From Candidatus Chromulinivoraceae bacterium (GTDB lineage: Bacteria > Patescibacteriota > Saccharimonadia > Saccharimonadales > Saccharimonadaceae), in contig DATIJL010000015.1 of NCBI GenBank assembly GCA_035478595.1, positions 1 to 34,307 of the forward strand: a stretch of 34,307 bases of DNA, written 5' to 3'. The position numbers and the translations under genes are program-made. The notes under the pieces are model-generated. The model was not told where the DNA came from. It ran no database searches and worked only from the letters and a program-made list of their open reading frames with translations. Shown here in pieces: positions 1 through 34,307 of the stretch. The first letter of the stretch is position 1. Each line of letters starts with the position of its first letter.

Positions 1-67
1 ATAAAAGAATAAAAAATACATCAGAAAAGTTATAGACAGCACGTGGAAGGTTTAATAAACTGATCGA

Positions 68-289
68 ATGACTCAAACCATAAGCACAATAAAAGACCGT
101 ATTAAAGCGTATAAACAACACATTGATGAGCGAGCCTCAACACTAATGGGGTACCCAGAAAGCATGCATTTCGACTACTCTCCACTCAGCGATTTTATGA
201 ATTACAACATTGATAATCTGGGCGATCCGTATTCCGATCTTCTCTATGGAGTAAATTCATGTGAGTTCGAGCGAGAAGTGATTTCTTAT
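68..289 (+). pseudogene. 5' fragment of a PLP-dependent histidine decarboxylase gene
   Basis: The first ~74 codons read as the N-terminus of a group II pyridoxal-phosphate histidine decarboxylase, recognisable from GYPES, FDYS, a (N)I-N-x-GD segment and NS-EFEREV-YF, in the order seen in bacterial histidine decarboxylases. The full enzyme is about 380 residues and converts histidine to histamine. Here homology stops after ..ISYF, before the PLP lysine and nearly all of the catalytic domain, because the reading frame enters the 3' half of a tRNA-Gln at about base 290. The frame runs on to 349, but that tail is tRNA and terminator sequence. No good Shine-Dalgarno precedes the ATG. The fragment is probably non-functional in this arrangement; the missing part may lie at the other end of an integrated element outside the window. 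The family call rests on remembered motifs. Confidence 0.65.
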
Positions 290-334
290 TTTTGGTCCAT
301 GCATTCGGGGGTTCGAATCCCTCCACCCCAGCCA
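290..334 (+). other. 3' half of tRNA-Gln(UUG): probable attachment-site junction
   Basis: Reading backwards from CCA (332-334) there is discriminator G331, acceptor 3' strand CACCCCA (324-330), a T arm GGGGG-TTCGAAT-CCCTC (307-323), variable loop CATTC (302-306), anticodon-stem 3' strand CCATG (297-301) and a loop containing TTG (292-294). The acceptor and discriminator match tRNA-Gln. The expected 5' strand CATGG is absent upstream; histidine decarboxylase coding sequence is there instead. The break therefore falls in the anticodon loop, a typical crossover point for tRNA-targeting integrases. The integrated DNA should lie to the left. Confidence 0.75.
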
Positions 335-348
335 AGATTATCTAGATA

Positions 349-386
349 AAAAACATATGCTTCATTTTTTGGAGCATATGTTTTTA
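349..386 (+). terminator. Rho-independent terminator after tRNA-Gln 3' half
   Basis: An A-rich stretch, then inverted arms AACATATGCT and AGCATATGTT around a short T-rich loop, then a T-run. The position, a few bases after the tRNA CCA, suggests this is the native terminator of the tRNA gene, so the sequence to the right is the original chromosome side of the junction. Confidence 0.7.
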
Positions 387-406
387 TATTGTCATTCATT
401 GTCGCC

Positions 407-1696
407 CTATGAATGAGAGCGAAGCCAAGCAGCTATTCCTTTTGCAGGCTTGACCCAATGAGCAATATCTTTTACAAGGGAAGCATCGACATGCTGCGGA
501 AGGTCATATTCGGCTGGTGTGGATCGGGCTTTTCCAGGAAAGAAGAGGTGATTGTCGGCGGCATACACGCGAAAGGTTATGTCGTGTCGTCGATCAAGCT
601 CAGTTTTCCACCGCGAGAAATCATCTTCAACGGTCACTTGATAATCACGACCGCCTTGTGCAATAAACATTGGCTTGTCTAGCGCACTGGCGACAACTAC
701 AGGATCATAACTGCGCATATCAAGCCAGTATGATGCCGGGAAACCAAAAGGTAATGCATTAGATTCAGTTAATAAAGAAAGATTTGGGTCATCTACCGCT
801 TGCACCTGATGGCTAATAATTTCAATAGCTTTCTTGTTGGCTGCAGTAGGTTCTATCTCAGCGAGATAGCGCGCGACACGAACGGCTGCATGCTGCATGG
901 GCTGAGTATCTCCCGCCAGAATTATCAGTCCGGCAATTGATGGTTCGACTGTTGCTACTCGCGGGGCAACTTTGCCACCCATACTGTGGCCTAAAACGAA
1001 TATACGTGTGGGGTCTACTATGGGATGTTTTTGCAGTATATGAATAGCAGCAATCGCATGAGGTACGTACTCCTCGCTCATCGTAAAGCCATTTGAATTT
1101 GCAATTTCGCTATCAGTAAAAGTAACCTTATCAAAGCGTAGTGTAGCAATACCTTGGGTAGCTAAGCCCCAGGCAATGTCTTTTAGCGGCTTATTCGGCC
1201 CATATGTCTCATCGCGATCAAACGGTCCACCACCGCTTAACAACACAACTGCCGGATAAGGACCCTCTCCATTAGGCAAGCTGAGCGTGCCTTTGACGGC
1301 CATTGATTTTGCCTCTATAGCCACTTCTTCTTCAGTGAATTTGCTGGGTTTTACATACGTTGGCGGTGTCCATTCAACGGATGTAGCAGGAGCAAACCGA
1401 AGTCCCTGGAGCATACCCTTGTCGTCGACTGACATAATAATCGTAAGTTCGCCGCGCTCCTGAACGAGCGGCACGCTAACGCGGAGTAAGCCTTGCTCTA
1501 TATTTTCTGAAATAGTTTCGCCTATTGAAACAACGGCTCCACTTTTATTTATTTCTGCAGCCCAAGCGGCTCGTATACTATCGGCGGAAGCCACTGCACG
1601 CAGCGGCGGTGCAAATAAAGACTCGACGAGCTCGAATTTTTCGTCCCTTAATGCAGTAACTATCTTGAGGGGGACTGCTGTGATGTCAGTGTTCAT
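407..1696 (-). CDS. DUF3887-like + alpha/beta hydrolase protein
   Basis: 429 residues. The N-terminal ~110 residues resemble the DUF3887 domain often fused to hydrolases; residues ~120-425 are an alpha/beta-hydrolase (dienelactone hydrolase/esterase-like). The nucleophile elbow GHSMGG is at 236-241 (Ser238), the acid is probably Asp351 in GGRD and the His is His383 in DNHLFF; an oxyanion-loop GGGPFDRDE lies near 155. There is no obvious signal peptide, so it is probably cytosolic. The start is supported by AAGGA just upstream of ATG. It is transcribed divergently from a GbsR/MarR-type regulator with a palindrome in the gap, which suggests substrate-linked control. The natural ester substrate cannot be told from sequence. 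Confidence 0.85.
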   Translation of the reverse strand: MNTDITAVPLKIVTALRDEKFELVESLFAPPLRAVASADSIRAAWAAEINKSGAVVSIGETISENIEQGLLRVSVPLVQERGELTIIMSVDDKGMLQGLRFAPATSVEWTPPTYVKPSKFTEEEVAIEAKSMAVKGTLSLPNGEGPYPAVVLLSGGGPFDRDETYGPNKPLKDIAWGLATQGIATLRFDKVTFTDSEIANSNGFTMSEEYVPHAIAAIHILQKHPIVDPTRIFVLGHSMGGKVAPRVATVEPSIAGLIILAGDTQPMQHAAVRVARYLAEIEPTAANKKAIEIISHQVQAVDDPNLSLLTESNALPFGFPASYWLDMRSYDPVVVASALDKPMFIAQGGRDYQVTVEDDFSRWKTELDRRHDITFRVYAADNHLFFPGKARSTPAEYDLPQHVDASLVKDIAHWVKPAKGIAAWLRSHS

Positions 1697-1781
1697 ATGT
1701 TCCTTCTTTATTCGTGGGTTTGTTTTATTATTCTAACCTTATTGTAGGTCGTAGGAAAAATAAATCAATAGATGTTTCACG

Positions 1782-1812
1782 TATTTCTGAAATAATTGAA
1801 AATTATTATAAT
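1782..1812 (+). promoter_or_regulatory. Promoter and palindromic operator in divergent gap
   Basis: TATTTC-T-GAAATA (1782-1794) is a perfect inverted repeat just upstream of a consensus -10 TATAAT (1807-1812) that points at the regulator gene starting at 1831. It occupies the -35 position, so binding would block the promoter. It is a likely site for the adjacent regulator and may also act on the divergent hydrolase gene. Confidence 0.5.
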
Positions 1813-1830
1813 GCATGGTAGTATCGACGA

Positions 1831-2268
1831 ATGGATAAAGCATCTCTTGCATTCATCGAAACAATGGGCATCTTTGGTGCTGAAAACGGTACCCCGCGCA
1901 GTATATATCGAATTATCGGGTATCTTCTTATCTGTGAACCAGCAGCGCAATCAGCAAAAGAGATACAAGATACGCTAAAACTCTCTGCTGGAGCAGTGAG
2001 TAATGCGTTGAATTTACTGCGAAAAAGCGGCATGATACGCCCAATAAGCATTTCCGGCACGCGGAGTTTACTGTATGAGATTGACCCTCGTAGCTGGAAA
2101 CGTACCCTCGAACAGCGTCTAAGGATTATCCCAGATACTCTTCAAATAATAGATTCAGGCTTAGACCTTAGGCCTAAAAATGATCGTCTTCTTTTAATGC
2201 GTAAAGTATACGGGATATATGAAGAGGAAACTGTTTCACTGTTAGAAAAGCTTGATAAAATAAAGTAG
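1831..2268 (+). CDS. GbsR/MarR-family winged-helix regulator
   Basis: 145 residues, predicted DNA-binding regulator. A winged helix lies around residues 20-85: a helix over AKEIQDTLKLSAGAVSNALN gives the helix-turn-helix and is followed by RKSGMIRP and a basic wing. The C-terminal third is helical (..YGIYEEETVSLLEKLDKIK), as expected for dimerisation. Length and layout fit the GbsR-like branch of MarR proteins. The TATAAT ends only 18 bases before the ATG and there is no clear Shine-Dalgarno, so the leader is very short. It most likely controls itself and the divergent hydrolase. Confidence 0.75.
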   Translation: MDKASLAFIETMGIFGAENGTPRSIYRIIGYLLICEPAAQSAKEIQDTLKLSAGAVSNALNLLRKSGMIRPISISGTRSLLYEIDPRSWKRTLEQRLRIIPDTLQIIDSGLDLRPKNDRLLLMRKVYGIYEEETVSLLEKLDKIK

Positions 2269-2370
2269 TAATTGGGTTTATGCTTGGCTTGCGTCAACTA
2301 TTAAATTATTACAGCATAATGTGCAAAGGCCATACTACAAGATGCTCATTTAAACGACAAAGAGTAGGTC

Positions 2371-2567
2371 TCATAATTTATCGTCATCTTCGTTAAGAGA
2401 ATTATCGAGTAACATCCTAATCTCAGCAATATTACACTTTAAATCTTGATCAAAAAGTTGGAATACGTCCCTTCTCTCCAGCCATGAAGAACGAAGCTCA
2501 TTTTCGAGGTTCGTTTTTTGTTCTCACCTCTGTTATTTTGATCATTTTCTAAAGTTTGGTTGGTCAT
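2371..2567 (-). pseudogene. Small ORF downstream of recombinase, interrupted by a -1 frameshift
   Basis: The ATG (2565-2567) sits 2 bases after the recombinase stop, with GGAGAG as ribosome-binding site. The zero frame runs 42 codons and stops at 2439. The -1 frame is a convincing protein (..NLENELRSSW, then VFQLFDQDL and LLDNSLNEDDDKL) ending at 2371, but it has no start of its own: it has a TGA just before a run of six A (complement of 2514-2519). Joining the frames at that A-run gives a 65-residue acidic, helical protein. This is either a recently broken gene, a homopolymer sequencing error or programmed -1 frameshifting on AAA-AAA-C. The function is unknown; the position suggests an accessory protein of the recombinase. 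Confidence 0.55.
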
Positions 2568-2569
2568 CT

Positions 2570-4072
2570 TCACTCTCCTAATAAATCGTGGGTTAATTGA
2601 ACGTTTTCAGCTATTGCTCGGGCGAACTCTGTGTATGTAACAGATACACCAGCATCGCCAGATGATACATTGGTAAATAGTTTGGTCATAATGAATCGTT
2701 TCTGCTCAGGTGTCTTTTTTGCGTAGAATAAACCTGCCTTCTGAGTTAGTTCTAACAACACGAGGTCGTGTTTCAATTGTTGTGCTGACGTGACGTCTAG
2801 CTTACTCAGTTGATGGGTGAGCTCTGCTTTTTGTGTCATGAGCTGTTCATGTTTCACCTGATACCTTTCTTGGTTTATATCTCCAGATAGCTTGTCGTCG
2901 TAGAGGCTGTCGTCCATACGCTGGATTCGGTCAATCTGCAGTCGAATTGACGAAACGAGCTTCTCTTGGTTGCCTGCGGCATCTTCTTGCTCCTTCCGCA
3001 TCGCATCAGCCACCCATCCAATTATCTCCGACGACGGACAAAGGAGTTTAGCGAGTAGATCTGCAACCTGAGCCTCGATCTTATCTTCACGTATGAACTT
3101 TCTCTGCTTACAGGCATCACTTTTTCTTTGACATGCGCCATAATAGCGGCCTTTTTGCTTTTGCCATGTCACCACGCCACCGCAGCCGTTGCAGGTAATC
3201 ATATTCTTAAAGATGGGGTTGTGTTGCTTAAGAACAACCGGTCGACCTTTATGCATTTTCTGCTGCACTTGCTCGAAGAGTTCTTTGCTAATAAGAGGCT
3301 CCTGAGCACCTGGGTACTCCTTACCGTTATGACGGTTAATCCCAATATAAAATGGATTGCTAAGCATCTTCTGGACTTTACTTTTTGCGTAAGGCCGTCC
3401 TTTTCTTGTACGTACACCCATACGATCTAACTCAACCATTACTGAATTAATGGACTGATTTGGATCGAGATACAGTTTAAACGCCTGTTGAATCAGGTGC
3501 TTCGTGTCAGGATTTGGGATATGAATACGTTTGCCGCTTTCTGTAATAGTCATATAGCCAGGAGGTGGTACGCCAGGTAACCAGCCTTGTGCGAGCTTTT
3601 CAGCCCAACCTTTCATTGCTTCTTCCCGTAAGTTGTCGGTGTATTTCTTTGCTACCGATAGGTTAATATTCCACATAAACTTAACGTCAGACTTTGCTTC
3701 TTTATGAAGGAGGAGGTTTTCTTTCACCGCATGAAGTCTGCGATTTGGATCTTGGTCGAGCCAGTCATCTATTGCGACAGCGTCACGGAAGTTACGCGTA
3801 AAACGATCGGTCTTTTCAACGGCGAGATGATACACCTTATTCTTGGAAATGTAGGCTAACATTTCATGAAAGACCTTACGGCTCTGTTCTTTTGAAGCTG
3901 TCTCGGCAATCTTAAAGGTCTTCACGACACGAAGCCCTTTATTTTCACAGTAACCGCATAGTAGTTTCAATTGTGAATCAAGAGAGTAGCCTTCGTCTTC
4001 TTGAGACTTACTCGATACGCGAGCTAAGATAACGGTTGCAGATTGTTGCTGTGTGTCGACTGCCGTTTTCAT
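2570..4072 (-). CDS. Large serine recombinase (site-specific integrase)
   Basis: 500 residues, the usual size for a large serine recombinase. The resolvase-type catalytic domain covers ~12-150, with the nucleophile in ARVSS (Ser20) and the arginine motif DRFTRN (~89-94). The recombinase domain follows at ~165-275 (GWLPGVPPPGY, then SKVQKMLSNPFYIG). A zinc ribbon has Cys294, Cys297, Cys314 and Cys321, and a coiled coil covers ~350-430. Such enzymes insert or excise mobile elements between short attP/attB sites. The start codon overlaps the stop of the 65-residue gene upstream (ATGA), so the two are translationally coupled, and another small gene follows 2 bases later. It looks intact. The crossover in the tRNA-Gln anticodon loop at 290 is more typical of a tyrosine integrase, so I do not assume that this enzyme made that junction. 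Confidence 0.9.
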   Translation of the reverse strand: MKTAVDTQQQSATVILARVSSKSQEDEGYSLDSQLKLLCGYCENKGLRVVKTFKIAETASKEQSRKVFHEMLAYISKNKVYHLAVEKTDRFTRNFRDAVAIDDWLDQDPNRRLHAVKENLLLHKEAKSDVKFMWNINLSVAKKYTDNLREEAMKGWAEKLAQGWLPGVPPPGYMTITESGKRIHIPNPDTKHLIQQAFKLYLDPNQSINSVMVELDRMGVRTRKGRPYAKSKVQKMLSNPFYIGINRHNGKEYPGAQEPLISKELFEQVQQKMHKGRPVVLKQHNPIFKNMITCNGCGGVVTWQKQKGRYYGACQRKSDACKQRKFIREDKIEAQVADLLAKLLCPSSEIIGWVADAMRKEQEDAAGNQEKLVSSIRLQIDRIQRMDDSLYDDKLSGDINQERYQVKHEQLMTQKAELTHQLSKLDVTSAQQLKHDLVLLELTQKAGLFYAKKTPEQKRFIMTKLFTNVSSGDAGVSVTYTEFARAIAENVQLTHDLLGE

Positions 4073-4266
4073 ATGGCATCTGATGACAGCACTTGAAAGA
4101 ATTCTATGAGTGACTCACCGATAGAGAGGGCTTCGTCATATACGACTTCCCGATGCTGTTCAGCGATAAGGATTTGACGTAATAGTTCGATGCTTGTCTT
4201 TCGGCTAGATATGTCTAGAGATGATAAACTTCTTGTCGGCGTGAGCTGATTATTGAATTGTTCCAT
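4069..4266 (-). CDS. Small protein translationally coupled to the recombinase
   Basis: 65 residues. I start at the second ATG (4264-4266) because GGAGGG lies 7 bases before it; the more upstream in-frame ATG would place that ribosome-binding site inside the gene. The protein is soluble, mostly helical (SSRKTSIELLRQIL, then DEALSIGESLIEFFQVL) and shows no domain I recognise. Its stop overlaps the recombinase ATG as ATGA. Small genes coupled to serine recombinases are sometimes directionality factors or regulators; that role is inferred from position only. Confidence 0.7.
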   Translation of the reverse strand: MEQFNNQLTPTRSLSSLDISSRKTSIELLRQILIAEQHREVVYDEALSIGESLIEFFQVLSSDAI

Positions 4267-4292
4267 GCAGATACCCTCCATCTGTTAACTGT

Positions 4293-4324
4293 AACTATAG
4301 ATATAGTTTACTACAACTATAGTT
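4293..4324. promoter_or_regulatory. Tandem palindromic operator before the recombinase operon
   Basis: AACTATA-GA-TATAGTT (4293-4308) is an inverted repeat with a 2-base spacer, and AACTATAGTT (4315-4324) is a 10-base palindrome. The shared core ACTATAG is spaced about two helical turns apart. The pair lies between the recombinase operon and the XRE gene, so it is the natural candidate for XRE repressor binding sites. Confidence 0.55.
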
Positions 4325-4384
4325 ATAGAAGCAAGAGGAAAAATGACTCTCCGATTATCCTTTAGGAGAGTGGTGTGTCTTTGG

Positions 4385-4603
4385 CTATTTACCGAAAATA
4401 TCTGCTGATGTAACGCCAAGAGCGTCGATGATACTTAAGATAACGGTGGTAGTTGGATTCTTTTCGGCTCGTTCAATTTGAGCATAGTATGTTTCGCTGA
4501 TGCCAGCTTTTTTGGCGACTTCAACTTGCGTCATGTGACGCTCGCGTCGAACAGCACGAAGCCTTTTGGCTGTTTTTTGAAGTGAGACTTTATCATCCGC
4601 CAT
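4385..4603 (-). CDS. XRE-family (Cro/C1-type) HTH regulator
   Basis: 72 residues starting at MADDKV. The frame extends 37 codons further upstream, but that part covers the promoter and reads as non-protein-like. One HTH domain fills the protein: LRAVRRERHMTQVEVAKKAG is helices 1-2, ISETYYAQIERAEKNP the recognition helix and turn, and TTVILSIIDALGV the closing helices. A TACAAT -10 ends about 10 bases before the ATG, so the mRNA is probably leaderless. It lies upstream of the recombinase operon with palindromes in the gap, like an element-maintenance repressor. Confidence 0.85.
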   Translation of the reverse strand: MADDKVSLQKTAKRLRAVRRERHMTQVEVAKKAGISETYYAQIERAEKNPTTTVILSIIDALGVTSADIFGK

Positions 4604-4702
4604 AGTGCCTATTATTGTAACATAGAGAGGTTCTTTTACCCTTACGCTGTCCTTTTTTTGCGAGCAAGGGTATGCTATAAAGAGAAAGCTGAGAATTGTA
4701 TA

Positions 4703-4981
4703 ATGACCGATCAAGCATCAACTAAACTAACCATTCGAGAAGATAGGCCAACCGCACTTTCAAGTGCAATATACGGAGCAAATCTTAATGCCGTTGGTTT
4801 TAATATTGCGCTTATCGCACTCAGAGATCCAAAGCTTGCCACTGCTATTGTGAAGCTCTACGCCAAGGCGCACAAAATACAGGAGAGTGACCGGCAAGCT
4901 CCCGACGAAGATCTTGAGCTATTCATGGATGAATTCACAATCATATTGTCAAACACGTCAGACGACACAATCAATGAGTAA
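4703..4981 (+). CDS. Hypothetical protein, 92 residues
   Basis: I start at ATG 4703 (MTDQAST..) rather than 45 bases upstream, because TATAAA (4675-4680) is a likely -10 and would lie inside the longer version. The protein is acidic, with a hydrophobic helical middle (NLNAVGFNIALIALRDPKLATAIVKLY split by charged residues) and a C-terminus rich in D/E. It has no signal peptide and no family I recognise. It is transcribed away from the XRE gene and ends just before a strong terminator, so it is a single-gene unit. Confidence 0.6.
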   Translation: MTDQASTKLTIREDRPTALSSAIYGANLNAVGFNIALIALRDPKLATAIVKLYAKAHKIQESDRQAPDEDLELFMDEFTIILSNTSDDTINE

Positions 4982-5024
4982 CGTGGCTGTTACTGGCGCA
5001 TAATATGAGACGTTTTCTTCTTAC

Positions 5025-5056
5025 AAAAACTGCCTACAATGTCGTAGGCAGTTTTT
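5025..5056 (+). terminator. Rho-independent terminator
   Basis: AAAAACTGCCTAC (5025-5037) and GTAGGCAGTTTTT (5044-5056) form a perfect stem around AATGTC with a T-run. It ends the unit at 4703-4981 and could work in both directions. Confidence 0.85.
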
Positions 5057-5251
5057 AATCAGTTCTAAGGTGTTATCCTTGATTTTTTGTATCATCTACC
5101 TTATAAATAAGGGAGTAGGAGGGGTAGGCAAAACATATAACCGCCTTCAACTCACCAATACAAAAAGTACTAAAACATACAGACACTATCCAGCTACTCA
5201 TAGGACTACTATTCAACCATCAACTCCCTCAACAAACCAAACTCCATCCCC

Positions 5252-6058
5252 ATGAAACAACTCCCTCACATCACCAAGAAACAACAAGAACTACTCTTAC
5301 TACTCTATCGATACAGATTCATTAACACGAGACAGATAGAACTATTAATGCATCTTAAAGATAAAAAGCGTATGGGAGTATGGTTAAAGGATCTCAGAGA
5401 AAAGGGATATGTCGAGTGGATCTATACAGCCAGCCTTGAACAAAAACGAAAACCAGCCATCTACTATCTAGCGCTTAATGGCATCCGATATCTCACATCA
5501 TTGAACACGTACCCAATCGCTGAGATACGCAAACGATATAAAGAATCTACTCGAAAGGTTGATTTCATAGCAAGGTCGCTGCTTCTCGTTGACTGTGCAA
5601 TCCATCTTGATGTGCGTAATTCCAGCTCTGACGAACTTGAATATACATTTGCTACACGAGCTGATTATATTGACCCAGAAAGTGATTACCACTTCCTGAC
5701 TGAGCCAAGCCCTGACCTGTTCATCGAGAAACAAGAGGATGTAGCGGGGGAGACCATAACAACAAACTATCTCACCCATATATTTGGCACCACTACACCA
5801 CGCTATACAGTGCGTAAACAACTCAAAGATTACGTCATGTATCTTTATGACGGTGATTGGCGGTCGGAACTAGATTGCGATGAGTTCATCATTCACGTCA
5901 TATGTCCGACCAAGACTGACCTTCTCTACGCAAAGCGACGCACACATCTACTTCTTGAGGATATTGGACAAGAAGAGGATACGCATATTCGATTTGCTAC
6001 TGTAGACCAAGTTAGACAAGAGGGGATTACCGGGTTTATTTGGGAAGAGGTTAACTAG
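5252..6058 (+). CDS. Replication-relaxation (Replic_Relax) family protein
   Basis: 268 residues. The N-terminus (~5-75) is a winged helix: ITKKQQELLLLLYRYRFI, NTRQIELLMHL and the wing-like LKDLREKGYVEWIY; the middle and C-terminus are a mixed domain with YLALNGIRYL and LFIEKQEDV. This layout matches the Replic_Relax family, found on plasmids and integrated elements and thought to act in replication initiation or relaxation. There is no Shine-Dalgarno: the ~190-base leader before it is A/C-rich and carries no convincing gene. The neighbours (recombinase, XRE) support a mobile-element origin. Family assignment is by pattern only. Confidence 0.65.
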   Translation: MKQLPHITKKQQELLLLLYRYRFINTRQIELLMHLKDKKRMGVWLKDLREKGYVEWIYTASLEQKRKPAIYYLALNGIRYLTSLNTYPIAEIRKRYKESTRKVDFIARSLLLVDCAIHLDVRNSSSDELEYTFATRADYIDPESDYHFLTEPSPDLFIEKQEDVAGETITTNYLTHIFGTTTPRYTVRKQLKDYVMYLYDGDWRSELDCDEFIIHVICPTKTDLLYAKRRTHLLLEDIGQEEDTHIRFATVDQVRQEGITGFIWEEVN

Positions 6059-6104
6059 TCTCCTCCGTGCTACAATTGATCTATTAAAGATAAAGGACAA
6101 ATTA

Positions 6105-6497
6105 ATGACGAACACCCCCGACATTTGCCTATTCTGCGACAGAACCAACACAGAAAGACACGAAATAATAGCAGAGAATGAACTGACCTATGCTCGGTGG
6201 GACAATTTTCCTGTCTCCAACGGTCATGCAGAAGTTATACCAAAGCGACACGTTGCGTCGTTTTTCGATCTTACGAAAGATGAAGTACTTGCAATCCATG
6301 ATCTCTCTAAGACAGTGAGAGATAAAATCGTTGAGCTGTATCAACCAGACGCCTTCAACCTTGGTATTAACGACGGAGAAGCAGCTGGAAGGACTATCCA
6401 TCATATGCACCTCCATCTTATCCCACGCTACGTTGGCGACGTAGAGAACCCTCGTGGTGGTGTCCGTCACATCATACCTGGAAAAGGTAACTACTAA
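6105..6497 (+). CDS. HIT-family nucleotide hydrolase/transferase
   Basis: 130 residues, normal for the histidine-triad family. The triad HMHLH (100-104, nucleophile His102) is followed by LIPRY. Cys8 and Cys11 with His49 resemble the zinc site of Hint-like members. These enzymes hydrolyse AMP-lysine/AMP-NH2, Ap4A-type dinucleotides or related substrates; which one is not evident. AAAGGA lies 8 bases upstream of the ATG and TACAAT (6074-6079) could be its -10. The NUDIX gene follows after 4 bases, so the two form an operon of nucleotide-cleaning enzymes. Confidence 0.9.
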   Translation: MTNTPDICLFCDRTNTERHEIIAENELTYARWDNFPVSNGHAEVIPKRHVASFFDLTKDEVLAIHDLSKTVRDKIVELYQPDAFNLGINDGEAAGRTIHHMHLHLIPRYVGDVENPRGGVRHIIPGKGNY

Positions 6498-6501
6498 GCT
6501 C

Positions 6502-6963
6502 ATGATCTCACCAAAAGAACAACTATTTCATGTCGGCGTTAAAGCGCTTGTTCACGATGGACAAGGAAATCTTCTACTCCTGCATATTACCCGTAAAAAT
6601 GGCGAGAAGTACTGGGATTTACCAGGTGGACGAATAGATAATGGCGAGACCGCAGAAGCCGCGCTAGACCGGGAGTTACTCGAAGAGACCGGCCTTACTG
6701 GCCTTGTCGTGCAGAAACATTTGGGAATATTCATGACCGACATAACTATTCCTCTTTCTGAATCACAACACGCAAATCTTCTATTCTCAGTTTATCTGTA
6801 TTCGACGACGCCTAGTAGCCAAACAACTATGAATACGGAAAGTAATATGACGATTAGGTGGACATCGTTTGACGAAGCGCTTGATGATCGTATCGGCTAC
6901 TTTCCTAGTGATCTTTTGCGGGTTATTCGGAGTGAGTTAGAACAGTTACGAGCTACCGCCTAG
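6502..6963 (+). CDS. NUDIX hydrolase
   Basis: 153 residues from ATG 6502 (MISPKEQ..); an upstream extension in the same frame would overlap the HIT gene. The Nudix box lies at 43-65: G43, E49, R57-E58, E61-E62 and G64, all consensus positions present. It should hydrolyse a nucleoside diphosphate linked to another moiety, using Mg2+. It follows the HIT gene by 4 bases and is closed by a hairpin. Substrate cannot be inferred. Confidence 0.9.
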   Translation: MISPKEQLFHVGVKALVHDGQGNLLLLHITRKNGEKYWDLPGGRIDNGETAEAALDRELLEETGLTGLVVQKHLGIFMTDITIPLSESQHANLLFSVYLYSTTPSSQTTMNTESNMTIRWTSFDEALDDRIGYFPSDLLRVIRSELEQLRATA

Positions 6964-7004
6964 TTTTGAGATAAACCCTTCTATATGCATTGAGCATGCA
7001 AAAA

Positions 7005-7035
7005 GCCCAGGAGTTACGTAAAGCAACTCCCGGGC
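7005..7035. terminator. Bidirectional terminator between converging genes
   Basis: GCCC-A-GGAGTT and AACTCC-C-GGGC form a stem with one mismatch, between the NUDIX gene (+) and the DUF3768 gene (-). A-run before and AAACAAAAAAC after. Confidence 0.6.
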
Positions 7036-7054
7036 CAAACAAAAAACAAGTGAG

Positions 7055-7378
7055 CTAATACTCGCTTGCCAGCATAACGGTCATAACCCGTCTGCAATCT
7101 GGCTCTAACGGATCTCGACCATACTTCAGATTCTGGTCATAGTAATCGATTTTCCAAAAGACTTTCTCGCCGTACCAAACCAATGAGCCAAAATCATGCT
7201 CACCATACGGATCATTATCCTCAGTAAAGCTATCGAACTGTTCAACAGCCTTCAGCAGTTCAACTAAATCTGGCAACGTGTCTCGTACGCCGCTCGTAAT
7301 TACCACGTCTAGCGCCATGCCTCGAAACCTATCGTTTAGCTCAGCTATCTTTTCTGCACGCTCAAAATCTGTGTCCAT
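7055..7378 (-). CDS. DUF3768 family protein
   Basis: 107 residues, near full length for DUF3768. Family hallmarks visible in order: IAELNDRFRGM, VVITSGVRD, QFDSFTEDNDPYGEHDFG, KVFWKIDYYD and the C-terminal RRVMTVMLASEY. The function is unknown; I know the family mainly from proteobacterial plasmids and chromosomes. It is the only reverse-strand gene inside a run of forward genes, which suggests an independent insertion. A ribosome-binding site AAGGAGG precedes the ATG. The upstream ~200 bases are partly GC-rich and may hold its leader. Confidence 0.85.
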   Translation of the reverse strand: MDTDFERAEKIAELNDRFRGMALDVVITSGVRDTLPDLVELLKAVEQFDSFTEDNDPYGEHDFGSLVWYGEKVFWKIDYYDQNLKYGRDPLEPDCRRVMTVMLASEY

Positions 7379-7592
7379 AATGAACCTCCTTCTAAATCGT
7401 CTTTCTTAACGAACGGTTCGACCTTCCCGCTCGCGACTGGGGCAAGGGGCAAATTGGACGAGTCAAGGTGGAGCTCCACACCTGCAGAACGACCTTGGGT
7501 CGGCCTATTTACCCCTTATACTGAAGAGGCAGTGGGAAGGTTAAGCCCACTTATAGAGGCGATTTTCCTATGAACAGTGTTAAAATCAATAC

Positions 7593-8120
7593 ATGGCCTA
7601 CCTCGTAATTGCATATCCAGAACTTCAACAAAGCGACTTTGATTGGATTCAAACCTATCGTAGACAAAACGATAGACAATTTTCTCTCGTAGAACCACAC
7701 TTTAGTATTGTTTTTGCTGTGAGTGATCTCGACAAAGATAGTTTCTTGAACGAAGTAAAACAAAAAATAGGTGACATCACAGCCTTTGATGTTGATCTTA
7801 AGGTAGCAACTATAAACAAAGATAATTCTGGCAACTACTATCACGAGTTCCTTGTACCTGATACTGGCTATTCAGACATTGTAAAACTCCACGATAAACT
7901 CTACTCTGGCTTATTAGCGCCGTATCTACGATTCGATGTTGATTTCATCCCACATATCAGTATTGGCGATAGCGAAGATGCGCAGATCTCAAAGAAGCGT
8001 GTTGACGAGCTGAATGCGCAAGGTGTATCGATCCATGGACGCATCGGGAGTGTTGATGTTATTGAGTATGCAGATGGAGCGGTGAGTACTGTGGAGAAGA
8101 TTGAGCTTAAGGCACTCTGA
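7593..8120 (+). CDS. 2H phosphoesterase (2'-5' RNA ligase-like)
   Basis: 175 residues with the two catalytic His-x-Ser motifs of the 2H superfamily: EPHFSIVF (His36, Ser38) and IPHISIG (His121, Ser123), 85 residues apart as expected. Members hydrolyse 2',3'-cyclic phosphates or 2'-5' bonds in RNA or nucleotides. TAAAAT (7581-7586) ends 6 bases before the ATG and there is no Shine-Dalgarno, so translation is probably leaderless. It is the first gene of a tight five-gene operon (2H, kinase, unknown, APH-like, AlaX-like). Confidence 0.85.
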   Translation: MAYLVIAYPELQQSDFDWIQTYRRQNDRQFSLVEPHFSIVFAVSDLDKDSFLNEVKQKIGDITAFDVDLKVATINKDNSGNYYHEFLVPDTGYSDIVKLHDKLYSGLLAPYLRFDVDFIPHISIGDSEDAQISKKRVDELNAQGVSIHGRIGSVDVIEYADGAVSTVEKIELKAL

Positions 8121-8190
8121 TGAAGTCAATTACCTTGTTGAGAGGACTGTTGCGGCATTATCTATATCAGAAAAAAGAGGACCTACTTTA

Positions 8191-8721
8191 ATGCCCCTCA
8201 TCTACATCACCGGTAACTCAGGAGCGGGTAAATCTTCAGTTAGAAAAGAACTACAGCACCGTGGCTACGAAGCCCACGACACGGACGACGATGACATTAC
8301 CGCCTGGGTGAATAATGCGACAGGCAATCTTGTCGAACAGCCGGACGACGAGAACGGCCACACAAGAGAGTGGTATGACCAACACGAGTGGAAAATGTCG
8401 AGACAGAAGGTTAAAGAGTTTGCCGAACTTGCTAAAGGTAAGACTATCTTCCTCTGTGGCTCACCAACAAATGCCGATGATATGCTCGATTTATATGACC
8501 AAGTAGTATGTCTTGTTCTCGATAAGGACACACTGCAATATAGAATTGCCAGTCGAACAGACCACGACTTTGGCAAAGCGCCTGATGAATTAGCAAGCAT
8601 CTTAGGCTGGCATGACCGGTTTCAGGATCGTTACAGAAACCTTGGAGCGGTGATGATTGACGTAACCCAGCCAATTAAAACAGTCGTAGATGAGATATTA
8701 GCAAAGGTACAAAACTCATGA
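8191..8721 (+). CDS. P-loop kinase/ATPase
   Basis: 176 residues from MPLIYIT; the open frame continues upstream into the preceding gene but the alignable protein begins here. The Walker A is GNSGAGKS (8-15). The next strand reads HRGYEAHDTDDDD, where the acidic residues would sit near the substrate in shikimate- or adenylate-kinase-like folds; IFLCGSPTNADDM (Walker B strand) and a lid-like RIASRTDHDFG follow. A small-molecule or nucleic-acid-end kinase is plausible, substrate unknown. It overlaps the next gene by 4 bases (ATGA). Confidence 0.8.
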   Translation: MPLIYITGNSGAGKSSVRKELQHRGYEAHDTDDDDITAWVNNATGNLVEQPDDENGHTREWYDQHEWKMSRQKVKEFAELAKGKTIFLCGSPTNADDMLDLYDQVVCLVLDKDTLQYRIASRTDHDFGKAPDELASILGWHDRFQDRYRNLGAVMIDVTQPIKTVVDEILAKVQNS

Positions 8722-9323
8722 TCCTCCTAAAAGAACTCCCCGAACCCTACATGGTAGCCGCCTTCCTCAAAGCAGAGTACTATTCCGAACGCTTCTCGGA
8801 TGACCTCAACCAAATACTGCGTAACCACCACATCGAAGACGCCCAGCTCATTACCGACCCAGATTGCACAAATGGTCGTGACAATACACGGCGCGCCCAA
8901 ATCCTCGGTGACTATCGCGGCTACAAACAGAACCGTGAAATATTTACCGACTTTCCAGAGCATCTCGTGTGGTATCAAGCAGAACTTACTCCTGAAGAGG
9001 TAGGAGAACTCCACTATGTTGACTATAGCTACTGGAATGAACTCTCAAACAATACCCATCTTGTAAAAGATGCCGTCAAGAATATTAAAAAAGGTACAGT
9101 TGTTTTTGACGTTAGTAACGATAGATTCTTTGATGTCGCAAAAGACATTGAAGAACGTGGTTATACCTATGAGCCAATGGTCTTTACCGGACACGATGAA
9201 ACATCAGCCCTGACCATTCTTGAAGGACATATGCGAGCAACTGCCATAGGGCTGGCAGGAAGTAAAGCACCAAAGGTAATCCCTGCAATCGTAGGATATG
9301 AAGTAAGGGTCGCGAACATATAA
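8718..9323 (+). CDS. Unknown operon protein with ParB-like motif
   Basis: 201 residues. I do not recognise a family firmly. A C-terminal segment SALTILEGHMRATAIG followed by KVIPAIVGYEV resembles the ParB/Srx fold signature (..EGhhR..A) but the upstream ParB helices are not obvious. The N-terminal half is acidic, with WYQAELTPEEVGELHYVDYSYWNELSNNT. No signal peptide or membrane segment. It is tied into the operon by a 4-base overlap with the kinase and a 2-base gap to the APH-like gene, implying a shared function with them. Confidence 0.6.
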   Translation: MILLKELPEPYMVAAFLKAEYYSERFSDDLNQILRNHHIEDAQLITDPDCTNGRDNTRRAQILGDYRGYKQNREIFTDFPEHLVWYQAELTPEEVGELHYVDYSYWNELSNNTHLVKDAVKNIKKGTVVFDVSNDRFFDVAKDIEERGYTYEPMVFTGHDETSALTILEGHMRATAIGLAGSKAPKVIPAIVGYEVRVANI

Positions 9324-9325
9324 TC

Positions 9326-10297
9326 ATGAACCCAGAAACCACGCTCACCCCAAAACAAATTACCACCATCTTTAAAGAACATGGTCTCGCAGAACTACCA
9401 GAGATTACTCGTATTACCGTCGGCTTCACCAATGAGGTTTACCAGGTTGATGATTATATTCTCAAAGTCTGCGTCAAAGAAGCGAATGAACCAAACTTCC
9501 GTAAAGAAGAGTTTCTCTACGAGTTATTACAAGCAACTGTACCCGTCCCGCACATTGTTGTTGCCGATGATTCTCGTACGCTTCTCAACAAACCATATAT
9601 GATCTATCGCAAGCTACCTGGTGAGCCAGTTGCCACTCATTGGCACAAGATGACTAATGAACAGCGTCGAGCACTCATCAAAACGCTCTGCATGTATCTC
9701 AAAGCCATAGATACCACACCACTAGAGCAATACAATGAGCAACTTCATGTCGATCCTCATTTCAGCTGGCAAGAACACGTCTGTAGCAGGATAGATGAAA
9801 AACTTATAGTCCTTGCTAAGCAGAAACTTTTGCCAGATGCAACAATCGCACAGATCAAAGCGTTTATCGAAGAGAACAAGCATGTCCTTCGCGAACAGCC
9901 GCTCGGGCTCACTTTTTGGGATGTTCACTTCGACAATATTCTCGTTAATGACAATTACCAGTTGAGTGGCCTCATCGATTTTGAAAGTATTGATGTCTAT
10001 CCAATAGATTATCGCCTTATGACAGTAGATATCATGCAACGCTACCCGCAGCTCTACTTAAGCGAGGAGGTGGAACCATTTGCTAAGAAAGAGGATTACG
10101 AACATATTATGGACTGGTACGAGGAATTTTATCCAGAACTATTCGCATTTCCAGACATCGAAAAACGCATTGATTTCTATGATCTGCTAGATATCGTCAG
10201 TAAGCTACCAGAGTGGCCGACGGCAAGAAATCTATGGGAGAGGTTGACTGTAATTTTGGATAGTAAATGTTACGTCCGTAGAAAATATGGAAGATGA
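9326..10297 (+). CDS. Aminoglycoside-phosphotransferase-fold kinase with altered catalytic loop
   Basis: 323 residues of the APH/choline-kinase-like fold. An N-lobe with the likely ATP lysine Lys47 (ILKVCVKE) is followed by VPVPHIVVADD, the MIYRKLPGEP hinge, the catalytic loop FWDVHFDNIL (197-206; Asp199, Asn204) and the metal-binding LIDFE (Asp218). The canonical HGD is FWD here: the His-Gly pair is replaced while the catalytic Asp, Asn and Mg-binding Asp remain. The substrate could be a small metabolite; resistance should not be assumed. It lies 2 bases after the previous gene and overlaps the AlaX-like gene by 11 bases. Confidence 0.8.
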   Translation: MNPETTLTPKQITTIFKEHGLAELPEITRITVGFTNEVYQVDDYILKVCVKEANEPNFRKEEFLYELLQATVPVPHIVVADDSRTLLNKPYMIYRKLPGEPVATHWHKMTNEQRRALIKTLCMYLKAIDTTPLEQYNEQLHVDPHFSWQEHVCSRIDEKLIVLAKQKLLPDATIAQIKAFIEENKHVLREQPLGLTFWDVHFDNILVNDNYQLSGLIDFESIDVYPIDYRLMTVDIMQRYPQLYLSEEVEPFAKKEDYEHIMDWYEEFYPELFAFPDIEKRIDFYDLLDIVSKLPEWPTARNLWERLTVILDSKCYVRRKYGR

Positions 10298-10958
10298 TCG
10301 CATCGACATTCAGCTCGATAAGACCTGTTTTTACCCTCGTGGTGGCGAACAGGATTGGGACAAGGGAATAATTACGAATGAGAGTAGCCCTGCAACTTTC
10401 GCAGTGCATGAGGTACGCCTCGACGAGAACGCTGTCGTGCACCACATTGGAGTATATCAGTCTGGCGAGCTGAAGAGCGGAGATACAGTACACTGCTCCG
10501 TCGATGCAAACCGCCGCGAAATCAATACCCGCCTACACTCCGCCGGGCATTTGGTAGACATGGCCGTAGATCACCTTGGACTTTCTTGGATCGCCGGCAA
10601 AGGTGCCCATTATCCTCACATGAGTTTCGTAGAATACGATGCCGTAATCACTCCTAAAGAAGCTGAAATAATCCAAAAGGACATTGAGAGGGTTGCCAAC
10701 AAATTAATCGCTAAGGGCAGTCGAAACGAGATCCGTTTTATGCCCTTTTCCGCAATGCACACCGTCTGTAAACACGTGCCTGAGAATATCCCCACAACAA
10801 AGCCTGCGCGCGTCGTGCTTTATGATGAGGCTTTTGGCATCCCTTGCGGTGGCACGCATGTCAAAGATGTGCACGATATTGGTCGCATAACAATCTCTAA
10901 GGTAAAGAGTAAAAAAGGTATTACTAAAGTTTCGTATACCGTTGAAGGGATTAACTAG
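10287..10958 (+). CDS. AlaX-like alanyl-tRNA editing protein
   Basis: 223 residues, matching stand-alone AlaRS editing proteins. Motifs: FYPRGGEQ followed by DKG (substrate loop), HSAGH (84-88; metal ligands His84, His88), CGGTH (187-191; metal ligands Cys187, His191) and IGRITISKVKSKKG near the end. The family hydrolyses Ser- or Gly-tRNA-Ala mischarged by AlaRS. The start overlaps the end of the APH-like gene by 11 bases and it ends the operon. Confidence 0.9.
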   Translation: MEDDRIDIQLDKTCFYPRGGEQDWDKGIITNESSPATFAVHEVRLDENAVVHHIGVYQSGELKSGDTVHCSVDANRREINTRLHSAGHLVDMAVDHLGLSWIAGKGAHYPHMSFVEYDAVITPKEAEIIQKDIERVANKLIAKGSRNEIRFMPFSAMHTVCKHVPENIPTTKPARVVLYDEAFGIPCGGTHVKDVHDIGRITISKVKSKKGITKVSYTVEGIN

Positions 10959-10983
10959 ACAGAGAGTATTCCTAGGGTTCATC

Positions 10984-11012
10984 TTACAACTTTCAATGCT
11001 AACCTATATACT
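10984..11012 (+). promoter_or_regulatory. Promoter giving a leaderless DUF2130 mRNA
   Basis: TTACAA (10984-10989), 17-base spacer, TATACT (11007-11012). The expected start site (~11019) is within 2-3 bases of the ATG at 11021, and no Shine-Dalgarno exists. Confidence 0.55.
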
Positions 11013-11020
11013 TATAGACA

Positions 11021-12265
11021 ATGAAGATCGTCAAGATATCCATACAAGATGAAAACACTTTAGTCCTGCAGGAGGATGCTTCAAAGGGGGACTTAATCGA
11101 TCTTAAGTCGATTCATGAAATTGACATCGACAAAGGAACGATCGAAAACGTCGTTAGCTCGATTAAAAAAGACAAGTTTAGGGAAGAACTCGAAAAAGCA
11201 GTCAAAGCAAAAGATCAAGAATATGAGCTTAAACTTCAACTAGAGGCAAAGGCGATAGCCGAAAAAGCCAACGTAACCCTAGGCGATAAAGATGCACTTA
11301 TCACTCGGCTTCAAGGCATAGTTGACTCGTCAGAGATTGCCAAAGAGCTCGCTGTAACTAAAGCAGTAGGCTCAGTAGAAAAAGAGCGTGATGAGCTCAA
11401 GGTCAAATTGTCTTCAGAAGAACTAGACAAAAAACGTATTGAATCATCATTAACTGAAAAATACGAAACCCAAATTAAAGATCGAAATGATACCATCGAA
11501 CGCCTTAAGGATATGAAGGCTAAACTTTCCATAAAACTTCTCGGTGAAAATCTCGAGCAACATTGTCAAAATGAGTTCAATAATGTTCGAAGTGGCATGT
11601 TTCCCTTTGCTTATTTCGAGAAGGATAACGAAGCGGTTGAAGGTACGAAGGGCGATTACGTTTATCGTGATTATGAGTCCAAAGACGGCATCGAAATCAT
11701 CTCAATCATGTTTGAGATGAAAGATGAGCAAGACACTTCCGTAAACAAAAAGACTGTAGAAAGTCATCTAAGAAAACTGGACGAAGACCGCAGAAAGAAA
11801 AAATGTGAATACGCGGTTCTTGTAACTCTACTTGAAGCCGATAACGAACTTTACAACCGCGGCATCGTAGATGTCTCTTACAAATATAACAAGATGTTTG
11901 TTGTCCGACCACAATTCTTTCTTCCTTTAATCTCTCTACTCAAGAATGCCGGTCTAAAGTCGGCTGAAGACAAACGTCAGTTACTGTTAGCTAAAAACAG
12001 CAATATCGACATCGAGAATTTCGTAGATAACGTGGAAACATGGAAAACTAGTTGGTCTGGCAATATGAAAAATGCGGCAAAGAAACACTCCGAAGCGATC
12101 GACCAAATCGAAAAAGCCATCAAAGACCTTGAGAAGGTTCGAGATGCGCTTACTATGTCTGACAAACATTTATTGACTGCAGAGAACAAAATGGACGACC
12201 TAACCGTAAAGCGACTGACAAAGAATGCCCCATCAGTTGCAGAGCGATTTAGAGAACTTGGGTAA
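11021..12265 (+). CDS. DUF2130 coiled-coil protein
   Basis: 414 residues. The N-terminal ~60 residues form a small beta region, ~60-165 a long coiled coil (many E/K heptads), and ~170-310 the DUF2130 core with its recognisable series: LGENLEQHCQNEFN, FAYFEKDNEAVEGTKGDYVYR, IMFEMKDEQDT, EDRRKKKCEYAVLVTLLE and VRPQFFLPLISLLKNA. A second coiled coil lies at ~340-390. The core resembles PD-(D/E)XK-type folds, so a DNA- or RNA-directed role is possible but unproven. It is a single-gene unit following the AlaX operon. Confidence 0.85.
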   Translation: MKIVKISIQDENTLVLQEDASKGDLIDLKSIHEIDIDKGTIENVVSSIKKDKFREELEKAVKAKDQEYELKLQLEAKAIAEKANVTLGDKDALITRLQGIVDSSEIAKELAVTKAVGSVEKERDELKVKLSSEELDKKRIESSLTEKYETQIKDRNDTIERLKDMKAKLSIKLLGENLEQHCQNEFNNVRSGMFPFAYFEKDNEAVEGTKGDYVYRDYESKDGIEIISIMFEMKDEQDTSVNKKTVESHLRKLDEDRRKKKCEYAVLVTLLEADNELYNRGIVDVSYKYNKMFVVRPQFFLPLISLLKNAGLKSAEDKRQLLLAKNSNIDIENFVDNVETWKTSWSGNMKNAAKKHSEAIDQIEKAIKDLEKVRDALTMSDKHLLTAENKMDDLTVKRLTKNAPSVAERFRELG

Positions 12266-12315
12266 GGAACCTGTCCATATACACTGACGCAAAAAGCATG
12301 TCGACCCAAGCATCT

Positions 12316-12344
12316 TTGACAAATTTATCAATTAAGTATATATT
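12316..12344 (+). promoter_or_regulatory. Consensus promoter of a GC-rich unit
   Basis: TTGACA (12316-12321), 17-base spacer, TATATT (12339-12344). Its AT-rich sequence abruptly changes to GC-rich coding DNA about 40 bases later. Confidence 0.75.
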
Positions 12345-12387
12345 ATTTTTGTAAGCAGTTTGCCTTCGAGCAGGGAGAGACACCCTC

Positions 12388-12651
12388 ATGAGCGACGAGA
12401 ACATGCAAGCCGTCCTGGGAGTCCTGGAGGACGCGTGCCTCGCGACCGAGAAGGGCAAGGCCCCGGGCAACGCCAAGCTGGTCTGGATGACGATCGCAGA
12501 GATCGCCACGGCCGGCGGCATGTCCGAGGCGGCAGCCGAGGACGGTGTGGGCACCGGCGTCAGGGAGGGTCTGGTCTCCAAGGGGACCGGCAACAACGAG
12601 GGCAAGTATGCCCTCAACGACCCCGACCTGAACCAGAAGTACACCGTGTAG
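12388..12651 (+). CDS. Small winged-helix-like orphan protein (GC-rich unit)
   Basis: 87 residues, GC-rich with G/C in most third positions, unlike the flanking genes. The fold suggestion is a winged helix: a helix MQAVLGVLEDACLATEK, a helix-turn-helix around MTIAEIATAGGMSEAAAEDG, then the wing GLVSKGTGNNEGKYALNDP. GGGAGAG lies about 10 bases before the ATG. It has its own consensus promoter and a perfect 18-bp hairpin 20 bases after the stop, so it is a complete single-gene unit. I find no known family; DNA binding is inferred from pattern. Confidence 0.7.
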   Translation: MSDENMQAVLGVLEDACLATEKGKAPGNAKLVWMTIAEIATAGGMSEAAAEDGVGTGVREGLVSKGTGNNEGKYALNDPDLNQKYTV

Positions 12652-12670
12652 CCTCGGCTACTGCTACAAG

Positions 12671-12707
12671 CTGCCACCCGACCGAGCAATGCTCGGTCGG
12701 GTGGCAG
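12671..12707 (+). terminator. Perfect GC-rich hairpin after the 12388 unit
   Basis: Eighteen-base arms (12671-12688 and 12690-12707) pair perfectly around one base. The T-run (12718-12724) comes ~11 bases later, so it may be a terminator or an mRNA 3'-end stabiliser. Confidence 0.7.
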
Positions 12708-12880
12708 TGCACTAACCTTTTTTGAAATTTTTATATTAGCCTTCAAAAACAAACAGCACAGGTAGGTGGCGTTGCTTTGAGTGTCGTCATGTTTTGATAC
12801 GGGCTGCTTAAGGATACGCTCAAAACGAACAAAACTACACAATCAACACATCAATTTCAAAAGCGTAGCCAGCACATAAT

Positions 12881-12916
12881 AAAAATAGGTAGACCTTTTT
12901 CGGTCTACCTATTTTT
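12881..12916 (-). terminator. Terminator of the ArsR-YCII operon
   Basis: AAAAATAGGTAGACC and GGTCTACCTATTTTT form a perfect 15-bp stem around TTTTTC, with T-runs on both sides; it lies 20 bases after the YCII gene. Confidence 0.85.
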
Positions 12917-12935
12917 ACACTAAGAATGACGCAAT

Positions 12936-13250
12936 CTACATTGGTATGGTTTCGTAGACTCGTATTTCGCAGTTTGGAGCATTGCCATACGGGCTTTCCA
13001 AGACAAGCTTAGATGCCTCCTCGAGACTTTCGGCACTTATCATGTAATACCCCACAGCTGTATCAGTGAGCGTGTTTATGCTGCCTTCTTTAACAATAGC
13101 GCGGTCCGATGGAGCAAGCGGATTGCCACCATCAACGATACGACTTCCGAGTTTAGTAAAGAATTCACCCCATGCTTGCTGCTGTTCAGGTGAAAGATCC
13201 CGTGGCAATTCTGGTTTAGTATTATGACCAACGATAAGATATTTCTTCAT
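12936..13250 (-). CDS. YCII/DGPF-related small protein
   Basis: 104 residues with a ferredoxin-like alpha+beta pattern: KYLIVGHNT strand, helix LSPEQQQAWGEFFTKLGSRI, IVDGGNPLAP turn, VGYYMISAESLEEASKLVL strand-helix, and NCEIRVYETIPM closing strand. This fits the YCII family, small dimeric proteins with a proposed His-Asp active site. The gene begins 1 base after the ArsR gene stop, so both are one operon, a common pairing for ArsR-like regulators. Its reaction is unknown. Confidence 0.8.
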   Translation of the reverse strand: MKKYLIVGHNTKPELPRDLSPEQQQAWGEFFTKLGSRIVDGGNPLAPSDRAIVKEGSINTLTDTAVGYYMISAESLEEASKLVLESPYGNAPNCEIRVYETIPM

Positions 13251-13251
13251 T

Positions 13252-13611
13252 TTATACTCCTTTGTTATTACTACCTGCTGTTAAGTACTCAACGTAGTTC
13301 TCCAGTGTCTCGTCATCATTGCCGTATTCTAAGTGGTACTGTGTCATCCAATATTGAGCAGCGGTGAATGAGTCTCTTCGAATCGCTACAAAATTCGTAC
13401 GACCGACCTTGCGCCGCAGAATAAGCTGAGCATCCTCGAGCGTACGGATATGCCTATGAATAGAAGGCAACGACATGTCATGCTCTTCAGCCAATTGACT
13501 AACAGTGGCGGGATGAAATGAAAGCGTCCTCACTATTTCACGTCGCTTTTCGTTACTCAATGCAGCAAAGACCATATCGAGAATAGCTGAATTAGTATCT
13601 TTACTTAACAT
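13252..13611 (-). CDS. ArsR-family winged-helix regulator
   Basis: 119 residues. The winged helix covers ~10-80: VFAALSNEKRREIVRTLS, then HPATVSQLAEEHDMS, LPSIHRHIRTLEDA (recognition helix) and the wing LILRRKVGRTNFVAI. No Cys-rich metal site, so it belongs to the non-metal ArsR group that often controls YCII/SRPBCC genes. The C-terminal helix region includes AQYWMTQYHLEYG. A 22-base palindrome overlaps its own -10, start site and start codon, which implies autoregulation and a leaderless mRNA. The YCII gene follows directly. Confidence 0.85.
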   Translation of the reverse strand: MLSKDTNSAILDMVFAALSNEKRREIVRTLSFHPATVSQLAEEHDMSLPSIHRHIRTLEDAQLILRRKVGRTNFVAIRRDSFTAAQYWMTQYHLEYGNDDETLENYVEYLTAGSNNKGV

Positions 13612-13648
13612 ACATGTTAAGTATACGACTCTTTCGATTCAAAAGCAA
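13602..13648 (-). promoter_or_regulatory. ArsR promoter with 22-base palindromic operator
   Basis: On the minus strand TTGCTT (13643-13648), 17 bases, TATACT (13620-13625). The palindrome TACTTAACAT-AC-ATGTTAAGTA (13602-13623) covers the last part of the -10, the start site and the ATG (13609-13611). Occupancy would block initiation fully. Confidence 0.75.
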
Positions 13649-13759
13649 TAAGCCTTAAAATCATATAATCCTTGCTCGTAGTTTTATCGTAATATCCAGC
13701 GCCCTGCCTGTTGCAGACAGCATAGAATGACTTCGAAAATAAAATAATGAAGGCTGTTC

Positions 13760-14065
13760 CTAAATACCAACGCCACCAATAATCGTTGCAGTGGTAGGCC
13801 TATCGATCGAGGCAACGAGTGGCATAAACGTGTCTTTTAATTCTTTTGCCACCTCAGGTCTTGCGCCGAAGGCGTCTTTAGCTTCTTTAGATGTCCACAA
13901 CTCCGCTATGCATATGGTATTAGGCTCTTCGGTACGACCGATAAGATAATAGATGCATTCAGGAATATCTTTAAGTAGGTTACTACTTTCCTGCAGTTGT
14001 TGAATAAGCTGATCATATTTATTAGGTTGAGCGGTCACTTTTACGCATTGTATATATGGTTTCAT
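13760..14065 (-). CDS. Antibiotic-biosynthesis-monooxygenase (ABM)-fold protein
   Basis: 101 residues of the dimeric ferredoxin-like ABM fold: CVKVTAQPNKYDQLIQQLQE (strand-helix), ECIYYLIGRTEEPNTICIAELW (two strands), then SKEAKDAFGARPEVAKEL (helix). Members are cofactor-free oxygenases or heme-degrading enzymes, and many have no known role; the Asn/Trp/Phe pattern of heme oxygenases is not clear here. It lies 57 bases downstream of the TetR gene on the same strand and is probably co-transcribed and controlled by it. Confidence 0.8.
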   Translation of the reverse strand: MKPYIQCVKVTAQPNKYDQLIQQLQESSNLLKDIPECIYYLIGRTEEPNTICIAELWTSKEAKDAFGARPEVAKELKDTFMPLVASIDRPTTATIIGGVGI

Positions 14066-14122
14066 GGTTTTTATCCTTTATTGATATTCATGGTTAGTAT
14101 AAATTGCGATAGCGCTTAAACA

Positions 14123-14719
14123 TCATGCCAAAAAAGCATGTCGGAATAGCTCGATGAGCTCATCAGCATGTTTCCTGACATTGTAATTTTGTTGACTGTA
14201 CAATTTTGTAGCCACTCCGTTTAAAGCCATCCGTAACGTTAATGCTGCAATGTCTGTATCAAATTTCCTTAATACTCCTTTCTTTTGTCCGGACAAAAAA
14301 ACATCCGCAAGATCAGAAAGCTCACGCTCATATAGAGTTACAGCGAGACTCTCGTGCTTTAGCGGTTGAAAGTTGGATCGTATAGTTTGCAGCGCCTTTA
14401 TGCATGTTGGATATTGCTGGTAAAACTGACAACTCAATTCTATAAAACTCCGAATTTGCTCCCACTCGTTTGTCGTTTGCCAAATTTGAGATGACATATA
14501 GTCACGTGCCGCCGCATAGATATAGGCAATCGTCTCTTGCATTAATTCCTCTTTAGTAGGGAAGTGGTATTGAATCACACCCTTACTAACGTCAAGACGG
14601 TTGCTTATTTCACCAATTGTGGCCCGCGCGTATCCCTCATCAGCAATGGTCTCTACGACACATTGAAGTATGCGTCGCTGCGTTGATGTGATGGTAGCAC
14701 GTGGGATATAAGTTTCCAT
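14123..14719 (-). CDS. TetR-family repressor
   Basis: 198 residues, typical TetR length. The N-terminal HTH (~10-55) is ILQCVVETIADEGYARATIG, EISNRLDVSKGVIQYHF then PTKEELM. The C-terminal domain is all-helical with aromatics suggesting a ligand pocket. It is divergent from a DUF998 membrane protein; the gap holds a 44-base symmetric operator. Likely represses itself, the ABM gene and the membrane protein gene; the inducing ligand is unknown. Confidence 0.9.
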   Translation of the reverse strand: METYIPRATITSTQRRILQCVVETIADEGYARATIGEISNRLDVSKGVIQYHFPTKEELMQETIAYIYAAARDYMSSQIWQTTNEWEQIRSFIELSCQFYQQYPTCIKALQTIRSNFQPLKHESLAVTLYERELSDLADVFLSGQKKGVLRKFDTDIAALTLRMALNGVATKLYSQQNYNVRKHADELIELFRHAFLA

Positions 14720-14733
14720 TGTTGTCCTGGTAA

Positions 14734-14777
14734 TTGTATGCTAAATTTAGTACAAACGTACTAAATTTAGCATACAA
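14734..14777. promoter_or_regulatory. 44-base perfectly symmetric double TetR operator
   Basis: The 20-base arms at 14734-14753 and 14758-14777 are exact reverse complements around AAAC. Each arm contains its own palindrome CTAAATTTAG (14741-14750 and 14761-14770), spaced 20 bases, two helical turns. This suits two repressor dimers on one DNA face, midway between the TetR and DUF998 genes. Confidence 0.85.
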
Positions 14778-14791
14778 AAGGAGAGAGAATT

Positions 14792-15496
14792 ATGCAATCA
14801 TCTCGGCGTCTGACAAACAATTTAACACGATATAAATGGCTCGTACGAGGGACGGCCTGCCTGTTTCTCCTTAGCATCTTTTTCATAGGACAGGTAATCA
14901 CGCAATTTAGTACGACAACTCCATATAGTATAAAAAACCAATCAATAAGTTCTCTTGGAATCACCGTTTGCGAAAACTTCAAAGAGCCACAGACGCAACA
15001 ACAATTTTATGTTTGTTCGCCGCTGCATCTAGTTATGGATGCGACGTTCATCTTAACTGGCCTGTTGACCATGTTAGCAACCACTCTTGTAGTACGTCCT
15101 CTCTGGCCGGGAAGAAAGGCACGAAGTGTGGGAATATTTCTCCTTTTCTTTGGCGGCATCGAAGAGGTTGTAGCCGGATTCTCGCCACTTGACCTAAATC
15201 CATTCCTTCACAGTTTATCGGGTGGCCTTGCAATTACCGCATTAAATATCGGCATGTTGTTACTTGGGTTTGCGGCTGTTAAAAGTCACCGCCTTTTAGG
15301 ATCATATGCACTCGCTTGGGGAACGATAGGGATGATCGGATTCTTCATGAGCGGAACACCACCTTATGTCTGGCTAGGATATGGAGGATGGGAGCGTGTT
15401 GCAGGATACGCATTCCCACTCTGGGGTATCAGCATGGGAGCATATTGGTTTATCCAACTAAAAATCCTTGAAAAGACTCCCTTTTCTAAAAAATAA
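14792..15496 (+). CDS. DUF998 family membrane protein
   Basis: 234 residues with about six to seven predicted membrane helices: ~20-40 (ACLFLLSIFFIGQVI), ~80-105 (MDATFILTGLLTMLATTLVV), ~113-130 (VGIFLLFFGGIEEVVAG), ~145-165, ~172-190 and ~205-222. The external loop carries two cysteines (TVCENFK, FYVCSPL) that could pair. Organisation fits DUF998/DUF998-like integral proteins of unknown function. AGGAGAG is just upstream of the ATG. The symmetric operator immediately upstream points to TetR control. Confidence 0.8.
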   Translation: MQSSRRLTNNLTRYKWLVRGTACLFLLSIFFIGQVITQFSTTTPYSIKNQSISSLGITVCENFKEPQTQQQFYVCSPLHLVMDATFILTGLLTMLATTLVVRPLWPGRKARSVGIFLLFFGGIEEVVAGFSPLDLNPFLHSLSGGLAITALNIGMLLLGFAAVKSHRLLGSYALAWGTIGMIGFFMSGTPPYVWLGYGGWERVAGYAFPLWGISMGAYWFIQLKILEKTPFSKK

Positions 15497-15650
15497 CACA
15501 CCTTTACCTCCTCTATTTATTCTGCTCCTTCAGGCATATGTAGGCTTTTGCCTGAGGTTTGTTGACACTTCGGAAAAACATCCGGATCACAACTCTCTGC
15601 TCACCCGACTAACATCCTTGAGCATACATACTCCAGAATGATAGTCGTGC

Positions 15651-15682
15651 ACCCTGGCCGTGCATACATACACGGCCAGGGT
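15651..15682 (-). terminator. Hairpin terminator of the 15710 unit
   Basis: ACCCTGGCCGTG and CACGGCCAGGGT form a perfect 12-bp stem with an 8-base loop, 27 bases beyond the stop of the minus-strand gene. There is no strong T-run on that strand. Confidence 0.65.
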
Positions 15683-15709
15683 TTAAATCAGAGGGGTTGC
15701 AGCGAGTTG

Positions 15710-16078
15710 TTACTCGAGGCTCAGACCTTCAACTCTCGAAGGGTCGAGCCTGCCACGGCCGCGGGGGAACAGCACGACTGTGCTCTCGCAAACAACAGAC
15801 GGTTCGAGCCGAATGCGGTAATATCCGATGTCCAAGACTTTATAGAGGCGCAAGCGCCACTCGTATGTGAGGTTGTTGTCATTCACCCAGCGCATGGGGT
15901 GCGGACATGGGTCGCCACTCGCCGCCCAGGTAAGCGTGACTTTGAAGATCGCATCTTCTCCGACGCCCTCAACGATGGAGGTAGCGATCTCACCTAGGTA
16001 GCAGAAGCCAACGGCTCTGTTCTGTATCTCGATCTGGCCGCCTACATAGCGTGCAGCCTTTTCCGACGTCAGTTCCAC
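15710..16078 (-). CDS. Orphan protein, 122 residues (GC-rich unit)
   Basis: GC-rich gene starting at GTG (16076-16078), preceded by AGAAGGGA at a good spacing. The residues form a probable all-beta protein: AARYVGGQIEIQNRAVGFCYLG, an IFKVTLTWAASGD strand, and YEWRLRLYKVLDIGYYRIRLEP, ending in a basic tail GRGRLDPSR. No signal peptide and no family I recognise. Its promoter is one of the best in the window (TTGACA-17-TATAGT) and a perfect hairpin follows. Base composition differs sharply from the AT-rich neighbours, suggesting a foreign origin. Confidence 0.65.
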   Translation of the reverse strand: MELTSEKAARYVGGQIEIQNRAVGFCYLGEIATSIVEGVGEDAIFKVTLTWAASGDPCPHPMRWVNDNNLTYEWRLRLYKVLDIGYYRIRLEPSVVCESTVVLFPRGRGRLDPSRVEGLSLE

Positions 16079-16117
16079 AGCTTTCCCTTCTGATTAAGCC
16101 GAACTCGGCTTGCGAAT

Positions 16118-16146
16118 ACTATAATACGAACGAGTAAACCTGTCAA
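16118..16146 (-). promoter_or_regulatory. Near-consensus promoter of the 15710 unit
   Basis: On the minus strand TTGACA (16141-16146), 17-base spacer, TATAGT (16118-16123), leaving a ~33-base leader with a Shine-Dalgarno. Confidence 0.8.
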
Positions 16147-16295
16147 TTTCAAGAAACCGACCTTCAAAACTGTTACCTTTAGAATTAAACACGTCCATGA
16201 GATACGTCATCAAGGAAGTATCGATCCTTAAACCCTCTCTGCCAAAAAAGGAGGGTCCATCCAAAGAGAGCTATATTGCATTACTAGAATGATAG

Positions 16296-16736
16296 ATGCA
16301 TGATAGTATTATGCCCCCCGTCAAGATAAGGTACCGGACTAGCGTCCGAGAAAGGGTGATGGCTAGTTTTCTGCGTAAAGAAGTTCTACGCAAAAAGACA
16401 GTCATAGCCCTTCTGCCTGCCATGTGCGAAACCATTGCGGTACAGCTCACTTGTGAGCTGTACGACGACGAGCGAGAGGAGACCGGTCTGGAGTTCATTA
16501 CAGTGACGCCAGAAATGGTGAAGGTAGACCTCGTTCGAGTCTCAAAGCGTAACAGCGTACGCACCAAAGATATCCAAGTGGATGTTGAAGCGCGAAGCTA
16601 CAAGGCACGCCAGATCCGCAAGAGGACATACGCCGAGGAGTTAAAGAAAACACTCCTGCCGTATCTACCGAAAGGTACAACTATCAGTGTATGGTATAAG
16701 CTCCTGTCAGCTGCTTGGAGTGACGGGGAGGCTTAG
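16296..16736 (+). CDS. Orphan basic protein, ~146 residues (GC-rich unit)
   Basis: Starts at ATG 16296 or, equally well, at 16311 (MPPVKIRYR..). TAGAAT (16285-16290) ends 5 bases before the first ATG and no Shine-Dalgarno is seen, so the mRNA may be leaderless or use the second ATG. The protein is rich in K/R and helical: VRERVMASFLRKEVLRKKTV, LLPAMCETIAVQLTCELYDD, and YAEELKKTLLPYLPKGTTIS near the end. A nucleic-acid-binding role is possible from charge only. A two-stem hairpin lies ~100 bases downstream. Confidence 0.65.
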   Translation: MHDSIMPPVKIRYRTSVRERVMASFLRKEVLRKKTVIALLPAMCETIAVQLTCELYDDEREETGLEFITVTPEMVKVDLVRVSKRNSVRTKDIQVDVEARSYKARQIRKRTYAEELKKTLLPYLPKGTTISVWYKLLSAAWSDGEA

Positions 16737-16834
16737 CGCGACTTGAGGCCTCCTCGTGCACTCGACGCAACGCATATGTTAGCTGACTCTGGTTAGCTAA
16801 CACCCTGACTACGATTGGGGTTAAATTTTCTGCA

Positions 16835-16875
16835 AGAGGGCTTCTGTTGATCGCGTAGCGATCCTTTAGCCCTCT
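16835..16875 (+). terminator. Two-tier hairpin terminator
   Basis: Outer arms AGAGGGCT/AGCCCTCT (16835-16842, 16868-16875) enclose GATCGC-GTA-GCGATC (16849-16863). It ends the 16296 unit. A smaller hairpin GTTAGCT..AGCTAAC lies just upstream near 16778-16801. Confidence 0.55.
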
Positions 16876-17361
16876 CACTCTTTAATCTTCATCAAAAAAG
16901 TTTGATTCTACTGTTTACGAATAAGTTATACGTTTTTAGAATGATCCATGCAGTATGCCTCTTACCACATCGATGGAAGGCACCACTGTCCCTGGCTAAC
17001 TAACAAAACGTATACTTGCTTGCATCATTCCAAAATGAACCAAGGATCGGCGACGCTATTGTTGTCAATATTTTTGAGGATCATCATTGCTCTGCAGTAA
17101 CGTCGCAATGCCGTCAAATTCATACTTAACTTTAAGCCATCTTCTACAATTAATCTGGTTTTGCTTATCATTGCACCTATTTCATCTTATGATTTCCACG
17201 GTGAGCTGGATACATCCAAAGGTATCGCGCTAAAGTCAAACAAACTACAGAGTTCACTTAACTTCGCGAGAAATCGCAGATGGAGGTGTCGGACTGGCCA
17301 TCCTGAGAACTTTTCGTACAAGTTGCGAAGAACTAACTTGAGAAAAGATAGGAGTTGAGCA
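16876..17361 (+). other. Non-coding stretch with interleaved inverted repeats
   Basis: No convincing gene on either strand over ~490 bases. It holds TATACGTTTT (16927-16936) matching AAAACGTATA (17005-17014), and GAATGAT (16939-16945) matching ATCATTC (17024-17030). The order L1-L2-R1-R2 would give a pseudoknot in RNA. The last ~200 bases look like a leader for the gene at 17362, with AGGAG before its ATG. It may hold a promoter and a structured RNA; I cannot name one. Confidence 0.35.
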
Positions 17362-17601
17362 ATGAAGCTCACCACCTGGATAGACCGTCTCATTAAGCCA
17401 CCGCGCTGGTCAACCTTCCGACAAGTCTATGTCGTGGAGAATCAGGACTGGCTTGCACCGGTGAGTAATCTCACCGATCAGCAGGCGTACGACGCGATCG
17501 TCGCGCTCTATGAGACGGTAAGCCCCGAGCAGTATCAGATCGCCATGGATGATCTGAAGAATTCGCAGCCACCTATCTTGGGCGACGCTGCGGTTCGGTA
17601 G
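17362..17601 (+). CDS. Small orphan protein, 79 residues (GC-rich unit)
   Basis: AGGAGTTGAGCA precedes the ATG, a strong Shine-Dalgarno. The N-terminus is basic with tryptophans (TTWIDRLIKPPRWSTFRQVY). The middle and end are acidic helices: NLTDQQAYDAIVALYETVS and PEQYQIAMDDLKNSQ. Soluble, no known family. A hairpin at 17667-17698 may end the unit. Confidence 0.65.
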   Translation: MKLTTWIDRLIKPPRWSTFRQVYVVENQDWLAPVSNLTDQQAYDAIVALYETVSPEQYQIAMDDLKNSQPPILGDAAVR

Positions 17602-17666
17602 GAGAAACCTAACCGATGTGAAGCGAACGACGCAAGATTAGGCGCGGTACTGGTGTGTCCCTCACC

Positions 17667-17698
17667 CCATGAGGCGTGGAAATCCCCACACCTCATGG
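17667..17698. terminator. Hairpin downstream of the 17362 unit
   Basis: CCATGAGGCGTGG and CCACACCTCATGG pair over 12 of 13 positions around AAATCC. The single exception is a C/A mismatch on the plus strand and a G-U pair on the minus strand. No T-run. Confidence 0.45.
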
Positions 17699-17907
17699 TC
17701 ATCGACACGAATCTTATTAATAAAATATATCTTGATGCACTATTCAATAGAGCCTCCCACTTCTAGTAGCTTATAAGTATTTAATGGAGATTCCCCTAAT
17801 ATAGATTCAAAATGCATTATCAAATAATATAATAATTGAAATGCAAACTCAGTAGTAGTGCTACACTCAAGGTCAGGAAGAACCATCCAACCTGGAGGTG
17901 CAGCAAA

Positions 17908-18390
17908 ATGAGCGGTCCGATCAATGTAGCCGGGCTGGATTCCGCCCGACTCCTTGCCACGTTATTCAACGCGGCAAGTCCCCAAGGTCTGGGGTTCCTT
18001 CAGTACACTGAGAAGCCAATGAGCATCAAGGAGGCCGAAGGTCACCTCGCAGCGCAGAGGCAGTTCAGCTACCTCGAAGGAAGAGCTCTGGGCATCGATC
18101 TGGCTACGTCCCAACTCAAGCCGTACCACTACGACCACTACTACGGCGCCGGCAGCACGGAGCAAATCGTGGCGCTCGTCAGGCGGGGAGAGGACGTGAA
18201 CAGTCGACAGATCGTCGATCTGCACACTGCCCGTCGTCGTGCGGCGGCCGAGGAGACGCGAGAAGGACTCGGTGCACCCTCGCCTGGAACAGGTGAGCAG
18301 AACGTTCTCGGGCACGATTTCCTGGTAGTTTCAACCGAATACGGTGGACGCGGCCAGGAGCTCCTCGCCAAGATCGCTTCCTACCTGTGA
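17908..18390 (+). CDS. Conserved-looking hypothetical protein, 160 residues (GC-rich unit)
   Basis: Starts at MSGPINVAGLD, with GGAGGTG 7 bases before the ATG; the longer open frame upstream crosses the promoter (extended -10 TGCTACACT). The first ~100 residues (LDSARLLATLFNAAS, PQGLGFLQYTEKPMSIKEAE, FSYLEGRALGIDL, HYYGAGSTEQIVALV) follow a pattern I associate with a widespread small uncharacterised family, in which an N-terminal LD..LLA.LYN..PQG.GFL motif is the hallmark. The C-terminal part is Ala/Arg rich. The gene is strongly GC-rich and is closed by a perfect hairpin. Confidence 0.75.
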   Translation: MSGPINVAGLDSARLLATLFNAASPQGLGFLQYTEKPMSIKEAEGHLAAQRQFSYLEGRALGIDLATSQLKPYHYDHYYGAGSTEQIVALVRRGEDVNSRQIVDLHTARRRAAAEETREGLGAPSPGTGEQNVLGHDFLVVSTEYGGRGQELLAKIASYL

Positions 18391-18395
18391 CAAAC

Positions 18396-18422
18396 GGCCC
18401 AACCCGGCTTCCGGGTTGGGCC
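18396..18422 (+). terminator. Perfect hairpin terminator of the 17908 unit
   Basis: GGCCCAACCCGG and CCGGGTTGGGCC pair perfectly around CTT, five bases after the stop codon, followed by AGCTTTAC. Confidence 0.75.
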
Positions 18423-18481
18423 AGCTTTACTTAAAAAGCCCTTTTGAAATACATTTACTCGATAAAAATGATCAAAATGCA

Positions 18482-18532
18482 TTGACATGATGGCAAGTCT
18501 CATTTATATTAGTGAACAAGCATTCACTAATA
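18482..18532 (+). promoter_or_regulatory. Consensus promoter with embedded TetR operator
   Basis: TTGACA (18482-18487), 17-base spacer, TATATT (18505-18510). The inverted repeat TATTAGTGAA-(6)-TTCACTAATA (18507-18532) begins inside the -10 and spans the start site, so the TetR protein encoded just downstream would shut off its own operon. Confidence 0.8.
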
Positions 18533-18542
18533 GGAGAATCCT

Positions 18543-19157
18543 GTGGCTCGGCCTAAACTCATTTCAGATCAAACTATCGTTACCGCAGCCTACGAACTAC
18601 TTATGGAGCATGGCTTAAGCGGACTGACCTTCGAAACACTCGCGACACGCATCGGGCTAGTGCCCGCCGCACTCGTGCGTCGCTTTAAAACTAAGCAGGG
18701 ATTGATGCTGCAAGTTGATCGCTACGCATTGGAGCGCACAAACAGCAAAGTAGAAGAGGCTATGGAAGAAACATCTTCACCCATTGAAGCAATCATTGCG
18801 CAGTTCACAACCGAGCTCGCATTCGCTACTACTCTCGAGCGATTCGCAAATGGTCAGGAATTCCTTCTCATGGATTTTCGGGATGAAGATCTATACAAAA
18901 ACTACCAGATCTCATTTGAACATCGCCACCAGCAAGTCATTGAGCTATTGCAAAATGCACAGGCAACAGGTGAGTTAGGAGAAATCGACGATATACCCGA
19001 ACTTGCTCGACATCTCGAAATGCTTCTACATGGTGCAGGCCACGTATGGGCCATGGCACAGGAAATGCCAATCGAAGATTACATACGATACCATATACTG
19101 TTCGCCCTTAAGCCGCACCGTAATATAAAAGAGGAGAGGCGCGTGACGAAAACATAA
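18543..19157 (+). CDS. TetR-family repressor (autoregulated)
   Basis: 204 residues from a GTG start with AGGAG 6 bases upstream. HTH at ~8-52: TIVTAAYELLMEHGLSGLTF, ETLATRIGLVPAALVRRF, KTKQGLMLQ. The ligand/dimer domain is helical with LEMLLHGAGHVWAMAQEMP near the end. The promoter contains a palindromic operator. The VOC-family gene follows 47 bases later and is presumably co-regulated. Confidence 0.9.
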   Translation: MARPKLISDQTIVTAAYELLMEHGLSGLTFETLATRIGLVPAALVRRFKTKQGLMLQVDRYALERTNSKVEEAMEETSSPIEAIIAQFTTELAFATTLERFANGQEFLLMDFRDEDLYKNYQISFEHRHQQVIELLQNAQATGELGEIDDIPELARHLEMLLHGAGHVWAMAQEMPIEDYIRYHILFALKPHRNIKEERRVTKT

Positions 19158-19204
19158 TTTTACAATAACGCCGACATGACATATTTAACAAAAAAGGAGA
19201 TCAC

Positions 19205-19606
19205 ATGATTAGTAAATTCGTCTTTATAAACCTACCATCGAAAAACGTAGCCGCAGCCCGCGAGTTCTACGTCAAGCTAGGTTTCGATATCAATAAACTA
19301 TATAGCACCGAACAGAACGTTTTTATCAACATAGCGCAAAACGTACAGCTCGTTATAGGCAGTGAAGATTTTTTCAAAATGATCGGTGAACACCGTGAAT
19401 TTGCCGATGCTTCAAAAGTAACAGAAGCGAGTGTATCGATGTCGGTCAACAGTCGCAAAGAGGTTGACGAACTATTCGACAAAGCCATTGCCGCTGGAGC
19501 AAAACCATTTGGAGATGTTGTTGAGGAGAAGGAGATAGGTCTCTATGCCCGTGCTTTTTCTGACCTTGATAACCACAAAATAGACATCAATTATATGCCT
19601 GCTTAG
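19205..19606 (+). CDS. VOC (glyoxalase/bleomycin-resistance) family protein
   Basis: 133 residues with the two beta-alpha-beta-beta-beta modules of the VOC fold: FVFINLPSKNVAAAREFYVK then LGFDINKL and VQLVIGSEDF; second module ASVSMSVNSRKEVDELFDKA and FSDLDNHKIDINYM. The first metal His position is not obvious, so it may act as a binding or resistance-type protein and not an enzyme. AAAGGAG precedes the ATG; second gene of the TetR operon, closed by a terminator. Confidence 0.85.
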   Translation: MISKFVFINLPSKNVAAAREFYVKLGFDINKLYSTEQNVFINIAQNVQLVIGSEDFFKMIGEHREFADASKVTEASVSMSVNSRKEVDELFDKAIAAGAKPFGDVVEEKEIGLYARAFSDLDNHKIDINYMPA

Positions 19607-19620
19607 TCGAAAGGGATCCT

Positions 19621-19657
19621 TATGTAAAACCCGATCCATACAATCGGGTTTTACATA
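19621..19657 (+). terminator. Terminator of the TetR-VOC operon
   Basis: TATGTAAAACCCGAT and ATCGGGTTTTACATA form a perfect 15-bp stem with a short loop, 15 bases after the VOC stop. Confidence 0.8.
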
Positions 19658-19738
19658 ATATCGGCGTCGACGAAAGGGAGAGCATCTAGCAACTAACTAC
19701 CGCATAACAAACAATACGTTGAAAAGAGAAACGTATAA

Positions 19739-20362
19739 ATGCCGACCGATAATACTAATCCAAAAGTTACGGAATACATCGAAAATTCTGAGGACTTTGC
19801 CAAGCCGATTCTCAACCACATTAGAGAACAAATACACAAAAACTGCCCCGATGTCGTGGAGTCGATTAAGTGGTCTATCCCACATTTCGACTACAAAAAG
19901 GATTTCATGTGCGTCTTAGCTTCTTCTAAAAATCACTGTTCGCTCACATTCATTAAGTCTGAATTCATGAGCGATCCCCGATTTGCTGGAGGTAAAAAGG
20001 TAAAGCCTGGACAGCGATTCATGAGCAAAATCACAAGCATGTCCGATCTGCCATCGGATGAAGAGCTTGCGAGTTTTATAAAAGAGGCAATGGATTTAAA
20101 CGATAGAGGCGTGAAACTAGATAAGACAGCCAAAGCCGCGCCAGGAAGCAAGCCAGTAGAAACCCCAGAATACTTTCTAGAAGCATTATCAAAAAATCCT
20201 ACAGCCAAACAGATTTTCGAAAATCAATCACCGTCATTCCGCAGAAATTATATTGTTTGGTTTGAAAGTGCAAAGACAGATACGACACGACAACAGCGAG
20301 TCACCGAGGCCATAGAGTGGATCTCCGAGGCAAAGGGTCGATTCTGGAAGTATGAAAAATAA
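19739..20362 (+). CDS. DUF1801/YdeI-like protein
   Basis: 207 residues. The N-terminal ~125 residues fit DUF1801 (YdhG-like): NPKVTEYIE, ILNHIREQIHKNCPDVVE, SIKWSIPHFDYKKDF and CSLTFIKSE. The C-terminus (~145-205) is the YdeI/OmpD-associated region: PEYFLEALSKNPTAKQIFE, then NYIVWFESAKTDTTRQQRV and EWISEAKGRFWKYEK. Cytosolic, function unknown. Single-gene unit between two terminators. Confidence 0.85.
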   Translation: MPTDNTNPKVTEYIENSEDFAKPILNHIREQIHKNCPDVVESIKWSIPHFDYKKDFMCVLASSKNHCSLTFIKSEFMSDPRFAGGKKVKPGQRFMSKITSMSDLPSDEELASFIKEAMDLNDRGVKLDKTAKAAPGSKPVETPEYFLEALSKNPTAKQIFENQSPSFRRNYIVWFESAKTDTTRQQRVTEAIEWISEAKGRFWKYEK

Positions 20363-20438
20363 AAAGATATACGACCTTGGGATCGATCTTTCTCAAAGTA
20401 TCAGTTTCTAGTACGTATACCCCAAACCACTTCTTCCG

Positions 20439-20470
20439 CCTCAAGTTTCGTTAAGAAACTTGAGGTTTTT
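20439..20470 (+). terminator. Rho-independent terminator
   Basis: CCTCAAGTTTC, loop GTTAA, GAAACTTGAGG and TTTTT; classic intrinsic terminator before the sigma-factor operon. Confidence 0.9.
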
Positions 20471-20526
20471 AAGACTGACGAACACGTTATTTGTAACTTT
20501 ATGTATACTTTAGCAGTAAGTATAGT

Positions 20527-21051
20527 ATGCAGAACAAAGATGAATCCGAGCTTATCGCTCTTAGCATAAACGGTGACCACGTCGCCTATGGCATCCTGGT
20601 TGACCGTTATAAAAACGCCATTTTTTATCATAGTTTTGCCATTGTCCACGATGAAGATACCGCTGAAGACATTGCCCAAGAAACATTTATTACGGCGTAT
20701 TACAAACTTGATCACTACAATACAGAGTATAAGTTAAGTACCTGGCTCTTTAAGATAGCAACGAATAAAGCGCTCGACGTGCTAAAGAAGCATCGTCACG
20801 AGATAACGACCGACGATACCCTATTTGAAACTGTAGTATCTCAACATCCAGGTCCCCATCAAACAAGTACTCACCAAGAACTGTACGATGCCGTACTTCA
20901 GCTTACTCCACGCTACCAAGCCGCCATCAGCCTCTACTACTGGCAGGGATTAGATTACGAAGAAATCTCTAAGACTCTTGGAGTACCTGTAGGTTCAGTC
21001 AAAGGCTGGCTTCATCGGGCAAAAGCTATATTAAGAAAGGAGCTGTCATGA
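20527..21051 (+). CDS. ECF-type sigma factor (first copy)
   Basis: 174 residues, normal for ECF sigma factors. Region 2: ILVDRYKNAIFYHSF, DEDTAEDIAQETFITAYYKL and STWLFKIATNKALDVLKKH. Region 4: LTPRYQAAISLYYWQGLDYE, EISKTLGVPVGSVKGWLHRA. It should direct RNA polymerase to envelope-stress promoters. Its stop overlaps the start of the membrane anti-sigma-like gene (ATGA). A paralogous pair lies 3.5 kb downstream. TATACT (20504-20509) is a possible -10; no clear -35. Confidence 0.9.
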   Translation: MQNKDESELIALSINGDHVAYGILVDRYKNAIFYHSFAIVHDEDTAEDIAQETFITAYYKLDHYNTEYKLSTWLFKIATNKALDVLKKHRHEITTDDTLFETVVSQHPGPHQTSTHQELYDAVLQLTPRYQAAISLYYWQGLDYEEISKTLGVPVGSVKGWLHRAKAILRKELS

Positions 21052-21989
21052 AAGACAATCTAGAGACATTACTAAAACAATATCACCATGCACCTCGCCG
21101 CGAGCTCTCTAAAACCTTTACCGCAACTATTGTAAGTAAGTTAGAAGACCGACCTCGTCGTACGTTGTTCTCACGATCAAAGGAACTTGTTACTATGGGT
21201 CTACTAAAAAAACCAGCAATGGTTTTTAGTGTTGCCGTTGCGTGTTTAGCAATTGGAGGAACTTCCTATGCCGCCGTTGGTGGATGGAGTGGCATTCAAG
21301 CCTTCTTCGGTGGTGAGAAAAAGGTAGATAATGCCCGTATTGTTACTGTGAACACAAATAACTGTACGATCACAAGTGCGCTTACTCTAACCTCATACGA
21401 CAAAAATAAGTCTACCTATTATTACAGAGTGATCAATGGATCAAAACTTACCAACGACCAGATCGTACAAATTGCCAAAGGCTACTGCGAAAGTACTGCC
21501 CAGTCGCAAGCTACATTTAATCTCATGGGAGAGTTAAATAAAAATCCACTCAACCAAGGAACAGTTGTTGGGGGCTACGTAGATAGCACAGTCACTGCAA
21601 TAAGTAGTTCTGGCATACGTATTCACTCAGAAATACCTATGGGTGATACGATCGAGAAAGTGGATCAGACTTTCCCAAAGATAGACCCAAATGTGATCGT
21701 CTTCTCAGGCAGTCAGCGGCTGACGCTTGCCGACATCCATGTTGGGGACCATATATCTCTCTCATACCGCGCAACCGGTGATGCTCTGACACATTCGGAA
21801 ACAATTCAGCCCGACCAAGTTAATACCAATGCCCAGGTTGTTGTATCAATCTCTAAAAATACGAACGATTTCACGGCGGCGGTGAACTACCAAAAATATA
21901 ATGGTAAAGAATTTGAGCAAGTCGTTCCGTGCTCGACAGACACAAGTGGGTATTGTAACGCCGAACAATATCTCTCACATAAACACTAA
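21048..21989 (+). CDS. Membrane anti-sigma-like protein (first copy)
   Basis: 313 residues. Cytosolic ~1-55 (short, basic, without a zinc-binding HxxxCxxC), one membrane helix at ~56-76 (AMVFSVAVACLAIGGTSYAA), external ~77-313. The external part has four cysteines: Cys106, Cys147, Cys295 and Cys303. The same four-Cys layout occurs in the protein at 24536. AAAGGAG precedes the ATG, and a 4-base overlap couples it to the sigma gene. The anti-sigma role is inferred from context and topology; no named anti-sigma domain is visible. Confidence 0.75.
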   Translation: MKDNLETLLKQYHHAPRRELSKTFTATIVSKLEDRPRRTLFSRSKELVTMGLLKKPAMVFSVAVACLAIGGTSYAAVGGWSGIQAFFGGEKKVDNARIVTVNTNNCTITSALTLTSYDKNKSTYYYRVINGSKLTNDQIVQIAKGYCESTAQSQATFNLMGELNKNPLNQGTVVGGYVDSTVTAISSSGIRIHSEIPMGDTIEKVDQTFPKIDPNVIVFSGSQRLTLADIHVGDHISLSYRATGDALTHSETIQPDQVNTNAQVVVSISKNTNDFTAAVNYQKYNGKEFEQVVPCSTDTSGYCNAEQYLSHKH

Positions 21990-21995
21990 AATTCA

Positions 21996-22025
21996 TAGAG
22001 CGTCTTAAAAAGACGCTCTATTTGA
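21996..22025 (+). terminator. Terminator after first sigma/anti-sigma pair
   Basis: TAGAGCGTCTT and AAGACGCTCTA form an 11-bp stem with a 3-base loop, then TTTG. Confidence 0.75.
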
Positions 22026-22069
22026 AATTATTTTACTTTCTAACCGTATAAGAAATAGAAAGTGTATTC

Positions 22070-23272
22070 ATGATAACCAAACACAAACCGCATTCACACC
22101 ATTATTATCTCTACGTAATATTCTTACTCGTTCTCTTAGTCAGTTCTTACGTTGCCTATGCCTTGCTTCGCCCGCTCCCGCTCATCAAACCACAGTCAAT
22201 CACACCTCCACGGCTTGAGACAGGAGCATCAACTATTGCCTGGCCGGACGTTGGATCAGCCGCAGTTGGAACATCTGCCTGGGGCGTGCTAGCAAGTCAC
22301 AATGATACTCCACGACCAACCGCCAGTACGATTAAGCTACTAACCGCGCTGACCGTATTGCGAGCAAAACCGTTCACTCCAGACAGCCAGGGTACTTCCT
22401 TAACACTCGATAACACTGATGTCGCTTTTTACGAAAGCGAACAGGCAAGAGGTGGCTCGATTGTGCCAGTTATTGTAGGTGAGACCATTACTGAACGTCA
22501 AGCCTTGGAGGCACTTCTACTGCCATCCGCAAATAACATGGCCACGACACTCGCCACCTGGGCCTACGGCTCAATGCCCACCTACATTGCTTCAGCAAAT
22601 CAGCTTGCCAAGTCGCTCGGCATGCAGACAACCAATGTTGCAGATGCAAGTGGATTCTCATCACTCACGACAAGCACCTCGCACGATCTCATCGAGCTCG
22701 GTATCGCCGCACTTAAAAATCCAGTCATTGCCTCTATTATGTCCGAGGAAAGCGCCTTGCTGCCCATTGTCGGGATGGTACATAACGTCAACACGCTTCT
22801 CGGCACCAACAATATTATTGGCGGCAAGACTGGCAACACACCAGAAGCAGGCGGGTGCTTTATAGGGATAAGTCACTCTATAAAAGACGGCCATGAAGTC
22901 ATGGTTATTAGTGCTGTTATGAATACCCCTTCGCTTGAATCAGCACTGGATGCCACGCCGTCACTCGTTAGTTCCGCCGAACAGAACATCGTCGACACCC
23001 CACTATTTACCATAAGCGACCCCGTTGCCACGTATACAGTGCCATGGAGTTCATCAACATTTCATGTGGTGGTATCTCAAAGCACGATGCCACTTCGTTG
23101 GCTCGATGAGCCTGTCCATAGTGTCATATATAGCACTCCCGTTTTAGTTGGACAGAAAGAGGCTGGGGATATATCGACAACTATCCGCCAAATACGCTAC
23201 ACAACCCATCTTGAGCTAGATCATCCAATCCCGCCACCGTCACTTCTTTGGCGTTTAACACACATAGTTTAA
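22070..23272 (+). CDS. D-alanyl-D-alanine carboxypeptidase (peptidase S11)
   Basis: 400 residues. N-terminal membrane anchor ~13-33 (YLYVIFLLVLLVSSYVAYALL). All three penicillin-binding motifs are present: STIK (Ser86-Lys89), SAN (153-155) and KTG (253-255). It trims the terminal D-Ala of peptidoglycan stem peptides outside the membrane. The C-terminal ~110 residues form an extra domain. It lies between two sigma/anti-sigma pairs and 11 bases before the L,D-transpeptidase gene, so the two wall enzymes are probably co-expressed. Confidence 0.9.
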   Translation: MITKHKPHSHHYYLYVIFLLVLLVSSYVAYALLRPLPLIKPQSITPPRLETGASTIAWPDVGSAAVGTSAWGVLASHNDTPRPTASTIKLLTALTVLRAKPFTPDSQGTSLTLDNTDVAFYESEQARGGSIVPVIVGETITERQALEALLLPSANNMATTLATWAYGSMPTYIASANQLAKSLGMQTTNVADASGFSSLTTSTSHDLIELGIAALKNPVIASIMSEESALLPIVGMVHNVNTLLGTNNIIGGKTGNTPEAGGCFIGISHSIKDGHEVMVISAVMNTPSLESALDATPSLVSSAEQNIVDTPLFTISDPVATYTVPWSSSTFHVVVSQSTMPLRWLDEPVHSVIYSTPVLVGQKEAGDISTTIRQIRYTTHLELDHPIPPPSLLWRLTHIV

Positions 23273-23283
23273 GAAGGATATAT

Positions 23284-23952
23284 ATGTTAAAAATACAGTC
23301 CATGCGTACTAAAAAAATTAAGAAACTATGCATATTTATATTAATGTTAATAGTACTCTGCACAAGCGGTGGTATAGACTACGCCCTCTATAGGCAACAC
23401 TCCACTAACGCTAAAACCACCCCCGAAGCTCCAGCAACTAAAAAACCAGTGGAACAGAGTAAGACAGCGACCACTCAGCCAACTCCAAAGATTACCTCGC
23501 CAACACCCACACCAAGCGTAAAGCCAGCAGCTACTCCTTGCACTGGTAACGCAGTCAGCAAACTACTCCTCGTTAGTATTAGCTCGCAGCATATGTGGGC
23601 ATGCGAAACAGATACATTAGTCAATCAGAGCGCAGTCACAACCGGAGCAACTCAGGCGCCAAACGGCGTTGACGATGCTACCAATATCGGAACATGGCAT
23701 ATCTATTCTAAACAGATCAATCAACATCTGCGCGAGTCGGACATCAATGGCAGCTGGGATGATTTTGTTCACTATTGGATCCCATTCGATGGCCCGATCG
23801 GTTTTCATGACGCATCGTGGCAAACGTTTCCTTTCGGAAGTCCCGACTATAAAACGAGTGGATCCCATGGCTGCGTCCATCTTCCGCTAGATACTATAAC
23901 GTGGCTTTATGGGTGGGCACCGATTAGCACCACTGTCACGGTGGTAGAATAG
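23284..23952 (+). CDS. L,D-transpeptidase (YkuD family)
   Basis: 222 residues from ATG 23284 with AAGGA upstream. A basic N-terminus and membrane helix (~13-30) are followed by a Pro/Thr/Lys-rich linker (~42-85) and the YkuD domain (~92-220). Catalytic motif GFHD (His175) and SHGCVH (Ser194, His195, Gly196, Cys197); the usual Arg two after Cys is His here. It would make 3-3 crosslinks or attach proteins to tetrapeptide stems generated by the neighbouring carboxypeptidase. Confidence 0.9.
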   Translation: MLKIQSMRTKKIKKLCIFILMLIVLCTSGGIDYALYRQHSTNAKTTPEAPATKKPVEQSKTATTQPTPKITSPTPTPSVKPAATPCTGNAVSKLLLVSISSQHMWACETDTLVNQSAVTTGATQAPNGVDDATNIGTWHIYSKQINQHLRESDINGSWDDFVHYWIPFDGPIGFHDASWQTFPFGSPDYKTSGSHGCVHLPLDTITWLYGWAPISTTVTVVE

Positions 23953-24017
23953 GATACAATACCTAAACTATGTCGTGATTACTGAAATAAATCAGCCATG
24001 AAGTGCGTATAGCAAAT

Positions 24018-24539
24018 ATGACAGATGAAAAAGAACTAATAGAAGCAATCATCACGAAAGATAACGAGTTATATCGTAGCCTTGTCGACCGCTACAAAAC
24101 AGGACTCATTATTCACTGCGAACATATAGTGAAGGATCGAGAGCAAGCAGAAGATATAGCTCAAGAAGCATTTATCAAAGCGTACTATCAACTGAATAAA
24201 TTTAATCCAGACAAGGGACGGTTCTCAACCTGGCTCTACAGAATCGCAACCAATACCGCGCTCGATTATTTACGTAAGAATAAACATCAGGTAAATGTCG
24301 AAGAAATCGAATTACGCGCGGACGAAACAATGCCAGTGAATCTTGAAGAAGACGAGAGACAGGTTATTCGAGATGCCATTACAACGCTTGAACCTCCAAA
24401 ATATGGCGCTGTGATTAAAGCATATTTTTGGGAAGGGAAGAGCTACGGCGAAATTGCCAAGCAGTACGATACGACAACAGGCACGATAGGAACATGGATA
24501 CGTCGAGCAAAAGCTCAGCTAAAGGAGAAACTAGTATGA
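24018..24539 (+). CDS. ECF-type sigma factor (second copy)
   Basis: 173 residues from ATG 24018; a GTG 15 bases upstream is possible. Region 2: LVDRYKTGLIIHCEHI, REQAEDIAQEAFIKAYYQL, STWLYRIATNTALDYLRKN. Region 4: PPKYGAVIKAYFWEGKSYGE, IAKQYDTTTGTIGTWIRRA. Clearly paralogous to the sigma factor at 20527. Overlaps the downstream anti-sigma-like gene by ATGA. Confidence 0.9.
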   Translation: MTDEKELIEAIITKDNELYRSLVDRYKTGLIIHCEHIVKDREQAEDIAQEAFIKAYYQLNKFNPDKGRFSTWLYRIATNTALDYLRKNKHQVNVEEIELRADETMPVNLEEDERQVIRDAITTLEPPKYGAVIKAYFWEGKSYGEIAKQYDTTTGTIGTWIRRAKAQLKEKLV

Positions 24540-25798
24540 ACCGTTTTACATTTGAGCAGCTAGTTATCGCCTCAGCACCAAATCAACCCAGCGGAGCAAC
24601 CGACGCGTTTACTGATAATATTATGAATAAGATTCATTACGATACTTCCTTAAAATCTCATGTTGCCGCGAAGCCTGCTCCTACTAGAGTATCTTTCTTC
24701 TATCGACTCCGCCATCTGCCAACTTTCACAGTCATCGCTATCGCTTTTGTAACAATCCTCGCTATAACAGGTACGGCGTACGCCCTGACTCAGCTTTGGA
24801 CGAAACCCATCGTTCATATTCAGGCACCCGTTAAAAGCGCTGCCGGACGCGTCGAGGTCGTTGCCTCCCTCCAGAACTGTGGCAGTGAAGCAGCGAAACA
24901 GACGATCGAGGTCAAAAAGATGAGTACGATTGATCCTTCTGAAATACAGAAGATCCTCCAGGCCCGCTGTGAAATGAGCGCCGTGCAGCAAGCACTAGCG
25001 CCACAAGATGACTCAGTAATTCCTCAAATACCAGTGGATGGTCAAATTGTGGAACAGACAGCCCTCCAAAATGCGAGCAGCGTACTATCTCTTTCTAAAG
25101 ATACTCTTCAGTCTAAGGACGGTAGAACAAATGCGCTCAGCATACAAAAAATAACACCTGCAACGAAATATGTCGTTAACGGATTGGAGGCGACAGCGAG
25201 CGATATCCGACCTGGAGATACAATCTTATATACGCTCTACACAAAATACCGCCAACATGTCGGTGCAACCAGTGATCCGACAAGGTTCACAACGAATCCA
25301 GAAGAACTTGAAAAAAGAGTAACATACATCGTAAAAGCAGACCTCCCCATAGAGTATTATGGTGCAGACAAACAAGGTCAAATCGCGCAGATCACCCCAT
25401 GTGCTGGCAATGAAGTGGATAGTTGCGTGGAAAGCGGTGCTGTCGATCTCTACCAAGATAATGGTAATAACCCGTTAGGTCAAGAGATCATATCTAAGCA
25501 GGCTGAAGTGCGCGAGATCCAGTTAAAACTTACAAACGTCAATGGCACACAGATTACGGGGGTATCCACATCAGGAAGACAATTCTCAGTAGCTCTTCCT
25601 GTCGATGCAATAAAAACTTTCAACGCCACAAGAAGTTCTGGATACAATAACGTTATTATAGGCGTAGGTGATACAGTACTCATTCGTTATTACGAGTTAG
25701 CCCGTCAAAACAGCACGACTATTAGTTCCGACCGTGTTGAGTATGCTGGATTCTTGATCGAAATGATCCATGAGAATGATCCTATCAAAAAGTATTAA
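24536..25798 (+). CDS. Membrane anti-sigma-like protein (second copy)
   Basis: 420 residues starting at the ATG that overlaps the sigma stop, with AAAGGAG upstream. Cytosolic ~1-60, membrane helix ~62-82 (TFTVIAIAFVTILAITGTAY), external ~85-420. Its cysteines Cys115, Cys145, Cys289 and Cys297 match the four of the first copy, the last pair with the same 8-residue separation (PC-x7-C). It carries ~120 extra C-terminal residues after the last Cys. It likely holds the sigma factor at the membrane until an external signal arrives; this is inferred. Confidence 0.75.
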   Translation: MNRFTFEQLVIASAPNQPSGATDAFTDNIMNKIHYDTSLKSHVAAKPAPTRVSFFYRLRHLPTFTVIAIAFVTILAITGTAYALTQLWTKPIVHIQAPVKSAAGRVEVVASLQNCGSEAAKQTIEVKKMSTIDPSEIQKILQARCEMSAVQQALAPQDDSVIPQIPVDGQIVEQTALQNASSVLSLSKDTLQSKDGRTNALSIQKITPATKYVVNGLEATASDIRPGDTILYTLYTKYRQHVGATSDPTRFTTNPEELEKRVTYIVKADLPIEYYGADKQGQIAQITPCAGNEVDSCVESGAVDLYQDNGNNPLGQEIISKQAEVREIQLKLTNVNGTQITGVSTSGRQFSVALPVDAIKTFNATRSSGYNNVIIGVGDTVLIRYYELARQNSTTISSDRVEYAGFLIEMIHENDPIKKY

Positions 25799-25837
25799 GG
25801 CAAGCGAAGCGCGGCTGTTATTTAAATAATAGGACGC

Positions 25838-25945
25838 CTAAAAATAACAATACCCCGCCGCCGAGGCGACGAGGTTCGCTACGATCCACATCCCGCTCAC
25901 CACATTGGCGAGCTGTGCCAGGATCATCAATGCTATGATGCTCAT
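25838..25945 (-). CDS. 35-residue membrane peptide (GC-rich unit)
   Basis: ATG at 25943-25945 preceded by GAGAGGTGG. Almost the whole peptide is one or two hydrophobic segments: SIIALMILAQLANVVSG then MWIVANLVASAAGYCYF. An extended -10, TGC-TATGAT (minus strand, -10 at 25976-25981), lies ~31 bases upstream. It could be a toxin-like or membrane-modulating micro-protein, or a bacteriocin-type peptide; nothing decides which. Its GC content is high for this window, like the other single-gene units. Confidence 0.55.
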   Translation of the reverse strand: MSIIALMILAQLANVVSGMWIVANLVASAAGYCYF

Positions 25946-26004
25946 GCCATGCCACCTCTCAGAGAACGAAACCTGATCATAGCATACAACATCATGTTTG
26001 TATG

Positions 26005-27018
26005 TCAATCACGAGATCGTGGTATCATTGCGTTCATTCTTACCCAAGTTAGTAAGAATGGAAAGGCTTCTATTGCTCCAAAATGCGCTTGTTCAGGCGA
26101 CGCATCTAGAACCGAACCAGGGATTCTTGCCTGCAGCCATTCTGAGTGACTAAAAGGTGAAAAAATATCTTCTTTCCCATGCCACAGAAGTGTAGGGCAT
26201 GTGATATCTGCTGGATCAAACCCCCAGGGAGTGCGAAATGCTATATGATCATCATACTGCCCAGAGACATACGCTCTACTGCCATCAAGAGGGTCTGGAG
26301 GCACAACTAAATTATCTTCATTAGCTGCTGCATTCTCAAAACCTACATTGAGTGCGCTCCGAATAGCAGCATCTCCTATAACTCTACGATCTGGAAGTGG
26401 CAATTGGCTTCGAAGCTCAAGATCAATAAAGTTGCCCGACCTCATGGCGTCGGTTGTATTCGCACGCAACGCATTAATTGTGCGAGTTGCCGACAAACTA
26501 CCTTTTAAGAAACTGTCGACAAGCTCATATTCCGCCACATTGCCCGGCCCCATACCAGCATACCAGTCGAGTCCCTGCGCATCGGGCGGTGCGATACTCA
26601 CAAGTGCCAGCGCAGATTGAACGCGGTCTTTTAGTAACGCCGCACACGCTAGTGCATGGGGAGCACCACCTGATCTGCCTGCCACTGAGAAACGGTCAAT
26701 CCCTAAAGAGTCGGCAAGAAATGCAATATCTTCTGCTATAGAGCTAATGGATCGATCGGGATCCCTATCAGATCCTCCATATCCAGAACGATCAGGTACA
26801 ATAAGTCGCACGCCCCCAAGTCGTAAGCTAAGATTACGTGGCAGTGGCCCGTCTTTGCCACCGGGTGTGCCATGTAAGAAAAAGATGGGATAGTCGTTTT
26901 CACGCCCTCTATTCTTATAAGCCATCCTGCGACCATCCGGCAGAATTAGGAATTGCTCACGATCCTCTTCATACTCGAGTTTCGAGCCTCGTTCGATACC
27001 TCGTCGTATTTCACTCAT
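26005..27018 (-). CDS. Alpha/beta hydrolase
   Basis: 337 residues. Oxyanion motif HGTPGG (49-54), then DRSGYGGSD (76-84), nucleophile elbow GRSGG (114-118, Ser116), late acid in WHGKEDIFSP and His near 319 (QAHFG). This matches the epoxide-hydrolase/proline-iminopeptidase-like branch. No signal peptide, so cytosolic. It is a lone gene; the natural substrate is unknown. Its promoter region runs towards the GC-rich unit at 27145 on the other strand. Confidence 0.85.
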   Translation of the reverse strand: MSEIRRGIERGSKLEYEEDREQFLILPDGRRMAYKNRGRENDYPIFFLHGTPGGKDGPLPRNLSLRLGGVRLIVPDRSGYGGSDRDPDRSISSIAEDIAFLADSLGIDRFSVAGRSGGAPHALACAALLKDRVQSALALVSIAPPDAQGLDWYAGMGPGNVAEYELVDSFLKGSLSATRTINALRANTTDAMRSGNFIDLELRSQLPLPDRRVIGDAAIRSALNVGFENAAANEDNLVVPPDPLDGSRAYVSGQYDDHIAFRTPWGFDPADITCPTLLWHGKEDIFSPFSHSEWLQARIPGSVLDASPEQAHFGAIEAFPFLLTWVRMNAMIPRSRD

Positions 27019-27144
27019 GCGCCTATTATATGACAGCTGACTTGTAAATTATCATTTGCGAAAAACAATAAAATATAATAACGTAGCATTGTACACTCGT
27101 TCACGTCAGCGCATCGCTGCGCCCGGACACCGAAGGTGATCTTC

Positions 27145-27750
27145 ATGGCTCGATCCAACTATCGTTCTATCGACCACGTCCAGCCCGTTTCAGAAGCGAT
27201 TGAGTTTTGGGCTTGTATCGGTGGAGCAGGAGTGTCACTGGCATATCACATGCAGAGCAAGACACTCTACCTACCAGTAGTGAATGGTGAGTTCATAGTG
27301 TGGATTCACAACAACACTGCTTCAACTGCTATCACGACTCCGACGCGTATCGGCTACAACAACAGGTGGCTCGACGCTCATGAAGGTCGTCAGGCACCGG
27401 ACGACAGCACATGGGAGATCAACCCAGAGGGGTGGCTGAAGCTTCATTTCATTGCGCCTTCCATAGCCAATCGCTTTTCAGTTTCCTCAATCGAAGCGTT
27501 CGGCGAGGACGGTCTCACGCTTGAGATTTACTGCCGCGCGCTCACTACTGAGCCAACTCGACATGCCAAGGCTGATGTCTACCGAGGGGAGGTTACTCAG
27601 CTTCGCGTGGTGAGCCGTCATCAGATGGCTAAGATACTCGCGCGGGATGGCATTAAGCGCGACCCAGAGCGAGTTGGCAGCTGGAACTCGCACTCCTCGT
27701 TCGAAAGCGACGGATGGGACCTGAAGCGTTCGCGCCACCTGCACGCCTAG
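27145..27750 (+). CDS. Orphan protein, 201 residues (GC-rich unit)
   Basis: I start at ATG 27145 (MARSNYRS..), with GGTGAT 6 bases upstream; a GTG start 9 bases earlier is possible. The sequence looks largely beta in the first half: AIEFWACIGGAGVSLAYHM, LYLPVVNGEFIVWIHN, then WLKLHFIAP and LEIYCRAL. The C-terminus is basic. No signal peptide and no family recognised. The gene is GC-rich and followed by a 10-bp hairpin. Confidence 0.65.
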   Translation: MARSNYRSIDHVQPVSEAIEFWACIGGAGVSLAYHMQSKTLYLPVVNGEFIVWIHNNTASTAITTPTRIGYNNRWLDAHEGRQAPDDSTWEINPEGWLKLHFIAPSIANRFSVSSIEAFGEDGLTLEIYCRALTTEPTRHAKADVYRGEVTQLRVVSRHQMAKILARDGIKRDPERVGSWNSHSSFESDGWDLKRSRHLHA

Positions 27751-27764
27751 AAGAGTGTACGACG

Positions 27765-27790
27765 GGGTCGGGGGTGCGAACCCCCGACCC
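27765..27790 (+). terminator. Hairpin terminator of the 27145 unit
   Basis: GGGTCGGGGG, loop TGCGAA, CCCCCGACCC; outer bases ACGG/CCGT can extend it. Starts 15 bases after the stop codon. Confidence 0.7.
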
Positions 27791-27855
27791 TACCCGTCAA
27801 GAAGGTGCGAGATGTGATCTTTTTATTCGAATTAATCAAATGAAAAGACCTCATC

Positions 27856-28029
27856 TTGTGTCTCGACAGCGAAACACACCATCCGTGGGAGCATCCGCTC
27901 GATGAGGAGAAGGGCATTTTCGTGGCTGCCTGGCGGTCTTGCTGGAAAGTGATCGACAAAATAAAACACGGCTGGCACTACTACACGTCGGATGACATGG
28001 AGTACTACTGTCCCGGTTACGAGGAGTAG
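27856..28029 (+). CDS. 57-residue orphan protein with TTG start (GC-rich unit)
   Basis: The only open frame through this GC-rich patch ends at TAG 28029 and has a stop at 27841, so the start must be internal; TTG 27856 with GAAAAGA upstream fits best. The product has a protein-like composition: LDSETHHPWEHPLDEEKG, VAAWRSCWKVIDKIKHGW, HYYTSDDMEYYCPGYEE. Two of its three Cys and four Trp suggest a small compact domain. A hairpin follows at 28065. An overlapping ATG frame gives only 21 codons. Confidence 0.45.
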   Translation: MCLDSETHHPWEHPLDEEKGIFVAAWRSCWKVIDKIKHGWHYYTSDDMEYYCPGYEE

Positions 28030-28064
28030 AATTTGCGGTTCTCTAGCTAATCAACTAGATTATC

Positions 28065-28095
28065 GTGGGTACGATGCGAAAAGCGTCGTACCCAC
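28065..28095 (+). terminator. Hairpin terminator of the 27856 unit
   Basis: GTGGGTACGA and TCGTACCCAC pair perfectly around an 11-base loop that can itself form GC-GAAAA-GC. Confidence 0.65.
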
Positions 28096-28195
28096 CAATA
28101 AACCTTACATTTGCTCAAAATTATTTTCTTGTATAGCGAAGTTATTATTTGATTTGATGAATCGTACAAAGTGACCTATTATTTACTGCAAAATA

Positions 28196-28225
28196 TTGTA
28201 AAACAATAGTAAAAGGTGTAGAATA
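28196..28225 (+). promoter_or_regulatory. Promoter of the 28277 unit
   Basis: TTGTAA (28196-28201), 18-base spacer, TAGAAT (28220-28225); leader of ~45 bases with AGAAGGG before the ATG. Confidence 0.55.
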
Positions 28226-28276
28226 CCTCAGTTCCTAACATTCGAAAGCGTCCAGTTAGAAGGGCACGAAACGTAC

Positions 28277-29044
28277 ATGCTGCACACGGCATCCCCCCGA
28301 GTATTTCGTCTCGGTGATCATGCACCCGCGCGAGGCAGCCTTGATCCTGTCAACCTGAAGGCTCACGTGGACGAAGTCGCTCGGGGCATCAGGCTCATGA
28401 GTCTCCCTTCAAGCTATGCGCCGTACACCAACGAGCATGTCATCTGTATTGATGATCGGCTCAGCGGTGCAGCCGGCCTAGCTGGAGGTGCACTGAGTCT
28501 CGGATTCATGCACAATTACCTATTTGGAGGTCGGTTTCTCAGCCACGCGCTACATCACCTGCACTCACTGTTCCACAAAGAGTGCGGTGCCCTGGAGCTT
28601 GCGATGAACGGGTTCGTCCAGCAACGTCTAACCAACGTTCACGCAGGCGGCTACAAGTTCCTTGAGGCTATCGGCTTCAAGGTTCCGATGATGATTCGTC
28701 GGAACATCGCTGCGTGGGCCCGGACTCTACCCGTCAACTTCGTCGACCTTGACGAATCGATGCGTGTAGCCAAGGCGATCCTGGGCGTTTCAGGTCCTCA
28801 TATCGGTGGCCTCATCGGCGTGAGCCTGAACAGTGGCTACGGTTTTACGGCGCACGACGAGCTTAGACGCGAGACTGGCATGCTCGCCTTTCGGTTCGAC
28901 CCGACCGTCGCTTTCCGCGAAGTGAAGCGTATCGCCGCCGGACACCCCAAAGCCAATGAGGCGGCGCTGCTCGCACTCGTATTCACGGCAGAGGTAATCC
29001 TTGAGCTCATGGGGCCCGAGGCGATCGTCGGAATACACAAGTAA
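28277..29044 (+). CDS. Protein with beta-carbonic-anhydrase-type signature (GC-rich unit)
   Basis: 255 residues. Two motifs suggest a beta-carbonic-anhydrase-like zinc site: CIDDR (57-61, CxDxR) and HKECGA (100-105, HxxCGA), 43 residues apart; beta-CAs have about 50-60. Between them is a Gly-rich stretch (AAGLAGGALSLGFMHNYLFGG). The rest, including PMMIRRNIAAWARTLP and RIAAGHPKANEAALLALVFT, does not clearly match the family. It may be a divergent CA-like enzyme or a coincidence of motifs. The base composition is GC-rich and it is a single-gene unit with its own promoter and terminator. Confidence 0.6.
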   Translation: MLHTASPRVFRLGDHAPARGSLDPVNLKAHVDEVARGIRLMSLPSSYAPYTNEHVICIDDRLSGAAGLAGGALSLGFMHNYLFGGRFLSHALHHLHSLFHKECGALELAMNGFVQQRLTNVHAGGYKFLEAIGFKVPMMIRRNIAAWARTLPVNFVDLDESMRVAKAILGVSGPHIGGLIGVSLNSGYGFTAHDELRRETGMLAFRFDPTVAFREVKRIAAGHPKANEAALLALVFTAEVILELMGPEAIVGIHK

Positions 29045-29068
29045 GATGCATTCGAAAGAAGGGAACGC

Positions 29069-29102
29069 CCCGGTAGCTCACTGAGTTACCGGGAGTTTTC
29101 TT
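29069..29102 (+). terminator. Terminator of the 28277 unit
   Basis: CCCGGTAGCTCA and TGAGTTACCGGG (one G-U pair) followed by AGTTTTCTTTTT. Confidence 0.85.
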
Positions 29103-29144
29103 TTTAGACCCAACCGATAAAACCATTGTCAGTCCTGACTCAGT

Positions 29145-30041
29145 CTATACCGTAACTAGAACTGTCGATGCACCTGTTTGATCAGCCGTTTCAGCTGCAG
29201 CTGCGGTCTCGCGTTTTTCGACTGCATCAATCAGTCTCGTTAGACCTATACCCGCACCGACACGAGGGAAGAACTCAAGACCCAAGAACTCATGCAGTTC
29301 CTTTTCGACTCGTTCTTTACCGAAAAGTTCGAATAGTTTCTCGGCATATTTGCCGTCGCTTATAGAGTAGAAATTCTCCGACATTTCTCGTATATTCGTA
29401 CTTCGTTCGGCACTTCCGATCGTTTCATGACCATACAAAATGACGTCGATCTTATTCGCGTGCTCAGCACCTTTTTTCTTCATGTTCCAAAAAGGCGATG
29501 TATATACTGGAAACTCTTCACAGAATACGACAGGTCCGAAGTCCTTCTGCATCTTACCCTCATGAACATGAGAGAGCTCGTGTACCTTATAGTACTTTTT
29601 TAATTCGTCATATTTCTTATAGTAATATGATTTCCTATCACCGAAACCAAGGTATTCGAGCAGTTCGGTCTCAAAGTCCTCAAGGTCTTTGACTGTCCCT
29701 TTAAGTTCAAATTCAAACATTGGAAAGATCAGTTTGTGTCGGCCCGGAACAGGATGCTGCTCATTGCGATAACTCGTACTGACACAAAACACACCAGGTA
29801 ACTTTGGCCGGGTGAGTAGTTCGTACTCGAGCCACATCTGACCTGTTTGGGGCAGGGGCCATACCTGACCCATGTAGTTATACGTCGCAACCGTCTCCGG
29901 ATCTTCACAGGCGGCTAAGATACTCAGCCTATCCTGAGTGTGAACTTCGCAAAAACCCTTGCTAAGACAGAAGCTACGAAGCTTGTTCGCAACCTTACTA
30001 AACGCTTCGCTATCTTCAACACCTCTATAGTTACTGTTCAT
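29145..30041 (-). CDS. Stand-alone class II aminoacyl-tRNA-synthetase-like enzyme
   Basis: 298 residues comprising only a class II catalytic core; no anticodon-binding domain. Motif 2 is STSYRNEQHP with FPMFEFE downstream (88-112) and motif 3 is GAGIGLTR (262-269). The closest relatives by pattern are the AspRS/AsnRS/LysRS group, and the size matches archaeal-type asparagine synthetase A paralogues and other amino-acid-activating paralogues. It could make asparagine, modify a protein (EpmA-like) or charge a small carrier. AAGGAGG precedes the ATG. A terminator-like hairpin lies in its upstream leader. Confidence 0.75.
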   Translation of the reverse strand: MNSNYRGVEDSEAFSKVANKLRSFCLSKGFCEVHTQDRLSILAACEDPETVATYNYMGQVWPLPQTGQMWLEYELLTRPKLPGVFCVSTSYRNEQHPVPGRHKLIFPMFEFELKGTVKDLEDFETELLEYLGFGDRKSYYYKKYDELKKYYKVHELSHVHEGKMQKDFGPVVFCEEFPVYTSPFWNMKKKGAEHANKIDVILYGHETIGSAERSTNIREMSENFYSISDGKYAEKLFELFGKERVEKELHEFLGLEFFPRVGAGIGLTRLIDAVEKRETAAAAETADQTGASTVLVTV

Positions 30042-30075
30042 GTGGCCTCCTTTTTAGGATTATTTTTTTGCATAA

Positions 30076-30101
30076 AAAAATAGCCCCATAGGGCTATTTT
30101 T
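30076..30101 (-). terminator. Terminator hairpin 35 bases upstream of the synthetase-like gene
   Basis: AAAAATAGCCC and GGGCTATTTTT form a perfect stem around a 4-base loop. On the minus strand it lies after rsgA and just before the synthetase-like gene, so it is either the rsgA terminator or an attenuator of the next gene. Confidence 0.8.
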
Positions 30102-30232
30102 ACGAAATACAATTTCCGAAGTACGTGCTCTCATACCTTGGAATACTTTCGCTTATGCATTAAACCTGAGTGTAACACGAGTCAATATGTAGCACAAGTA
30201 ATCCAAAATCGTATGCAGCACGGAACCTTGTT

Positions 30233-31297
30233 TTATATATCGTTGTGCATCTCTCGCAAGATGTCTTTTGTCTGGTCGGTGACAGCCTTGTGAGACCGTC
30301 TGTTGTCCTGACGCACCCGAACATCCTTTTTAGCCTTTAGTCCGCCTAGTTCACTTTTCATTTTTTGATAGCTTGCATAGTGAGATGCGTCCAAAGTACC
30401 AGACCGTAGTGCCTGCAGCACGGCGCAACCAGCTTCATGAGTATGGCTGCAAGATGTGTATTTGCACTGACTTGCTAAAAGAACGATATCACTGAAGTTT
30501 TCATCAAGATCACCCTCATCGCCCCATAGTTGTAATTCACGGATGCCAGGCGTATCAATAAGCATGCCACCGTTAGATAGTACGAACAATTCACGGTGGA
30601 CCGTCGTATGCTTTCCTGTTGAGTCAGAACTACGAACAGCCTGGGTATTCTGCACTTCTTCACCAAGCATTCTATTCGTAATCGTTGATTTACCGACTCC
30701 AGATGATCCAAGAAGGATAGCAGTATCACCAGGCTGTATATGGGCTAAAATCTCATCAATACCAGCTCCGGTGGTAGCCGTTGCGATAACAATAGGTAAA
30801 TTAAATTCCTTGAGTTGATCGGTGTAGGTAGCTATGGTATCAGTCTTATCGGCTTTATTCAGTACAATAACGGGACGAATGGCATATACAGAAAGTTGGT
30901 ATAAAAATCGACGTAGGCGTTCAATGCTAAAATCATCATCAAGCGCCAGTAAGACAAAGGCGACATCTACATTAGCCGCAATGACCTGCTTGGTAGTTCG
31001 CTTACCTGCAATCTTACGAGTAATTTCATTACGCCTGGGCAAGACCTCCTCTATAACAACAGGGCCATTATCTAAGAGTCGGACAGCGACCCAGTCGCCA
31101 ACCTTTGGCGCATTATCACGGTTTGTATAATGCGCCATCTTTCCTGAAAGTTCGGCAACACGAATATCAGGAAGAGCCACCTTCAACGACGTTCCGAAAT
31201 CCGCCACAATGCGCGCCGGATAGAGACCTTTCAAGTCCAACTGCGCCCATATTTCAGAGAGATTTGCTGTCCAGCCAAATTTAGTAAGTTGATCCAT
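30233..31297 (-). CDS. rsgA: Ribosome small subunit-dependent GTPase A
   Basis: 354 residues. N-terminal OB fold (~25-90), then the circularly permuted GTPase with NKAD (147-150) before the P-loop GSSGVGKS (197-204) and DTPG (248-251), and the C-terminal zinc site Cys278, Cys283, His285, Cys291. RsgA binds the 30S subunit late in assembly and releases RbfA. All the diagnostic motifs are present and in the permuted order, so the call is firm. A core gene in an otherwise accessory window; it is a single-gene unit on the minus strand. Confidence 0.97.
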   Translation of the reverse strand: MDQLTKFGWTANLSEIWAQLDLKGLYPARIVADFGTSLKVALPDIRVAELSGKMAHYTNRDNAPKVGDWVAVRLLDNGPVVIEEVLPRRNEITRKIAGKRTTKQVIAANVDVAFVLLALDDDFSIERLRRFLYQLSVYAIRPVIVLNKADKTDTIATYTDQLKEFNLPIVIATATTGAGIDEILAHIQPGDTAILLGSSGVGKSTITNRMLGEEVQNTQAVRSSDSTGKHTTVHRELFVLSNGGMLIDTPGIRELQLWGDEGDLDENFSDIVLLASQCKYTSCSHTHEAGCAVLQALRSGTLDASHYASYQKMKSELGGLKAKKDVRVRQDNRRSHKAVTDQTKDILREMHNDI

Positions 31298-31399
31298 TAC
31301 CCTAATACTACAATATTCACTCTAATAACGCTTATGAAACTTGGACTATTTATTGGTTTTGGATTTTAGGAGGCACATATCTTGAGGTTTCTAAAGTAC

Positions 31400-31429
31400 T
31401 TGTGCTTGATGTTACGTACCTGATACAAT
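31400..31429 (+). promoter_or_regulatory. Promoter of the surface-protein gene
   Basis: TTGTGC (31400-31405), 18-base spacer, TACAAT (31424-31429). The start at ATG 31440 is only ~4 bases from the predicted start site, so the mRNA is almost leaderless. Confidence 0.6.
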
Positions 31430-31439
31430 GAGCTCAAGC

Positions 31440-32072
31440 ATGGCAAGATTACCTGTACCTAACGGTGATGACGGCAATTGGGGTACGCTACTCAATGAGT
31501 TTTTAGGAGTAGCGCATAACAGTGACGGGACTCTCACACCCTCAGCCGTTACTAATATCGGGACAGAATTACTTGCAAACAAGAACCAATCCGGCGGGTA
31601 TGCTGGTCTAGATGGTAGCGGTCGCGTTGCCGCCGCTCAGCTTCCCACTCCTACTAGCATAGCGGCGTATATAGGAGTTGAGGCGAGTGGCCCTACTATC
31701 TTGAATAAGACATTCACCCAAGTGGCTTTTACTGGTATTACCGCACAGCTGGATACTGCAAGTATCAGTTGGAATAGCGGCTCACCATCTATCGTGACTA
31801 TACTACAGACTGGCGTTTATTCGGTGACGGCAGGTGTTTATTGGAGAGACGCGGGACTAACCGGTCCGATCACTCTACAAATACTCTCCAGCTGCCAATT
31901 TAATTTCGCTGATGTTCGCCCAGCGATAGGGGATGGTGTTACAGAATCCCAACAGTTTCTTACTGCGACTATGTATCTACAGACGGGACAGGGGATTAAC
32001 CTGAACATCGAACAGTCTACCGGAACCACCCTAACGCCCTATATTACTATGCTAGTAACGCGCTGCACCTAA
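31440..32072 (+). CDS. Surface/tail-fibre-like protein with Saccharibacteria-type N-terminus
   Basis: 210 residues from the second ATG (MARLPVP..); the first ATG (31428) lies inside the -10. The N-terminus PNGDDGNWGTLLNEFLG then AHNSDGTLTP and LDGSGRVAAAQLP is the phage-tail-fibre/collar-like motif that recurs in Saccharibacteria surface proteins. The C-terminal ~130 residues are beta-rich (TFTQVAFTGITAQLDTASI, GVYSVTAGVYWRDAG, QSTGTTLTPYITMLVTR) like a C1q/TNF jelly-roll. It probably forms trimers; no signal peptide is visible, so export may be through an unknown route. Confidence 0.75.
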   Translation: MARLPVPNGDDGNWGTLLNEFLGVAHNSDGTLTPSAVTNIGTELLANKNQSGGYAGLDGSGRVAAAQLPTPTSIAAYIGVEASGPTILNKTFTQVAFTGITAQLDTASISWNSGSPSIVTILQTGVYSVTAGVYWRDAGLTGPITLQILSSCQFNFADVRPAIGDGVTESQQFLTATMYLQTGQGINLNIEQSTGTTLTPYITMLVTRCT

Positions 32073-32493
32073 GAAAAAATATTCGCCATATCATAGCATA
32101 GCATTGATGACCCAGCCTACAAATGAGCACTAGGTATTTACCTTATTATGCATGTACTGGTGTCCACCTAATAGCTAATCGGTTTATTCAGCGCAATACG
32201 ATTTAGACTACTTATGATACGATTATCTGTGCATTTATAGGTCTTCGGTTTTGTGTCTGACTTCCAGTGTCCGCAATACTATCAGAGGATCTGCGGGTAA
32301 TCTTATGATCCCCGCGACTATAAGCCGCGGGGTATTTTACTAGCACATAGCTATTAGTAGTAGCCTTGTTATCTAGTATTGGTTCGAAGGAAAATACGAT
32401 ACATCAGATCGACATCATCAGGGCTCCTTTTTTTCGAGCAAGCCGCTTTACCTGGCGGAAGAAATTCCTTGATTCTACAACATATAAAGTCTC
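32073..32493 (+). other. Non-coding stretch with a terminator-like hairpin
   Basis: About 420 bases without a convincing gene. CCCCGCG and CGCGGGG (32310-32316, 32326-32332) form a stem followed by TATTTTAC, ~240 bases after the preceding stop, so it may end a small RNA encoded here. An upstream GCGGG (32293-32297) could pair with CCCGC of the same hairpin. No tRNA or known RNA seen. Confidence 0.4.
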
Positions 32494-32523
32494 TTGTCTA
32501 AATAGGATTGACTAAGGTATAAT
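32494..32523 (+). promoter_or_regulatory. Promoter of the first Cys micro-protein gene
   Basis: TTGTCT (32494-32499), 18-base spacer, consensus TATAAT (32518-32523). Confidence 0.7.
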
Positions 32524-32566
32524 ATGGCAGTTCAGGTTTTATCCGTCATCGAGAATCGAGGATGAT

Positions 32567-32770
32567 ATGTCCGCAGGCCATGGTGGTAGATCTCACGGTG
32601 GGAAGGATGCTATCACCGGTCCACTTACACCGACGGGTGAGGGGATGTGCACGGTCGACAGCGGCCTTGTCTGCTGGGGACGGCGCGTAGATCGCGACGC
32701 CACTGCTGCCGACAAGAACTCGTGCTCCCCAAAGGGTTGCTCGAGAACTACGGCCGCGAGGGGGACATAG
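32567..32770 (+). CDS. Four-cysteine micro-protein, copy 1 (GC-rich unit)
   Basis: 67 residues with GAGGATGAT before the ATG. The N-terminus is Gly/His rich; the C-terminal half carries CTVDSGLVCWG, a D-A-T turn and NSCSPKGCSRT. The cysteine spacing is C-x7-C-x16-C-x4-C and recurs in the gene at 33025. Four conserved Cys suggest a zinc or disulfide-stabilised mini-domain; a modified peptide (RiPP-like) cannot be excluded. GC-rich single-gene unit with a consensus promoter and a long hairpin. Confidence 0.7.
   Translation: MSAGHGGRSHGGKDAITGPLTPTGEGMCTVDSGLVCWGRRVDRDATAADKNSCSPKGCSRTTAARGT
32717..32756 (+). repeat. 40-base near-identical repeat, copy 1
   Basis: Matches 33148-33187 at 38 of 40 positions. 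It covers the coding DNA for NSCSPKGCSRT and flanks; the nucleotide identity is much higher than over the rest of the two genes. Confidence 0.9.
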
Positions 32771-32818
32771 TAATAAGACAGCTGGCAAACAGTAGATACT
32801 GAGCTGTCCCTGATGTAG

Positions 32819-32879
32819 AGCCCAAGGGAGGAATCTCGTTGTCACTAATGATGTGATCTGAGATTCTTCCCCTTGGGCT
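32819..32879 (+). terminator. Long hairpin after first Cys micro-protein
   Basis: AGCCCAAGG (32819-32827) with CCTTGGGCT (32871-32879), continued by GGAATCTC with GAGATTC; large loop, then TATATTTATG. Confidence 0.7.
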
Positions 32880-32925
32880 TATATTTATGTTATTCGAAGA
32901 TTATGCGAGATTACGTTGAGTCCAT

Positions 32926-32954
32926 TTGTCATAAACTTTATTTTATTATATATT
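32926..32954 (+). promoter_or_regulatory. Promoter of the second Cys micro-protein gene
   Basis: TTGTCA (32926-32931), 17-base spacer, TATATT (32949-32954). Confidence 0.7.
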
Positions 32955-33024
32955 CAATAAGATCTTCTGAATTCATTCAGGGTCACTAGCAAGGCAGCAT
33001 TTACCTCGACGAAAGGGATGCAGT

Positions 33025-33207
33025 ATGTCCACTTCAGAAAGCCCGGAACCTACTGGTCTACCGCTATCTGATGGGAAGTGTACAGTCAAGCTTGGTAAAG
33101 TTTGTTGGGGAAATCCAGCGAACACCGATGCGACGCTCTCCAACCACAACTCGTGCTCTCCAAAGGGTTGCTCGAGAACTGCGGCCGAACGGGAGAGGGC
33201 TAGCTAA
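33025..33207 (+). CDS. Four-cysteine micro-protein, copy 2 (GC-rich unit)
   Basis: 60 residues, AAAGGGATG as ribosome-binding site. Paralogue of the gene at 32567: CTVKLGKVCWGNPANTDAT followed by NSCSPKGCSRTAAE; all four Cys and their spacing are kept while the N-termini differ. GC-rich unit with its own promoter and a 15-bp perfect terminator hairpin. Function unknown, as for copy 1. Confidence 0.7.
   Translation: MSTSESPEPTGLPLSDGKCTVKLGKVCWGNPANTDATLSNHNSCSPKGCSRTAAERERAS
33148..33187 (+). repeat. 40-base near-identical repeat, copy 2
   Basis: Partner of 32717-32756 (38/40 identical); both lie at the same place in paralogous genes. Confidence 0.9.
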
Positions 33208-33268
33208 GTGACTGCTGCGGGGATGCGTGCTCATTGCATTATCCGCGCTGGTTGAAGGCGAGAGATCA

Positions 33269-33303
33269 AGTGGGAGACTGTCAGTATATGACAGTCTCCC
33301 ACT
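33269..33303 (+). terminator. Perfect hairpin of the second Cys micro-protein unit
   Basis: AGTGGGAGACTGTCA and TGACAGTCTCCCACT, 15-bp perfect stem around GTATA. Confidence 0.75.
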
Positions 33304-33434
33304 CAAATACTTGACGTTACTTTTAATAAAAGGCCCGGCAAGGCAATACTGACCATTATTGATTGTCGGATTATTTCGACACATTCTAGCATAAGGAAAT
33401 TGCAAAGTATTTCTACTGAGAGGTTATCAAACTT

Positions 33435-33472
33435 CCGTGATCAGCCTGGCTAATATACCAGGCTGATCACGG
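33435..33472 (-). terminator. Perfect hairpin of the 33492 unit
   Basis: CCGTGATCAGCCTGG and CCAGGCTGATCACGG, 15-bp perfect stem with an 8-base loop, 20 bases beyond the stop of the minus-strand gene. Confidence 0.75.
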
Positions 33473-33491
33473 GTCAATCATTCACAGACGA

Positions 33492-33758
33492 TCAGCTGTA
33501 GACCTCGACCGAGGTGCGGTCGGTGCCAATACGGCGAATCCTCTCCTGCTTCTGAAGACCGTTGATCGTCTCTCCGATGGCGTTGTGGGACATAGGTACA
33601 CGGAGGAGGGCGGCGACTCGTGCCTCGATCGTACGGTAGTCTCCTTTGGTGGCGACCATCGTGCCACCAGCTCGCTGGGCGATGCTCTGGAGAATGCCGA
33701 AGATCATCTCGTCCGCCGCCTTCTGGTTCATACCGGCTCTTCCGATCCCTCTGACCAC
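33492..33758 (-). CDS. Small winged-helix-like orphan protein (GC-rich unit)
   Basis: 88 residues from GTG (33756-33758) with GAGAGGAAG upstream. A winged helix is plausible: MIFGILQSIAQRAGGT, then YRTIEARVAALLRVPMSHNA, IGETINGLQKQERIRRIG, and a short wing DRTSVEVYS. It is GC-rich and has its own hairpin. The two winged-helix-like units of this window (this one and 12388) share size and layout but no obvious sequence identity. Confidence 0.65.
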   Translation of the reverse strand: MVRGIGRAGMNQKAADEMIFGILQSIAQRAGGTMVATKGDYRTIEARVAALLRVPMSHNAIGETINGLQKQERIRRIGTDRTSVEVYS

Positions 33759-33984
33759 GATACTTCCTCTCGTCGGTAGTGAAATGAAAACAATAATTAT
33801 TTTACGATATATTATCTCATTTGGCTAGTATTTTCTTTCTTGCTACTCATCTCTTGAGTGGCCTCCACTATAGTTAGAGTGCAAAGTATTTATATTCTAA
33901 AGGTGCGCTATAAATAAAAAATGGCCTTAGGCTGGTTATAGTATTGCTATCGTGATTTAGAGGACCTACTCCTTAACCCACCCC

Positions 33985-34131
33985 TTAGACAGTGGAACGC
34001 GTGACATCAGCAATGGCAATCTTCTTCACACCCTTCACGGTCTTTATTGGACAATACTGTCTCGGAAGAAGGTAATTCTCAAGCTTAGTGAGCAAGATAA
34101 CCGTATTCATACGTTTAATAGCCTCTCTCAC
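33985..34131 (-). CDS. Possible 48-residue ORF or gene remnant
   Basis: An open frame with a GTG start and no Shine-Dalgarno, ending at TAA 33985. The composition is protein-like: REAIKRMNTVILLTKLENYL then CPIKTVKGVKKIAIADVTRS. It could be the end of a decayed gene. The remaining DNA between 33759 and 34247 shows no other gene. Confidence 0.25.
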   Translation of the reverse strand: MREAIKRMNTVILLTKLENYLLPRQYCPIKTVKGVKKIAIADVTRSTV

Positions 34132-34247
34132 CGAGACGTAAGTTCAGTGAGTGAGGCTGACTGTAAACAACCTGAGTCTCAAAACCCTCCAAATGCAAAT
34201 ACGCATCTGCTATCCTTGAAGTGACAAAACAAAAAAGGAGAAGCAAC

Positions 34248-34307
34248 ATGCGTATTTTACGTTCTCATCATATCAAGAATTTAATTGAGGTGGTAGATAC
34301 CTTCTTG
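34248..34307 (+). CDS. Start of a gene cut by the window edge
   Basis: AAAAAGGAGAAGC lies just before ATG 34248, a very good ribosome-binding site. Only 20 codons are visible (RILRSHHIKN.. then IEVVDTFL). Too short to assign. Confidence 0.6.
   Translation, partial: MRILRSHHIKNLIEVVDTFL

Follow-up and report, generated by a model that had tools for sequence, protein, structure and literature searches.

The closest described counterparts of the locus analyzed here are the SCC and ECC islands, integrons, and the tRNA-targeted islands and ICEs. SCC and ECC, the staphylococcal and enterococcal cassette chromosomes, have large serine recombinases (Ccr), insert at the 3' end of a gene without destroying it, and carry direct-repeat att sites, with extra att sites in composite islands. 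For ECC, the number of att hits reported per genome is below five (PMC6222049). In integrons (IntI, attC), small gene cassettes are lined up in tandem and in one direction behind an anchor site that is fixed, and related cassette genes occur across rows. The tRNA-targeted islands and ICEs use the 3' end of a tRNA gene, which the incoming DNA restores, and leave displaced tRNA fragments at their far end; their enzyme is a tyrosine integrase.

The arrays described below share these features, the tyrosine integrase excepted, but differ from each of the systems. The target is tRNA-Gln or tRNA-Trp rather than rlmH, and the recombinase is only distantly CcrB-like and cannot be classed as CcrA, CcrB, or CcrC. 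The same-strand rows match the direct-repeat att sites of composite tandem SCC islands, whereas the units are often of one or two genes, each unit having its own terminator, and rows reach about ten sites. Unlike in integrons, IntI is missing, a short sequence motif serves as the site and a tRNA gene as the anchor, and the recombinase is of the serine family and lies inside some of the elements instead of being fixed beside the anchor. In contrast to the tRNA-targeted islands, no tyrosine integrase was found at these loci, and a serine recombinase is resident. For all its likeness to integrons and SCC islands, the array is a member of neither group. In the literature searched, we found no prior description of such tRNA-anchored serine-recombinase arrays; one may exist. 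We lean cautiously towards an integron-like capture platform, in which the tRNA gene would serve as anchor while a large serine recombinase, often acting in trans from conjugative elements, would insert and shuffle small terminator-led cassettes. The surveyed relatives are small-genome bacteria, probably Patescibacteria, and gene gain in such genomes is poorly understood. If the platform is real, integrons would have a counterpart based on a serine recombinase, and, with the anchor fixed, the site defined, and the cassettes recognizable, gene acquisition could be counted in every genome of this kind and tested in the laboratory.

The window, i.e., the whole stretch of 34,307 bases that was analyzed, is an entire contig (C15) of a 1.14-Mb genome assembled in 19 contigs, which its size and gene content mark as probably that of a Saccharibacterium-like member of the Patescibacteria. 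Its first feature is the 5' stub of a histidine decarboxylase (HDC) gene (68–289, + strand), encoding residues 1–74 according to its translation and family match (NF002748), with 73% identity to a copy on contig C18. The HDC reading ends at base 289, and at base 290 positions 31–75 of tRNA-Gln(UUG) begin. The segment 290–334 is 100% identical to these positions in the intact tRNA-Gln(UUG) genes of relatives, the identity beginning at the first base of the anticodon loop. The E-value of this 45-nt match (about 1e-18) excludes chance. The HDC match and the tRNA identity together confirm what had been read from the sequence alone, namely, that the 5' part of a decarboxylase is joined to the 3' half of tRNA-Gln at the anticodon loop. 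Neither ARAGORN nor Rfam identified a complete tRNA in the window. The tRNA piece (290–334, + strand) constitutes the left arm and the CCCCAGCCA core (326–334) of the first array site, and a terminator-like hairpin with a T-run (about 351–386, + strand, identified in the sequence 3' of it) opens the first cassette.

This cassette extends from 335 to 2475 or 2484, being delimited by the GCCA at 334 and by the next site at 2452–2489. Besides the terminator and the left arm of that next site, it contains as cargo an alpha/beta hydrolase with a DUF3887-like N-terminus (407–1696, − strand; Pfam) and a MarR/HTH-like regulator (1831–2268, + strand; Pfam match below the curated cut-off). Judged by its layout, 335–2484 looks like a mobile cassette. 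The attachment site at 2452–2489 (+ strand) consists of the left arm AAAAAGTTGGAATACGTCCCTTCT, the core CTCCAGCCA (2476–2484), and the right arm TGAAG. It is one of the training sites and scores 25–26 bits with models R1 and R2 and 39 with the PWM; shuffled sequence gives no match. The first site (290–334) is weak (PWM 10.3; model R2 16.4 bits at 317–339), since its left arm is tRNA and not the usual cassette arm. Immediately after the second core lies TGAAGAACGAAGCTCATTTTCGAGGTTCG (2485–2569, + strand), the conserved right-hand or P' terminus of a recombinase element; in relatives the same P' end directly follows the GCCA of a tRNA or the CCCCAGCCA of a cassette. The adjacent gene encodes a large serine recombinase of 500 aa (2570–4072, − strand), whose Resolvase, Recombinase, and zinc-ribbon domains all exceed the Pfam cut-offs, while its best NCBIfam matches, CcrB and XisF, are below cut-off (93.8 bits vs. 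900 for CcrB). An HTH_3 regulator upstream of the recombinase (4385–4714, − strand; Pfam) and a replication-relaxation-like protein (5252–6058, + strand; Pfam Replic_Relax) probably belong to the element, and in genome G004 a recombinase 77% identical to this one likewise precedes genes of an element. The notion that the tRNA half is only the displaced end of the serine recombinase's own element was rejected, as that junction is at 2476, with a 9-nt core. At 31428–32072 the window encodes a protein without a Pfam family, which shares an N-terminus like MARLPxPGSDxxxWGxxLNxFLxVxHxxDGT, followed by varied C-termini, with L028:1578–2501 and L138:5853–7286; proteins of this MARLPxPGSD type recur in this genome and its relatives.

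The attachment-site model, which takes account of sequence only, was a profile built from 13 sites. As these were first noticed near tRNAs, all tests rely on hits that were not used in training or that come from outside the class. In relatives, tandem same-strand rows of small cassettes, with a site between each, are located 3' of tRNA-Gln or tRNA-Trp. Among 32 non-training hits (E ≤ 1e-3), 23 could be placed against a tRNA-Gln or tRNA-Trp on their own contig, and all 23 are on the strand of the tRNA, on its 3' side, and within 27 kb; no site was matched in shuffled sequence. In G023, assembled as a single contig, 11 of the 13 hits listed fall within 30 kb behind two tRNA-Gln genes (binomial p about 2e-16). 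The rows comprise seven sites over 11 kb behind tRNA-Gln(UUG) in G050, all in one direction, ten sites behind one of the two tRNA-Gln genes of G023 with further sites following the second, five in G008, and four in G013, the weakest sites in these rows scoring barely above the threshold. A second profile found sites in 16 of 380 genomes of the phylum (E ≤ 1e-3; about 0.4 expected). Outside the class, the sites of G592, G471, G355, and G580 are again on the same strand and 3' of tRNA-Gln or tRNA-Trp; for the G007 site, neither tRNA was found within 12 kb upstream. The genome of the window has a second array (C3:14876, 15634, and 27661), which opens with a 25-nt tRNA-Gln tail and has no complete tRNA within the stretch examined.

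In the window, G004, and G185, one or two small cassettes separate the tRNA from the conserved element end, and every such cassette finishes in a left arm of roughly 24 nt followed by C(C/T)CCAGCCA. Genes inside cassettes face both ways although the sites share one direction. Cargo in G050 includes NUDIX, HIT, glyoxalase-like, AHSA1, CDP-alcohol transferase, and GDPD proteins, and kindred genes are carried by arrays in different genera, behind different tRNAs. Terminator-like hairpins are present within 80 nt 3' of the core at 31 of 49 sites, as opposed to 2 of 49 matched upstream stretches, and look like terminators, so an incoming cassette would usually give the tRNA a new one. The hairpin behind the tRNA half of the window had been taken for the tRNA's own terminator; it does exist, but is not simply the tRNA's, because a hairpin soon after GCCA is frequently a part of incoming cassettes.

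The association with tRNAs extends to the recombinases. Fourteen of 19 relatives of the window recombinase (about 45% identity or more) are encoded 3' of tRNA-Gln or tRNA-Trp and point at the tRNA, the gene end being 79–228 nt from it in 12 of the 14. Their elements start right after GCCA with the conserved end, and recombinase elements flanked by array sites are seen in G004 (44.0–67.8 kb), G103, and G048. The G004 element between two sites encodes VirB4- and VirD4-type proteins, i.e., some units are conjugative-like. An integrase had been expected on the contig to the left; the elements at tRNA-Gln carry large serine recombinases and not a tyrosine integrase. Several arrays, e.g., that of G023, are without a close homologue of the window recombinase, whose role there is presumed; the G023 array contains a different serine recombinase. 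At L138:3973–5811, also in G023, the 3' end of a serine recombinase gene runs through a truncated tRNA-Gln copy (GMEGLEPPNARS) inside the array.

Truncated tRNA copies are a recurrent mark of these sites. The 5'-truncated tRNA-Gln copies start mostly at positions 46–58, and also at 20, 31, and 41; the start at 31 in the window is unusual. G203 retains positions 17–75 of tRNA-Trp (59 nt, 100% identical) at the distal boundary of a recombinase element, with 8.3 kb between this copy and the intact gene. Arrays would account for such truncated copies of tRNA-Gln and tRNA-Trp, and by its sequence the first site of the window is such a truncated-tRNA array site with a longer left arm.

The sole intact tRNA-Gln(UUG) found in the genome (C16:4995–5069) has a U6–U67 mismatch in its acceptor stem that was seen in none of the relatives' intact tRNA-Gln genes compared. 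Its first 30 bases joined to window 290–334 form a valid tRNA-Gln with a perfect acceptor stem, and the folding energy of this modelled empty site is −27.4 kcal/mol, vs. −24.3 for the C16 gene. Since the mismatch vanishes when the two parts meet, they probably represent one former tRNA gene, split by an insertion that ends in the HDC stub. The C16 gene is then apparently a hybrid of two sources, its foreign 3' part having been supplied, we infer, by the inserted DNA. This split-gene reading would span contigs C15 and C16, which are unjoined in the assembly, their linkage being unproven, and a point mutation could also explain U67. The sequence-only reading, which saw here one end of an element integrated in tRNA-Gln and looked to a neighboring contig for the 5' half, thus holds in part. 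A displaced or copied tRNA end is present, of the kind that insertion at tRNA-Gln leaves, and U6–U67 disappears when the C16 5' part is joined to the window half; a restoration of HDC by excision is not supported. On contig C10, tRNA-Gln(CUG) has a G-U pair at 5–68 and might be of similar origin. Near the C16 tRNA-Gln, L026:5649–6251 encodes a DUF3558-like lipoprotein, presumably of a type associated with actinobacteria and possibly taken from a host bacterium.

We consider it somewhat more likely than not that the window preserves the first remaining site of an array begun at tRNA-Gln(UUG) and built by a serine recombinase, that a later insertion split the tRNA, and that the HDC stub is inert. 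In the proposed mechanism, an incoming circle would recombine at the 3' end of the tRNA, within or beside CCCC(A/T)GCCA. The tRNA would stay intact, a fresh terminator would usually arrive after the CCA, and older cassettes would move downstream. Each junction, as the anatomy of the sites shows, consists of the left arm of the new cassette, the core, and the right arm of the older one. The enzyme is most likely an array-borne large serine recombinase such as that at 2570–4072, which would also act on cassettes without a recombinase of their own. In the later insertion, the crossover would have fallen upstream of tRNA position 67, probably inside the anticodon loop or close to it, and would have parted the native 5' segment, which is now on C16 and completed by foreign 3' sequence, from its own 3' segment (window 290–334), the HDC stub being the distal end of the inserted DNA.

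Among the alternatives, a small but real chance remains for a phage- or island-borne tyrosine integrase that inserted in the anticodon loop, making the window end attR and HDC element DNA, with the serine arrays unrelated. The tRNA match sets in precisely where the anticodon loop does, the usual crossover point of one tyrosine-integrase class, and a second fragment, on C17, also begins at position 31. However, the only tyrosine recombinase of the assembly is one Xer-like gene, and a search of this genome and 101 relatives, most of which have one tyrosine recombinase each, listed no integrase beside tRNA-Gln. Phage records searched for the HDC–tRNA junction did not contain it. The C17 fragment (24304–24339) covers positions 31–65 only, is without the GCCA end, and is close to the end of its contig.

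It is unlikely that a short-homology deletion, with no mobile element involved, fused HDC to the anticodon loop of a downstream second tRNA-Gln(UUG) copy, destroying both. A T-run is common to both sides of the joint (HDC ...TATTT, tRNA TTTTGG), and the intact C16 gene would make the loss of a copy harmless; still, the ancestor must have had two tRNA-Gln(UUG) genes, and the repair of the C16 mismatch by the window half is left unexplained. We give little credence to an assembly chimera, in which unrelated HDC reads were joined to a tRNA repeat. The junction does have just 289 bases between it and the contig start, and the sequence there is present in several genomic copies. Against this, the HDC homologues read at the joint position (C18, Pedobacter) have no tRNA-like stretch there, and so offer no long common word for a false join. 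The sequence farther left is absent from the assembly, and the left end of C15 overlaps no other contig.

As a PLP-dependent histidine decarboxylase, the stub belongs to the same family (NF002748) as the intact gene at C18:36827–37963, but its match to the family covers 73 residues (E = 1e-17) and reaches 63.9 bits where the cut-off is 305, which marks it as truncated, whereas the C18 copy scores 467 bits. Of about 380 residues it has the first 74 and stops short of the catalytic domain. Differences from the C18 copy are distributed over codon positions as 11/10/35, and this third-position excess (35 of 56) indicates that the stub evolved as a gene before truncation and worked until recently.

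A switch, with the crossover inside HDC and excision rebuilding a working gene, is hardly credible: the stub is open and looks recently functional, but a whole-protein search of the assembly found the C18 gene and the stub only, with no 3' part of HDC anywhere, and at the modelled circle junction the stub runs into unrelated sequence; an intact HDC, moreover, is present on C18. Excision is therefore not expected to restore HDC, the remainder proposed to lie on another contig is absent, and nothing supports the suggested link between histamine production and the state of the element, the stub being already dead. We infer that it was truncated by the time it became the distal end of the inserted DNA and has no switching role.

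HDC is rare, being present in 2 of 295 genomes of the family. The search for an uncut HDC at the tRNA site in relatives yielded one close homologue among these 295 genomes (G114, 65% identity); other relatives are two distant ones in the phylum, one in Pedobacter (43%), and some in plasmids (<60% identity), and no relative was confirmed in viral contigs. The intact gene on C18 is divergently transcribed from a full-length EutH-family transporter (L002:326–1432, − strand; PF04346, E = 3.5e-121). Judging from this gene context, HDC and the transporter could form an amine or histidine–histamine exchange pair.

Follow-up and report, generated by a model that had tools for sequence, protein, structure and literature searches.

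A tandem pair of candidate orphan microprotein genes with four cysteines in a Saccharimonadaceae genome

Do two very small open reading frames that lie in tandem, each with four cysteines, encode proteins, and if so, how old is the pair and what might its products do? We have analyzed this question for ORF1 and ORF2 of a Candidatus Chromulinivoraceae bacterium. Both lie within the final 1.8 kb of the window, that is, the whole stretch of DNA that was analyzed (the entire contig G000:C15, 34307 bases). Tiny orphan genes are hard to separate from noise. Here two copies within one genome supply their own evidence of selection without an outside homologue.

Layout of the pair and search for relatives

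The positions of the features discussed here are collected in Table 1. Both ORFs of the tandem four-cysteine pair are present as first described; they are separated by 254 bases on the plus strand and both begin with ATG. Their GC contents are 0.63 (ORF1) and 0.54 (ORF2), and their predicted pI values 8.9 and 7.7. Each ORF has its own promoter-like site and downstream hairpin, for which the best explanation is that ORF1 and ORF2 are predicted to be separate transcription units. The promoter-like sites are suggestive only, since their count in the region is not above that in shuffled DNA. The strong hairpin beyond ORF1 is a probable terminator, with a tail that is T-rich and holds no pure T run.

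Table 1. Features in and around the four-cysteine gene pair (positions in the window)
Feature	Positions	Strand	Description
Promoter-like site, ORF1	32494..32523	+	TTGTCT, 18 nt, TATAAT; 10/12 in consensus scan
Shine-Dalgarno-like GAGGA, ORF1	32558..32562	+	4 nt 5' of start codon; from sequence
ORF1	32567..32770	+	67 aa, four-cysteine microprotein
Tail copy 1	32717..32756	+	encodes NSCSPKGCSRT; contains 27-nt imperfect hairpin
Strong hairpin 3' of ORF1	32813..32882	+	-41.6 kcal/mol, z -8.8
Promoter-like site, ORF2	32926..32954	+	TTGTCA, 17 nt, TATATT; 10/12 in consensus scan
Shine-Dalgarno-like AAAGGGA, ORF2	33012..33018	+	5' of start codon; from sequence
ORF2	33025..33207	+	60 aa, four-cysteine microprotein, ORF1 paralogue
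Tail copy 2	33148..33187	+	38/40 identical to copy 1
Perfect hairpin 3' of ORF2	33269..33303	+	15 bp
Perfect hairpin 3' of 88-aa gene	33435..33472	-	
88-aa gene	33492..33758	-	convergent with ORF2; GC 0.60, GC3 0.74

Two neighbours of the pair can be described briefly. A 214-aa protein encoded at 31428-32072 carries an N-terminal MARLPVPNGDDGNWGTLLNEFL motif, shared with a protein encoded at G000:C4 14591-16309, and weakly matches a minor tail family of phages in PHROGs (E 7.5e-5). It has the look of a fibre or surface-display protein. Beyond ORF2, the contig breaks off inside a repeat (34167-34307). Sequences matching it at 99-100% lie terminally or close to the terminus on C4 and C12, and one more lies internally on C12 (24571-24708). 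The repeat, some 1 kb past ORF2, probably represents an insertion-sequence end.

The two proteins are 50% identical overall and have in common the gapless cysteine pattern C-x7-C-W-G-x14-C-x4-C (equivalent to C-x7-C-x16-C-x4-C), within an alignment that spans C28-T61 of ORF1. Four Cys, one Trp and three Gly are invariant at fixed spacing; in the numbering of ORF1 the invariant residues are C28, C36, C53, C58, W37-G38, D44-A45-T46 and N51-T61. The conserved module of ~34 residues reads G-x-C-T-V-x2-G-x-V-C-W-G-x5-D-A-T-x4-N-S-C-S-P-K-G-C-S-R-T. A beta-hairpin at CTVxxGxVCWG was weakly predicted in two AlphaFold runs, at low confidence (pLDDT 50 and 54). The N-termini do differ, as had been reported: they are hydrophilic in both proteins (MSAGHGGRSHGG and MSTSESPEPTG) and give no useful alignment, and neither does the DNA flanking the two copies. 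An example of a tryptic peptide predicted from the pair is LGKVCWGNPANTDATLSNHNSCSPK.

No match to ORF1 or ORF2 was found in Pfam, NCBIfam, PHROGs, PADLOC or PDB, and no relative in phage and plasmid records (tblastn) or in IMG/VR viral contigs (three protein queries and one DNA pattern). A small-ORF search with the cysteine pattern, which the initial annotation had proposed, returned no relative from 84,980 GTDB species genomes scanned with peptide patterns, a method that detects close relatives only. Profile searches likewise found none in 295 and then 394 genomes of the family, 393 of the order and 393 of the class; these samples overlap, and among the genomes searched the genus is represented by the present species alone. 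Weak profile matches in relatives (E 0.005-0.07) were rejected because they mostly contained stops, none had the cysteine pattern, and their number equals the chance expectation over ~300-400 genomes. The degenerate-DNA pattern matched 29 stretches of viral contigs; of the stretches read, the majority lay off frame, and not one was pair-like. Within the collections searched (genomes, phages, plasmids and viral contigs) ORF1 and ORF2 thus appear to be orphans. The initial annotation had held that a lack of any homologue, together with a lack of transcription, would count against the pair; the homologues are indeed lacking in these collections, and the comparison of the two paralogues itself shows constraint. 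With constraint and no homologue found outside the species, the pair fits the description of a taxonomically restricted microprotein, an assignment limited by sampling and by the use of short-pattern scans.

Selection on the cysteine module, age of the duplication and the near-identical tail

Over C28-T46 only 30 of 57 bases are identical, yet 11 of 19 residues are kept. Third positions account for 15 of the 27 differences (hypergeometric P 8e-4), and silent sites are saturated, with pS 0.95 vs pN 0.32 in a test based on two sequences only and 19-34 codons. These values bear out the earlier suggestion of selection on the cysteine region. Residue retention in the other frames is 2-4, with the exception of the mirror antisense frame, which keeps 10 of 18 residues with the same substitution bias and is open across the module. 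Since this frame nearly equals the sense frame in retention, the strand cannot be told from the substitution pattern alone: purifying selection acts on the reading frame of the plus strand or on its mirror. We favour the plus strand: there, each ORF starts with ATG and comes with a Shine-Dalgarno-like sequence, a promoter-like site and a downstream hairpin, while frames on the minus strand have GTG or TTG starts only.

It is improbable that the plus strand has no protein function at all, the ORFs being decaying or spurious or the genes lying on the opposite strand. This would accord with the lack of relatives in the collections searched, with the open mirror frame and with weak codon usage, which scores -0.05 and -0.13 bits/codon for the two ORFs vs a mean of 0.22 in the long genes of the genome, and is below it in every frame. 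However, ATG, Shine-Dalgarno-like sequence and downstream hairpin are intact in both plus-strand copies, antisense frames lack an ATG start, and silent saturation combined with residue conservation argues for coding. ORF1 and ORF2 look like a real, species-restricted orphan gene pair.

The initial annotation had taken the near-identity of the tails as a sign of recent duplication or gene conversion. Recent duplication is contradicted by the saturation of silent sites (pS 0.95) and by the unalignable flanks; the pair was probably duplicated long ago, with the protein under selection. The near-identity of the tail DNA is itself confirmed (38/40 bases). A repeat finder extends the match to 57 nt at 84%, and local BLAST within the genome reports 48 nt at 89.6% (E 6e-11), far beyond chance; no further copy was found in the genome of 1,135,732 bases. 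Identical codons are used at 10 of 11 conserved residues of the tail, where the codon usage of the genome predicts 3.7 (P 6e-5) and that of GC-rich genes 4.4 (P 2e-4); just upstream the codon is identical at 4 of 12 (Fisher P 0.009 vs the tail). Two explanations fit: homogenisation of the tail through gene conversion over a short tract, or constraint on its nucleotides. The proposal of gene conversion thus survives for the tail only, where nucleotide constraint would also explain the pattern.

An imperfect 27-nt hairpin in the tail, picked after the sequence had been seen, forms in copy 1 (-11.3 kcal/mol, z -3.4) as well as in copy 2 (-8.3 kcal/mol, z -2.0). The sole difference inside it turns C-G into U-G and so keeps the pairing; the surrounding 66-nt folds are unremarkable (z -1.6 and +0.5). 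As a nucleic-acid element this hairpin is a lead. A stronger version, in which the tail would be mainly an RNA hairpin or a DNA/RNA-protein site that is incidentally read as protein, seems unlikely to us. The nearly frozen silent sites of the tail, next to saturated ones upstream, speak for such an element, as does a hairpin whose one difference still pairs, but the hairpin was chosen post hoc, the longer folds are not unusual, short gene conversion accounts for the same pattern, and the protein-like constraint upstream would be left unexplained. Least credible of all is that the pair represents a new Cys4 fold founding a family of one epibiont lineage, with the same 40 bases constrained both as protein and as RNA or DNA.

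Candidate functions of the four-cysteine module

The best explanation as a whole, which we hold tentatively, is that ORF1 and ORF2 encode cytosolic Cys4 metal-binding microproteins with a variable N-terminal tail. No signal peptide, transmembrane or hydrophobic stretch is found in either protein (maximal 15-residue hydropathy 0.54 and 0.21), as assessed from sequence and hydropathy rather than by a dedicated signal-peptide predictor. It is this lack of an export signal, together with four Cys in fixed register and the Trp-Gly motif, that suggests a small metal site in the cytosol. The four Cys would bind one metal ion, with zinc as first choice and iron-sulfur as second, and the site would tie together the small beta-hairpin (CTVxxGxVCWG) and the CSPKGC loop at the C-terminus. 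In that case the module may serve as a small binding or adaptor domain whose partner is set by the variable, disordered N-terminal tail, so that the different tails of ORF1 and ORF2 would select different partners. An old duplication of the pair would have been followed by homogenisation of the tail DNA, through a short conversion tract or nucleic-acid constraint. Metal binding, the cytosolic site and the adaptor role are all inferred from the sequence.

The pair resembles the small bacterial zinc-ribbon and treble-clef microproteins in size (~60-70 aa), in its four invariant Cys and slightly basic character, and also in its weakly predicted beta-hairpin and the lack of an export signal. Zinc ribbons and zinc knuckles have four Cys/His ligands, usually in two C-x2-C knuckles. 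Unlike these, ORF1 and ORF2 space their four Cys as C-x7-C-x16-C-x4-C, without C-x2-C knuckles, and have no match to a Pfam profile or a structure. WhiB-like proteins (PF02467; four Cys, iron-sulfur) are also small, with four Cys and a Trp-Gly near Cys, but the order of their Cys and their G-V-W-G-G turn differ, and neither ORF matches PF02467, which places the pair outside WhiB. An origin from RCC1-like proteins was considered as well, as CxVxxGxVCWG resembles part of an RCC1 repeat; it was rejected, as neither Pfam nor PDB returned a match and the genome lacks repeat proteins of the CWG type. Overall, the pair is of an ordinary kind, that of orphan Cys microproteins, and not a new type of system.

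The genome does encode a WhiB-like protein elsewhere (G000:C1 11373-11636; PF02467, E 1.5e-28), and of 151 genomes sampled from the family, 35, the present one included, have a PF02467 match that passes the cut-off. The WhiB family is regarded as actinobacterial, and the C1 gene suggests a transfer from actinobacterial hosts or their phages.

Secreted toxins, immunity factors and modified peptides had been offered as alternatives in the initial annotation, and none gathers positive evidence, in the form of a signal peptide, a hydrophobic stretch or a family match. We consider it rather unlikely that the products are exported, disulfide-bonded peptides of a bacteriocin-like, effector or toxin/immunity type acting on the bacterial host of the epibiont. 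Small, Cys-rich proteins in two diverged copies restricted to one species would suit such a role, and the pair adjoins the putative tail/fibre-like surface protein at 31428-32072. Secreted bacteriocins and disulfide peptides carry a signal peptide or a double-glycine leader; ORF1 and ORF2 have neither, nor a hydrophobic segment, nor a match in family or defence libraries, and no adjoining secretion or immunity gene was identified. Leaderless proteins could in principle be moved by the type IV secretion system of Patescibacteria, which one account describes as homologous to conjugation machinery (PMC12102498).

Still less probable, indeed very much so, is that the ORFs are RiPP precursors with the conserved C-terminal segment as core. 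That segment is rich in Cys, Ser and Thr, and the genome encodes a GC-rich radical SAM/SPASM protein (G000:C11 38057-39169). In RiPP precursors, however, the leader is usually conserved and the core variable; the pair shows the opposite, with a variable N-terminus and a fixed C-terminus. The initial annotation had pointed to nearby modification enzymes outside the window as a check. The window takes in the entire contig, which leaves no flanking sequence of this contig to inspect, and no such enzyme was identified on it among the annotated genes and the subset of ORFs scanned; the SPASM protein lies on another contig, and the part of its neighbourhood that was read holds no small precursor peptide related to the pair.

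Small GC-rich genes elsewhere in the genome

The four-cysteine pair also draws attention to a wider set of orphan microgenes rich in GC, some linked to hairpins and some paralogous, which makes a tractable set for asking about origin and role in a host-dependent bacterium. The genome (GC 46%, GC3 of long ORFs 0.44), which by its gene content resembles that of a Saccharibacteria-type Patescibacterium, has 169 GC-rich islands, amounting to 76.9 kb, outside ordinary genes. Many of these hold short isolated ORFs of no recognised function, few of which were searched for relatives. Genes with GC3 >= 0.6 are over-represented before perfect hairpins (16/61 vs 79/1209, P 3e-6), counts that are indicative as the gene set was built mechanically from the longest non-overlapping ORFs. 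High expression was rejected as the cause of the GC-richness, genes of the EF-Tu type having a GC3 of ~0.42, and integron cassettes (ORF-plus-hairpin units) found no support, as the hairpins are perfect and singly scattered.

ORF1, ORF2 and the convergent 88-aa gene fit a class of small GC-rich genes that lie dispersed over the genome. The 88-aa product, possibly a winged-helix protein, has no Pfam match, weak matches only in NCBIfam and PHROGs, and no relative in 150 family genomes or in viral contigs. A second tandem pair of tiny, Cys-containing ORFs, 49% identical to each other, lies on the minus strand of C10 (110111-110320 and 110339-110488), with the motif YKxCxRxxCGxIWS...EPxGC and no relative in 150 family genomes. 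Like ORF1 and ORF2 it is tandem, tiny and GC-rich, has a W after a Cys pair and ends in [SE]-P-x-G-C; it differs in having three Cys, spaced C-x4-C-x(15-17)-C, and a profile comparison of the two pairs was not significant (E 0.11, probability 0.5%). Dispersed paralogous microgenes occur at C12 15374-15583 and C14 3056-3259, and a further paralogous group comprises C3 2680-2922, C17 24462-24710 and C14 17121-17348. Given these other groups, the tandem Cys pair is not unique in the genome but exemplifies a pattern.

Several further observations concern the same kind of gene. The hairpins downstream of the C12 15374-15583 and C14 3056-3259 genes have the arm sequence CCTCCTGAAGTCG in common, which would fit copying of each gene together with its hairpin. 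Within the window, an 87-aa GC-rich gene (12388-12651, GC3 0.92) is followed 20 bases past its stop by a perfect 17-bp hairpin, and has sub-threshold matches only, to helix-turn-helix families. The radical SAM/SPASM gene on C11 and a gene for a SMODS-associated NUDIX protein (Sa_NUDIX, G000:C14 8658-9251) both belong to the GC-rich accessory class.
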